Positions 1 to 64,000 of a DNA stretch of 64,000 nt are shown here, piece by piece. The stretch's first letter is position 1. Each line of letters opens with the position of its first letter. The DNA comes from Thuidium tamariscinum (Eukaryota; Streptophyta; Bryopsida; Hypnales; Thuidiaceae), in the NCBI GenBank assembly GCA_947034885.2, contig OX344754.2, positions 18,866,501-18,930,500 of the forward strand. The letters are read 5' to 3'. The notes beneath the pieces were generated by a model that did not search any database, had not been told where the DNA came from, and saw only the letters and a program-made list of their open reading frames with translations. Both the position numbers and the translations under genes were made by a program.

Positions 1-140
1 AAAAGATGGCTTGAAAAGTTGTGAAGCTGGTCGTATCTCACATCAAGCAATTGAAGACCGATGATGGTGATGGGTTTGTAATTCCTCATTTTACACAAGA
101 CCGAACTTGTCCAGGTTCTTTGCGGGGAGATCTTACTCAG

Positions 141-877
141 GCTCTTCAAGCTGCAGTTGGTGTGATCAAGATGGTATTCTTGTTTTTCGGTTCTGCAACT
201 CGCATTAATTTGTTCATCCATTATTATCTGATAGATACTCACCCAGTTCAAGAATCTTTCAAATACTGACTTGTATGTATATCTGTGGATTGGGTTATTG
301 ATTAGGGTTTGAGACCAATCATTCCTGAGAACATAGATCCAACTCTGAATGAGTTACTGCAACGTTGCTGGAAAACAGACTCGACAGGAAGGCCAGATTT
401 CTCAGAAATATCTGGTGTGCTTGAGGACATCCTGAGACAGGTTTACATGCTAAGTTTCCTGAAGATTTCTAGAATTTGCTTGATTCCTATGCTCAGTGGT
501 TTTGACCCAAATCACCCGGGCTACCTTGTGATGGTCATATTCGTTAAAATGGCAAGCTTCAACTCTGTAAAATCATGACATCCAATTGCACAGAGCTCCA
601 ATAGCTAGGGATTTTAGATTTGATGTTCCAAATGGTTGTCTAAAAAACAGCCAATATCTTGAAATTTTGCAATTTTTTCGGATATGAAGATATTGGCAAT
701 CAGTTGCAAAATCTGTTTAGTCCATGCCTCATGATAATTTGTGGCCGTGGATAGGTGGAGCAGGTGAATCGTGATGCAGAAGGTCCAACAAGGAGAAATG
801 AAGACAAAAAAACTCGCAGGACTATTTGCAGCATTCAAGCGCTCACCAGGCCTTTAAGTGTTAACGCTGCTGCTTAA
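141..877 (+). CDS. Protein kinase, C-terminal end (gene continues upstream of the window)
   Basis: Three 3'-terminal exons are readable: about 141-173, 306-440 and 764-877. Joined in phase they give the end of a plant TKL/STY-type kinase domain: ALQAAVGVIKM, then GLRPIIPENIDP, then the subdomain XI signature RCWKTDSTGRPDF, which holds the conserved RCW and RPxF residues. Introns 174-305 and 441-763 are GT-AG and phase 0. The last exon adds a basic, lysine/arginine-rich tail and stops at TAA 875-877. In this family ALQAAVG normally follows the alpha-F/G part of the domain. The DNA before position 141 does not translate into that convincingly, so either an intron ends at the AG at 139-140 or the copy is broken. 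The catalytic loop lies outside the window, so activity cannot be judged. The product would phosphorylate Ser/Thr (or Tyr) residues; its pathway is unknown. Confidence 0.62.
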
Positions 878-1287
878 CCTGATGCATTAGCGTTGCTACT
901 TAAGCTCAGTTGCACTTGCTTACAGAAAATTTTGGTATTTAGCGGATGGATGAGATCGAAGTAGTTCTTCTATTTGATTATGTACCAGACCACTAACCCT
1001 CCAATATCGGCATTTCAGTAGTCTCCAATCTGGAGATGTGGCCTGGTACACAGCAGCCGTTCATAGCAAAATTATTGACCTTGAGGATAATTTTCAAATC
1101 AACAGTCCTACCAAGCCTGTGGATGAGGAGTTCAACAACTCATTCTGATCATTTTTATCTATTAATATTAGGTTGTGAGTTAGTGACAATTTGTCAAATG
1201 GATGCGAAATGAATGCGAATGTGCAGTAGTTGAATGTTTGAAGTGCTTCTTGCAATCAGTTACAGGGAAACTTTGGCTTTAATGCCT
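878..1287. other. Downstream flank of the kinase gene, no feature
   Basis: This is the 3' untranslated or downstream flank of the kinase gene. I see no coding pattern, structured RNA or clear repeat in it. Confidence 0.4.
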
Positions 1288-1475
1288 CGGTATGGTAGAA
1301 GGCTCAGAAACCGCTCATCTAAGGGCTGGTTTGCATTTTTACAGTATATCTTTAGATGGGAACATTTTTAGCTCATTTTGCAGACCAAGAAAAATTGATG
1401 GAAAATCTAGCCCAAGTGGTTTCATATTTTTTGAAACATTATTGAATTACTTATGAATTTTCAAAGGAGATGTGT
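1288..1475 (+). repeat. Family G MITE, fragment
   Basis: The stretch shares CCGCTCATCTAAG and TTTCATATTTTTTGAA, in the same order, with the complete family G element at 20261-20573. The 5' terminal inverted repeat is degraded and the 3' end is missing. It is an old truncated copy. Confidence 0.55.
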
Positions 1476-1654
1476 CCTAGGTCCCTATTTATGTTCCTAG
1501 GTCCTTCATATACTGTTCAGTTGCAATTCTAAAGAAAAATGGGGAAAGCAAAGACAATGATTGGCTCTTGCGATAAAGAATGCTTTTTCCTTCACTTCAT
1601 TCAATGACTCGTGAGGTCAATTTATAAACTGCATCATGTCCATTCTACAACCAG

Positions 1655-1765
1655 TTATAGGGGCGGTTCTTAATGCCCGAACTGTTTTCGAGCCCTCTAC
1701 CTTAGAGGCCCAGCACTTCACCACGTTCAGCGTTAGGCACCAGGTCATCTTACTCACAAGCTAGT
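1655..1765 (-). repeat. tRNA-like SINE fragment
   Basis: Read on the minus strand, the sequence has a tRNA-like order: GTGAAGTGCTGGGCCTCTAA, resembling a pol III A-box region, followed by GAGGGCTCGAAAACAG, resembling a B box. No full cloverleaf closes and there is no clear A-rich tail, so I read it as a decayed tRNA-derived SINE rather than a tRNA gene. Confidence 0.3.
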
Positions 1766-2702
1766 GAAGTGACTCCATGAACCAGATTGCTCCAAACAAT
1801 TCAGATCAGAAATAAGAGCTCGAAAATCATGGCTCCATCGAATTCTCTGGGAAGTAAGCAAGGGCTCGCGGGCATCAAGCAGTCATATAAACAAGAGTTC
1901 TTGATCATATCCCATCGCAAAGAATAGTGAGTGTGTGGGAAGTGCATAGTGCAAAAAAATTCAATAGATGGCAGCCAAAGCCACCTGAAATTGTTAAACA
2001 ATGTTTTAAAAAATTATTTTTTCTAACTTTGAACGCAAATATCTTTCAATCTTTTTGATCAAACTTCATGAAAATTTTACCACATGATTGCAGACAAAGA
2101 AAGTATAAGATCCTAGAGTTTGATTTCAAAAAAATAAAATAAAAATTGTTCTCTTGGGAGAACGCAGCAAAAATGAGAGTTTTGAGTGGTTTTTGACATT
2201 AAAAAAGACCTTTGGCCTTTAAGGGTTAAACTCTAGTAGTTGTCTCTAAGCCCTCAATTTTTGTAATGCATTAATCCTCCCCTAACCAAAAGTCTTTGAT
2301 GAATGCTTTTCAAGAACATTGTTGATGACCTCATTTGTCTACAAATAGATTGTTTTTGGATTTTTGGAAATAGGGTTGCATCCTTCCAAGGTCAAATTAG
2401 AAATTTGAGAACCTTGATTGGTAGCCAATCTCAAGGTGCTCAACTCAATCATAACATTCAGTAGCATGTTGTGGCATTGCCTTCCTTCTAAAGTGAAGGG
2501 TGTTGCACATTTCACACCCCAATAGCCTTTCCATCTTCCACCTGTCAACTTCCTTTTGTAGTTACTATTGAAATATTCTTTAAGTGTCGAATATTCCACA
2601 CCCTCGAAAGCCAATGCCAACCAATGCTACTAATGTTATGACCCAAAAATTGCTCACAAAGTCATTTGTTTAAAATTTTAAAACAATTAATTGCTCACAA
2701 AG
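1766..2702. other. AT-rich intergenic DNA with one TTAA-type element end
   Basis: No gene is visible. At 2214-2229 the sequence GGCCTTTAAGGGTTAA looks like the right end of a family C/K element (C-rich inverted end next to TTAA); a matching left end was not found. A minus-strand frame at 2339-2620 is open but starts at TTG and matches nothing I know. Confidence 0.35.
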
Positions 2703-2888
2703 TCAACCACTGCCCTGACTGCAGTAACTCTTGGTTGTCGTTGAATTGCTATAAATAGGAGACTTCGAACCAACTGTAACCTTCGATGCAGTTTGAAAGT
2801 TCGCTTTTCCAACCAGTGAGCTCCGTGGAAGACAACTGGAGCTTGAATTTGTGGCAGCGACTTCCCCAGTCGACACCCGGAAAGCCAC
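2703..2888 (-). pseudogene. Orphan transit-peptide-like coding stretch
   Basis: On the minus strand 61 codons are open and read like the N-terminus of a chloroplast or mitochondrial precursor. They are rich in Ser, Thr, Lys and Arg, with SSSSCLPRSSLVGKANFQ near the front and almost no acidic residues. The expected start reads GTGGCT instead of ATGGCT. The frame ends at TGA with no downstream exon that I can recognise. Base composition is clearly richer in G+C than the flanks. It could be the first exon of a dead or captured organelle-targeted gene. Parent gene unknown; a chance open frame cannot be excluded. Confidence 0.3.
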
Positions 2889-3114
2889 AATGTTGTCAAA
2901 TATTCCTTCCTGAAAAGGCGGTTGGAAATCTGGTCCTTTTTGATACAGTGTGAATCATCTATTTAAAAATAAGGAAATTAAATTTTAAAAAGGGAAAAAA
3001 TTAGTTGAAGGTCAAACTATATCTTTTTCATACAAAATTCTAAGGATGAGTATGTCCTCTTTTGTTCTCTATAGACATATTTTCAAGCAACCAATGGACA
3101 ACTTTGATCTCCAC

Positions 3115-3333
3115 GGGAGATGCACCCAATGGCGCACCTACACCCAATGCTATCCATTTCTAAGTCAATCGTTCATTTTAGAACAGAAATGTAGTGGGAT
3201 CGTAGACTACTTATTGTTTTAGGTTAAAAGAAATAAGCCATGTACTGCCTACCTACATTTATAGCCTAAAATGATTGTGTGCTGTAGAAACGGATAGCAT
3301 TGGGTACAGGTGCACCATTAGGTGCCTCTCCTT
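3115..3333 (-). mobile_element. MITE family A, copy 1
   Basis: A 219-bp element with terminal inverted repeats of about 45 bp, GGGAGATGCACCCAATGG on the left against the complement of the right end CCATTAGGTGCCTCTCC, with a few mismatches. The core is shared with the copies at 5855 and 19828, in opposite orientation here. No coding capacity. The flanking TA seen on the other copies has decayed in this one. Confidence 0.8.
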
Positions 3334-4539
3334 GAGGGGTTTTGTAGGGTTAATTTCCGAAAGACTTGGAGGTGTTGTTTGAGACATTTTGTCAAATTCT
3401 ATCATTTTTTAGTGCATTGGCTAAAGTTGAATTTTTCTTTCTTTTCTTGAACTTCAATTGTACAAGAGTGTAGTAGACTATTATGAAAATGTGTGAAAAA
3501 AATTTAGCCCATTCGACAATATGGATTAATATGTGTTGAAATACCCATATAACAACATGATTATGTGTTGTCATTACAATTGTAAAACCACTTTGATTCA
3601 TATTAGTTATAGACATGCCAAATTTCACAATTAGTTAAAGAATTGAGCAACAAAATTGCCTAGATTACTTCAACAACATAACTTTTGATATGAACATGCA
3701 TGTGATAAAAAAAATTTACAATCCTACAAAGGAGGGGAATGTCTCCATCATGCATCAAAAATTTAGAAACATCCATTCATCATTTTGTACTTCAAAATTA
3801 CCTACCCAAATTCTCAATGTCCCTTAAATTTTAAATAGATACTTTGTCCTCTAGAAATAAATTAAATTTTCAATCATATGTTCATATCAAACCTCCACCT
3901 CATATGCAAAAACCTTTTTAGTTGAACATCACCACCAACTTTTAAAAGACGTACATTTAGTCAAGTCACTTTCCAACAAAAAATTCAAAAACAAACAACT
4001 ATAATATAAGAAGCTCTAATCTTTGCAAACTTAGATCTAAAAATATTATCACTCTTACTAGCTTTTCAAGTAGTAATCTATTCACACCCTCTTTGAACCC
4101 AAGTTGAGAGGCCATAGAAAAGCCCCTTTACTCTACAACTTGTCCTACAAATTTCTAGAAGTCATAGTTAGTTTAGAAGTCATGGTCATGGCCTTTTGAG
4201 GTGAGAAGGACTACAAAGTGAATTTTTGACATTCTAATTTATTTTCTTAAACATGCCAATTCTTTTCACAATGGCAATGAGCATTTTGACCCAAGTATAA
4301 CATTGTCACTCAACCTAAACATACCATCCTTTATTGGAAATTCAAATAATCTCTCTCTTGATCCTTCGTAGTGAATTTAACTCTTGAGTGACAAACTAGT
4401 AGGTATGGAAATCATACATTTTGATACCATGTGATATCATCTACTTTGAATAAGCCAAATATACTAATTGGAAGTTAAAATATTGTAGAAAATGTTCGTT
4501 TTCCAACCCTAATACCAAGGATGGATAGTTGAGCTATTG
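3334..4539. other. AT-rich intergenic DNA, nothing recognised
   Basis: Only short A/T runs and chance open frames are seen, none with a coding pattern that I can support. Confidence 0.4.
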
Positions 4540-4605
4540 TCCTACAAGGGAAGATTCTTTGTCATCCGTGAGATGCAAAACGTCTACCTCAACATTTAAA
4601 GGTTA
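4540..4605 (-). repeat. Family K element end, fragment
   Basis: Read on the minus strand this matches the left end of the family K element at 62169: TTAACC-TTTAAATGTTGAGG, then the AAAGAATCTTCCCTTGTAG block. Only the first ~65 bp are present. Confidence 0.5.
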
Positions 4606-5854
4606 ATAGACATAGAGACATTGCTGCCAAAGAAGTTACAATGCTAGTGTCGTTGGGTGACTAGGAAGTTGCAACGATGGGCAGCAAAAGGGACCTCCAA
4701 GTATTGGTCATCATTATAATTACGAGTGTCCCCAAAATTCCTCACCAGGTCCACCTCTCTCCCCCAACCCATTCACCTTCACCATTGGGGCATGCATGTA
4801 ACTTAGGTTTTGTCAATGCAAGTTCACTTCCACTTCAATCCCCAAGCCAATGAAAGGCAAAAACAACAACCCAGGAAACTGACCCACGCATTCGCTTCCT
4901 CTGATTCCAACAGGCACTCAACACTCAACAGATTATCTGCACCAGCTGGACTCTTTATGCTGGAGTGTACGTTGATGCAATAAGGCAGCGTGGCCAAGAA
5001 TTAACTTACCTTTACATCTAATGCCAGATTTGGACTATGGTCTAGGACCAAAAAACTGTGAAACTTGAAGCATTCATATTGGTTGAGAGCATGGATCCCA
5101 TTGGTTGAGAGCAATCCTATTGGTTGTGTGGTTCTTTGTGCACGGTACTTGACCTTAGTCTAAATCCAGACTAAGTTTTTATAGTAAGTTATAAAATGGA
5201 TCCAACCCATGTTTTGCAATGAGCACTATCCCTTAAAAAGAGGGGCTGGTCATTGTGGAAATCACTTTGGGGGGAAGCTTGGGAATCATTTGCTTTAAAA
5301 GATCTAAGGGCACTCGTTGGAGGTTACACTACTTTGTAAGACCTTGTCTTTTTACACAAAATTCACAAAGGATGAATAATTGCATTACTTCTATTGTAGA
5401 CACAAGGATTCTTTCATTCATCAACCAAAAAAGAGGTGCAACTTTGTTTAAGTTCTACTAGCTTATGTCGCCAAACAAAAGCAATTAGAAAAACATCATT
5501 CATAGTCAAAAGCAAACAGTGGTAAATTACCCTAAATAGTGAAATTAGGTTGTCCCTCATTAATTTCCTGACATTCCATACTAAATAAGTATTTATTGTT
5601 ATTGACAAGAATAAACTACTTTTGAATTCGTTATTGGTATAGTTGGAAGTCATGAACCTCCATGTGTACAAATGAAAATATTTGTAGAAATATTCATTGT
5701 CTTTGATGAGCCACTCGTCAAAGACCCTAGCAAGCCCAAACTATTTGGGAAAGACTTGACCAGACCTGGTTGCATTCCCTGGTTCTAGCCAGTAGGATCA
5801 AATGATGGTATTTAGTGGCACAGTAAAGGCCCTACGATTTATAACTTCACATAA
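4606..5854. other. Intergenic DNA, no gene recognised
   Basis: The part from 4700 to 5030 is somewhat richer in G+C but shows no frame that I can assign. A small inverted repeat CTTAGTCT-6-AGACTAAG lies near 5155-5177. Confidence 0.35.
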
Positions 5855-6054
5855 GGGAGAGGCACCCAATGACACACCTGTACCCAATGTCGTCCGTTTC
5901 TACAGCACATAACCATTTCAGGCTATAAATGTAGGTAGGCAATACATGGCTTATTTCTTTTGACCTAAAACAATAAGCACTCTACAATCCCGCTACATTT
6001 CTGTTCTAGAATGAATGACTGACTTAGAAATGGATGGCATTGGGTGCCTCTCCC
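5855..6054 (+). mobile_element. MITE family A, copy 2
   Basis: A 200-bp copy with left end GGGAGAGGCACCCAATG and right end CATTGGGTGCCTCTCCC. The right inverted repeat lacks about 17 bp that the copy at 19828 retains. TA dinucleotides lie one base outside each end, which would fit a TA target duplication (Tc1/mariner, Stowaway-like). Confidence 0.8.
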
Positions 6055-6062
6055 ATAGGATG

Positions 6063-6184
6063 TTAGTGGGTTCCAACCTGTTCTGGTTGGTTTGATGGGT
6101 GGCTTCTGGCCTGCCTGTGTGTTCTTGTCTTTTATTAATGCAGTGGGCTGATCCCTCTTCTTCAAAAAATAAATAAATAAAAAG
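6063..6184 (+). repeat. LINE-like 3' tail
   Basis: A G+C-richer stretch passes into CTTTTATTAATGCAGTGGG and ends in an A-rich run with AAATAAATAAATAAA. This is the usual look of a plant non-LTR retrotransposon 3' end. No reverse transcriptase remains. Confidence 0.5.
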
Positions 6185-6189
6185 TCTAA

Positions 6190-6345
6190 AGAAGTGGGGT
6201 CACACGTTAAGACAAGCTCGACAAAATCGTGAGCCAGGCTCTCGCCAAGGATTTCAAACTTTCCGTCAGGTGGAACCACTGTTGTTGGGGACCAGATTCC
6301 GGGACTGCTGGGCGGGTACAGGAGGATGCAGTTTTTTCAGGAAGT
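6190..6345 (-). pseudogene. Orphan coding-like fragment, family unknown
   Basis: About 50 codons on the minus strand read smoothly: GIWSPTTVVPPDGKFEILG followed by ESLAHDFVELVLTCDP. The amino-acid pattern and G+C content are exon-like, in contrast with the AT-rich surroundings. There is a possible splice acceptor (pyrimidines then CAG) near the start of this frame, and the frame runs out into the A-rich LINE tail. I do not recognise the family. It is either a gene fragment carried by a retroelement or a relic exon. Confidence 0.3.
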
Positions 6346-6439
6346 TATAAAAAGGAAGTTAGATTGTCAAAGAGCCTTTGAGCTGCCATAGCAATGCTTG
6401 GGTGGGCGGTCATGTCATAGAGAAGCTATTTGATGTTAT

Positions 6440-6690
6440 TGGTGTGCATCCGGGTGGATTGGCCCCCTCGCTCGCCCTTATCATGTTTTACCAGAGGTGC
6501 AATCAAAACAAAAAGCCTCCTAATTTGGGCCGTGATCATCCCTACTTTCTTCACTCCCTAGCTAATTTGAGGTCTCTGATCGCAAATATGAATTCAAAAT
6601 TTGTAAACAAAAATTTGTGTGAAATTTTTTTAAATTATAGCATTTTACCCAAGTGGCTGAGTGAGGGGGTCAGCTCTCCTTGCCCTTAGT
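6440..6690 (+). mobile_element. Family F MITE copy (6.4 kb)
   Basis: Inverted ends of the type GGCCCCCTCGCTC and GAGTGAGGGGGTC enclose the family F core. The core markers are AAAACAAAAAGCCTCCTA, TAGCTAATTTGAGGTCTC and AAATATGAATTCAAAATTTG, repeated at 12.7, 13.5, 23.0, 55.8 and 57.9 kb. No open frame of substance. Confidence 0.6.
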
Positions 6691-6727
6691 GTGCTTATGG
6701 TACATGAAAGTGTTTGTTTACCATGAT

Positions 6728-6850
6728 GATAAGGTAAACTACCCCATTGTGGGTCAAATGATAGTCAACCTATTGTGGGCAAAATTGTGTTGGTGGTGTA
6801 CATTCAACTTGAAGTTCTAAAATGTAGATGGGTGAATAATTTAGTTGAGA
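6728..6850 (+). repeat. Family D MITE, left part
   Basis: GATAAGGTAAACTACCCCAT and TGGTGGTGTACATTCAA match the left half of the palindromic family D element at 16884-17059. The right half is missing. Confidence 0.5.
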
Positions 6851-8766
6851 CACTTTCTCAAATTATTCAACATACATAAACAAAAACTCTCTTGAATAAG
6901 AGCATGTGTAGTTTTTCACCCATGCTAGCTAAATATGATGTGCTAGAAGTTTACATCTATTTGTGAATAACCCTCACCCTTGCTCACGACACAATTACAT
7001 ATGACCATTAAAGAGAGTAAAACGGCCATTTACCATGTAGATCCAAAACCAAAAAACATACAACAAATCCTTCCAATCATCAAACACTAACATTACAATT
7101 CAACTACTGTACCGAGTCAACGGTGATGGGAACCAAATTTTGTATCACTACCTTACCATTGCATATTATATTGTGTAGTGAAGGGATGCAAAGAATTTTC
7201 AACTTGATTTCAACTTCATCACCTTTAAATTGCAATAAAATTTGTAGGAAGAAATATTTTTGCAATTTGTTTTCTAAAGGTGAATCTTAACATGACATTT
7301 GATAATCATGCTAATTTTCAAAACATCCAAGTGTCTACATTTATGTTGAGAAGGATTTGAAGTTTGTCTATGTGGTGGTTGGCAAGTTTATTCTAGTCAA
7401 GGAACCACTCATCAAGTAAAAGATTAAGCAACTAAATTTAAAATGAACGATGATTTCAAGGACCTTTCCTTGATACTAGGACTTTTATTCATTTTTTATG
7501 AAGTGTCAAAGTAGCAATATAGAATATTATAGTGGTACTCTAAATTTCAACATTCATGCATTCACATATTGGATAGAAAATATCACATCAACACATATCT
7601 TATATCCATAATTTTGTTTGCATTCACAATTTGGCAATTTCATCCAAGAATTCTTTTTAATTTGAATAACTCAAGCTAGAAACTTCTCAATTTATTTTTT
7701 ATTCTATTGTTACCAAACCATTTTCATTTGGTACAATCTTATATGAGAAAGCCAAAAAAAAACTTACTCGACATGCTAGGATTGAGTATCAAAAGGATAT
7801 TGTCGAGAACTCAAAGCACTTTTCATCCACATTTGACAAGTTTCAAACCCCTAATTCACAAAGAATTTAAAGATGTAGATGCTCTAATGTTCTAGTCCAA
7901 AATGTGAACCTATAATCATTTCTAATTATAACTAAGTATAATTATAATTAGTAGAGGCAAACTCTTTTAGTATCCAAATAAACATATACTTTAACATGCA
8001 TTATTTAGACACCATATATATGAATATATTATGAGTCTTCAAAGTACTATCTCAAGACGTACCAAAAATTAACAATCACCTCCCACATACTTTTGTTGTA
8101 TATGTCTTATGTAATCAATATCTAGGAAAAAATGATTTTTTTGGTTCAAATCTAGGTGTTGCATTTTAGACTATTAATCTAGTATAGGTGAGTGTTGATT
8201 ATGAATGTACAATTGTATGTGGCCTTAAGGTCAAAACATTATGTAGTTGCTTGCAATTGTCAATGGTTGTTTGTGGTTTCATCTTTGAAAATTGAATAAG
8301 AGAATACTTATTTTGTTGTTTGTTAATAAGGCTTGTGATTGATTTTGTTGATCTAACATGTATGAATTCACCATGCAACAAATTGTTAATCGTCTCATTT
8401 TTCTTCTTCTTTAGTCTTGAGTAGTGAACCCCTCCAATGGGAGCCAATTTTATTTGCTTAAGGTACATTGACACTTAGTATTAAGCTGGAATTTTTTGGC
8501 TAACAATGGAGTAAGAATTGGTCATGCACTCTCACCTATGCTATTTTTTTATAAATATTTAAGACCAATAGTCAAATGTTAGCTACATTTCCCCTAGTTT
8601 TGATATGGATATCACTAAGTATCATCCAAGTATTTCATGAATATTGAAGAAATAGTTGTCTATTTCTCTAAAGTGATAAAAAATTAATTAATTAATTTTT
8701 AAATAATTAGTAAAGAAGCTCTCAATCAAAAGGTTGCTTGTCTAAAAGTCTTGAGACTTGATGATA
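6851..8766. other. AT-rich intergenic DNA, nothing recognised
   Basis: No gene, structured RNA or clear repeat boundary is seen. Short open frames here have no coding pattern. Confidence 0.4.
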
Positions 8767-8850
8767 TAAGGTAAACGTGCAAAATGGAAACAAGCCCATT
8801 TTAGGCAAAATTGTAACAATGGTGTACATCCAAGTTTTGAAATGTACAGT
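8767..8850 (+). repeat. Family D MITE, left fragment
   Basis: GATAAGGTAAACGTGCAAAATGG and the GTGTACATCCAAG block match the left half of family D. It runs directly into the tandem array that follows. Confidence 0.4.
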
Positions 8851-8879
8851 GGGGTACCAATCAAAATGTCGTTTTTGAA

Positions 8880-9610
8880 TTCGCAATGAGAATTTTTTTA
8901 GTATTGACAACTTTGAAAGCCTCCCGAGAGCTCAAAAATTGGTATTCTACCACGAAATTTTTTTCATAGCATCATCTTTAAGTTAATTATATGCATGACA
9001 AATTTCAAGGCCAAAAAATTCATCGAAAAAAAGTTATTCAAAATCTACCAACATGGGTAGTGGTGAGAAACATTTCACTACTTTCAACTTTGACACCTTC
9101 CTAAGGATTGAGTTTTTTTCTTTTGCTATGAAATTTTTTTTATAAAACAATCTCTATGTTTTTAACATGTATAAAAAATTTCAAAGTTTCAAAATATTTT
9201 TTGAAGAAGATATTTGAAATCTCCCAATGGGTGTAGTTTTGAGAAAATTTTCACAATTGCCAACTTTGACACCCTCCCAAGGGCTGAAAAATTGGTTTCT
9301 TAACATGAATTTTTTTTTGTACAGTCATCTCTATGTTGATAATATGTTCTCCAAATTTCAAGTTCAAATGAATTACCAAGAAAAAGATATTTGAAATCTC
9401 CCTGCAAGTGTAGTTGTGAGAAAATTTTCACTCCTACTAATTTTGACACCCTCCCAAGGGCTGAAAATTTGAATATTTAACATGAAATTTTCTGAATAAG
9501 ATCAAATTCATGTTGATAATATATGTTCCAAATTTCAAGTTCAAATGAATTACCCAAAAAAAGATATTCAAAATCTCTCAACATGTGTAGTTGTGAGGTT
9601 GAGTTTTTAC
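8880..9610 (+). repeat. Tandem array E1, ~175-bp unit, about four copies
   Basis: The marker CAACTTTGACACC-CTCC-AAGGGCTGAA recurs at about 8906, 9094, 9261 and 9440, a spacing of 167-188 bp. Each unit carries the same order of blocks: the marker, a CATGAAATTTTTTT stretch, ATCTCTATGTTGATAAT, CAAATTTCAAGTTCAAATG, AAAGATATTTGAAATCTC and GTGTAGTTGTGAGAAA. Copies are diverged. The same unit occurs inverted at 20770-21400. Confidence 0.75.
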
Positions 9611-11147
9611 ATTTGTGTCAAACTTTGCTCCACCAACTATTAATAACACTATACTAAGGGCTCAAAAACTCCTCCTCACAACTACATGTAATATACCATT
9701 TGAAAGTTCTTGAAAATATCTTCACCAATATATTATATGCCTTGAAATTCTAAATTGTAGTCAAAAATTTCAAAAACTTTAAGCTTGAAATAAGAAAAGT
9801 ACTCCAATGGACTTAAAATATACCTAGCTTGTCTAATTTCATATCCACTAATTTAATTTTCTTAAACCGAGAATGGGGCCTCTTGACCCTTCACAATAGA
9901 ATGCAAAGTTCAAAGGCCATGGCCTTCCAAATTGCCTATATGACAGTGGATTGTCAAAGGAAATTTGGGAGCTAAAATTAGGGGCCTAAACTATGGTCAA
10001 GATGTTATCAATTTTTTTCAATAAAGAACCAAGAACTAACAGGATCTCAACTATTAGGTTGGTGTGGACTTGGACTTTGGATTTAGCCATACTAGAGCCA
10101 TTCTAATCTAGAGGAGATGGGAGTTTGGACTTTGGGCTCGGCCTTAGGAAGCTTTGCACTATGGCCATCCAAATTAAGAAGTTGTTGGAATTTATTGTCC
10201 AAAAAGGTTTGGGGGCAGGGTCATTGCAAGAAACACTTACTGGTTTTGTCTCAAAATGGCTCAAAATCAATGAGTCCCATGAGTCATGTGACTTTTGGAA
10301 TATTTTTTTTAAATTACAAAAAATATGGATAATTTGAATAGCAATGAAAATATTATGTCTCTTGAAATTCAGACCTAAGAAATTTTTTCTCTAAATGTTA
10401 TAGAAAATGGAAAATACAGTGAAAATAGCTCTTTTTTACTAATTTGGTAAAAATAGTAAAAATATTCAAAAAATGAAAATGAAAAATCTGTTTTTTCTCC
10501 AAGTGAAGGTCTTTCTTTTCCAACAAATTTCATCTTTGGAAAAAATAATTCTATTCTCTACACTTGCGCAAAGTCAGCCACTTTGACGACATGTGGAGGT
10601 TGAAATGTATAGTGTTTTCAAAATATATCTTCATGATCTTGTGTAACTTTAGGTGAGGTCCTTTGATGCCAATTTTGAGCTCAAAATTTGCATTTTGGCG
10701 TCAAAAATAGGACTAAACACCCCCCCCCCCAAATGGCCAAAGTAGACACCCAATCGAGGGCAATTTAAAAATAGTAAATTAATTTTGAAAAAATCGAAAA
10801 AATTACACAAAATGTAAAACTTTGTAGGCACCTTCATTTCAAGTTTCAAGTCAAATGAACAAAAGATGAAAAATTATGAGCAAAAAACTACCTACTAAAG
10901 GTTAAGGGGACAAAAAAAGAACAAGTGTTTCTTGCAATCACCCAGCAATATAATGTTAGATTGCACCCAAAAAAAATTGGATCAACAAATCATGAATTTG
11001 TTTGCCAAAAAACTTTAAATTTAAAAATAAGATTTGGATGATATTGTGAGATTGTACATAACTGAAATAAAATTATGAACATGTGATATATATATATATA
11101 TACTTTTCTATTGTGTACATATGTAATATTTTCTATCTAGTACGTGG
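9611..11147. other. AT-rich intergenic DNA with a C10 run
   Basis: No gene recognised. There is a run of ten C residues near 10719-10728. Around 10116-10180 a block (GGACTTTGGGCTCGGCCTTA, CACTATGGCCATCCAAATT) is a diverged relative of the doubled block at 12060-12200. A (TA)n tract lies near 11087-11102. Confidence 0.4.
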
Positions 11148-11979
11148 ATAAATCCCTAAAGAACCAAGGCATTTTTAGAATCTAATTGTAGAATCTTCTA
11201 ATTCATTTGTCTTAGATCATCCGACAAAAATTTCATGAAATTGACAATACCAATTGTAAGATATGAGCATTCAAAGTTGAAAAAGAAAAGTTTTTTTGAA
11301 CTCTGACCTACAATTTTAAATTCCTTTGATTGCCAATTATAGAATATTTTTGCACTTTGGACTATGAATTTACATTTTTTTAATGTTGAACATTTGAATT
11401 GAAGATTGAAATTTTTTAATTTTAAAGCACTTGATTTTTATTCATTAAAAAATTTGATAAGTAGAAGTAGGTCCACGTTTGAACAAAACACTAAATTATT
11501 CATAGCTTTAAGATGGAATTAAAACACCATAATCCAAATACTAAGATTATTCTTGCAAACAAATTTAATCCTATTAAAAAAAATTAAAAAGTTGAAAATT
11601 TGCATTCAAAAATGAATTCTAATTTCTTTAAAAGGTTGCTTAGATTATTTGAAATACAAGATTGTCCATAACTTTCTCATGATTACTCCAAACAGAATGA
11701 ATCAAAGATTCAAATGTAGACCAAAATATAATCTTTGGGAATTTTTGTTTATTATTTTTGTGTACTTTTTGTTCTATTTGGCAAATTACTTTTAGGACTT
11801 AGAATGGCATAACTTTTTTTCCATGCACCAATTGAAATAAAAATTATATTTTTAGAAAGCTAATCTAATTTCTTATCTTTACAAAAAGTTTCAAAAAATC
11901 ATGTCAAAAATTCAAGTCACATAAGCCTACCCTAAATCCCAGATGTCCTCCGAGGGGACTTTGGTCCCTTAGGGGTTAA
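11148..11979 (+). mobile_element. Family C element (TTAA-type), copy at 11.1 kb
   Basis: Left end AAATCCCTAAAGAACCAAGG and right end GGTCCCTTAGGGGTTAA form an imperfect inverted pair; the right side keeps TTAA at 11976-11979. Internal blocks about cells of CATAACTTT type match the other family C copies. It is about 830 bp with no transposase frame. Confidence 0.5.
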
Positions 11980-12039
11980 TGTTGAATTTTGGAGCATGTC
12001 TATAATATATAATATTGGCACTTTGGCACTTCATAAAAA

Positions 12040-12210
12040 ATGAAAAAAAAAAAAAATTAGTGCCAAGGGGTTAGACTTTGGCGGCTTGGCCTTAGAAGGC
12101 TTCATACTATGACCGTCCAAATTGAGAAGTCAAAGTGATTCATTGCCAAGGGTTTAGACTAGTAGGTTTGGCCTTTAGAGGCTTCACACTATGACTGAAC
12201 CTTAAGGCTC
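12040..12210 (+). repeat. Doubled ~85-bp block
   Basis: GCCAAGGGGTTAGACTTTGG...CTTCATACTATGACCGTCC is followed by a second version with GCCAAGGGTTTAGACTAGTAGG...CTTCACACTATGACTG. A third relative lies near 10116. It looks like a local tandem duplication. Confidence 0.5.
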
Positions 12211-12518
12211 TAATTCCTATATTTTATTGTCTATTCATTTCCCATTTTATTTGAACTTTGAACACAATTTGACCAGTCAATTCCATTACCTTTCAACTTG
12301 AACAACCATAATGTGAATTATCCCTAAGCACCCCATAGTGTAATTTAATACACTATCTTAGAACATCCCCATGGTTGCACTTTGAAGCAATACTATAATC
12401 ACTTTGGACCACTAATCTTTGTTGTCAAAGGAGGATCAATGGTCTAAAATGTTTACAATGCTACTGTGAAGTGTACCTATAGGGATGCTATTAGACGGAG
12501 TAGTTCGAAAGAGGGTAG

Positions 12519-13025
12519 TAACCCTAAAACATTGGGGGAGACATTTTGTGTCTAATGAATGACAAAGAATCTTCCCTTTAGGAAGAAATTTGCGCGTGAT
12601 GTTAAATCAGTCCCACGAAGTCCCTGAGTTTACCACAAGGGTAAACGCTTAAATTTTTTATTTTTTACATAAATTTTTTATTTCAAATTTTGAGTTCATA
12701 TTTGGCATTAGAGACCCCCAAATTAGCTTTCAAGGGGTTGAACACAACCAAAAAACCCAACAAAAACATAAACCCCAAACCTCTATCAACCCCTAGTAAA
12801 GTGAGTTTTACCTCACTGGAATCACATTTTATTCCTCCATAGCCACTTCGTGGCACCAATTTAATGTCTTGCAAAATTTGCAACTATTCATCCTCTGCAT
12901 TAAGGGTGGAAAGGGGAGATGCTCTACAATATTTTGACTTCCAATGACTATATTTGGCTTATTCCAAGGAGACGGTATCAAAATGCATGATTTCCACGAC
13001 CCCCAATCTGTCCTTCAAGGGTTCA
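12519..13025 (+). mobile_element. Family K element, interrupted by a family F MITE
   Basis: The left end ACCCTAAAACATTG and the block ACAAAGAATCTTCCCTTTAG, and the right part TGACTATATTTGGCTTATTC to CTTCAAGGG, match the 231-bp element at 62169-62399 in the same order. The middle contains about 200 extra bp (roughly 12655-12850) with inverted family F core (CATATTTGGCATTAGAGACC, CCCAAATTAGCT). A family F copy therefore appears to have inserted into a family K copy. Confidence 0.55.
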
Positions 13026-13384
13026 AATTAGCCAGCATACCATGCAGATATATCTACAGTGCCTGACGACGTGTGAACAACTAAAGCTTCCAGATCAGCT
13101 AAAGCTTCCAGTATGATAAATTAGATGCTTTGAAGATGAGATCAATTTGGAATTATGAGCTCTTGATCAGGCCCTGCAGTGTGTGACTGTGTGGCTCCTT
13201 GCCGACCATGGTCTGTGCGCTTTCCTTAAAAATTTAGACTAAATCTTGTTCCCATGTAAGATACCCTCCTGCACAGCCGACCTCCACCGTACTCAAACTG
13301 CACCTGACCTTGTTGCAAAAACCAACCTTTTTCACTATCACCTCAAATGCACATCTTTTGAACACGAGAGCCTATGTCACTCGC

Positions 13385-13700
13385 TGTCAGGCCACTTGTG
13401 GCTGCCCCGGCCTTGTATTTTGACCCCTTTGCAATGGTCATGGTGCACTGGGCCCCTCGCTCTGTCACTCCAAGTGATTTTAGGGGTGCAAGTAAAACAG
13501 AAAGTCCCCTATTTTGTGCCATTCTAATTTACCTTGTAGACTCCTCCTGGTTAATTTGGGGCCACTATTGCAAATATGAAATCAAAATTTGCAAAAAATA
13601 AAAAATTCTAGCATTTTTCAAGCGGCTGAGCAAGGGGGTCAATTCACCCCGGCCTTTGCAATGAAATTTGTTTCATTTGTTCCTAGAAAAAACAAAAGAA
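13385..13700 (+). repeat. LINE-like tail split by a family F MITE
   Basis: GTCAGGCCACTTGTGGCTGC and CTTGTATTTTGACCCC match the LINE tail at 57776. The tail is then broken by a family F element (about 13435-13650, TAAAACAGAAAGTCCCCTA and GCTGAGCAAGGGGGTC). It resumes with GCAATGAAATTTGTTTCATT and an A-rich end. CCTTTGCAATG is present on both sides of the insert, as expected for an 11-bp (or slightly shorter) target-site duplication. Confidence 0.6.
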
Positions 13701-15640
13701 ACATAAAAAAAGAAACCCCAAAAAACATGAGAGCATATGATTAGTTGTGGGCATATCTACAATTGAAACTTTGAAAAATAATAAATCACTTGAACAATCT
13801 TCTGGTTATTTTCATTATACAAGTATAAAATCTTCTCTCGAATTATCAATAAGGCCCAATAATAAAACTAAGATAGTTTGGTATTTCAAAAGATTTATAT
13901 GCTCCTTGAGTTGCTTGAAGTGTAATGAAGGTAGGATTATCCAAATTTGAGGATGTTCCCATTAGCAAACCCTAGAAAAAGGAGTAAAAAAGTAAACACT
14001 TGATGCACTCTCTTCAAAGTGTGGATGTTGAATGTAAGGTACAATTTCAAAACTACCCAAATTCTCCTTTATTTACTTATAACTTTTGCATATTATACTC
14101 AAATATGTGATCTTGAATTTCATCCTAACTTTAATTACAATTTCTTTCCATGTGATTAAACAATAAAAACTTTCTTACATTCGATAATGGTCTTTATAGA
14201 AATTTGCTTGGTTTTAAAGTGATCCTACCTCACTTCAATTTGGTTTTAAAAACCAAGAAAATTTGCTAGAGGTGGTGCCTTGAATCCACTATAAGCATAC
14301 AAAAGTGTATACTCTATACTTGAATGACTCAAGAGTGCATATTGATATTTATTTGAGCTTAGTTGTACCTATGAAATCATATTAGAAACTCTAAGTATCA
14401 TTGGCACATATTTGTATTTAACCTTGTAAGTGTTTCATGAGTATTTTTTGTAATTTTTATATTCCATGTAAATATAATTTTTTATGATTTTTAAAAACAT
14501 TTCATGAAAAGTGACAAGCTTTTAAACCTTTACAATGATTGAAGTCTTCAAAAAGAATAAGTTTATAGGTAGAGATTCATATAGTTTTACTAATTCATTT
14601 AACTTTTGTTGAACTATAAAACATTCTATAATGCTTATCTGCCCAATTGTAAGTCCTATTGAATGCTTTAATAATATTGTTGTGCATTGTACCACACTTC
14701 AAAGTATAAATTGATGTCATCATATACAAAATGGTGGCATATCAAGATTGACAACATCCATGTTAGAATAGAAAGTGATAGTTTGAATATATTTAGCCAC
14801 ATTTATTGTAAAACATTTATAGCATTATCATATATATTCAATTAATACTTCTAGATAATCATTGTAGTTGTATGGAACCCAACTAAACAAAAATGCAATT
14901 GAAAAGAAGAAGAATAGCATTGTTCTTTCTAGTGTCTACAATGCAAAGCCACATTTTTTTCCCTATTGCCAACTACAACATATTTCTATTTTTCTTACAT
15001 TTAGAGTACTTGATTTTAGTTTGTTTTAACCCCTAATTGTTCAAGACATTTCTTGAGCTTATTGGAATTTGATCTAAATTGAACAAAAACTAACATTGTC
15101 ATAAGTTTCATTAAAAAAAAATTTGAATTGTAATTGTATAAATTCAAACTAGATATGCTAGAGATGACATGAAAATAGAAAATACAACAATTACACTTAT
15201 GGATTGAAAGATTGTAATGTTTGATCAAGAAGACATTAGAAATGAGAAAGTGATTTGACATCTTCAATCTTCTTTTCACGTGTCTAAAATATGAGGTTAA
15301 AAAGTATAATATTAGGAACCTCAATTAGTTTATGGCTTTTGAAAATCTACTTTGGAACTATTTTAAATCAATTTCTAATGTGAACTTTCTCAAAGATATA
15401 TTGCATTTCATACTCATTTCCGAGAGCTTTTAACACTAGAAAATCAAGATTTGCAATGGACACCCTTGGACAAAATTTTGAATAGAAGAATTACAATCTT
15501 TCATTTCCAAAATTATATTTTTGTAGCTAAAACTAGACTACAAAAAGAAACTTTCAGAAATATAAATGACTAAAAACAATAACTTGGTAAAGTTTTTATT
15601 TAACTTCAAATTTTTGTGGATACCAAAATTTGGTGCCTCA
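13701..15640. other. AT-rich intergenic DNA, nothing recognised
   Basis: No supported gene. Open frames here are strongly biased to Ile, Asn, Lys and Phe, as expected by chance in AT-rich DNA. Confidence 0.4.
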
Positions 15641-15656
15641 AGCATTTAAGGGTTAA
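15641..15656 (+). repeat. TTAA-type element right end
   Basis: AAGCATTTAAGGGTTAA resembles the right ends of the C and K families. I could not assign a left end. Confidence 0.3.
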
Positions 15657-16068
15657 ATATTCTTCAATTTATTGTTCCACTACAAAGAAAAAGAAGCAAC
15701 TACACTATAATTAGGAGACTTTGTCCCTCGAACACTAACTTGCTTTTCAAGTAATCCAAGTACTCAAACTTGATCAAATATTGTAACTTTTGCTAAGACA
15801 AAACCTCTTCTTCCCTTAGGCCCTCTTTACATGCTCACCCAATAGGCAAGAACAATACTCATCCAAGCAATGAGACAAAAGAGGCTTCACCAATTGTCTT
15901 GTTGGGATCGGCAAATGGGAAAGGAGGAGGAGAAGTTTCTCTGATTCCAGTAGACAATCTCATTGGCGGAGACTTGGCAACCTTGAGAGAATCTCATACG
16001 TGTACTTTTCTTATTTGATTTTTTCCCACCCACTAGGTCCACATGAAAGTGCAATGACTATTTTTCTG
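15657..16068. other. Intergenic DNA
   Basis: No gene recognised. G+C rises from about 15.8 kb onward, and the stretch to 16.85 kb looks like decayed retroelement sequence. Confidence 0.3.
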
Positions 16069-16236
16069 TGTAGCACTCCTTGTGAAGTTTCCTTGCCGAC
16101 CGTTGCCCACCGATACATGTATGGAAGCCCTTAGTTCGAAATCAATAGCAATGTAGCACTCCTTGTGAAGTTTCTTTGTCCACCGTTGCCCACCGATATA
16201 TGTACGGAGGCCCTTAGTCCAAAACCAATAACGAAT
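16069..16236 (+). repeat. Tandem duplication, 83-bp period
   Basis: TGTAGCACTCCTTGTGAAGT starts at 16069 and again at 16152. Both units continue with CGTTGCCCACCGATA, then TATGTA, then GCCCTTAGT, with a few substitutions. Two copies, head to tail. Confidence 0.85.
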
Positions 16237-16883
16237 TCTCGCAATAGACCTATTGGAAACCTGCACAATTCCCAAAGAGATTATTCTCCCACACGTGAAT
16301 CAAAAGAGAAAGACAACACGGCCATCTTGAGAAACCCCAAACATGGAAGGTTTATTTATTAGTGGGTATAAGAGCCACCCACACATTTGTCCTTGGTCTA
16401 CAAAAAAAACCGCCCACCCTCATCCAATGCCTGAAATAATCCAGTGCCTCACATTCGAGGATCTTATAAGCTTATCCATTTTATTTATGCCCTCAAGGCT
16501 TGAACCCGTGTCTCCATCCACTGCAATGTGGGAGTGCTTGAAGAGTCAACAACGAAAACACAACCATGTACAGTGAAAATCTCAGGCATTGATGGACGCC
16601 CATCTCATATTCACAATCTGCACAACAATGTACAATCTTTCGGTACACTGATTTTGAAACCGACCAATATCCTAACAACACAGTTTTGTCGCCGAGGTAC
16701 AGAACTGCATAAAGGCAAATGGTACTGAAATTCAGTTTCCTTTGTCCTAAACAAGAAAATGGCAAACCATACTCGGTCTCTCAAGCCTTTGCCTGTGTCT
16801 ATGTTGCCAAAAAAAAGAGCATCTTTACTCAAACTCCTCGAAAACGTGAAAAAAAATCTTCTTATTCACAAAGATAAAACATA
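16237..16883. other. Probable decayed retroelement sequence
   Basis: G+C-richer than its surroundings with several short frames but no domain that I recognise. Around 16494-16522 the complement of AGGCTTGAACCCGTGTCTCC resembles a tRNA T-arm/B box (CGGGTTCAAGCC), which hints at a tRNA-derived SINE piece. Confidence 0.3.
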
Positions 16884-17059
16884 AGGTAAATCATCCCATT
16901 ACAGACCAAATGGGAGCAGACCCATTGTGGGTCAAACTGTACTGGTGGTGTACATTTAAAAACTTGAATGTACACCTAAGAACTTGAATGCACATCACCA
17001 CTACAATTTGATCCACAATGGGTTTGCTCCCATTTATTCTGTAATGGGGTAGTTTACCT
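16884..17059. mobile_element. MITE family D, complete palindromic copy
   Basis: Inverted ends AGGTAAATCATCCCATTACAG and CTGTAATGGGGTAGTTTACC enclose a nearly symmetrical core: TGGGAGCAGACCCATTGTGG on the left against CCACAATGGGTTTGCTCCCA on the right. TA lies outside both ends, consistent with a TA target duplication. Length is about 176 bp and nothing is coded. Fragments occur at 6728 and 8767. Confidence 0.8.
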
Positions 17060-19827
17060 TAGATCTTAAAACATAACAATATTAACCTTGAAGCGTCTCA
17101 ATCCTTTTTTGAATTTTTGCACATTTTTGCTCAAAGCTTTGTATAGATATATCATTTACCAAAATTTAATGAATGTGGTCATTAAGGAAGGCTGTATTTT
17201 CTAGATTCAAGTGTTACATTTCATAAATGAGAAGTTAATTGGATGAAACAAGGCCTTGAAGCCCTCTGTTCATCATCTAGAATATGGACGTCAGAGCGCT
17301 TTAGGGTTAACCAATGTTAGGGGCCTTCTTGCTCTCCAACTGTGCTAGAACTTACCAGCCAACAATGATTCTTTGCAACTCCCTACTCATCCAATGACAC
17401 TATGATAGTTATGCAACTTCTTAGTGAGCCAATGATTCTTTGTAGATTCAATGAAATTCACTCCTGAGGATCCAGGGAGGGATTATCCTAATCTCCAACA
17501 GGAAATGATTTAGTCTTGTTAACAATGTTTTGAGGTGTTGTTATGGAAGAGTGTTATATGGATTAATATAAAATAGGTGGTAAGAAAAACTAGGTCATGA
17601 CATTGGGAGATTCAAACAACTCTAAACATCTCTATTGCTAGAAATAAAAACAACTAGTTTCTACTTAAAAATTTGTTGATAATGTAGAATACTTTGTAAA
17701 TTTTGTCAGCAACAAATTCCAACAAATTTTTAAGTAGATAGTTATTTTTTTTACAATATTTTGTCTTTGTAATGGAGGAGTTTAGGATCTTTTGATTTAT
17801 ATCCAATTCCTATATCCACATTTTCTTGTGTCTATTTTAAGCAATTGTTTTTATACAACTCCAAAGAAAAGTACTCTAAAGTTCACTTGAGTACCACTAT
17901 TTGTTTTACAGTTATGGGATTATTTTTGTGGAGATTCTTTAATCCGTGAGAGTCCTAAAGGTGGATGCAAATTTTGAGATTTGGGGGCATATAATAAATA
18001 ATAAATTATAGACTGAAAAGAAATTAGACAATAAATCTTTACTTTTTCAAATTTCACTTATTTTCCTATCCCTATATGAATTCATTTATAACTTTGTACA
18101 ATAATTTTAAATACCTTAACCCTTTAATACTAAACAAAGTCTATAATGCACAATACAAAAATCTATATAGAATATATTGTTACAACCTAAAGATATGCTA
18201 GGTGACAATTTTGTTGGATAGAAGCGAGAATGACATACAAATTTTTTGGTGTAGGGTTTGTAGCTCAAAAGCTAGGTTGTTTGGTTGTAGTATTTGAATT
18301 CTTTCATAGCAAACCTATAGTCAAAATTCTCAAAATCTTCTTTCATATTATAAGAGGGAGCTACTATAGTTTAAAGATTCTTGATGCCCAATTAACAATA
18401 TGCTAGTTGAAGCTTAATCTTTCAAAACATCAAAAAAGTTATGTTGAGATTATACATAATATTAATGGTCTTCCATTCTCAATTTTTCTCCCATTTAAGC
18501 AAAATAGTGTCAAATTTCGATTGTAGGAACTCTAGTGGAGTAGTGCACCTTTCAAAGATTGCTTCCAAAGGGCTTTTGCCAATTGCAAAAGCTCCACCAA
18601 GAGCAGTAGAGCACCCTCAGTCAACAAATCTCTAAGTTGCAACATATATTATATGTGTATTTTTTGTATTGTAAGTAGCCAAATGCCAAAGCACTGAAGG
18701 ATTGATGTCTAGCCTAAAGGCATTGTTGACAAAAAGACAAAAATTGTTGTTTCAACACATTTAGATGTACTTCATGTATTTCATATAGCTTTGGCAAGAA
18801 TCTCTCAAAGACATTCATAATCAATTAGATCTAGGATTAGGGTTGAGGAGCCATCAATAAGATAATTTTGCTCATTGTAAGGGGCTCCTTTTCAAGAATG
18901 CAAAAGAAAACCCTATCTCATTGGTAAACAATGTTTGGATAGATTAACCCCTTAAGGCCCAAAATTAAGCATTTTTTGATTTAAAAACATCATTGCCTTT
19001 GAAGTCTTACAAGTCTAAATATGACTAAGGTATAGTATTCTCAACCATACAATCTTGTAGTATATGTGTTGTCAATCATGTCAATCAAATTTGGAATCAT
19101 TTGGCCACATATAGATTGTAAGATTATAATGTTTTAGTGTTGGAAAAAGATGATAGAATTTTCCTAAAAACACAATTGGAGGTGAGTTTCAATTTCTAAA
19201 TCTACTCAAATGAAAAAATTTCTAATCTATAAATTGATTCAAAACTGATAATAAAACACAATGGCGAAAGAAAATATCATTCATTTGACTAACTGTGTCT
19301 ACAAAATGACTTTAAAATGTCAAAAAATAGCAAAAGAAAGTTGCAAAAAACAAATCTAAGGTTGAACATCCTTCTACTAAAATGTTTCTTAGTCACTCTT
19401 AGTTTCTTATATTGACATGAAATTTTAACTACACAAACTAGATTTGTATGTGCAACTTTTCCAAAAAAGATTATTTGAATCAAATAGTATATGAAGAAGA
19501 AACAAGCCACAAAAAGTTGATTATAGTAAAAAATATTAGGATTTTGTTGAATTGCTCCCAAATATTCAAAACTACTTGGATTGACATGAAAAGGACTAAT
19601 ATAGTAATTGGACTTCAAGGTGAACAAAAACAAACAAAATTTATCAAAAACAAACATTGGATGAAGGAAATACAAGTCACAACCATCAAACGTAGTTTGG
19701 TGAACTCAAATTGAACTTGTGAACTTTGACTATCTCCCAAAAAATTAGTACATATGAAAATTTTACCACCAAAACTAGAAGAAATTGCACAGCTTTCCCA
19801 ATAAGTTTTATTGAAATCAAACATTAA
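17060..19827. other. AT-rich intergenic DNA
   Basis: No gene recognised. GCGCTTTAGGGTTAA (17299-17311) and GATTAACCCCTTAAGGCCC (about 18942-18960) look like single ends of TTAA-type elements. The frames on both strands at 19289-19860 are unlikely to be genes, because their composition is that of the flanks. Confidence 0.35.
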
Positions 19828-20052
19828 GGGAGAGGCACCCAATGGCGCACCTGTACCCAATGCCGTCTGTTTCTACAACACACAATCATTTCAGGCTATA
19901 AATGTAGGTAGGCAGTACATGGCTTATTTCTTTTGACCTAAAACAATAAGCAATCTACACTCTACAGTCCCGCTACATTTTTGTTCTAAAATGAATGAAT
20001 GACTTAGAAATGGACGGTATTGGGTGCAAGTGTGCCATTGGGTGCCTCTACC
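19828..20052 (+). mobile_element. MITE family A, copy 3 (most complete)
   Basis: A 225-bp copy running from GGGAGAGGCACCCAATGGCG to GCCATTGGGTGCCTCTACC. The inner core (CAGGCTATAAATGTAGGTAG, CATGGCTTATTTCTTTTGAC) is about 90% identical by eye to copies 1 and 2. TA lies one base outside each end. Confidence 0.85.
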
Positions 20053-20260
20053 GTAGATACAAAAGTTTTAGTACTTTGAATTGGACTTGAAACTATGTGA
20101 GGACACTTTTGATCCCTTAGCACATTTATTATGAATCCAGGAAGTGATCCAAAAATGCTCATTGCAAGCCAGTGTAAAACCTGGCTACTGAGCTTTTATG
20201 AATGCAAATGTACACTTCTAGTACAGTAGTCCATATCATTGTAAATGGCCCTTGATTCTA

Positions 20261-20573
20261 AGGTAGGAGGTTCATAAACCGCTCATCTAAGAGCTGAAGC
20301 TGACTTTGGGGGAGGTAGAACTTCTTAAAATATTTTTCAGTAAATTTTCCTTGAAAGGCAAGAGAAATTGGCATCTAACCCAAGTTGTTTCATATTTTTT
20401 GAAGCTTTGTAGAATTAGTTATGAATTTCTGAAGTGGCAGAAAAGTGCATTTTTGTGGGCTCTAAAACCGCCCACCTCCTCAAATGCACACCACTTGTAC
20501 ATTAGAAAGTGCAAAATGTACCTCTAGAGTCTGATTGGTTTTAGAACCTGCTCCATTTTAGGACCTCCTACCT
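20261..20573 (+). mobile_element. MITE family G, complete copy
   Basis: A 313-bp element with inverted ends AGGTAGGAGGTTC and GGACCTCCTACCT. TA is present immediately outside both ends (20259-20260 and 20574-20575), a TA target duplication typical of Tc1/mariner-type MITEs. Partial copies lie at 1288 and about 62720-63000. Confidence 0.85.
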
Positions 20574-20769
20574 TAAGTGTTGTTGAAGAGCCACACACTC
20601 ATGTCTGTCTGAGGGCCTCAAATGACACACCCAAAATGAATGGGATGATGGAAATTTGGAACATCAGTGCAACTGGAATGGACAAGAAGTAGCAATACAA
20701 TCACAATGGTATTTCCAAAAAAATTTTAATGGGGGATTGGAGACAATGTCATCCTCACATCCAAAATGA

Positions 20770-21400
20770 CAACCTTTCATGGTAAATAGACAAATTTTCA
20801 ACCCTTAGGAGGGTGTCAAAGTTGGCAATAGTGAAAATTTTCTCACAATTACACATGTTGAGAGATTTCATATATCTTTTTTGGGTAAGTCTTTTGAACT
20901 TGAAATTTGGAACATATGTTATCAACATAGAGATGACTTCACAAAAAAAATTCATGGTAAGAAACCAAATTTTCAGCTCTTGGGAAGGTGTCAAAGTTGG
21001 CAATTGTGAAAATTTTCTCAAAACTACACATGTTGGGAGATTTCAGATATCTTTTTTTAAATTAATCTTTTGACCTTGAAATTTTTCACACATTTTAAGA
21101 ATATAGAGTTTATTCCATGCCAAAAATTTTATGGCAAAAAAAAGAAAAATTCAATCCTTGGGAGGGTGTCAAAGTTGAAAGTAATGAAATGTTTTTCACC
21201 ACTACACATGTTGGTAGATTTTGAATTTCTTTTTGTATACATCTTTTGGCATTGAAACTTGGTATACATGTTATTAACTTATAAATGATGTTGTAAAAAA
21301 GTTTCATAGTAAAATATCAATTTTTGAGGTCTCGGGAGGCTATCAAAGTTGACAAAGTTGAAATTGTTTTCACTCCAAATTGCAAAACGCCATTTTGATT
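20770..21400 (-). repeat. Tandem array E2, inverted relative to E1
   Basis: The complement of the E1 marker, GGAGGGTGTCAAAGTTGGCAA, recurs at about 20812, 20988, 21162 and 21337 (spacing near 175 bp). All blocks of the E1 unit are present in reverse order. The outer flank (CCATTTTGATTGAGACCCCA, then TTGTACAAT) matches the complement of the E1 outer flank near 8845-8870, so both arrays end at the same sequence. Confidence 0.75.
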
Positions 21401-21414
21401 GAGACCCCATTGTA

Positions 21415-22733
21415 CAATTTGTAGGAAAAAATAGTAAGCAGAAAGAAGTTGAGAATGATTCAAAATACTAAATTATTAATAATTCAGTTATTGAATTGAA
21501 AAATGCCAATTTCAATGGTTGTAATGATATGATAAACAATCTAGATACTACTATTTTGTTTTTACCAAAAGAAAATGAAAATTGAATTAAATAAAGGACT
21601 TCAAAGTTTATTTTAGAGGAAATCCAAAATTGCTCATAGTCTAAACCTCCTCATAACTTTCATCTCATTAATCAAAATGGAGTGAATAAAAGCTTTCTAT
21701 GTATGTTTGAATCTTAGAAATCAATTTCAAAATTTTTTTAATTAAAAAAAGTGATTTTCTTAATCTACCTTAATAGCCCAATCAATGAAAGAAACTACAT
21801 ACCATAAAATAACTTTTGAACCATATAGTAAAAAGTTATGAAAATTGTTGCCCACCTTCAAGATATTCCTTGTCTACAAACCTTGTGCAAAAATTTCAAC
21901 AAGAAAAATTAAAAACCCATTTACAGTGAGTTGCAGAGAATTTTTATATTGCCAAAAAATGTAGCTTGGTCCTTTAGAAGTTATTCATTCAATTTTGATT
22001 ATTGAGCATATCCGTATTTTGATGATTAAATAATATTCATCATTTGGGGATGTAAAACTATTTTGAAAAAATAAATTTAAGAATTAAATTGACTAAATCT
22101 ATCTTAGGGTTTGTATTTCCAATATTGTTTGCTATGTGGATTTATTATGGATGATGAAAGCATGTTTTAGAAATACATTTGTTCAAATCAAGTAGATTTG
22201 GTAGGTGGTTTTAACTTCAAACTATTCCATTGCTAGGAAGTTTAACTTTTTTCAACTTGAATTATAACTTCCTAATTAAATATAAACAAACAAGAAGAAA
22301 AGAGGATCACTTTCAAAATCTATTTTGAATACAAAAGATACATAAATAGTGTCAATTGGAAAACCACACCTACCCCGCAAACTAAAATTGCTCATAACTT
22401 TTGACTCCTTAATCCAAATGGAATGAAACAAAGCTTCCCATGTCTGTAAAAACCTAAAGAATCAATTTGAAATTTCACTTTAAAAAAGAAAGCTTTTCTA
22501 AAGAAGCTTTTTTAGCTGCCTGGGCTGCCCTCCGAATAAAGAAAATGACATACCATGCCATAACTTTTTAACCACAAAGTCAAAAGTTACGAAAATTGTT
22601 GGGCCTTAAAGCTACTCCTCGAGCACATCTTGTGTAAAAATTTCAACAAAAAAAGAATAAAAACTCCATTTGTAGTGAGTTGCCCAAAAAACTTATAATG
22701 CCAAAAAATGCACCTCAGGGCTTTAGGGGTTAA
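21415..22733 (+). mobile_element. Family C sequence, two adjacent partial copies
   Basis: Two right halves of family C stand in tandem: 21415 to about 21988 (ending CTTGGTCCTTTAGAAGTTAT, a decayed end) and about 22370-22733 (ending TCAGGGCTTTAGGGGTTAA). Both carry the block CTCATAACTTT...CTCATTAATC and the block TAAAAAGTTATGAAAATTGT. A left end with TTAACCCC was not found; the first copy abuts array E2 instead. Confidence 0.6.
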
Positions 22734-22984
22734 AGGTATTGCCATCCTAACATAATTAAGTCAACTTGTTGTAATTTCATATCATTAAAGAAGGCCTCTA
22801 AAAAGCTAAGGAGGTAAGTCTTCAATTTTTTGGTAAGTGATTTTTTGACATTGAACTTGGATATTTTGGTTACTTTTTGTTCTACAACAAGGCTAAAATA
22901 TTCCTCAAATGTAAATTCTCTCTACTCACTTGAAGGTAAGAATATCATGGAATTCACCACTGATTTTCTCTCTCTCGATTGAGA

Positions 22985-23195
22985 TGAACTAGTTCCCTTG
23001 CTCAACCCTTCAAAATCATTCCAAGGGTGCAAGTAAAACAAAAAGCCTCCTATTTTGTGCTTGATTAATTTACATTGTACACCCCCCAAATTAACTAGGG
23101 CCTTCAATTCCAAATTTCCAAATTTCATCATGAGTGGAAAATAAAAAATTTCAGCGTTTTCCTTAGGGGTCGAGCGAGGAGCCAGTCCAATGGAG
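22985..23195 (+). mobile_element. Family F MITE copy (23.0 kb)
   Basis: Ends GTTCCCTTGCTCAACCC and GGGGTCGAGCGAGGAGCC are a loose inverted pair around the F core (TAAAACAAAAAGCCTCCTAT, AAATTAACTAGGGCC). It lies about 220 bp upstream of the ARM-gene promoter region. Confidence 0.6.
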
Positions 23196-23414
23196 CATGG
23201 AAATTGTCTCTTTTATTAAGGTAGTTATTACATTTGTGTCCCAAAAGGCTCCAATTTTTTCAATTCCCTAGGAAAAGAAACACATCATTCACTTTCCGAA
23301 AGTCCAAGTATCAAGTCAACTTTAGTAAAGAGCGAAGAATGAACTCAATGAAGTCAAAAATTTAGACTCAATTTGTTTCTGGAAAAGAAAAGAAAAAGAA
23401 AATTAGACTCAGGA

Positions 23415-23420
23415 CACGTG
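23415..23420. promoter_or_regulatory. G-box (CACGTG) upstream of the ARM gene
   Basis: The core CACGTG sits in GGACACGTGCAC, roughly 150-200 bp before the pyrimidine-rich start of the apparent leader. G-boxes are bound by plant bZIP and bHLH factors. A single hexamer is weak evidence. Confidence 0.35.
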
Positions 23421-23539
23421 CACATCCAGCAAGACCGGCCGACCCCTGAAAAGAAATCGAATATTCGAAAAGATAAAGATGGACGGCGGTATCCACGAGG
23501 CCCACTGATAGTGGCCGTGGATTTGAACTTGAATTATTG

Positions 23540-25605
23540 AAACCCGCTCACCACGCATCAGATCCCCCCCCGTCTTGGTTCCTCTTGTTTCCCTTTGCTT
23601 GAGTGCAAGGGGGCCGGCCTTTGCAAGGCAGGGCTTCTTCAGTCCTTTTCAATTCTTCTCCTTGACGAGCAAGCTCCCAGATCTGTGCTCTCGATTACGC
23701 AACAAGATTGCAAACGCTTCCCAAGCTCTTGTGCCGCTTATTACAATCCTAGCTTCTCTGCAATTCTGCTGTCGCCAATTTCAAAGCTCTCGCCGGTGAG
23801 ACACGGTTTCTATACCCCCCGCCTGCACGAATTTAATAATCAATGAATGCGAGTGACGCGGAAGCGAATTTAAAAAAATTTCGGACAATTCAGCGTTTTC
23901 TTTTTGAGGAACACGAAAGCTGGGCGAAGTTTTTCGTAGTGTGGAGTTTTGGGGGAAGGTTGTGGATGTTATTGGTGGTGGTGGTGGTGGTGAAGAGCGT
24001 GTTTGAGGCTTTGATGAAGAGGAGCTTTGTATTTCTGTTTCTGGTTTGGAAGTTTGGAGAGGGATCTTGATGTCTGTGCGTTAGTTTTGACTAAGTGTTG
24101 GAGATTCAATTGGTTGAGGATTTTCAAGCATACCAGAGGAAACGAAGCTTTCTGGTTACACTAGGTCAGAGTCTCGTTAGCATTGTCGTGTGATGATAGT
24201 GTCTATTTGGACGCGTATTTTCCTGAATTGCATGCTTTATGTCGTCTTCGATTTGGGTGCATTTTCTCTTTTGCTTGTCAATTGGCGCCTCTGATTGTCT
24301 GGGAAACACTTTCTAGGTCTTTAATTCACCGTATATCCCAAGGCTTCTCTGTGAAGGAATCAAGGACAAGTGTAAAGAATCAATGAATCGCTCTTCCTTT
24401 TCAGTTTCAATTTGAGACACACTTGAAGTGTTGACAGGGTTTGCACTATTGGGCTGTAGGGAACACAGATTCAGCAACGGATCATCTGAAGATGAGTAGT
24501 GAGCTTGTTACTAGAAAGTTTCCGAGAATGCAGAAGATGGAATTGGCGCTTCAGTTGTCACTCCGATTGCGTGCATTGTCTCCAACAAGTTGCATATATA
24601 GTGTGTGAAATTGAGCGCAAGAAGTGGGGATTGTATCTGAGAATCTGGAGCTTTTGCACGGTTCTTGAATTAGGGTACCGTCGTGCTACGAATACGGAGA
24701 GTTTGCGTTATCTGGGAGGTTTTGTATGAGTGACGATTGAGTGACAGGAAGCTCATGCAACAAGGATCTGGATCGACCAGCTTTTGAGAATGCGAGGGGT
24801 GTCGGTGATGCCCACTCTAAAGAGAGATTAGCATTTTGTTCCCATTATAATTGATCTCCCTGCAACTTAAGCTTCGATGAGCTCTAAGGGGCATTGCTTA
24901 TTGCAATTCAGGGATGAGGAGAAGCGGAGATTAGAAGTTACTGTTACCCACTCAGGTATGAATTCCGTGTGTGTAATGTGAAGAACGATTTTGCTGAAAT
25001 CGCAGGGTTGTTGAAAAAGAGGAGATTATTTGTCATGGTGGAATGGTTTTGATGAAGTACTTAGTATGGCATGAGTATGCTCCATGTGATTTCATTCTAT
25101 TTGTACCAAGGTGGAGTGCTGCTCAGGAGCTCCCCGTGTATGTTCTATGGAGAGAATGTACCCGAGGTGTACATTAGGAGAGGTGGTGTAACCTGAGCAG
25201 CACTCGTCCCGAAGTGAATTAGGATGCGTAACAAAAAAAATATGGAAGAAAACGAAGGACACTCAATGTAGCATTAGAGCGATTCCTGTACTTATTTTAG
25301 TATCTTAGCAAGTTTTTTGGGGAGTGGTCTGCGCAGACTAGGGCGGTTGGTCACATCGTTCTTTTTTTAGTAAATATATTATATTAAAACTTTGCTTTGT
25401 CACATATAGAAGGAATTTATGTGTATCTTTGGTGATGCATAATGGTGCAATTATTGGTGCGTATTTGAGTTGACTATTTGAAATGATAAGGAGCTTCCTA
25501 CTCAACTACTTATGTTTGATTTGCACGCAGGGATATCCCCAAGAGAAGGTGAATGCTATAAATATATACATTGCTGTGAATTCTGTACCCGTGACCATCG
25601 CCACG
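23540..25605 (+). promoter_or_regulatory. Spliced 5' leader region of the ARM-repeat gene
   Basis: The DNA changes from AT-rich to exon-like composition without a long frame. Splice sites fit a leader exon ending CTCAG before GTATGA at 24956 and a next exon beginning after GCACGCAG at 25531. A donor-like CGCCG/GTGAGA occurs near 23793, so an additional leader intron is possible. The last leader exon carries a three-codon upstream ORF (ATG CTA TAA, 25553-25561), 44 bp before the main ATG. A (GGT)6 run lies at 23974-23991. Transcript ends are inferred. Confidence 0.45.
25114..25205. repeat. Hairpin with 14-bp perfect arms in the leader intron
   Basis: GAGTGCTGCTCAGG (25114-25127) and its exact complement CCTGAGCAGCACTC (25192-25205) are 64 bp apart, with partial pairing possible inside the loop. 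It lies within intron 24956-25530 of the ARM gene. It could be a tiny MITE or an RNA foldback. Confidence 0.7.
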
Positions 25606-27179
25606 ATGTGTAGCCCCAATTCTGGATCCGAATCGGTACGTGCAGCAACCCCCCAGGCTTACTTTTTGAAGTGGCCGATCAAAATACATTCTATACGAGT
25701 TCACTCCACTTCATTGTGCTAGTGCACACAAAATGAAATGGCTATGAGTTCGACATTCGGTTTAAAGTTTACGTTTGGAGAGTTTCGAGGCAACTGTTGA
25801 TGTTGGTCAGATATCTCAATCTAGATAGATTTAGCTCGAGACACGTCGTGAAACTTGCTCATTTATGTTGGTAGTTTTGAGTAGGTCATATGTGGGATTT
25901 CTTGCATCCAATTCTATATACTTATTATCAGCACATGCAGTGTTCTTTTTTGAGTCTGGTGATATAAATTTGGTCCCTTCCGAATTCTATTATATTCACA
26001 ATATGATGAACCAAATCTTTTCATTTTAAACCATGAATCCTTGGTTCTCGATCCTTCAGGAGTTAAGCTTCTGAGACACATCGATTACCGCTACTAATGG
26101 CTCGTATTGGCCAGATGGTTTTGACGTTGTTGCATCTCTATTTCTCTATTTTATTGCGTTTGCTGTTTAAAGCATAAGCAACTGACTTTAACTGACATTC
26201 CTACACGCTTTGGCTTCAGGCAGGGGAGGAAGAAGAGAAAGGGAAATATAGCAGCCAGAGCAGTACAACGAAAGAGACAATGCCAGCAGAGGAGGATAAA
26301 GGCAGGATGGACATTTGGGTGACCCATTTAACCCATTCCGAGATGGACGGCCAGAAGGACGCCATCCAGGGCTTGCGTACCCTCACAAAGAAAAGCTCCA
26401 TCAACCGTGACTACATCGCTCAACAAGGTGTCATTCCAGTCGTAGTGGAAATTTTGAGCCACTCCGAGGACACAGAACTGAAGAAGCACGCCGTCACGCT
26501 CCTCTTCAACCTCTCCATCACCGCTGCTCTCAAAAGCAGCATCATTTCCGCCGGTGGCGTGGAGCCCATAGTGGAGGTTCTCAAAACTGGAGACGACGAA
26601 GCCAGAGCGAATGCAGCTGCAGCTCTGTTCAACCTTTCAGCAAAAGGCTCCAATGCTGATCTCATAGGATCCACAGATGCCATCCCAGCACTTGTGGAGC
26701 TCCTCGCCGACGGCACCCGGAATGGGAAGCTGGACGCCATGAACGCAATCTTCGACCTTTGCATTTGCAAGGAGAATAAGGCCAAGGCAGTGGAAGCTGG
26801 AGTGGTGCCAAATCTAATGCGTCTTTTGACAGACAAGAGCCTTGGCTTGATTGATCATGCGCTCTCAACGCTTGCGTTGTTGGCTTTGCATTACCAAGGC
26901 CAGGCTGAGATCAGTAGGGTGAACGCCTTGCCCATTCTTGTCGATCTTGTTGCAGAAAGTAACCCTCAGAATAGGGAAAACGCGGCCTGTATCCTGCTGG
27001 AGTTGTGCTCGAATGATCCCAACAATGTGTACAACGCTACGAAGCTGGGGTTGTGTGGAGCCTTGGGGGAGCTGGCTAGTACTGGAACTGCAAAAGCACG
27101 GCGAAAGGCGAAGAAGTTGCTGGAAATTCTCAGACATGCGCAGCACAGGACTGGACCCCCTGGAGCCAGGTCCATTTGA
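25606..27179 (+). CDS. ARM-repeat protein, U-box-less PUB-like
   Basis: Two coding exons: 25606-25635 (ten codons, MCSPNSGSES, donor GTACGT) and 26220-27179 (acceptor CTTCAG), both phase 0, giving 329 residues. The second exon opens with an acidic, Ser/Thr-rich stretch, so the ATG at 26280 is probably internal. From about residue 45 to the end there are six to seven armadillo repeats, seen as recurring VIPVVVEIL, AVTLLFNLS, GGVEPIVEVL, NAAAALFNLS and AIPALVELL. No U-box precedes them. The C-terminus is basic (KARRKAKKLLEIL). The repeats most resemble the ARM domain of plant PUB-ARM E3 ligases and the short ARM-only relatives in Arabidopsis of about 350 residues, which act by binding other proteins. 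Partner and pathway are unknown. It sits alone, with BLOS1 converging from downstream. Confidence 0.88.
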
Positions 27180-29208
27180 TGAATGAATAGACTTACCTCC
27201 ACTGTCTGCAGAGTTCATATAAACATGACTAAAATTTCATGGCAGGGACGATATTAAGGCTCCTATCAATGCATTGTGGACTGGGCGCAGCAGGAAGCCA
27301 ATAAGGGCTTGACAGAGGCGGGTGCACCTATTTCTTGTAAAATTACGATAAAAATGATGATAAAATTATGTAAAGAGTAGATTTAGGTTACGAACAATCG
27401 GGTAGTCTAGTGAGACGGTGAAGCAGGTGATGACTTGTCGGGCGCAGATACGTTTTCTCTTGTATCAGCTTCCGACTTGTCACCTCCTTGTGAAGTCACG
27501 TAATGAGCAGCTTTTTCTTAAAGAGTTCCTTAGAGAGAGAATTCCTGTTAGTGCTGTATGATTATCCAATTTTGTAATAGGGCCAGGATCACAAATAGAT
27601 CCGTAGTACCTCTTATGGTGCCAAAGCAGGGGAGAATAGGAAATGATGCAGGAGATTTCTGTTTCCATAACAGTGTATACCCCTTTACTTTACGAGTAGG
27701 GCTGGCTGAAAGTAATGCCTATTGTGACTTGTATTTCTAGCGCTCATGGCAATCAACAATGCCGATTTTCTGTAGTTTGTGTACTTTTTTTTCACGATGT
27801 TAGGGGTTACCAAACCTCAATTGTGTCTACATAACATTCAACAGATCAGCACCCTCTGTATTAGCATGATGAGAATTTTATCAACTCCTTGCTTTGCAAT
27901 AAGAGTTAAGAGTGAACAAGTAAGAGCTTCTCAAACTATGGGCACACTGATTTGTCCAATTATTGTTAAGGCACGTGACACTGATTTACCAAAGTCACAT
28001 CATTTATAAAATAATAAAATTATTGTAGGTTGAAATATAATTGTATCGTTCCCTTTTTCACCCAAAACAAATTTCCTTCCGTGTCAAATTTTTTTGATTA
28101 TCTCTGATGTAAGGTGTAAGAACACCAATTATTGTCCGAGTGAGCATTTGTCATGGTTCTTATGATACTTCTTAGTTTTTTTTGGAATAAATATTCTGAT
28201 TATGGGTGTAATCGTGTTTTAGGGGTGTACATTTCATGCAAAATGGGTCGGTATTAAGAACTGGGTCAAAATTACTGATCTGCTTTGGTGGAAAAGTTGA
28301 AAGTTTGGATGAGCAGCAAGTTGGTTATTAAAGCTCTGTCTGACCTTCCTGTACGTGAGGTTTGCAGCAAGGGTGAAGGGTCTCGAGATGATGTAAATAA
28401 GTTCACGAATCCTTCATGCCTTACTATTTCTGCTACAGTACAGTACAATTCACCTGGTTGCCCTGAATGAACTACTTGCAAATCTATTGAGGTTCTCTTG
28501 CAGTTCTGGTCATCACAATATATTGAACAATCATTGTTGCTCTTGAGCATTATTATGCCCTGTACCAAGAGTAGCGGTTTTGCAGATTGGCACAGGGAGC
28601 CCGAGTGCTCCACGCGAAGCAGCTGGAGGATTGATTTTGTACTGAGCAATGATACTACTGTTGATCAATCATCAACGTCCCAGAATCTAAGTTTCTTTGA
28701 AAGAATAATCCTACATATTTCCCTGAAACACAATACGAGTTTCTTTGGTTGAGATTAATGAAGATGAAAACATGATGTAAGAATCTTTAGTTACTTCAGA
28801 TTCATGCTTTTCCTGGTGCTCAATGCACAGAGATGTTGTACTTGATCGGATTCATATTTCGAGTAATAAGTACCTCTGTGTGAACCAAAAAATTTCTCAT
28901 GAGTGAGGACGAATCTGCAGACTCGTTCTCTCAACCATCTCTAATTGCACATTCTCTGTAATTTGTCATCTTGAATACACATTTGAATGTACAGTACAAC
29001 TTCCACATGTCAAGTTACGAACGCATGAGAGAGTGTTCAGAAACCCCATGGATTGAGTGTATTTATCACCTTTACATGCCACCACAACGGTGAGAATTAC
29101 ATTTACATATAGTACATTTGAACTGTTGGATTGCAAGCCTCAAAACTCCTGACATTGAAGAACTAACAATCATTTAAAAAATCATTCTGTGCCTATGCCT
29201 GCGTTAAA
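27180..29208. other. 3' flank between the convergent ARM and BLOS1 genes
   Basis: The first ~500 bp are the likely 3' untranslated region of the ARM gene. Open frames at 27.5-28.75 kb on both strands have no recognisable domain, and I do not call them. Part of 28.9-29.2 kb would be the BLOS1 3' untranslated region. Confidence 0.4.
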
Positions 29209-30952
29209 TTATGCTTGCTCCCTTGCCACAGCAGCATTTTTCAATGTAGCCGCAATCCGCTCGCAATCATATTCCATAGTCTTCACCCAATTCTCGAAGT
29301 CTCCAATCTCCTGCAAGCCGATTTCCGTTAAATGCAGAGTTTAATTCTGACATATCTGAATATAATTCTTATTGACCAGACGGTCAAACAAAGTCGACAA
29401 TGCCTCCCTCAAGGACTTGATCCGCTCCACATCCTCTAATTGCACATTTCCTGTATATCCTAAGGACCATCTTGTTGTTGTGCACATATCTAATTGAACA
29501 GCTTCAATATTTCAAGTTGTGAAAACATGTCAATAAGAGTACATTTAGAAGCCTCTTTGTCCCGCAAGGCAGTGCTATTAGAGAAAATAGAGTGTCATAA
29601 GTGACTAAACGTGTACGTACTCTCATTTGTCCTAAATCCTAATAGTGCGTGTTAGGAAATGAACTTACATACGGTTTTAGTTTCATTCAAGAGAGCAATA
29701 ATTTTACTCATTGTATATGTATTGATGCTTTTCATGTTGGATGCTACACAATCAAAAATATCATTGGTAAAAATTATTCCTTCCATGTAAAAAGTTATGA
29801 CCGTATGTAAGTTCATTTCATAACACGCACACATTAATAGGACAGATCAGTGTACTGCTACTAAAGCTGGCAAAACTGTAGAGATGAGACTAACCTTCAG
29901 TGCTGTGTCAAAAGTGTGCACAACAGTGAGCCACTGCGAAGTTTGTTTCACGAACTTCTGAATCGTGACTCCCAGTGCTCGGGCCTCCATCTCAATCCGC
30001 TTCTCATTAATGAAAGCTTGTTGCACACCTCCGTTTACGCTCTCTACCAAGAGATCCGACACTATCGCCGCTGATGCCAGCGCATCCTTCTTAGCCATCT
30101 CTGTTCAAGGCAATCTCGAAATTCAATCTCCAGTTTGACCAAGAAATCAACATTCAATACAAATCATATAAGTTCTGTCTCAACTCCAGCTGGTTTCTTA
30201 AAACCATACAACAGCAATCTCACTGAAGTAGAGTTCTGTCATCGTGAGAGCTCAAGTTAGATCCTTACTTTCACGATTCAAGGGATCTTACCTTGTTGCT
30301 AGCTAAGAAATTTCTAAGTTGCAATCACAAATCATAAGGTACGTGCACCCAACCACCACCACCCAGAATGACACCTAGGCACATACATTTGGACGAAAAC
30401 CTTGAATTTGATGATACAAGATGCCCACAATCAAGACAATCTCGTGAGAGTCTAGTAGAGCCTACTGTCCTAGCATCTGGGAGAGACTCAAAGAATTCAG
30501 AAGAGTTTATAAGTGTCCAGGAGGCAATACTTTGAAATTTCATACCCTTATTTATTCATACAGTGTCCAATAATGCATGCTAAAGTGGGTTGGAGTTCTC
30601 TTTCATTTTCCAATAAGATGCAATTAAACAATTCATGTTTAATAAACGGTAGTAAAGTATGCTCAAATGCTATTAGAGTCGATAATCGATGCACTTACCT
30701 TCCAGACCAACAAAAACCCTAATCCTCAAGCACCCAGAGGAGCAATAGCAACCTTCCCGATTCCGAAAGCTAACAAAACCCTATACCCTACAAAATCCAA
30801 GAATGTGCTTACACACACGCACCCTCATCGCCGATTGATCGCAAACACAACGACCTCAGATGCGAAAACTTACCCACACGCTCTCGATGCTGCGCAGACT
30901 CGTATGCGTGCTTCTGCATCATGTGCGCCACCCAGACATCCAAACTCCCCAT
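29209..30952 (-). CDS. BLOS1: BLOC-1 subunit 1 (BLOS1/GCN5L1 family)
   Basis: Three exons on the minus strand, 30952-30874, 30100-29895 and 29310-29209, with phases that fit, give 128 residues, the usual family length. Diagnostic stretches are SDLLVESVNGGVQQAF, NEKRIEMEARAL, FVKQTSQWL, and, after the second intron, EIGDFENWVKTMEYDC. These align closely with recalled plant BLOS1. The start ATG at 30952 gives a short helical lead (MGSLDVWVAHMMQKHA) like the rice N-terminus. Donors are GTAAGT and GTTAGT. BLOS1 is a small coiled-coil subunit of BLOC-1; in Arabidopsis it works with SNX1 in endosome-to-vacuole sorting, including of PIN proteins. Intron 2 (29311-29894) holds a MITE. The gene converges on the ARM gene. 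Confidence 0.92.
29645..29830. mobile_element. MITE in BLOS1 intron 2
   Basis: A 186-bp element with 30-bp inverted ends that differ at one position: GTGCGTGTTAGGAAATGAAC... (29645-29674) and ...GTTCATTTCATAACACGCAC (29801-29830). The high arm identity suggests a fairly recent insertion. Flanks contain CTAATA on the left and ATTAATA on the right, so the target duplication is uncertain. No second copy was seen in the window. Confidence 0.85.
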
Positions 30953-31039
30953 GATTCCTCCGCAAATCGAAAACCTTTGTCAAAATCCTGTGACGAACAA
31001 ACGAAGGACCCAGTATCCTCCTCGTCAATTCTCTTCAGC

Positions 31040-32254
31040 CATACACCCTCTGCAGCAAAAACTCATTCTATTGCGGTATCGAAGTTTCACCATAGTACAG
31101 TAAGAGCTTCGAGACCACGTGTTACAGCAATTCAACGCAACTTTCAAACACACTCGCAATTCGCAACTGATGAGCCAGAAACAAGCGAATTGCCCAATCT
31201 CCAAGCGAAGACGCAAAACTGATGAAGCTAACGTACTCAGTGATATTCATTTCAGCCCCAAAGTGGATGAGATAGTGATGAACTATTTTGGATGAAGGTG
31301 TCGGTACCTCGTTATTACACGCCCACTCAAATGCAGAAGATAATATGGAGTTATGAAACATTGAGATAATTGAGTTATTTGTAAAGTCCCCCCACTTTGG
31401 GCATGACTTTTTTTAAAGTTGAGAAGGCAACTATAGTTGAAGTGTCAAACTTTTTTGCAAGATACTTATGTCACACACCTTCAAAAGTGGGGACCAAACT
31501 TTTTTAGGTTCCATTTTGATGGATAAATAAGTTTCATACCCATTTTTATTTCTACTTTTTAAAGTCAACCGACTTTTTCACAAAACTTGTGGGTTTAAAC
31601 CTTAGTTTAGGATACTTTACGAATAACTCAAATGTACAAGGTAAAACAGCCCATTGCAGTCACAATTAGGATTTTGCCGTTAAGGTATTGTTCAATTTTT
31701 TTAAAATTTCATACAAAGACAAGTGTGAGAAACAACGAAAAATTGAAATTATATTTTTTCAACAAAGTATGAATTTATTATGAATTTGTTATGAATTTTT
31801 GAAGTGTGCTACCAAAAGCAATCTCTAAACTACCTCAAACCATCAAAAATTGTGCACATAATACTCATCATATGCACTTAAAGTAGTCATAGTATTTCCT
31901 AATGTCGAAAGTCTAAAACAATTGCTTCCTACAATGAATTTACACTAAAATGGTGGAAGTTCCTATTGTTGTCATTGAAGTAGGAGGTTGATAAATTGTC
32001 CTTCTAATAGAAAATAGAACTTTGTAGGAAAATCACTTTAATGTAATATTTTTTTACATATATTTGGTAGAAAGAGAAAAGAGGACAATATAGTGGCAAT
32101 TTAAATTGTAATTTTTTGACTTAAAATGAATTAATTGTAAGTTTTCAAAGTGAAAGGTGTATAGTAGTAGCTATTGTAAATTCATCATAGATAAGATTGG
32201 TTATCAATCAAAATCAGCTTTCAAATAGTGCACATTAGTCCCAAAAATGATCGG
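31040..32254. other. BLOS1 upstream flank and AT-rich intergenic DNA
   Basis: The first few hundred bases are the presumed BLOS1 promoter and leader (minus strand), G+C-richer than what follows. Beyond about 31.4 kb nothing is recognised. CAAGGTAAAACAGCCCATTG near 31640 resembles a family D end. Confidence 0.35.
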
Positions 32255-32985
32255 GGATGCTATATTGTGAACCTACGAGCGTGAGCCCATGAGCCTGTGA
32301 GCTTGTGAGCCTAGAATTTTTGGTGAAATTTTTAGTGATTTTTAGGGCATGGACCTATTACCGTGCTTTAAGAATTTTGGATTTTTATATATAGTATCCC
32401 CCTCATGAGATTTGAAATTTGTGACTTTCAAAAAAAAAATTCAAAAAAAAAAATTTCAATTTTTTTCAATTTTTTTTTCAAATTTTTTTTTTTTTTTTCA
32501 ATTTTTTTTTAATTTTTCAATTTTTTTTGCAACTCCATCACCCTCCAAAATCCCTCTTGCTATTGAAAGGGGTTTGGAGGTAGAGGGCTTTGGAGCTCTC
32601 AGAACTTTTTTTTTCATTTTTTTTCAACTTTTTTTTCTTTTTTTCCGACTTTATTACTAGTTCATTTTTGTTGCGACTTTTCACCCTTGAAAACCTTTTT
32701 TTGGTACCGAGAGATCAATTTCAGGGTGATAAAGTCGGAAAAAAAAAAAAAAAAGTTTTTTTTTTTTTTTTTTCCACGACTCCATCACCCTCAGAAAACC
32801 CTTGGTAGATTTTGGATTTTGAACCTCAAAAAAAAATTCAAAAATTCAAATTTTTTTTGGAAGGTATTGAGAGGCCCTTTAGGGATAGTAGGGTTTGAAA
32901 TTTTAAAATACATTAACCACATTTCCACGGTCATAGGTCCACGGTCATAGGTCCATGCTTAGGCTCACAAACTAGCGTCGTTGCA
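32255..32985. repeat. T-tract-rich repeat unit
   Basis: Dense runs of T (and A on the other side) up to about 18 bases dominate 32430-32860. CCATCACCCTC occurs twice (near 32536 and 32785) in similar surroundings, so a ~250-bp unit seems duplicated. TGTGAGCCTA on the left and TAGGCTCACA on the right form inverted ends about 650 bp apart. Open frames here are only poly-Phe or poly-Lys and are not genes. Confidence 0.5.
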
Positions 32986-33039
32986 AAAATGATGATACAA
33001 AATTTAAGATGTTCATATAATTTTGGTTTCCACTAAATA

Positions 33040-33395
33040 ATGCACATCATGTTTTCATTTATTTTAGCCTTATATGAATGTATGATTATTCTTAGAAGGA
33101 ATTAAGAATACAATTATAAACAAAAAATACATTGAGCAAATTATAATCCATTCTTGAAACTTTACCCTCTATATAATTTTCAATGTAGCAATTTTGTAGG
33201 AGTGATTCAAATTGCACTTCATGTTTTCATTTATTTTAGCCTTACATGAATGTCTAATTATATTAAGAGGAAATTAAGAATACAATTACAAACAAAAAGT
33301 TCATTGAATAAATTGTAATCCATTTTTGAAACTCTAGCTTTGTATAATTTTTGGCATGGCAATTTTCTATGGGTGATTCTAATTGCCAAGGCAAA
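33040..33395 (+). repeat. Tandem duplication, 172-bp period
   Basis: CATGTTTTCATTTATTTTAG starts near 33048 and again near 33220. Both units go on through AAGAATACAATTA-AAACAAA, TAATCCATT-TTGAAACT and TATAATTTT. Two copies about 85-90% alike by eye. Confidence 0.8.
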
Positions 33396-33531
33396 ATTTG
33401 AGCCTCCAACCTTAATTATTTTATGAAGATTATTTTTCATGTAAGACATCTATTACTTCTCAACTTTCATTTATTGGAAAAATCCTCTTAATGGGGTCAA
33501 TTTGTAGGTGTCCATCATGGATATTTTGACC

Positions 33532-34276
33532 TTAACCTCCTAAAGGACCAAGTTACATTTTGTAGCAACATAGTAATTTGGAGTAGTTCACTACAAATAG
33601 AGTTTTGTTTTGTTTTTCTTCGAAATTTTCACACAACATATGTCCAAGGAGTAGCTTTATGGCCCAATAGTTTTCATAACTTTTGATTACATGGTTAAAA
33701 AGTTATTGCATAAAATATATAAATTTCATTTGAAGGTAGTCTAAGTAGTTTAAAAACTTCTTTGAAAATCACTTCTTAAAAAAATAAAAATTTGAAACTA
33801 ATTTTTTAGATTTATATATAAATAGGTAGCTTTGAATCATATCCATTATGAATAGTGAGATGAAAGTTATGAGGAGTTTAGTTTGTGTGGGGAGGTATGG
33901 TTTTCAAAGCCATTCTATGCCTCCCTACAAACTAAAACTCCTCATAACTTTCATCCCACTAATCATAATGGGAATAATTCAAAGCTACATATCTATATAT
34001 AAATTTAAAGAATTAGTTTCAATTTATTTTTTTTAAAGTGATTTTCAAAGAAATTTTTGAGCTACTTAGACTACCTTTGAATGAAAATTATGTATCATGC
34101 AATAACTTTTTGACCATGTAATCAAAATTTATGAAAATTATTGGACCTTAAAGCTACTCCTTGGATATATATTGTGTAAAAATTTCAAAGAAAAAAAATG
34201 CAAACCATTTGTGATGAACTACCCTAAATTGCTATATTGCCAAAAAAAAACGTAACCTTGGTCTTTTAGGGATTAA
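33532..34276. mobile_element. Family C foldback element, 745 bp
   Basis: The element is one long imperfect palindrome. The ends are TTAACCTCCTAAAGGACCAAG and CTTGGTCTTTTAGGGATTAA. Moving inward, TAGCAACATAGTAATTTGG faces AAATTGCTATATTGCCA, AGGAGTAGCTTTATGGCCCA faces TGGACCTTAAAGCTACTCCT, and GATGAAAGTTATGAGGAGTT faces AACTCCTCATAACTTTCATC. The centre is near 33905 (GGGGAGGTATGG / CTATGCCTCCC). Each arm is about 355 bp. TTAA bounds both ends. No protein is coded. Confidence 0.85.
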
Positions 34277-34944
34277 TGAATTTTTCTATCTTCATGTTGC
34301 ATATAATAGTAAAAATTTTTAGTATCATATTTGAAGCAATTTTTTTTTGGTGTAATGGATACACAATGCTACATGGTAAGGTTCAAATGGAATAAATGTC
34401 AAACAATGGAATCCCATTGAAAAAAGACCCCCAATTTTGTATGTGGTGTGACCACTTATTCAAAGTTAGTTCTTTATTATGAATTTATAAATACTTAAAT
34501 ATCAAAATAATGTTAAACAACTCAAGGATTTTTAATTTCAAACTTACTATATGGACAAAAATTACAAGAAATTAAGAAAGTTGCAAAACTAAAAAATGAA
34601 ACATCTATCTTATGATGCTTTTTTTTCTCAATTACCTTATTGGGTATGACATGTGAAATTGAAGATTAAACATTTGTTGTAAATTAGGTTTTTGAATTTC
34701 CTAAAGCTTAGTGAAAATACATTTAAATATTTGAGGATAAGGAAGTGGCAAAATTGAATTTCCACTTCAAATTTTGCAAGGTCCATGTCACCCTCAACCA
34801 ATGACAACATGCCATATGTGACAATTTTTAACAATAATGACTTAATTTATGCCAAATCTGACCTTCATGTAGGATAACTGTGATATTACAAAAAGTGATA
34901 TTCAGTTAAAGAGGCCCGAGTGGTGAATCAGAATAAATGCTGTA
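34277..34944. other. AT-rich intergenic DNA, nothing recognised
   Basis: No gene or repeat boundary that I can support. Confidence 0.4.
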
Positions 34945-35328
34945 AGGGAGAAACACCCATTTCCGTCCCTATACCTATTCTTGGTCCCTAGAGTGTCTCT
35001 AAATCTGTCCATAAGCGTTCATTAAATTGTCTAACAAATGTTTAATTCTAATTTGCTGATGTAGTTGTAAGACACATGTATAATTTTCATTCACTGACAA
35101 CTGATTTCAGCAGAGTTCAGTTTAGGGTACACCTATAGGACAGTTCCAGTGGTCTAGGAGCCAACTCTTTGAAAATTTGTAGAAATTACATACTGATTCC
35201 GAAAATATTAATTTTTTTTTAATATTCATGATTTTCTCTTGCTAATATTAGAAAAATATCAGTTTTAGAAAAATCTGCCTCCAACCATGCTGAATTCCTT
35301 ATTTGGACGGTTTTGGGTGTTTCCACTG
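34945..35328 (+). mobile_element. MITE family B, copy 1
   Basis: A 384-bp element from AGGGAGAAACACCCATTTCC to TTTGGGTGTTTCCACTG, with short inverted ends that share GAAACACCCA. TA is present immediately outside both ends. It ends about 200 bp upstream of the NDUFA2 start codon, so it forms part of that promoter region. Near-full copies lie at 53880, 56620 and 60906. Confidence 0.85.
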
Positions 35329-35530
35329 TATCTTTCGATGAATTTTAGATGAAATAAATTGGATGAATAATTTCGCCAGAGCTTCAGTTCATTCTCTTCT
35401 TCTCCATCGTCTCTCTCCTTCCGCAAAGCTTTGGTGAATGTGTCCCTGCTCTGTAGACGAAGCTTTTGTTGCGTGGATTCGGCGCCCTCTTCAATTTCTT
35501 TCGTGTTGAAGTTCGGAAGCGACAGACACC

Positions 35531-36543
35531 ATGTCGTGGCGAGGGAAGCTGTCGCAAGTGGTGCAGGAGCTTCGGATCCACTGCTGCCAGTACTCGCCCG
35601 CGTCCACTGTCACACGGTACTACCATAAAATCAGTCAATGCACTTGTTTCTTCTTGTTTTGAGGCTCTCTGTTTGATTATCCTGGATTCTTTTGAAATTT
35701 TTCGGCTTGTGGAGAGGATCCGTCATCTCTTCTATTAGAATTCGAATTCACGGCTTGGCTGTAAAAGCAATGTAGGTGCACTCAGTCAGGGTTGTGATCT
35801 TCTTTTGGTTTTAGGGTTTATATTGAATTTTGAACTCTTTATTTGATTAATCTGGATTTTATGTAATTGTTGGTGTTGTGAAGAGGATCCGTCATCCTGA
35901 ATTTTATTCCAGAGTTTAGCTATGGAAGCAATATAGATGCGCTCATTAGGGATGTTCTGTAAAGGTGGTTTTGGGAATTTTTACGAGACAAACCTGGATT
36001 TACTGGATTTTTTGGTTGTGGAGAGACTCTCTCTTACTTTATTGTTCTGAATGTGAATTTAGGGTTTTTTGTTCTGATGGCTGTGGAACCATGTAGGTTC
36101 GGTGCCTAAGGGTTATGAGGGGGTTTATGTTGTAGGCTTATTGAGATTTATGGCTTTTTTTGGCAGGAGTTTTATTCAGCGGAATTATGCTGACTTGAAA
36201 GCATTGAACCCGACGCTGCCTATTCTGATCCGTGAGTGCAGCGGTGTGCAGCCTCGCATTTGGGCTCGCTTTGGTCAGTGCCAACTCCAATTCTTTCTGC
36301 AGAGATGAGATTGTAGGAGCTGCTTTTTAATCTTGCAAATTGAGATCATTGTTGGAAGTTTTATCTGCTCTAGAAAGCCCTAATTGCGCCTGGTTTATGA
36401 GTTTTGGTTAGTCCGGGTGAACACTTATGACAATACTGTAATTGTGAACAGATAATGGCGTGGAGAGAAGTGTAGAGCTGAATGGTTTGACTGAGCAACA
36501 AATCGATGCTCTGTTGGAGAAGCTCGTCAAACAAGGCAATTAA
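35531..36543 (+). CDS. NDUFA2: Complex I subunit NDUFA2 (B8), mitochondrial
   Basis: Exons 35531-35616, 36167-36273 and 36452-36543 join in phase (phase 2, then 1) to give 94 residues; Arabidopsis has about 97. Motifs are [34 protein letters not shown], and the family hallmark [19 protein letters not shown], followed by a helical [14 protein letters not shown] tail. Cys 18 and Cys 19 in the N-terminal part form a doublet; the thioredoxin-like fold of B8 often has a Cys pair in this area. Donors are GTACTA and GTCAGT. The protein is a nuclear-encoded accessory subunit of the matrix arm of NADH:ubiquinone oxidoreductase. The ATG lies in CACCATGTC. Intron 1 contains a threefold repeat. Confidence 0.94.
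35640..36110 (+). repeat. Threefold diverged tandem repeat in NDUFA2 intron 1
   Basis: Three units share the order CTGGATT(C/T)T, GTGGAGAGGATCCGTCATC or a variant, GGCT-TGG-AAGCAATGTAGGTG. Markers fall near 35711, 35880 and 36018, so the spacing is about 168 and 139 bp. The repeat fills most of the 550-bp intron and explains its size. Confidence 0.65.
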
Positions 36544-39500
36544 GCCAAGCTGATGAGGTAGAGTGCCTCCAAAAAACCATGACATTCTAGGGAACCCTCC
36601 TTGAGCGCTCTATGAATTAGTTTGAAAACAAATCCCTGACACCTTGTTTGCAAAGTTGAGTTCAATTTGAGCAAGTAAGAGCTCCTCAAGCCAATCAGTC
36701 ATTTTCCTCACATGTGACTGTGTGTCAGTATGTCTGATTTGGCATGACTTAGCTTTAAATAGGTTTTAGTTCGCACTGTTCGCAAGATGTGCCATGCCAC
36801 TGTGACACGGTAGTGCTCATTATTAAGCAAAATACGGAGTAGGTGTTGTGGCGGTAATTGCAATATCTCATGTCCTTCAATGTGGAATTCATGTCGCCGT
36901 ACACGGCCCAGCTACTCGTTTTGATTCTGTTCGGTAATAAAGAATTGACCAAGGATCTTGCATTCTTGTCTTCCTGTGTTCAGGTAGGGTAATTGAACTA
37001 GACAGAGAAGTTGGGAGGTACATGGGCCCTCTCGAATACGGTTCATTAAGAACTCAAGGAAGTGAGATTTTTAGTCACTTTGCCTTAGCAGTCTCACTCT
37101 CTGTCAATCTTTGAGAATTTGTTTGAAATAAAAAAATCATCTGCCAAAGCAAGCGTCGTGCTTAAACTGCGCACTAAGGTCTGCGTCTTTGTAGGAGGTA
37201 AATGCTTTCTTTGGTTCTATGTTTGCTGAACCCGTGATTGACCTGCATGTTCGACTTCACTATTCCCTTGTGTCTTTTGTTATCTTTTTCGTGAAGGCAC
37301 CGGCTCTTTCAATTGTAGATGCTGCGATTTCGGAAGTTCAATCCTCTCGACGCTCTATTTTGGCTTTTCAAACAGGGAACTACGATGGGTTGATACTTTG
37401 TATGCTGTCCTTATTTAATAATAGTAATCGTAAACATTTTGAGCTAACTTGTGAGGTACATGCCCTGGTTCTTCTTCACTGACACGGTGCACATTTTCTC
37501 TCCACACGACGCAGTGTCTATCTACTGTTACTTCGATTTCCTATTGCCTTTTGATGTCTACGTCTGTGTACTTCGAATTGAATTAAGTCACGGAGGATGC
37601 TTATCCTTTTCTTAGTCTAATGAGCAATTCGCAATTGCGCCCAGATTCTAATTCCAATATCTGACGTAATCCATATTGGTAGGAAAGTCAACGAACGTTG
37701 TCTTGCAGTTTACCTGTGTATTAGACGAGGTTACTGGGAAATTCCCTTACCCACCCGTGTTATCCTAAAATTTTTAGACCAGCGTTGTGACGAACTCTGT
37801 CATTGTTGTAAACATCAAGGTGTAAATACTGAAGTTTGGAAATTATTAGTGGAGGTTAGACACTAGCAATCTCCAAACTTTTTTAGGTCCTTGACATTTA
37901 CGCCAGTGAGAGACTGATACTTCAAACTGGATCAGAAGTATGGAATGTCCATCGAAGCGAAAACCAACGAATAGAGTCTCCCTCTACCCCCCTCATCAGT
38001 ACATGGTCAATGGATCATGTACATCGTGCACATAAAACTGACAAAGCCCAAGATTTTCCAGAAATTTGCTGGAGAGTGCTCAATACACTCTGAAGTTCAA
38101 CGTTTAGGTAGACCACTCCAAGCATGCTTCCCATCGAAAGTAAGTGGAGGCCAAAGGGGTAGATACTTAAGGTTTAAATGGTAATTCAATACTGTAGCTG
38201 CCTAGATTCCAGACGTTTTCCTCCATCAATCCTGTGGGAATATTCCAAAGCACAACCCCATGACCGTGTCTACGTGGAATTATCTCCTCTGCTTTGTCTG
38301 TACTGTTCTTCTTCTCTGTGTTCCAGTTTCTGGTGTTCTAGTTTTTGGGTGAGAATGGGAGTAGGGATCAGCATGTTGGAATGGAAGGAACCTGTCAATC
38401 GCCTCTTGTTGTTGTTCATGTAGGGTTTCACGGTTTGATGCGACCAAAATGAGAGGTCACCACGTCAAGGGCTCAGGTGTAGGTCTCTGTTACCGACAAT
38501 TAGCCCTCAGTGCAGGGTTCTGACTTTACCTGGTGTACTTATCGGTGTGTCGTGATTGTAAGGCTACTATGAAGTTCATGACAAGAGAAATGAGAGAGTG
38601 TGAAGATGAGACAGGTCTGCGGCAACGACTGGATCGAAATTGCTGAGTGTCTCTTGGTATAGGGCTGTAATCTCGACTGCTGGTGCAACCTTGGACGAAG
38701 TCACTATGGCCCGTTTATATTATTGGACTAGGACATGGAACGGTGCAGCTGCTTGCGATGAATTTCGGATCATCTGGAAGCATTAGAGACAGATCACGGT
38801 ATGTTGCTACTCATGCCTCTTGCAATGTCTAATCTACCATTGATCACATCTTGTTGAAGCTGTGCCTTTAGCATGAACCACTGTCTTTTCATTTCAGTGT
38901 ACTAGCTCCCGTCACTTTGCGCCTTCTAGTCCAGCTGGTAGTAGTTGTAATTTTTGATTCAGGATGTTGGAATGGTAGGTTACTATCACTTGTGCTTTTA
39001 CTCTTCATAAAACAATTTGTACCTTATGTGTTTTGCAGATGATGGCAATACCGGCAGGGTGAGAGATCAGCACCTCAGGATGCAAATCTTGGGATTCCAT
39101 ACCAACTGTTCATCATTTTTTTTTGGACAGACCTGGAGTGGAAAACAGCTGATGAATGTCTTTCCACGGGTGTAAGAATCGTTATCTGCTTCACTCAAGA
39201 AGGCGGCTTTGGTTTGGTTGGGCTTGTGAGTCAATGCAACTTTCTGTAAGTGATGCACTTCTCATTGAAATTTGTAAATAACAGATTTACTGTGATTGTG
39301 ACGCTAACAAGAAGCTTACGATACGAGGAATGAGATCGTGCGAAGGTAATATCGCTTGTTGCAGTGATTGAAGTGAATTTGTAGGTCTATGCAACTGGGG
39401 CTTTTTAAATGTCAATTTCTTGTCTACGGAAATAATTTTTTGACTCCCTAGTGTGCAAGAGAATGTAAGTGTTCGATACGATGCAATATGGAAGCGCAGT

Positions 39501-39694
39501 TTTTAGTGTCTTAGCTCCATGGTCTTATCATGTAGGGTTGAGTGCACCTGTAATGTGGATTTGATGGTTCAGTGCGGCGTTCCTTTCTTGTGATCTAAGG
39601 TCTGTTTTCTATTTTGCATGTCGTCATTAGTGGGCACATCACAGTTGCAAGGAGCCCGTTAGTATTGGATGCAGTTCAAGGGCTTTTGTAAATC
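36544..39694. other. NDUFA2 3' flank and upstream region of the tandem kinase gene
   Basis: Composition is intermediate (not the AT-rich repeat type), and no repeat family from elsewhere in the window appears. The stretch from about 38.2 to 39.69 kb is probably promoter and untranslated leader of the kinase gene, possibly with leader introns. Short frames at 37219-37482 and 38178-38423 match nothing I know. Confidence 0.4.
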
Positions 39695-42600
39695 ATGGAG
39701 CGAATTACCTGGAAGAAAACTCGGTCGAGGTCAAGGTCTTCCAAGACAGTAGGCCCTGACGCTGGTAATCTTCTGACCACCTGAAAGCTGTCCAACGTTT
39801 CAATTTTATTTTATTGCTTGTGACATCTCTTTGCTTTCTGACCAAGTTCATGTTTTGCTTGGTTAGTTTTGTCTTTGCAATTATCTCTTGCTCGATGTTG
39901 GTTCATTGAACAAAAATGCTTTTTTCAATTGTGCAGATGTTGCTTTTGGGACGCCGGATTATTACTTGATGCATGCAACAAAATGTATGGAACGAATTTC
40001 ATTGCTTTATTTAACTGCAGAAAGATTCAATGAAGAACAGTGCAAATATCTAGCCGGCAAGTTAGATATTGCTTTGCAAAGCGCACGTTCAAGCATAGAA
40101 CAAATCAATGCGTGGTACTCCTCGTCAGCTTCACCTGAAGATATAATAGGGTGTCTTGAGATTTTCAAGTTGCTCCTTTTGATGGGATTGGAAGCAGAGG
40201 GTTACATCCAGGACTGTTGCAAATATGAATGGATTCAAAACGCCATCATTTTGACAAATTTGTCGGAGCATGTTGCAACAATGGGTTTCAATTTGGAGTT
40301 ATGCACAATTATCTTTTCTAACAGGAGGTTAGGGATACCAACAAGCTTGACACCATCTGAAGCTACAAATCTACGCCAAGCTGAAGCAGAAATTGTTAAA
40401 GAGAAGACTAACCTAGATGAGATGAAGCTATGTGTGACTTTGAGTAATGTGACCGGGTTGGGCATTTCAAGTAGTACAGAATGGCAGTTGGCGACTTTTC
40501 TACTTGAAAGACTAAAAAGTACAAGGCTGCAACTTGGTGTTGGTTTGCGAGAAGCGTATGAATGTAAGCATTCTAAATTGAGCTTGAAGAGCTTAAAACA
40601 AAAGGAGAGCTTGGGCAAAGGTGCGTCAGGTGTTGTGCATAGAGCAATTTGGCTAGGAATTGAAGTAGCCAAGAAGACCTTCCACGGACCGAGTAATTCA
40701 AATTTCTTGCGGGAGGTGTCAATCTTGGCAGGGCTGAGGCATCCAAATATTGTATCGTCACTCTGGTCCACAACAGATCATCGCAAAAGTCACATGATCA
40801 TGGAGTTGATGGATGGAGATTTGTACACTTTGATGCAAGCAAGGTTGGAGAAGTATGAAAAGCATTGCTCTCCTTTTAGCATTTTGGAGACTTTTGACCT
40901 CCTGTTACAAATAGCAGAAGGCATGCTTTACTTGCATGAGAAGAGAATAGTGCACAGGGATTTGAAGTCGCATAACATTTTGGTGAAATCTAGGAAGGCA
41001 AGAGAATTAGACTTCAAGCATGTGCAAGTGAAGGTGGCAGACTTCGGATTGTCAAGAACAAAGGAAAAGAGCATGACGCATTCCCCGCAAACTCAAAACG
41101 TGGGCACTACCAGATGGATGGCACCCGAAGTGATGGCACTGAGAAATGATGATGGTCAAGTTGGAGAGGCAGAACCAAAGTATCCATTCAAAACCGATGT
41201 CTATAGTTTTGGAATGGTGTGTGTTGAAATTTTGACTGGAGATGAGCCTTTCCCAGCCTTGAGCCCTAGTGAAGTAAGGAATGTGGTATTAGGTGGTGGA
41301 CGTCCACAGTTACCAGCTCTATGCCCTTACAGATTGAGGACTTTGATCGAGGCATGCTGGAGCGCAGAGGCGAGCACACGACCACATTTCGGTGACATTT
41401 GTGCAGAATTGAGGCACTTGAAGTGTGGACTTTTAACGACAAGTAAGTTTGGGCCTATTGTCATCTGGAATCTAATTGCATAAACTTCACTTCATATTTC
41501 AAGTTGAGCTTGTATCTAGTGTTTTGAATCTCTTGTGTATTAGTCAACAAATTTATTGCTCTGGCAGTGTAGTGAATGTTCAGAGCTAGACTCATTATTG
41601 ATGCTTAAAACGTGTAGAATTATAAATTGATGGCCACTCTATGCTACGGTGGTATGCAGCTGTGTGGGCCAAAGTTCCTCGTTCATTCAGTTTGAACGAG
41701 ATCAGGAAGATGACAAATGAATTTAATGAAGGCAACAGGTTTGGATTGGATAAGGTGTGTCCCATTTCTTTCTGGAGGATTTTCTTTTCACATGGAAGTT
41801 CGTATGTGGCCCTTGTCGGTGATTCAAACTGTTAACGAATGATATGTTTAATGTTTGGGCACTTTGATCATGACTGGTAATGTGTGGCTTCAGCAGGTAT
41901 ATAAGGGTGTAATGGTTGACACGGGGAAACTGGTTTTAGTGGAGAGGGTACAGTATAATTGTGATTTATTGTCACCCGGCATATGGTTGAAGGTCTTGCC
42001 AGGACTTCACCACAAGAATTTGATGGGGTATGTTGGATATTGCTACGAGAATGGCGAGCGGATCCTTGTGTTTGAGTACATGCCAAATTATACTTTGGCA
42101 GGATGGCTTTTGGGTGAGCATGAGACCTCAGCTGGAACTTTTGTAAACTGGCATTCTGATCTTCTAACTTAATGCTCAATAACTTTTTTTCGTAAATTAG
42201 TGTATGTCTGCATTTTTTATGGTGGGATGCAATGATTTGATTTTAATTTTAGCTTTTCCAAAATCTTTGAACTAGGTAACGGAGGGGCGTTCCATCAGTG
42301 GGCAGTTCGGAGAAATATTTGCCTGGGAGTAGCCAATGGAATTCATTACTTGCATACTGAAACCCTAGCAAAGATTATTCGTCGTTCTATCAACCTGCGT
42401 ACCATCTTTTTGGACGCCAACTTGACGCCGAAGATTGGAGGGTTTTGGAGGGAATGTTCACTGCCCGAACTTGATAGTGAGAAAGAGGATGTCTACAACT
42501 ATGGCGTTGTGCTTCTTGAGATTGTGAGCAGAAGAATTGTAAGGGAATTGGACCAGCTACAAGAGTGGGTAAGTTTGTTCGCATCAGCAAGCGCGTGCTT

Positions 42601-42966
42601 CGCAATGTCAATGATAGCTTCTATGAAATTCACTCATGTATTTAACCAGGGAGAGCCGCCGTCCTATTCCAGGCACAGGAATTATACTGCTGGGGAAACG
42701 AAGAAAAGATCATCGACCCGGATTTGTATCTCCAACCAACCGAAAAGATGGAGGCAATCAGGATCATCAGGGTTGCGTTTCTGTGCATCCACAGCGTCGC
42801 AGCGACACGACCTGACATGGCCCGTGTGGTTGCCATGCTCCAAGGAAACCTGGATGAAGAGATTCAAAGCTTGGGCCTCGAGCATGAGCGGGAAATCTCA
42901 GAGTTACAACGGAGATTTGCTTCACAAGCAGCTGTACTAGCGCAAGAATCTGTGCCTTCACGTTGA
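39695..42966 (+). CDS. Tandem kinase-pseudokinase protein, 824 residues
   Basis: Six exons join in phase: 39695-39764, 39937-41442, 41660-41754, 41897-42113, 42276-42568 and 42673-42966. The ATG has an in-frame TAA directly upstream. Residues 1-24 are Arg/Ser-rich. Residues 30-160 form an alpha-helical region resembling the DUF1221 part of some plant kinases. Kinase 1 (about 245-515) is TKL-like and intact: GKGASG (250-255), Lys 270, HRD 363-365, DFG 392-394, APE 419-421. Kinase 2 (about 534-790) is RLK-like, starting FSLNEIRKMTNEFN, but is degenerate: Glu 573 replaces the beta-3 lysine, HRD reads RRS (665-667), DFG reads GFW (685-687), and the activation segment is largely missing. A short coiled-coil-like tail (LEHEREISELQRRF) ends it. 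It is probably a signalling kinase regulated by its pseudokinase, cytosolic since no signal peptide or membrane segment is seen. Retention of intron 2 would end translation at 41483, giving a single-kinase form. Confidence 0.85.
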
Positions 42967-44489
42967 AGCAGCTGGTTGTGGTGGTTCATAGCGGTTCTTT
43001 CTGGAGTGACATTCTTGAGTAGTAGCGGCTTGGCATTGTTTGGGACAGTTGCCTAACAAGGTATGCAATTCGGCACCCAGAATCGCCACTAATCGCAATT
43101 CAGCAGAACTTGTTTGAATTAGGTTGAAGGGATCATTTGTGTTCTTTAGCAATTACAAGTGTGTGCTGAAGTGGAAGTAGAGAATTTTGACCCAAAATTT
43201 GAGAGATATTGACTTCCAAAGTCCACTTTGTAGAGCACCACTGATTGGTAGAAAGTCACTTGTAAATCAAGCACATATACATGCTAACGTGAAGATAAGG
43301 AGCACCCCATTGGTGGATTCATGTAATGACCAATGTTCAGTGACTTCTCTAAATGGCTTCCTTTCCCAACGATGTACTAAGCCTTCTTTCCCCAGTCGTG
43401 CTCATTGTTTAGGTGTTATATTTAGGTTGGGTTCATAATGTGTGCTCATATCATAAGAGTTATTTTTTGCAATGTCATGTCAAATCAAAGTAAATCAAGC
43501 AAATTAAAGCTCTATTACACTCATGTGAAGACAATGAACATGATTGACTTTGAAGAGCTAACTTGTTCTATGGAACTCAACTTTGTTAAACCAAGGTTTC
43601 AAGGATTATTTTTAATGTGTAATGTATTTCTTTTCCATGTTAGTGGAGAGGTTCCTAAACAAGGGTTCTCCATAATGTTGTGATTGGTGAGCCTTGTCAT
43701 TCCATTTACAAGAGACCTTGGGTGTTATTTACAACATAATAAAAGAGTCAATATCATTTGTAAGGCAGACACTTGTTGGTCATCCTCCTTGTTTGATAGA
43801 AAATTGCATAGATTTAAAGGTTGGTTAGGAATAGGGTTATTGTAATAAATATTAGAGGGGTTACATTAATTGAAAGGTATGTTTTGTTGTGAAAATGGAT
43901 TTGGTCCATCATATGGAGTTTGGAGGGCACAAGATTGTATAGACATGACCCATGTGGTTGCCATGCTTGAAAGAACCCAAACAAAAGTTTCTAAATTGAA
44001 GTTGAATGGCAACATCACTAACTCAATATAATGAAACTCATTTCTTTTTTAAGTGGAAACTAAACATTTGATATGAAGATTATGGTTGTTTGTCATAATG
44101 TTGGTTCACTTTTAACATTACAAAGTTTTGAATTTGAATTTTTATGTGCCTTTGGGAAAAAGGTAACATCTCTTGTGACTCTTGTAACTTTACATGATAG
44201 TTCTTAGAATGAGGCTCACCTTCTTATCACTTAATCCATAATTCCAATAGCTCTTTGTTTATCCTGAGTTCATTCTATGCAACCAACAATTAGTCATGCC
44301 CACATGCATATTGTTCACTCTTGCAATAGATCCAAACCAACTATTAATGTTTTGTTAACAATTGAAAGGTGATTCCCACTTTTGTATCATTCAGAATTTT
44401 GTTTGCAAAAGTTAAAAAAAAGTTGAATTTCCTCTAAGATGACCTAGTAATACCAACACAAGCTTCAATGATGTAGATTTTCATAATTA
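42967..44489. other. 3' flank of the tandem kinase gene and intergenic DNA
   Basis: The first 200-300 bp are the likely 3' untranslated region. Nothing further is recognised before the family J element. Confidence 0.4.
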
Positions 44490-44734
44490 AAGTAGGTACA
44501 CCCAAAAATGCCTTGTTCTTAAAGCGCTGTCCTATTGTAAATTCCTACATAGTGTACAAACATATTATAATATATTTTATTGAGTAGCTTCAAGGTGACA
44601 TTAATTCTTTGAATAACTTCAAGGTGACGCTGTTCTATTGAGGTGTACAACATTCATATAGGAACACGATTTTGCCTTAGAATTTCATTGGATTTCGTTA
44701 GTGAGTTTAATTTTCACATTAGAATTAGATTGTC

Positions 44735-45185
44735 GAACTGGAGGGTTTTTTTGAGTCTCAAGATGAAGAGCCTCAATCGGAGGCTGAATTCGAACTTTCA
44801 TTGTTACAACTGTCGGATCAACCTCTTCTGCTACGAGATATTGTATTGCCACGTCAGCATCCGCGGGATGAAGTTAGGCCTTTTCGACCGCTGAAACAAC
44901 CTCGTATGGAGCAACAGTGGCACGGGAACCTTCAGCGAGATCCTCGAGCTTTGATAATCTTATTGCAAGTTGGGTGTTGAGCTCGAAAGTCGTAAAGTGA
45001 CATTTGAAGGATGTTTTGAAGGTTTAAACGACGAACAATACTTTGGTATGGTGAGGCTTATCGAAGGGAGTCGCAGTCACGAATGATGGTTAGAAGTACC
45101 GATGAATCCTTTGACAAAAGCGGATCGTGCTGATTATGTCGCCACGATCATCAAACGCATCCTCAATGTTCTGCAAATGGAGTGA
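44735..45185 (+). pseudogene. Decayed coding stretch within the 2.6-kb insertion
   Basis: A G+C-rich plus-strand frame reads EELPQSEAEF-like acidic sequence, then LSLLQLSDQPLLLRDIV and PRQHPRDEVRPFRPLKQP. It shifts by one base near 44970 to VELESRKVTFEGCFEGL, meets a TGA near 45087, and continues with NPLTKADRADYVATIIKRIL to a TGA at about 45183-45185. Continuity of composition across one frameshift and one stop suggests a dead gene, perhaps a retroelement protein. I recognise no domain. Confidence 0.4.
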
Positions 45186-45860
45186 AGCTTCGATTGGAAC
45201 TCTAGTTTTTTACCTCTAGTATACATTTATTGAATGTTAGTTCTTAATTTTATATTTTGAGTATTTTATTTAAATCACAATGTGTGATTATAAATGTAGA
45301 ATGAAGATTTGTGATTAAAAGTTTAGCTTGGGGTTTGATGATAAAGGAGAGTGTGAATGGAAAAGGGATTGGAATCTTAGGTGGGGTCTTGGTAGGGGTA
45401 TAGGCTGATGTGCCCCACCCCCTCACTTATGATGAGGAGGAAAATAGAGAAAAGATGCTTAGTTGGTGTGTGGAGAGAGAGAAGTGTGTGTGTGTGTTTT
45501 GCAGAATTTTTGGCCAAATTTCGGGTTGATGTAGCTCACTGAGCATGAAAAATTGAGTAATGAAATTTTGGCATGACATTCCTTGTGTCTATAGCTTTTT
45601 AAAGAGTGTTTACAAGTTGAATTTGGAGTTGAGAGTCAAAAGTTATGAGAGTCAAAAGTTATGAGAGTTTGAAATTGTGAAGATCCAAAAATCTTCATTG
45701 AGAGGTCAGAGGCTACAACAAGCTATAACTTTTGTAATACTTATTTGTTTAACTTGAGATTTGGAAGATGTATTGTCCTTATGTGTATCTTTCTAAAAAA
45801 ATATGATAGTTTTCATTTAGAGTTTGTATCAAAAAGTTATAAGGTGCTGAAATTTGGAGT

Positions 45861-45956
45861 GGAGTTTGGACCGGGGTTTGGACCGGAGTTTCAATCGGAG
45901 TTTCAATCGGAGTTTGGACCGGAGTTTGAACCGGAGTTTGAACTGGAATTTGGACT
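45861..45956 (+). repeat. 12-bp minisatellite, eight units
   Basis: Units of GGAGTTTGGACC and variants (GGAGTTTCAATC, GGAGTTTGAACC) follow head to tail eight times. A 12-bp period keeps any reading frame open, which explains the repetitive Glu-Phe-rich and Gln-Thr-Pro-rich frames on the two strands. I do not call these as genes. Confidence 0.9.
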
Positions 45957-47359
45957 TGAAGGAAGGAGGCCGTATCTTCAACGCTCACAACTTTTAGTTA
46001 GTTTCTTTTATGAAATTGAAACTTTGAGACGTGCTAAATCATCATTTTATCTTTCCAAATTGAGTTTATTTATATGAATTGGAGTTGTAGTGCAAAAGTT
46101 ATGTAGTATCAAAGGTTGAGGAATTTCATACTTTCTTATTTGAAAAAGTCGAGACTCCTCCTCTCATAACTTTTGGACAGTATCTTAGATCATTATGATA
46201 TTTTCACAAGTTATAGATATTAGTGAGAGCTTTCTAAATTGTTCTCATAATTAGTATTTGGAGCTTTCAAAAAAAATTATTGAGATTTTAAGAGGCAGTG
46301 GTTGGTTAGGAAGAAGGAAGAGGACCTCTACTTTGCTCTCATATAACTTTTGGACAGTATCTTAGAATAGGCTCAAATTTTGTAAGTGATTAGATTGTAC
46401 TTTTAACTTTTTAAATTGCTAAAGCACTTAACATTTGAGTTCCTAAAAAACCTATGACACTAGATGGAAGGTCGCAGCTTGTATGAGACTTAATATTACT
46501 TAATTCTTGTTAGGATTTCTTCATGTTTGAAAGAGAAAGAAGTTTTCAAGACTCAAGGTTGAAGATTTGAGACTCAAAAGGAGAAGAGATTGAAGATTCG
46601 TGTGTGTGGCTTGTGGCTTGTTTTTCCTAGTCGGTTTTGGAGGCTCATTGTGATTTTCTTGTTTTTTCAGCCGATTTTGGAGGCTAGTTGTTATTTCAAT
46701 TTTGCATTGTAAACTTGATTGCGGGCTATGGAGTCATTCTTATGACAGTTATTAGCCCCATTTCTTGTTTGTGGCGACGAAGTGGGATTGATCACCCACA
46801 TGGTCGATCTTCTATGTTGTTCCTACCGGTGAAAGGCGCTTCTTGGTCACCGTAAGTTTGAAGTTTAGGAGCCATTCTTTCGGACGGTTAGCTCGTGGTT
46901 TGGCCATCCCGTTTTACCCGTCCGAGGATTTGTTTCTTATTACACACCTTCACCTTATTCCTATAGAGCCACCACAGGATAGGCCTATGGAAGATTCAAG
47001 TGAAGATTGAAATGAAGATCGAATGAAAATTCGAGTTTTCGACATTACCTATCACTCACTCAACGACTTGCAGCCAGACACCCCGCATGTTCCCTAAGCG
47101 CACTCCTCTCTACCCGACAGCGCCATCTACACTTTGCATACATTTCCGAAATCAGTCATGTTCACAGACTGTAGATGGTGCTTTCAGAAACAAACTTTGA
47201 CTATTAATAACTTTTGCATACGGTATCCAAATCCTACGTTCTTTGTTGCGTTGGAACATGCTTTCACTTGCCAACAAGACCACATAAAAATTTGAACTAA
47301 TTAATAGCAAGAACTAGGCTCAGTATGAATAAGTGGCACTTTTGGATGTACCTACCTTA

Positions 47360-48009
47360 ATATGTAACCTTCATCCAAGATTTTAGAATATTTGAACTAT
47401 GACACTGTTGGAATTGAGTTCTCCTACCAGGATGTGGTTTCATGTAAAGTACTTCATTTGATGTTCTGCTGCAATGACAGACACGAGTGGAGGTCATTTC
47501 AATGCGACTCTCCGCAGAAAATGGATTCTTTTTTCATGCATGTTAATGCCGTTGCTGTTGCGTTCAAGTAGGTTTATGTACGTTTAATTGACGTCTTGGA
47601 TTAGCTGCAGATTCCCTTCAAGTTAATAGGCACCCGCCCTGGAATTACACTCACAGTGTGCTTCAACTCAACGCAGTAAGCTTACCTGTGTTTGCAACTA
47701 GTTCCGTTCTGTGTCGTAGTGGGCATCAAATTTTTTTTGTTATCGTTAAAACAGGCTTTGATAAGAAGTGGATTCTAGCTGAAAGAGAGGCAGATGGTGG
47801 CCTACCCTTCACTATCACCAGAAGTGTAAGCTTACAGTAAAGTGAAGTGAAGTAAAGTGAGTCTTAACCCTGAAACACTCTGACGTCCAATTTCTGGATG
47901 ATGTCAAATAGAAAATCAGATTTCTTTCTCATTACAGTTTGGATGAAAGTCATCCTAATTTGTGGTGAACTTGTCCTACCCAAGGGTTGGATTTGGTGTT
48001 ATTAGAGTA
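47360..48009. other. Intergenic DNA between the two family J copies
   Basis: Nothing is recognised. Tandem AGTGAAGTGAAGTAAAGTGA lies near 47841-47861. Confidence 0.4.
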
Positions 48010-48331
48010 AGGTAGGTACACCCAAAATGGCACTTGACTTTAAAGCATCATCTATAATGTGCATACATTTCCAAAATCAGTCATGTATTCTAACTGTAGA
48101 TGGTACTTTCAAAAACAAACTTTGACTGTTAATAACTTTTGCATACAATATCCAAATCCACTATTCTTTGGTGCATTGGAACATACTTTTACTCACCACA
48201 AGACTTTTACTCGCCAACAAGACTTTTACTCACCACAAGACTCGCCAACAAGATTGTATAAAAATTTGAACAGCATGATAATAGGAACTAGGCACAATAA
48301 GAATAAGTAGCGCTTTTGGGTGAACCCACCT
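48010..48331 (+). mobile_element. MITE family J, copy 2 (uninterrupted)
   Basis: A 322-bp element with inverted ends AGGTAGGTACACCCAAAATG and TTTTGGGTGAACCCACCT and TA on both outer sides. It contains a local expansion near 48185-48255, where ACTTTTACTC(A/G)CCA-CAAGA is repeated three times; copy 1 has a single version. Confidence 0.85.
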
Positions 48332-49103
48332 TATATGTTTTCCTAAAACTACAAATATGGAAGTATGTCAAGTGGTTGACCAAGCCAAAATTACATTGAC
48401 TCTAGTTCAAACTTGGAATTGCAAAAATGAGGTCATAGAATCAAAAAACTTATAAAACTTTCAAAAAATCACTATGTCAAGAGAACCTCAATTCAGATCC
48501 AATCCAACAAAATTTACTCCAAAAATGACAACATGTTGCTTGTAAATTGAATTTTAAAGGGATTCTGAATTTTTACTTTCAGAATTTATAAAAAAATATC
48601 GGTGATGGCATTGATGAATCTAATTGTATGGATAGAATCTCAAACTCAAACTCTACAACTTTTATTTGCATCTCAATTCCAAAATATTCTTCCAAATAGT
48701 ACTTTATAATGATCTTTCTGAAATTCTGGAGATGAGTCTGGACGCTTACGAGGTAAACTGTAGCATTGTCAGTTGCTTTCTGTCACAAAGATGCGAGACT
48801 CAACTCAAACAGTGTGCTATTCATTCTAGTCATTTGTTACATTCAATGTATTCTGAATTCTGACATTACCGGAAGTCGCACTGACTCTAGCAGCAGCAGT
48901 ACAGAGAATGGAAGTCTTGAATTTTCCTATTTCTGAAAGTAAGTTAGATAAGTTACTCAGCGTGGCCCTAGCCTGCAGGCCAGCCAGGATCCCTCATTTC
49001 AGCAGTTCACAGTAGACTTAGAAAGTATTGACCTCTCCAGCTCCAATTTCTCTGAGCCTCCGACGCCTCCTGGGAGTCCTGGCAGTGTAACCAGCGATTG
49101 ATT
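48332..49103. other. 3' flank of the ATP synthase subunit d gene
   Basis: The last 150-200 bp before 49104 are the likely 3' untranslated region (minus strand). The remainder is intergenic with no recognised feature. Confidence 0.4.
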
Positions 49104-51623
49104 TTACCCCCAATTGTGGTTCCTGATCTCATCGTCAATTTTGGCCCCCACCGCCGGATGCTTGGAGTAGTATTCGTCAATTGTTATTGTGGCCAATCCT
49201 TCCTGAAATCAAACGTAGTGCTTCAACATTTCAGTCCCTAATTCATCTCAAGGCGGGGACCGAAAGAGAGTTTTCCACATTTCTCATAATATGCCACAAA
49301 TGACTGTCCAAAGGTGCTACATGCCATTTTAATCACAGTGTCAAGGTCCTACGTGCTTAACCAAGGTTGTTTCTCTCTCAAAAACCACTCAAAACTTCCA
49401 TTTCTACTGCATTCACCTAAAAAACAAGATTTTTCTCTTACGCTTCCAGCTCGGTGGGCTAATTTACTTACCTTCTCCTCTCTAACTCTTGCAAGTTCTT
49501 TGTCAATAGCAATAATTATTCTCTTGGAATCCGCTTCCTTCTCTTCGGCCAAGGCCAACTGGTCATGAAGAAACCAAATTCAATCACATCCTCTTGTCTT
49601 TAATGCTAGGGTAATGACATAAGAATCCATTGATGTGACCGGAGAATTATAAAAAGAAAGAGCATTCAAGAACAAACATAAAGAGACAGTCGTGAAGCAA
49701 GATATCGTTGGAGAAGCATTGGAAAAAGATGCCTTAATCTGTCATATTGCACAGGGTTAAGCACGCAAGCTATCTAACCAATCTCAGAATCAAGAGCGCA
49801 GTTGTACCAAAGACCGGTGCTTTGCCCTGTAGTCTTCGGTGAACTCGCACTCATAGTCAGGAACCTCCTTGTCAAGAGCTGTATTCCCCATCAATATCTT
49901 CATGTTAGAACTTTATATGTACATCCTACAATAGATTTCCCGGAAACAAAGAACGATTCATTGCTCCACTGGGATCAACAGCGACAGCTGGCATCTTGAC
50001 TCCCATAACAATTTTTGGGATTTCTCCCAAACATGTCAGCTCAATTGCACTTGCGCATGAACAGCGGCCATGAAACACCTCAATTCTGAACCAAGCACAA
50101 ACTCTAAACAAATAAGAAATGCTTAAATCAGTCTTAATCCGCGACACAATGGCAGATGCAAGCAATTATGGGCAATCGTATCCGACTCACAATTGACCGA
50201 TTTTTCAAAAATATTCACGATGTTCGATCCCAGCTTCTCCCTGTAAAAGTCCCAATTGATGCTTTGAGGTCTCTGCATTTGCACAAGAAGGCAGCGAATC
50301 AGTAACCAAAATTGAACTACCTAATTATCTGAATGGCGAAGGTTCGATTTTCAAACCTTCAGTTTGGAACATGTGCCTGGAAAGGCATGGAAGAACATTA
50401 AGTTTCAGCCATTCAGGCCTTCATTCCGCCAAGTTCTTATTTCCGCATTAATTTTTTCTTTAAAGAACTTACTCATAAAAAGTCGTATAAGAGACACTGA
50501 CATAGTTAGAAATTGTGCTCTTGGAAAAGCATCCTAACTCCGGATTTCATTTCAAGAACGAGCACACAGAAGCTTGACCAATTCCAGATAAGGACAATGG
50601 CCTCGCAGCTAAGACTACTGAAACCAAGATCTTTATTAAAAAAAAGGACCTAAAATTAGCAGATTACATGTGATTTCGGCTTCATTTATCACAGCATGCG
50701 CCAGGAACCGGATTTAGAATATTGAGAAAAATCTCCAAGAAACGGTCAACAATTCTACTGAACAGAAACTGAAATCCATCCCAAGACATTTGCTCAAAAT
50801 TTCACAATGGTGAACTTCTCTTGGATCTTGATCAGCCTCAATCCAATGCCATTGACACTGCAGCTAGGACTGCCCAAACCAAGATTTCTTTCAAGTACCA
50901 CTTCGAAGACCAAGCATTAGCTATCGAACTTCATGTCTCACATCAGGCTTCACTTCCCAACACGGACTTGGAATCAATGTGTCAGCATGCAACCAGTTCC
51001 AGTGAATATTGCGAGATGTCTTCAAGATGAATTAGACAATTCTTGAAACCGAAACTGAATTTCAACCAAGACACCTTGGTCTTCCAAAATCTCCTAAGAA
51101 AATCGTAGTATTTTTGAAGAAGTGAATCTCACAGTAATTCTTGAAACAAGAAACTGGATCCAACCAAGGCAATTACTAAAAATAGTCGTACAATGGCGAA
51201 ACTCTCCTGGATTTTGATTTACTGCCTCCAGTGACATTGACATCGCAGCTACGACTACTACCGGTACACCAAGATTTCTTTGAGGAACACATTTTCGAAA
51301 ACCTAACATTAATAAATTATTCATCGCACACATCAGGCTTCATAAAACAGACTAAGAAAAGCGTCCGGAACGAATTCCAGTGAACATTGATATTTGTCTC
51401 CAATTCTTGAACCATATTTTGTCTTCAAAAATAACAAGAAACAATGTTGTCTTAAAAAAGGAAAAACTCTTACAATGGTGAACCTCTCCTGGATAGTGCC
51501 GGCAATGTCATCGTAAGTTCGACGCAGTGCCTGCAGCTTCGACTTCCCCTCCGCCGAAGTCACCACTTTATTCAGGAACTCCCAGTCGATGGCCTTGCCC
51601 ACTTTCGACGAAGCCTTGCTCAT
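49104..51623 (-). CDS. ATPQ: Mitochondrial ATP synthase subunit d
   Basis: Five exons on the minus strand: 51623-51474, 50272-50191, 49878-49808, 49558-49472 and 49202-49104. The phases agree and give 162 residues (Arabidopsis about 168). Family landmarks in order: KAIDWEFLNKVV, LRRTYDDIAGTIQERF, INWDFYREKLGSNIV, EVPDYECEFTEDYRAKH, AIDKELARVREEK, and the C-terminal TIDEYYSKHP with DDEIRNHNWG, all matching the plant d subunit position by position. Exon 3's donor is GTACAA; the others are consensus-like. The protein is a peripheral-stalk subunit of F1Fo-ATP synthase that ties F1 to the membrane part; it has no cleavable presequence in plants. The first intron is large (1.2 kb) and internally repetitive. 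Confidence 0.93.
50580..51480 (-). repeat. Diverged tandem repeats in intron 1 of the subunit d gene
   Basis: On the plus strand CAATGG(T/C)GAA(C/A)-TCTC-TGGAT occurs at about 50804, 51191 and 51475; the last instance is the exon 1/donor junction itself. ACCAAGAT(T)TCTTT follows in two to three of them and GCAGCTA-GACTAC in others. Spacing is about 387 and 284 bp. The intron thus grew by repeating a segment that includes the end of exon 1. Confidence 0.65.
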
Positions 51624-51938
51624 TTTTAATGAATTTTTCAACAAATGCACTTAGAAATGGATTTTCTTCTGTTGATCCGATCCGTTCCAAACAGATTGTG
51701 CTACACGGAGGTAAAACAAAAATGTGGGAAACGCTGGCTTGCCTTGCTGCTGCGGTGGCTGCACTTCATCACCCCCCTTGGCAATGGAGCAGAGTCCGGA
51801 TGAACTATGGATGCGCAAGGATGGATGTAATCATGAGATTAGGATGAAAGGTGTTGGTTCTGATGGTTTCTATTGACAAAGAGTGGATGAACTAAGAAGA
51901 GCTGTTGAGAGAGTGAAAGGCGGGTCGTTAGGATATGC

Positions 51939-51944
51939 CACGTG
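51939..51944. promoter_or_regulatory. G-box (CACGTG) upstream of the subunit d gene
   Basis: CACGTG in TGCCACGTGCTC, 316 bp before the subunit d start codon on the minus strand. A single motif; function is inferred only. Confidence 0.3.
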
Positions 51945-51949
51945 CTCAT

Positions 51950-53879
51950 AGCACTTGAAAGTCGGATGTAACTGAATTTGAACGGATGAAACTCGTTATT
52001 GGATGAAAAATGAGCAATTTCTCTGGGTGCTGCATTTGAAATTGAGTTCTACATAAGGTAATTGCATCTATTGCTACATGTTTCTAAAACCTATTTGTAC
52101 ATACTCTTGTGTAAAATGTACAACTTGGGGTTGATTTTAGATACATCTATGTTTTGCACATTCTCACAATGTTCATGTGTGCATGTAAAACAATCTTCAT
52201 TTTAATCCATAAGCATTTAGAGTCTTTTCCATAATTGATGATTTGGAAAATATCATCATAAAGTATTATTTGCAAGAGTATTTTGGAATGGAGATACAAA
52301 TAAAAGTTGTAAACTTTGAGTTTCAAATTCCATTTGTATTATTAGATTTACAAATTCTATCACATATGTTTTTCTATAAATTTTAAAAGGAAAATCTCAA
52401 AAATTTCTTCCAAATTCAATTCCAATATTTTGCTTGGATTTGAAAGGAGGGTCTCTTGATATGATGATTTTTTGAAATTTTTGTGCTCTTTAAATCTATG
52501 ACTTCATTTTTTTCAAATCCAATATTGAACTAGACTTATTGCAATTTTGGCTTGGTCAACCACTTGACATACTTCTACATTTGCAATTTTAGAAAAATAA
52601 AATATGTGTTTTTGGAATACCAAATCCAACCTTTAGCTAGAACAACAAGTTGATAAACTATCTCTTGAAATTAAGATGACTTTCATCCAAGTAGTAATGA
52701 GGATGAAAAGTAACTTTTATATTGTAAGTTGTCCATACACTATACGTCATAGCACTTTAGAGTTAATTTCCATTAAAATCCAATAAATACTTACATAATT
52801 TAAGAAACATACTCAAATGCTTATTTGAATGATTTTAAATATAATATAAGTTAAAAATTCTAATTATTATTTCACTCAATAATATTAGACCCTTTTTTTC
52901 CCCCAAAATGGAACATTTTACATAGTTGAATAGATGAAATTAGAAAATTGAGATTCAAAGGATTTTATCATTTGAATTATCATTTACATTGTTTCAATAA
53001 TAACAACAATAACGATATCATTGGCCCAAAGAATGAAGTCTCTCTTAGAGGTAACTTTTTCTTAAGGATATGATACCAAGGGCTACTAACCATTGATGCC
53101 TCTTTGTGAAAGTAAACCTTTTTTTGCCTTGTTGTATTAAAAATATAAAATTCTCCTTATAAACTTGAAATTTTTTGTTGCTTTTAATTCTAGGTTCCTC
53201 ACAATTGTAGTTCAACATTGTGGCATGTCTTTGCATTTTGACTAGTAATAAATACTATAAGTTTATCCTCATTTCTTAAATATATCCACCTCATGTGTAT
53301 CCAAAATTGAAATTTGATTCATTTCATATTCTAAAAAACTAATGAAAATCCAACTCAATTGTAAAAAGGATTTCAATATAAATTTGCATCATTTTTAACT
53401 TATCCATTATAGATTTTCTTAAAGATTATATTTCAAATATAGATAGAAGAAAAGATTTTTAATTTAAAAAATTTATAAATATTATTTTCAACTTATAACT
53501 ACTACAACAACAAGGTATTTAAGTATTAGGAATTAAATCACTTTGGGGCAAAAATAAGAACTCAAATTATTCTTCCATTTAAATACAAACTTGATGGTTA
53601 GTAGATTGGTTTTTATCCATTATATAGATAATCATATCAATATTATTCTTATTGAAAAGGAAACATTCAATTTTTTTTATTGCATTTAACATGCATCAAA
53701 AAATTCCACATGGAACTTTCAATTTTAGTATACATAATATTATTATCCGGCCTAAATTATTCTCCTTTAGAAATTGAGAGAATTCCTCTTTGGATCCATA
53801 GGAGTGAATTTTATTCAATTTGCAAAGAATCATTACATACTTTTTGTAAAAGTGTTGAAAGGCAAAATTTCACCTCGTA
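51950..53879. other. AT-rich intergenic DNA, nothing recognised
   Basis: No gene, RNA or repeat boundary is supported. Confidence 0.4.
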
Positions 53880-54263
53880 AGGGAAAAACACCCATTTCCA
53901 TCCTTGTACCTATTCTTGGACCCTAGACTACCACTAAATCTGTCCATAAGCATTCATTAAAATGTCCGACAAATGTTTAATTCCAATTTGCCGACGCAAT
54001 TGTAAGACACATGTACAATTTTCATTCACTGACAACTGATTTCAATAGGTGTTTAATTAAAGGTACACCTATAGGATGGTTCCAGTGGTCTAGGGAGCCA
54101 ACACTTTGGAAATTTATAGAAATTACATACTGATTCCAAATTTTTTTTTTCTTTTAATATTCATGATTTTCACTCGCTAATACTAGAAAAATATCAGTTT
54201 TAGAAAACGCTACCTCAAACTATGCTGAATTCCTTATTTGGATGATTTTGGGTGTTTCCACTG
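53880..54263 (+). mobile_element. MITE family B, copy 2
   Basis: A 384-bp copy, the same length as copy 1, from AGGGAAAAACACCCATTTCC to GGGTGTTTCCACTG, with TA on both sides (53878-53879 and 54264-54265). By eye it is about 85-90% identical to copy 1. Confidence 0.85.
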
Positions 54264-55704
54264 TAGTTCTCAAAAGAAATAGAAAAGTTTACATTCTAAA
54301 ATTTAGGCACATCAAGCTTACAATCATTAGGAATATTTGCTCTAAAATCATGGGACAATGTATTTCAACAAGGTTATCAAAGAATTCTACAAGTGGATTT
54401 GTTAAACAAATATACAGATGAAGATTTTGATCTAGCTTTGAGGTTAAGTATTTTAAAGCAATTTGGAGCCTTTGAATGAATTTCAGTGATTAATAATGTT
54501 ATATAGCACTTCAAAATAAAAAATTCATTAATAGGATATTCAACTTAAATAGTTTATTTTTTAATGAAAAAAATTCAAAAATTATATATATATATATATA
54601 TATATAATATAAATCAAATTATTTGTCTTATAATTCCAAAGATAATTTTGTTACTTCAAACTCTCAATTATATTTTTATACAAATTTTCAAGAAGGTTTG
54701 AAAGTCTCATAGTACTAAAACATTGTTGCATGTAAAATTACAGTAGTTAATTTTGTTAATTTTATATTTAAAATTGTAATTATTGTGATTTTGGGGAGCC
54801 AAAAAGTTGTATGGACTAATAGCCAATGTCTAGACTCTTCTAACTTTGATAATATACCAAGCATTTTTCCACTCATCACTTTCTATTTTCTTTCTCACTA
54901 CTTTGAAATATGTTTCATTATCTTATCGGGCCCAACCTTTAAAAAAAAGAAAAAAATATTCTAAACTTTAGTTGGAAATCTATTCCAATCCTGGTTGGAA
55001 ATAGCTACATCCTATAGCTTGGAATGGGTCCTTGATTAAGAATGGATGGTCCTATCTTACTTCCAATTATGTTCCACATATATACCACAAAAATTATTAT
55101 TATTTTAGTATTGTAGAACCACCTATAGTCTTAAGCGATTCTACATAATATTGAAGCAATATAAAGCAATGTAAAATTTTTACCATGTAAAGAGATAGAA
55201 ATCAATTCTTTGGTGTTTTTTTCATTAGATTCAAATTATTATGAGTTTTGGAAGCCAAAAGTTGGCTTGAACCTATTCCCAATATATAGAGTCTTCCAAT
55301 TGTGACCATTCAAGAACTACTTTTCTACTCACTACTTTAGAACATGAGTCATGAATTTATTAGTCCCAATCTATAAAATGAGTAAGAAAAACACATTCCA
55401 CGCTTTAGCTACAAATTTATTCTAGCCTTGTCAAGAAATATGGTAGAGAGACCCATAATTGACAAAATAAGTACATTTGGGCATGATCGAGGGTAGTGCA
55501 AGGCATAACAAACATTTTCACAAGAGCATTGACAAAAATGATGGAGATTGCCAAAAAAAATCAAAATTTTATCTCTTGAATTGAAATCACTATGAATTTA
55601 AGCGGCAAAAGTTGGACTTGACTATCAACCAACACCTAGAGTCATCCAATTGTGATCATTTGAGAATTACTTTCTTGCTCATTGATTTCTACTTTTATAG
55701 GATG
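54264..55704. other. AT-rich intergenic DNA with a (TA)n tract
   Basis: A (TA)n microsatellite of about 12 units lies near 54583-54606. Around 54780-54860, 55220-55300 and 55590-55680 a block resembling AGCCAAAAGTTG...CTAATAGCCAATGTCTAGA...CTTCTAACT recurs with about 430 and 375 bp spacing, a diverged direct repeat. No gene. Confidence 0.45.
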
Positions 55705-55940
55705 CTAAATCCTCCATTCAAAGTGGGCCCAATAAGATGAATTTACCTTGTAGAAAAATGCAAGAATTTTATTTTATTTTGTGCAAATTCTAAATTCATA
55801 TTTGCAATCAAAGACCCCAAATTAGCTAGGGGAGGTTTAGAACATATCTTAGATACAACCCAAAATAGGGGGCTTTTTTTCACTTTTACCTTAGTGAAGC
55901 AAAAAATATATCCTATTGGGCCTACTTTGATTGGAGAATT
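55705..55940 (-). mobile_element. Family F MITE copy (55.8 kb)
   Basis: Inverted ends TCCATTCAAAGTGGGCCCAA and GGGCCTACTTTGATTGGAG, with GCTAAAT outside and ATTTAGC on the other side, giving an inverted repeat of roughly 30 bp. The core is F (CATATTTGCAATCAAAGACC, CCCAAATTAGCTAGGGGA). Confidence 0.7.
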
Positions 55941-56619
55941 TAGCGTCTTGACCTACTTTCTTTCTCACTTATGTGTCATGAATTAATTGGTCTAAACCTT
56001 GAAAAGTACAAAAACACACACTCCAAGGAAAAATTGGAAATCTATTCAAACCTTGGTTGGAATTATAGTAGCCTATTGATTGTCAATGGAGTATTGGTTA
56101 GGAATGGTCCCTCTACAATAACTACACTTACAAATTGGATGTGGATTTATGGTTGGCAATGGATGGTCCTAACATATCAACCTATGGTGATCAACTAGCC
56201 CCATATTGTATTATCTACTACCCATAAACTGAGTACTAAAGTAAACCAACCCATGACAAGCTAGCCAACTATCTAATGCAAACATCTACAAAACAACCCA
56301 TTACAATTTTCTATCAATCCTTCATAGATTTTTTTTAATAAATGAGGTTAGGACTTCATTAGGAAGCTAAATAACCAAATTTAATGTTTTAAATAATGGT
56401 GACAAAGTTATTAGAGATTGATTTAGGAACTTCCACCTTTTGCAATCTAAAGTCATAAAGAGAACTACTTTTTTATTCATCATGTTATATCCATGTTAGA
56501 AAATTTTGCAACCATATTAGGATATATGGGGACTGCTTTAGATGATTTGACAACCATTATGGGCACTCTTCTTGATGATTTTGGAGTAGTCTAGAGACTA
56601 TATTGAATTATTTGGATTA
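55941..56619. other. Intergenic DNA, nothing recognised
   Basis: No supported gene or repeat boundary. Confidence 0.35.
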
Positions 56620-56996
56620 TGGGAGAAACATCCAATAGTGCATATGTACCTTACATTGGATTCTAGATTCATTGAAAACCGTCTCTAGACTATAGTTAAT
56701 GTGTTTGCCAAATGTTTGACCCTAATTCGCTGACACATATTATAGACACATACCAAAATTTGATCAACTCACTGCTGGTTCTAGTGGCATTCATGTTTGG
56801 AGGCATCTATTGAACAGTTTCAATGGTATAGAAAGCCAACACTTTAGAAAATCATAGAAATTACATACGGCATTTGAATTTTTTATTTATTATACATGAT
56901 TTTCACTCACTAATACTAGAAGAATATCATTTCTAGAAAAATTTGCATCCAACTATGCTGAATTCCTAATTTGGACGATTTTGGGTGTTTCCATTG
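56620..56996 (+). mobile_element. MITE family B, copy 3
   Basis: A 377-bp copy from TGGGAGAAACATCCAATAG to TTTGGGTGTTTCCATTG, with TA on both sides. It is the most diverged of the four. Confidence 0.8.
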
Positions 56997-57224
56997 TATA
57001 CAGTTCAAAAATTCTTTAAAAATTCATACTTTGTCAAAAAAATGAAATTTCAATTGCTCTCTCCATTTCTCATGTTTGACTTTCTAAGGGGGAGGGAAAT
57101 TCATCTTCAAAAGTGTCAATATGACAAACTAGTCAATCTGCCTCTCATAGGCTGGTTTACCTTAGAAGTATACCTGACATTCCATGATAAAAGACGCGTT
57201 TGTACAGACTTTAACTTTATTGAC

Positions 57225-57315
57225 AGTTTTTTTTAAAACATGGACAATTTCCATTAATCAGGGAAACAGTACAGTGGACCAGAGGGCAAGCCCTCGGCAA
57301 GAGATTTTTTTGTGA
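57225..57315 (-). repeat. Non-LTR retroelement tail (minus strand)
   Basis: Read on the minus strand: CCGAGGGCTTGCCCTCTGG, then CTGTTTCCCTGATTAATGG, then CATGTTTTAAAAAAAA, an A-rich end. A second copy with the same order is at 60440-60530. This is a plant LINE-type 3' end without coding remains. Confidence 0.5.
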
Positions 57316-57454
57316 TTTTTCAGTAATTTTTTAAGCTGTTTATCTAACTTTTCCTCTTTTCTTTTCTTTTTCTTTAACTTTATTGACAGTTTCAAAGTCC
57401 CACCTCTATTCATTTGTTAAAAAAAAATTTAAAAAAAAAGAAAAAGTCCCACTT

Positions 57455-57772
57455 CTAACTTAACAATTTCAGCTTTTGCATGAGTGTCAGCAGATAAGTT
57501 AGTACATCACTACATGTGAGACAGAACTGAAAACCTGAATAAGCATGCCCTCCACACTCCTGCCTCCTCCATTCTGACCTGCAACTCCAGTCCCCAAATG
57601 TCAGGTATTTCCACAGAAAACTTCCAGGACTTTGCAGGAAGATGCAGTCCTGGCCCCTGGCTGGCATTGAAATTCTACAGTAGAAATCTGCTCCCAACAA
57701 GATTGGAGTTGGTGAGAAATTGATTAACCCTGTGAGGACGCCATGGACCAGAATGGTCCAATGGCAGGACAT
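57455..57772 (-). other. Open frame of 105 codons, unassigned
   Basis: A G+C-rich (near 48%) minus-strand frame with several cysteines (GQDCIFLQSPGSF, FGDWSCRSEWRRQECGG). I recognise no family. It starts next to a LINE-like tail, so it may be retroelement sequence, or an exon of a gene with the signal-peptide exon at 58.8 kb. Neither is shown. Confidence 0.2.
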
Positions 57773-57775
57773 TAA

Positions 57776-57877
57776 ATCCTACCATCGCCAGGCCACTTGT
57801 GGTTGGTGGCTTTGTATTTTTCTCCTCTGCATTGAAATTTCATTTCATTTGTTTCAAAAAAAAAATTATTTCAAAAA
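57776..57877 (+). repeat. LINE-like 3' tail (plus strand)
   Basis: GCCAGGCCACTTGTGGTTGG...TTTGTATTTTTC...GCATTGAAATTTCATTTCAT and then A-rich sequence. It matches the split tail at 13385 and the tail end at 62125. Confidence 0.55.
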
Positions 57878-58125
57878 AAAAAATTAAATCGTACCATTGA
57901 AGGTGGGATGGGCCCAGCAAGGTAAATTTTGGGTTCTCTGGATAAATGTGAAAAAAACAACCTGTTTTGTGCCATGTTTAGAGGTATATTACAGACCTCT
58001 CCTAGCTAATTTGGAGTCTCTAGATGCAAATGTGAATTTAAAATTTGCAAAAAATAAATAAATTCTTGCATTTTCCTCCAAGGCAAATCCACCTATTGGG
58101 CCCACCTTCAATGGTAGTATTTAAC
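57878..58125 (+). mobile_element. Family F MITE copy (57.9 kb)
   Basis: Inverted ends TACCATTGAAGGTGGGATGGGCCC and GGGCCCACCTTCAATGGTA (the pair shares 19 bp with one small gap). Core F markers are GTATATTACAGACC and TAGCTAATTTGGAGTCTC. Confidence 0.75.
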
Positions 58126-58139
58126 GTCCTACATTCCAA

Positions 58140-58329
58140 TGGATGACATAGAAATCTTGCAAATGAGACAAAAGAGTGATTGTTCATCTATAGAATTTTG
58201 TGAAGAAAGGGAGATCATGAATAATAGTTTGTTCTCCAATGAATATTTTAAAATTTTTTAAAGTAGATGATTCAGAATGTTTCAAAAAGGATGATTTCCA
58301 CAGAGACCACTCTGTCCTTACAAGGTTAA
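58140..58329 (+). repeat. Family K element, right part
   Basis: AAAGTAGATGATTCAGAATG, GATGATTTCCACAGAGACC, CTGTCCTTACAAGGTTAA match the right half of the K element at 62169 (TTAA at the end). The left end is diverged. Confidence 0.5.
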
Positions 58330-58735
58330 GTTACATCAACTGAACAACAACATGCAGACTAGTCTCCCATCATTTTCTATTCAACTTTTTTTCTTTTTCT
58401 TTTTCTTTTTTTGGGAACAACCTATTGAGTAGTCTTCTTCTTCTAAGTGAAGCAGATGTAAGCTACTCCATATTATTTCAAGGGCTGACTGATTGACTCA
58501 CGTGGAATAATTATGCACGCATAATACTTCAATTGAGTTCCAGTAAGAGATGTGGTTTGTACAGAGCTGGCATCGCTCCCCACATCACAGGGAGCATGGA
58601 AATCAGAGGAGCAAAATCATGTCATCCTCACACCAAACTCTGCAACAATAAGTTACAAAGAATACAATCTCTCAATGCTTGTCAACAACCCACCCTTCTT
58701 CCATTCTGATGCTGCAGACTGAGGTTGTGGTCTTC

Positions 58736-58942
58736 CTACTTTTTGTGCTGAATGCATTTGTTGGTTGGTTTGGAGATCAAACAGAAGGAAGCTTTTGCAT
58801 TGACAAAAGGTGCAAGTGGCAATGTTTGAGTAGAATTTACTGAATACAAAAGGAGCCACAAACACACAAGGAAAATCAGCTTCATCTTGTAAGTTAGCAT
58901 GGCTGTGGTGCCTGTACGGTAGTCTGCTCTTAAACTGAGCAT
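58736..58942 (-). CDS. Possible small secreted peptide (signal peptide exon)
   Basis: On the minus strand a frame from ATG 58942 (or the in-frame ATG at 58885) ends at TAG 58736. From the second ATG, 49 residues begin MKLIFLVCLWLLLYSVNS, a textbook signal peptide (basic n-region, hydrophobic core, small polar c-region). Then come THR/Pro-rich TQTLPLAPFVNAKASF and two Cys (FCLIS, NKCIQHKK). A TATA box (TATAAAA, 58997-58991) lies 49 bp upstream of the first ATG. AAAAA/GTAGGA just before the stop could be a splice donor, so the frame may be exon 1 of a longer protein. An overlapping 196-codon frame exists on the same strand (58653-59243) but starts with GTG and has no recognisable domain. Function unknown. 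Confidence 0.35.
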   Translation of the reverse strand: MLSLRADYRTGTTAMLTYKMKLIFLVCLWLLLYSVNSTQTLPLAPFVNAKASFCLISKPTNKCIQHKK

Positions 58943-58990
58943 GTAAGGCTAAGAACTGGTCTGTGAAAAATAAGTGGATGGGAACATGGT

Positions 58991-58997
58991 TTTTATA
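58991..58997 (-). promoter_or_regulatory. TATA box candidate for the 58.8-kb peptide frame
   Basis: Minus-strand AATATAAAAACC, with the core TATAAAA. Spacing would put transcription start near 58965 and the first ATG 20-25 nt further. This is the only clear TATA-ATG pair in the surrounding repeat DNA. Confidence 0.35.
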
Positions 58998-59274
58998 TTT
59001 TTGGTGCAGGGAGAAATGAAAAGCAGTTTCAAGCCAGTCGTAAACACAATTTTCAGAGCCAAAATGAATGGCTGTGAATAAGCTTAGAGCGAGTAACTCC
59101 AATAAGTCATGATTACAAAACTCAACACGGTTTGTAAAAGTGGTGAATTCTTGTTCACTCAAAATTGGAAATAGCCTTGTCATCATGTTAAACCTGCAGC
59201 CCACTGGAAGCCTCATTGCTAAATCATTATTCAACCTCCACACTTGCGAATACTAATATTTTACTATTAACCAA

Positions 59275-60227
59275 TTAACCCCTAAAGCCCTGACTATGTT
59301 TTCACCAAAAAATGCTCCAAAACTGCCATTTCTAATACAAGTGCAAATTTATTTTTTTTAAACATTTTTTACTCATGTAACCGTAGGATCTTATAGTAAG
59401 CTGGTTTGTAAGCATGTGGAAAAAAATTCAGAAATTTCCACCATGTAGACTGCAAGATATAAGCATTTGAATTGACAAAAATTATTTTTTTATCCCTGCG
59501 AAAATCCGGGCAGATGCACTTCACAAGGTTACATTTGTGTGAAAAAAAATTCAAAATGGTGGTTACTCTTTGAATTCATACTTCAATGCAAGTTGGCTAC
59601 ATTCTCAAAAAATTTCAAACCATTTGGAATTGTACAACATATAGGAAAAAATAAGTAAGTAGAAAGAAGTAAAAAATGAGCCAAAATACTAAATTGTGAA
59701 CATTTTATTCATGGAATTAAAAATTGTCAATCCCAATGGTTAAAATGTTGTAATAAACAATCTACACCTTCTGTTTTTATTTTTTTTCAAAAATATGAAA
59801 AATTGAATTAAATGAAGAATTTCAAACTTTTTTTGGACTGTAGAGATTCTGTAACTAGCCACAAACTACCCCAAACTCAAAATCTTCATAACTTTTGACT
59901 CATTGATTGGAATGGATTGATTCAAAGCTTCACATGTCTGTATAAACCTAAAGAACCAATTTGAAATTTCACTTTTTGAAAAAAAGTTTTTTTGAAGAAG
60001 TTTTTTCAGCTGCCCGGGCTGCCCGCCAAGTAAAGGAAACAACATATCCTGCCATAACTTTTTAACCGTGAAGTCAAAAGTTATGAAAATTGTCAGGCCT
60101 TAAAGCTACTCCTCGGGCACACATTGTATCAAAATTTCAAAGAAAAAAAAATAAAAACTCCATTCATAGTGAGCTGCCCAAAAAATTTATAATCTCAAAA
60201 AACGGTGTTCAGGGCTTTAGGGGTTAA
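59275..60227. mobile_element. Family C element, full length 953 bp with TTAA ends
   Basis: Perfect 19-bp inverted ends: TTAACCCCTAAAGCCCTGA (59275-59293) and TCAGGGCTTTAGGGGTTAA (60209-60227). The right half carries CATAACTTTTGACTC, TAACTTTTTAACCGTGAAGT and CTTAAAGCTACTCCTCGGGC, which are found in the copies at 22.4 and 33.5-34.3 kb. No frame longer than about 60 codons, so it is non-autonomous. Confidence 0.85.
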
Positions 60228-60439
60228 GTTAAGGACACACATCTTAGGCAAAAGCAATCATAACATTAGCCTCCCTGACTTCATGAACTTTTGAAAATCA
60301 CACACATGGAAAGGCATCTCCACACCATGCCTACTCTTGATTCATCTCAAAAAGTGTTTATGTTGTTTTGGGAACAACTACATGGGTGATTGAAAATGAG
60401 CAGGTGGAATTCGAACAGACTAACTTACCTAGTTTTTTT

Positions 60440-60530
60440 GTTTTTTGTTTTGAAACACATGGACAATTTCCATTGATAGAGGAAACAGTACACAAAACTA
60501 GAGGAACTAGTCCTCGGCGAAGCATTTTTT
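60440..60530 (-). repeat. Non-LTR retroelement tail (minus strand), second copy
   Basis: CGCCGAGGACTAGTTCCTCT, CTGTTTCCTCTATCAATGG, CATGTGTTTCAAAACAAAAA on the minus strand, in the order of the copy at 57225. Confidence 0.5.
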
Positions 60531-60581
60531 AATCTCTCTCTCTTTTTTTTTTACTTACTTAGTTTCTTTCACTCCACCATA

Positions 60582-60900
60582 CAGTGGAAACATCCAAAAA
60601 CGTCAAAATAAGGAATTCACCATAGTTGGAGGCAACGTTTCTAAAAATGATATTTTTCTAGTATTAGCAAGTGGAAATCATGAATATTAAAAAAAAATCG
60701 GATACAATATGTAATTTCTACAAATTTTCAAAGTGTTGACTCCCTAGACCTATGAAACCATCCTATACACTAGAGCAAAACATGGTCTGAAAAAACCGTA
60801 GTAAAAAATGACTACGATTTTTTCAGACCATGTTTTGTTATAGTGATAGGTGCCCCCAAAATAGAACCCTACAAAAATTAACACTCAACCAACCAAATTT
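60582..60900 (-). mobile_element. MITE family B, inverted truncated copy with a nested insertion
   Basis: Starts CAGTGGAAACATCCAAAAACG with TA before it, and matches the complement of family B up to GAACCCTACAAAAATTAAC..., where it is cut off by the direct copy at 60906. A 78-bp hairpin element (60768-60845) interrupts it. Confidence 0.8.
60768..60845. mobile_element. 78-bp CACTA-ended hairpin element nested in family B
   Basis: CACTAGAGCAAAACATGG (60768) and CCATGTTTTGTTATAGTG (to 60845) are inverted; arms of 35 bp with four mismatches surround an 8-bp loop. ATA precedes and follows the element, the 3-bp target duplication typical of CACTA (CMC) transposons. Removing the element plus one ATA restores the expected CCTATAGGTG of family B. 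Confidence 0.85.
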
Positions 60901-60905
60901 TTCTA

Positions 60906-61291
60906 AGGGAGAAACATCCATTCCCGTCCCTGTACCTTGCAGTGGAGTGTAGAGTCACTCAAATATGTCCCTAGAGTGTAGTTAATGTGTTTGACACATG
61001 TGTGAAAATAATTTGTTGACACAGGTGAAGGACACTTAAGAAAATCTGGTTGGCTCAGGGCTGATTTTCGCAGGGTTCAGTTTTGGGTGCACCTACTGGA
61101 CACTTTCAGTGGTTTAGGCACCCATCACTTCAAAAAAACATAGAAATTACATACAATGCTCAAAAAATTTATTTCTTTTTTTGAATATTCATAATTTTCA
61201 CTTGCTAATACTAGAAAAATATCAATTTTAGGAAAATCTCCCTCCAACTATGCTGAATTCCTTAAATGGACGGTTTTGGGTGTTTCCACTG
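60906..61291 (+). mobile_element. MITE family B, copy 4
   Basis: A 386-bp copy from AGGGAGAAACATCCATTCCC to GGGTGTTTCCACTG, with TA on both sides (60904-60905 and 61292-61293). It lies head to head with the inverted copy at 60582. Confidence 0.85.
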
Positions 61292-61293
61292 TA

Positions 61294-62168
61294 TGTGCTC
61301 TTCAATTGTGTCAGAAATTTACAATCACACATGTGGCGAATACATTAAGGGAACTCTACTGACATATTTAGGTGAATCTATTATCCATTGCAAGAAACAG
61401 GTGCAGGAATGGGTGTTCTGCCCTTATTGCAGACCATGCCATAGCTGGATGAACTTTATTTCCTGAAACCAAGAAAATTTGCTCGTGTAGTTTCTCTCCA
61501 TGCCTCTGCCCTCGGCTTTGCACCGTTCACTCTTCGTTTTAGTGGGATAAACTCCAGGTTCTCAAAAATTTGCTCATTTTTGTGTGTTGTACGTACCTCG
61601 AGCAGGCTGGTCACCATATCCACAATAGCCTGAAAAAAAAGCAAGGGATGGACTGTCTAGTAGACTAGTAACATAGTGCTGATTTGCATAGCAGCTTTTT
61701 TCCAAAGTTGCTTTCACAGTGGGGTGCCGCAACATAAATTAATGATTGAAAAATCAAAGGCCACCATTCTCTTCCACCGACTGCTCATACCAATCATGGA
61801 AACCCTGAAGTGAAAGCGGGGAAGATAGTTGACATGGTCCATGTGTTTCAATTTGTTTTTTAAGAAGCAGGGAAGGAAAATTAAAAGGGAGATATGAGAG
61901 TGTGAGAGCTTGCATCAAGCGCGTGCAGCAGTGAGACGGGCCTTAGGCAGGCATGTGGTCCACTGTGGCCACCCCAAGCCTCCTCTGGACTGGGTAAAGT
62001 TGTACTAAACTTGCCACCATGAATCCATGGCGCCACATATTTGAATCGCCTGCTCCCTCATGGAACCCCAAACTGGGGAGTGGGACCAACAGGATTCAAA
62101 ATTCCTCCTCAATCTTTCTTGCATTGAAATTTTGTTTCATTTGTGCAAAAAAAAATCCTTCTCAATGT
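61294..62168. other. Intergenic DNA with a LINE-like tail at its end
   Basis: No gene recognised. The part from about 61900 to 62155 is richer in G+C and ends CTTGCATTGAAATTTTGTTT plus A8, like the tails at 13.7 and 57.8 kb. Confidence 0.4.
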
Positions 62169-62399
62169 TTAACCCTTAAACATTGAAGTGGACGTTTTGT
62201 GTCCGCAGAATGAGAAAGAATCTTCCCTTGTAGAATGGAAGTGCAACTATTGGTCCTCGGTTTTAGGGGTGGAAAGGAGAAATCTTTTGTAAGGCTTTGA
62301 CTTTCAATGAATATATTTGGCTTTTTCAAAGTAGATGATGTCATACGGAATTAAAATATATGATTTTCACGGTCATCGGTCTGTTGTTCAAGGGGTAAA
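62169..62399 (+). mobile_element. Family K element (TTAA-type), 231 bp
   Basis: Left end TTAACCCTTAAACATTGAAG and right end GTTCAAGGGGTAAA (TTAA changed to TAAA). Related copies: 4540, 12519 and 58140. The end structure, TTAA then CCC(C)TTA/TAAA, is like that of family C although the interiors differ. Confidence 0.65.
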
Positions 62400-62510
62400 A
62401 AAAATCCTCGTCGAAATTGTAGGAGGTCCATGAAAGTGCCCATCCCAGAGCTGAAATGTAAATGCATATCGTTCTGTAGCAACACTACAACTTGCCTCTG
62501 GTCTGATAGA

Positions 62511-62575
62511 ATGATGTGGAATATTTCACATCATTTCATGTGTGGGATGAATTGGTGTGAAATATTTCACACCAA
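62511..62575. repeat. Two adjacent 24-bp palindromes
   Basis: ATGATGTGGAATATTTCACATCAT (62511-62534, one mismatch) and the perfect TTGGTGTGAAATATTTCACACCAA (62552-62575) share the centre AATATTTCACA. They are 17 bp apart. Confidence 0.8.
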
Positions 62576-62719
62576 AATCAGTAACTATTGATAAAATTGT
62601 GAGATGGTGAAGTTTACTTAATTAGGGAGTGCCAAGGTCGCAATCGAAAACTATAATACAATTAATAGTAAACCAAATCTTATTTACTATACTTTAGTTC
62701 CTCATCTAGATTATTTTGA

Positions 62720-63010
62720 TGGATGAGGGCCTTCACAGAAGGAAAGGCAGTCTCTCTTAAAGGCTACTAAATGTTGTATGTGGGGAGGTGAAACTTTTGG
62801 AATAATGCATTTTCTAGTAAATTTTTCTTGAAAGACAATTGGAATTGGCATCGAACCTAAGTCACTTCATATTTTCTAGAGCATTGTAGAATTGGTTACA
62901 AATTTTTGAAGTTGAAATGGCATAGGGTTCTAAAATTGTCCACCTCTTCAAATGTAAATTGATTGTACATTGCTAATAAAGAAACCAAAAAAAAAGAAAT
63001 ATGTACAAAT
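62720..63010 (+). repeat. Family G MITE, fragment
   Basis: AGTAAATTTTTCTTGAAAG, GGAATTGGCATCGAACC, CATATTTTCTAGAGCATTGT and TCCACCTCTTCAAATGTAAA align with the middle of the complete G element at 20261. Ends are missing. Confidence 0.55.
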
Positions 63011-63122
63011 AATGTGCATTTGAGGAGGTGGGTGATTATAAAGCCTAAACACTTTTGGAATGTCTTACCTTATTGTAAGGTGGGTGTCAAGGCTTTTCTA
63101 GGGGGCAAAATTTTGCTACATT

Positions 63123-63471
63123 CACTAGAAGAAAACTATGTTGTATTTGACAAAAACTGTGTTGAAATTGTGTTGCATTCAACATAACGCGTGGAGTGGA
63201 TTGTGTTGAAGTCTTACTTTGTCATGCGGAATTTTTCATTCTAACACAAAATTTTGCGTTTTCCTTATTGAATTCTACGTTTTCCTTGTTCAATTTTGTG
63301 TTGACACATTGAAAAGCAGAATTTTGCATTATGAAGGGAGAACTCAATACAATCTACTCCACACGTTATGTTGAACGCAACGCAGTCCCAATGCAATCTT
63401 TGTTAAGTAAAACGCAAGTTTGGCAAGTTTAATGCAGTTTTTGGCATGAATAGTGTAATTTTCTTCTAGTG
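63123..63471. mobile_element. CACTA-type MITE, 349 bp
   Basis: Ends CACTAGAAGAAAACT and AATTTTCTTCTAGTG are inverted, and ATT stands on both outer sides (63120-63122 and 63472-63474), a 3-bp target duplication. Further inside, TTCAACATAACGCGTGGAG faces CTCCACACGTTATGTTGAA, so about half the element can fold back. CACTAGAAGAAAA is a standard plant CACTA (CMC) terminus. No protein. Confidence 0.9.
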
Positions 63472-63474
63472 ATT

Positions 63475-64000
63475 TGTTAGAATTTGATGAGCCAATAGTC
63501 ATCCTTCCAAAAATTGGCCTATAGATCAAGGCCAACATGGAGGTTACTCGTCCCACCAAGCCCATGGTGGGCACCTCTAAATGTAGTTTTGATCCAAACC
63601 TACCATTATCACTTTGGGTACATCCCCAAAAATAAATATTGATGTACCTATGCAGAAGAAACAATTTTGAGATGTCTAACTAACAAAAAATTTAACCTCT
63701 CTTAATTTTTGCATATTGTATCCACGTGTAATGTTCTTTGGTGTGTTGGAACCCCCTTTCTTTGACTCTCTCTTTTTTAATTTTAATTTTGCTATAACTT
63801 CTCACATACTAACATTATACTTCTATAATCCATTGTTGGAATAAAATGTGAAATTTTCTATTTTGGTGAAGAAATTGATGCTATGGAGAGTTTTTACAAT
63901 TGTCCATAGTAGGATCATGGTAATATTAGGTGTATTATTCTTTCACAAAATACGTAAAGTTTCGATATTTAGTATACTAATTCCATATACACATGTTTAG
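63475..64000. other. AT-rich DNA to the window end
   Basis: Around 63690-63760 TTTTTGCATATTGTATCC and TTCTTTGGTGTGTTGGAAC match an inner part of family J. Nothing else is recognised. Confidence 0.4.

Follow-up and report, generated by a model that had tools for sequence, protein, structure and literature searches.

A moss gene predicted to join an MLKL-like module with a conserved kinase to a receptor-kinase-like pseudokinase

The main finding of this analysis is a putative kinase-fusion gene of the moss Thuidium tamariscinum, whose product would pair an MLKL-like half carrying a probably active kinase with a pseudokinase derived from a receptor-like kinase (RLK); sequence comparisons and structure prediction suggest that this is a new variant of kinase-fusion protein. 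The gene lies on the forward strand at positions 39695-42966 of the window, i.e. of the whole 64,000-nucleotide stretch of contig OX344754.2 that was analysed. With a probability of about 0.5, we favour the interpretation that it encodes an immune kinase-fusion protein, in which the MLKL-like half would provide the output and the pseudokinase, mimicking an RLK, would act as a sensor or regulator. A first-pass annotation of this DNA had described two kinase types of unrelated origin placed in tandem behind a helical N-terminus, the first a TKL kinase and the second an RLK-type pseudokinase, and this architecture was borne out by Pfam, by alignments, by a tree of RLK domains and, for the N-terminus, by structure prediction. 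The features of the gene are as follows.

39695..39764, + strand: exon 1 (70 nt), start codon and short basic N-terminus, phase 1 end; read from the sequence only
39937..41442, + strand: exon 2 (1506 nt), symmetric, with both ends in phase 1; encodes helical domain, brace and kinase 1
39954..40331, + strand: predicted four-helix bundle of MLKL/HeLo type, residues 30-155 (predicted structure)
40353..40529, + strand: brace-like helices between bundle and kinase, residues 163-221 (predicted structure and weak profile match)
40596..41438, + strand: kinase 1, TKL type, with K270, HRD 363-365, DFG 392-394 and APE all intact
41660..41754, + strand: exon 3, beginning of the RLK-like domain (sequence and spliced alignment)
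41668..42897, + strand: RLK-like pseudokinase, residues 529-802, exons 3-6 (clade in the RLK-domain tree)
41897..42113, + strand: exon 4, degraded Gly-rich loop and N-lobe, with Glu 573 (41942-41944) in place of the beta-3 Lys
42276..42568, + strand: exon 5, HRD replaced by RRS (42380-42388) and DFG by GFW (42440-42448)
42673..42966, + strand: exon 6, end of the pseudokinase C-lobe, short charged tail and stop

Joined in phase, the six exons give a protein of 824 amino acids with no internal stop, and all five introns are of the GT-AG type. The acceptor of exon 4 is doubled (CAGCAG), so that position 41894 or 41897 may be used and a product of 825 residues is equally possible. Spliced protein-to-genome alignments, made independently of the earlier gene model with the Ceratodon proteins P0145 and P0002 as guides, recovered the junctions between exons 2 and 6, in agreement with the phase-consistent six-exon structure proposed before; the numbering of K270, D365, E573, RRS 665-667 and GFW 685-687 was likewise reproduced. 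With P0145 the junctions fell at 41442/41660, 41754/41894, 42113/42276 and 42568/42673, and with P0002 only the exon 4/5 junction differed (42142/42299). Both alignments begin within or just before exon 2, and the exon 1/2 junction is a reading of the sequence. The co-linear paralogue L039, located at 1.75 Mb of contig C7, also has a short exon 1 (55 nt) ending in phase 1. A tRNA scan found none.

From these data we infer a single mRNA spanning all six exons. It could be argued instead that the locus makes two products, the first a protein with kinase 1 alone that terminates in intron 2, the second a separate pseudokinase starting in or before exon 3. If the donor at 41442 is read through, a stop codon does occur within 15 codons, and position 41641, ahead of exon 3, offers an ATG in frame. 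The database entry of the close relative P0003 (71%) likewise resembles exon 2 alone and ends in a comparable read-through, although a gene caller blind to introns would yield the same record. However, five Ceratodon proteins (P0002, P0005-P0008) are annotated as fused and co-linear, the gap between exons 2 and 3 is only 217 nt, and L039 has the same phase-1 junction behind kinase 1, as do, by eye, the neighbouring loci L051 and L052. The join at 41442/41660, on which the earlier model depended, is predicted from sequence and was recovered by the Ceratodon-guided alignment. We hold separate products to be highly improbable.

Only a short linker separates the second kinase-type domain from kinase 1, and no ectodomain was recognised by Pfam. 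Searched alone, the second half matches PF07714 at E 8.6e-13, most strongly in its central part. Set against RLK domains related to it, this domain has no Gly-rich loop, has Glu 573 where the beta-3 Lys would stand, has RRS for HRD and thus no catalytic Asp, and has GFW for DFG, and about 25 residues of the activation segment in exon 5, APE included, are missing; the catalytic losses thus go beyond the three that had been noted, to the Gly-rich loop, the activation-segment residues and APE, while the landmarks DVYxxG and RPxM are retained. The region of exon 5 corresponds to two exons in L039, which suggests that the deletion in the activation segment probably removed an intron too. Two kinase-type domains, one with the key catalytic residues and the other without them, therefore stand in one predicted protein (spliced model, 824 residues), as is characteristic of plant tandem kinase-pseudokinase proteins (TKPs).

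A tree built from 39 RLK domains, from which L042 and L049 had been filtered out and into which L040 was not entered, places the domain in a ten-member clade of domains from moss fusion proteins (support 100/99) that includes L039 and Ceratodon proteins; the placement of this clade among RLK groups, including any grouping with the DLSV/LRR-VIII type, is weakly supported (72/95). Every clade member that possesses the Gly-rich loop or the DFG region shows changes there, and the C-lobe landmarks DVYxxG and RPxM are mostly kept across the clade. In the five Ceratodon members the change of DFG is to DFS only, APE is kept, and three of the five retain both Lys and HRD. Full loss of the motifs is accordingly not general in the clade, as far as these sequences go, and some of the loss looks old. 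The copy in the window is the most degraded full-length member, and it has the longest terminal branch (0.74, against 0.66 for the fragment P0009 and 0.07-0.36 for the others).

Such degradation raises the question whether the second half is merely a decaying remnant without function. The loss of the main catalytic motifs and of the activation segment would agree with decay, as would the retention of no more than an N-lobe fragment in Ceratodon P0009. Nevertheless, all reading frames and splice sites are open, and comparison of codons with L039 (NG86) gave dN/dS of about 0.43 for the helical domain, 0.18 for kinase 1 and 0.32 for the pseudokinase, ratios which are rough, as dS (0.9-1.9; 1.2 in the C-terminal half) is near saturation. 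When the C-terminal half of L039 was mutated at random, all divergence being placed on one branch, only 1 in 1000 copies escaped a stop codon when protein identity had fallen to 47%, and 14 in 1000 did so at 62%; the observed identity between the window gene and L039 in this half is 50%, spread over two branches. A pseudogene is thus disfavoured, even with rough ratios, and we find the remnant scarcely credible.

Another interpretation is that the pseudokinase is no decoy: it could regulate or scaffold kinase 1 within the same molecule, or dock to transmembrane RLKs and relay their signals, and the protein would then be an ordinary signalling kinase. A retained binding surface would be expected to show what is seen here, namely an altered Gly-rich loop and DFG with C-lobe landmarks mostly kept, and both the purifying selection on the C-terminal half and the intact kinase 1 fit this proposal. 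On the other hand, the many partners found on one module (see below) suit an input domain that is swapped better than a fixed regulator, and the long terminal branch of the window copy also speaks against this interpretation. We consider a regulator or scaffold of this kind rather unlikely.

Kinase 1 gives a match to PF07714 at residues 243-515 (E 1.1e-67 for the whole protein). In an alignment of 58 sequences picked from among the matches, the beta-3 Lys is present in 58 of 58, the HRD Asp in 57 (the remaining sequence has a gap) and the DFG Asp in 56. Among single-kinase structures in the PDB the module scored highest with AtMLKL2 (128 bits) and AtMLKL3 (127), CTR1 being just below (122). 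Judged from sequence, kinase 1 retains its catalytic residues, unlike the AtMLKL pseudokinase.

The N-terminal domain together with the brace is predicted to form a four-helix HeLo bundle of the plant-MLKL kind. A profile of the helical domain found one distinct sequence in the PDB at E up to 10, AtMLKL3 (E 0.034), in a match consisting of two pieces, each weak by itself, and the brace region gave a second weak, collinear profile match to the same protein. In the predicted structure, bundle, brace and kinase fold follow AtMLKL3 along 426 aligned residues, and the MLKL match emerged from VIA-align, from the profile search and from the model of the whole module. A Foldseek search with the helical domain gave no match below E 0.001, and Pfam assigned no family to the N-terminus of the protein. 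The earlier description of this region as DUF1221-like holds in so far as the predicted fold is of MLKL type and DUF1221 is a name in use for the HeLo bundle of AtMLKL (PMC10951266); the Pfam family itself (PF06760) was not reached, with no family found for the domain in the window and a hit in one of 12 family members (E 0.041). We use the label 'MLKL-like' rather than MLKL because kinase 1 retains Lys, HRD and DFG. Plant MLKLs are reported to be conserved across seed plants (PMC9950082), and the HeLo bundle of AtMLKL to be able to elicit cell death (PMC10951266).

The combination of domains had been taken for an unusual one. It is not unique to this gene, since Ceratodon contains several co-linear proteins, the Thuidium genome holds a second version, L039, and many partners of the module are not kinases; the gene therefore belongs to a family, and a single-gene oddity can be ruled out. 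Among the best 120 of 1636 matches in the protein search, the named relatives belong to three moss genera, Ceratodon, Physcomitrium and Sphagnum, and all 120 contain the helical domain according to a profile built from family members. Ceratodon P0002 is 51% identical over 94% of the query. The same order of helical domain, intact TKL kinase and RLK-like domain of the same clade is found in M758_12G027100 (P0002), M758_12G027000, KC19_12G027000, M758_2G182500 and M758_2G183000; these are less degraded than the window copy, which is without DFG, APE, Lys and HRD. A search centred on the helical domain of P0066 yielded 27 proteins, of which all that carry a name belong to Ceratodon, and did not show the family beyond mosses.

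In the Thuidium assembly (363 Mb, 19 contigs) the helical domain gave 59 matches, one of which is exon 1 of the window gene, leaving 58 places. By our count, 46 of the 58 fall in six groups of at least four, on contigs C4, C5, C3, C1, C10 and C6; the C6 group comprises four places between 18.71 and 18.91 Mb, the window gene among them. As judged by eye, the RLK-like domain of the window gene has a counterpart within 5 kb of a helical module only at L039, and these counts are lower bounds. Exon 2 of L039 (1521 nt) is of phase 1-1, as in the window gene. At three loci on C8 (L042, L049, L050) a TKL kinase and RLK exons occur together with a helical domain that is divergent, the scores being modest, and the RLK catalytic motifs are partly lost in L042 and L050. 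The kinase modules nearest to that of the window gene are those of its C6 neighbours L051 and L052 (SH-aLRT 97 in the module tree), which have U-box/ARM or ARM exons downstream and, by eye, a phase-1 junction at the matching place. The two loci may encode fusions of kinase and U-box/ARM or may each be adjacent genes: the phases fit a fusion, but U-box copies recur on C6 about every 8 kb. An ARM tail like that of Ceratodon P0145 was also sought behind the window gene by low-stringency tblastn, with no convincing match; a separate ARM frame lies upstream of the gene, at 26196-27176.

The helical domain is present in 129 of 243 retrieved proteins, and 56 of the 129 are longer than 640 residues. 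Pfam scans of 29 proteins, among which the Ceratodon ones are annotated models and may include some false fusions, revealed NB-ARC, phytochrome, Hsp70, WRKY, TIR, MBOAT, legume-lectin RLK and DUF7792 as partners, and further, among others, F-box, EF-hand kinase, LRR, an IRG GTPase with HMA, DUF7025 and GIL1/IRKI; some of the 29 have kinase domains only, and in Sphagnum P0107 an alpha/beta-hydrolase match stayed below its cut-off. In P0040 a full phytochrome is fused to the helical-kinase module, and a fusion to NB-ARC is seen most clearly in an annotated protein of Ceratodon, P0066, where helical domain (31-229), kinase and NB-ARC succeed one another in this order. A tree of 39 modules (35 of the 129 helical-domain proteins, those without a recognised partner being excluded, and four modules from the Thuidium genome) requires 19 changes among 20 partner labels, which is the minimum possible and is consistent with each partner having been joined once. 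The risk of false fusions is illustrated by P0030 and P0039, which have near-identical kinases and different partners; they come from two strains and from different places. Being of phase 1-1, exon 2 could be moved between genes with no loss of frame, and this offers a plausible route by which the module may have come to join many sensor domains.

The presence of a phytochrome among these partners brings up the possibility that the role of the family lies in responses to light or drought or in development, and not in immunity, the more so as a Ceratodon phytochrome with a recruited kinase domain has been published (PMC4525182). The MBOAT and the GIL1/IRKI C-terminal domain among the partners point in the same direction. 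However, the NB-ARC, TIR, LRR and HMA partners resemble immune repertoires, and the helical domain resembles MLKL. The same can be said of WRKY partners and of the clustering of loci, both of which are typical of immune repertoires, and we regard a non-immune role as improbable.

Several known systems bear a likeness to the predicted protein. With WTK1/Yr15 and barley RPG1 it shares a kinase and a pseudokinase in tandem, partly of different kinase families (PMC6170490). That survey presents domains of the LRR_8B type as among the commonest in TKPs (49 of 184), and reports 92 TKPs, one Physcomitrella protein included, as having no other conserved domain; compared with these 92, the window gene adds a predicted MLKL-like N-terminal module, and the relatives we found are mosses. 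A later review describes non-kinase domains as common in TKPs (PMC12835825). The Arabidopsis MLKLs (6lba, 6ka4) resemble the protein in the predicted bundle, brace and kinase fold, but in AtMLKL2 and AtMLKL3 the beta-3 Lys and the DFG Asp are replaced and HRD reads HGD or HGE, whereas kinase 1 keeps all three; moreover, in AtMLKLs a pseudokinase directly follows the brace, while here a second, dead kinase is present. Wheat Pm13, a resistance protein of the kinase-fusion class, likewise combines an MLKL-type N-terminal helical bundle with an intact kinase (PMC10951266). Its kinase is a DLSV one, and that paper mentions no further kinase in it, whereas kinase 1 of the window gene is of TKL type and the dead domain is RLK-like. 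The moss PNL proteins (kinase-NBS-LRR; PMC3352924, PMC3991678) offer a further parallel, as the helical-kinase module also precedes NB-ARC in P0066. A PNL-like order occurs in the Thuidium genome too, at L054 on C8, where a kinase frame with a divergent helical-domain match (21.9 bits, a modest score from a small unfiltered search) stands 0.9 kb ahead of an NB-ARC frame. In the window gene the pseudokinase takes the place of NB-ARC-LRR; no NB-ARC match is listed inside the window, and the protein has no NB-ARC or LRR match in Pfam. When the kinase of a P. patens kinase-type NLR was tested in N. benthamiana, the response was reported to be modest and to vary (PMC11218826). Among the papers listed by literature searches, none describes a moss MLKL-like kinase fusion in its title or listed abstract.

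In kinase-fusion proteins, integrated domains are thought to perceive effectors and the kinase to signal (PMC10951266). By analogy, the immune interpretation that we favour would assign sensing to the pseudokinase and leave the output to the MLKL-like half. The pseudokinase would be a stand-in for a receptor kinase touched by pathogen effectors, or a docking site for one. Its disturbance could release kinase 1, which would then phosphorylate itself and its partners; the helical bundle, once freed, may oligomerise and bring about cell death or an immune response, as was proposed for kinase-fusion proteins and MLKLs. A more general proposal, which we put forward tentatively and hold to be somewhat doubtful, is that mosses carry a repertoire of intracellular sensors on a portable MLKL-like cassette, the phase 1-1 exon, as a common executor. 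Receptor-kinase mimics, ARM repeats, phytochrome, Hsp70, WRKY, HMA and NB-ARC would then be alternative partners of this cassette, kinase-NLRs would in fact be MLKL-NLRs, and the sensor encoded in the window would be a dead receptor kinase.

The cloned kinase-fusion immune proteins in the literature cited here come from cereals. If the proposed function is correct, mosses would have made kinase-fusion immune proteins independently, with an MLKL-like signalling half whose kinase is still active. Such proteins would allow cell killing by the bundle to be separated from the need for its own kinase, two matters which are tangled in Pm13 and AtMLKL, and the kinase ahead of moss NLRs would be an MLKL-like module rather than a bare kinase. 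These predictions are open to testing in Physcomitrium, Ceratodon and Nicotiana.

The kinase module of the window gene, a predicted MLKL-like helical bundle and brace with an intact TKL kinase, has close relatives on the same contig, C6. In these two relatives the kinase module is followed by U-box/ARM or ARM-only exons, the phase-1 splice site being a matching one. ARM repeats are also encoded in the window itself, in an open frame that precedes the tandem kinase gene by about 12.5 kb; no kinase was detected together with this frame. Some 1 kb past the end of this kinase gene, sequence comparison revealed a short stretch resembling part of exon 6; it may be what is left of a last exon that was duplicated. 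The loci and frames concerned, including those discussed below, are as follows.

C6:18.846 Mb, close relative of the window kinase module (L051)
C6:18.703 Mb, close relative of the window kinase module (L052)
Window 26196-27176, + strand, plant U-box-type ARM repeat open frame of 327 aa (PF25598, E 1.8e-27)
Window 43942-43978, + strand, 37-nt stretch with 84% identity to part of exon 6
C8:15.69-15.76 Mb, cluster of L042, L049 and L050, divergent helical domain and TKL kinase, then moss LRR-RLK-type kinase exons
C8:18114401-18118400, kinase frame, then NB-ARC frame (L054)

The window also contains two arrays (9000-9597 and 20776-21273) of tandem units of about 175 nt each, whose consensus units look, by eye, mutually reverse complementary.

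Other kinase combinations occur in the Thuidium genome. In the C8 cluster, catalytic motifs are lost in some of the RLK-type exons, and these loci perhaps represent a kinase-RLK joining of separate origin, or else mere neighbours. Four open frames of 632-665 aa at C3:28.41-28.51 Mb each give two consecutive kinase matches, the second being interrupted by stops in the frame at C3:28467048; they constitute a tandem kinase set different from that of the window gene. The N-terminus of the L054 kinase frame matched our MLKL-like helical profile (21.9 bits). Three more kinase/NB-ARC neighbours were seen by eye in this genome.

Further partners were found among database proteins. P0243 has, after the MLKL-like helical-kinase module, both an IRG-type GTPase and an HMA domain, the latter being an established bait domain of plant immune receptors (PMC12835825).

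For P0198, from the grass Phragmites australis, PF22215 (MLKL_NTD) is listed, and two kinase-like stretches can be discerned by eye in its sequence. Grasses, too, may have evolved a combination of tandem kinases and an MLKL-type bundle.
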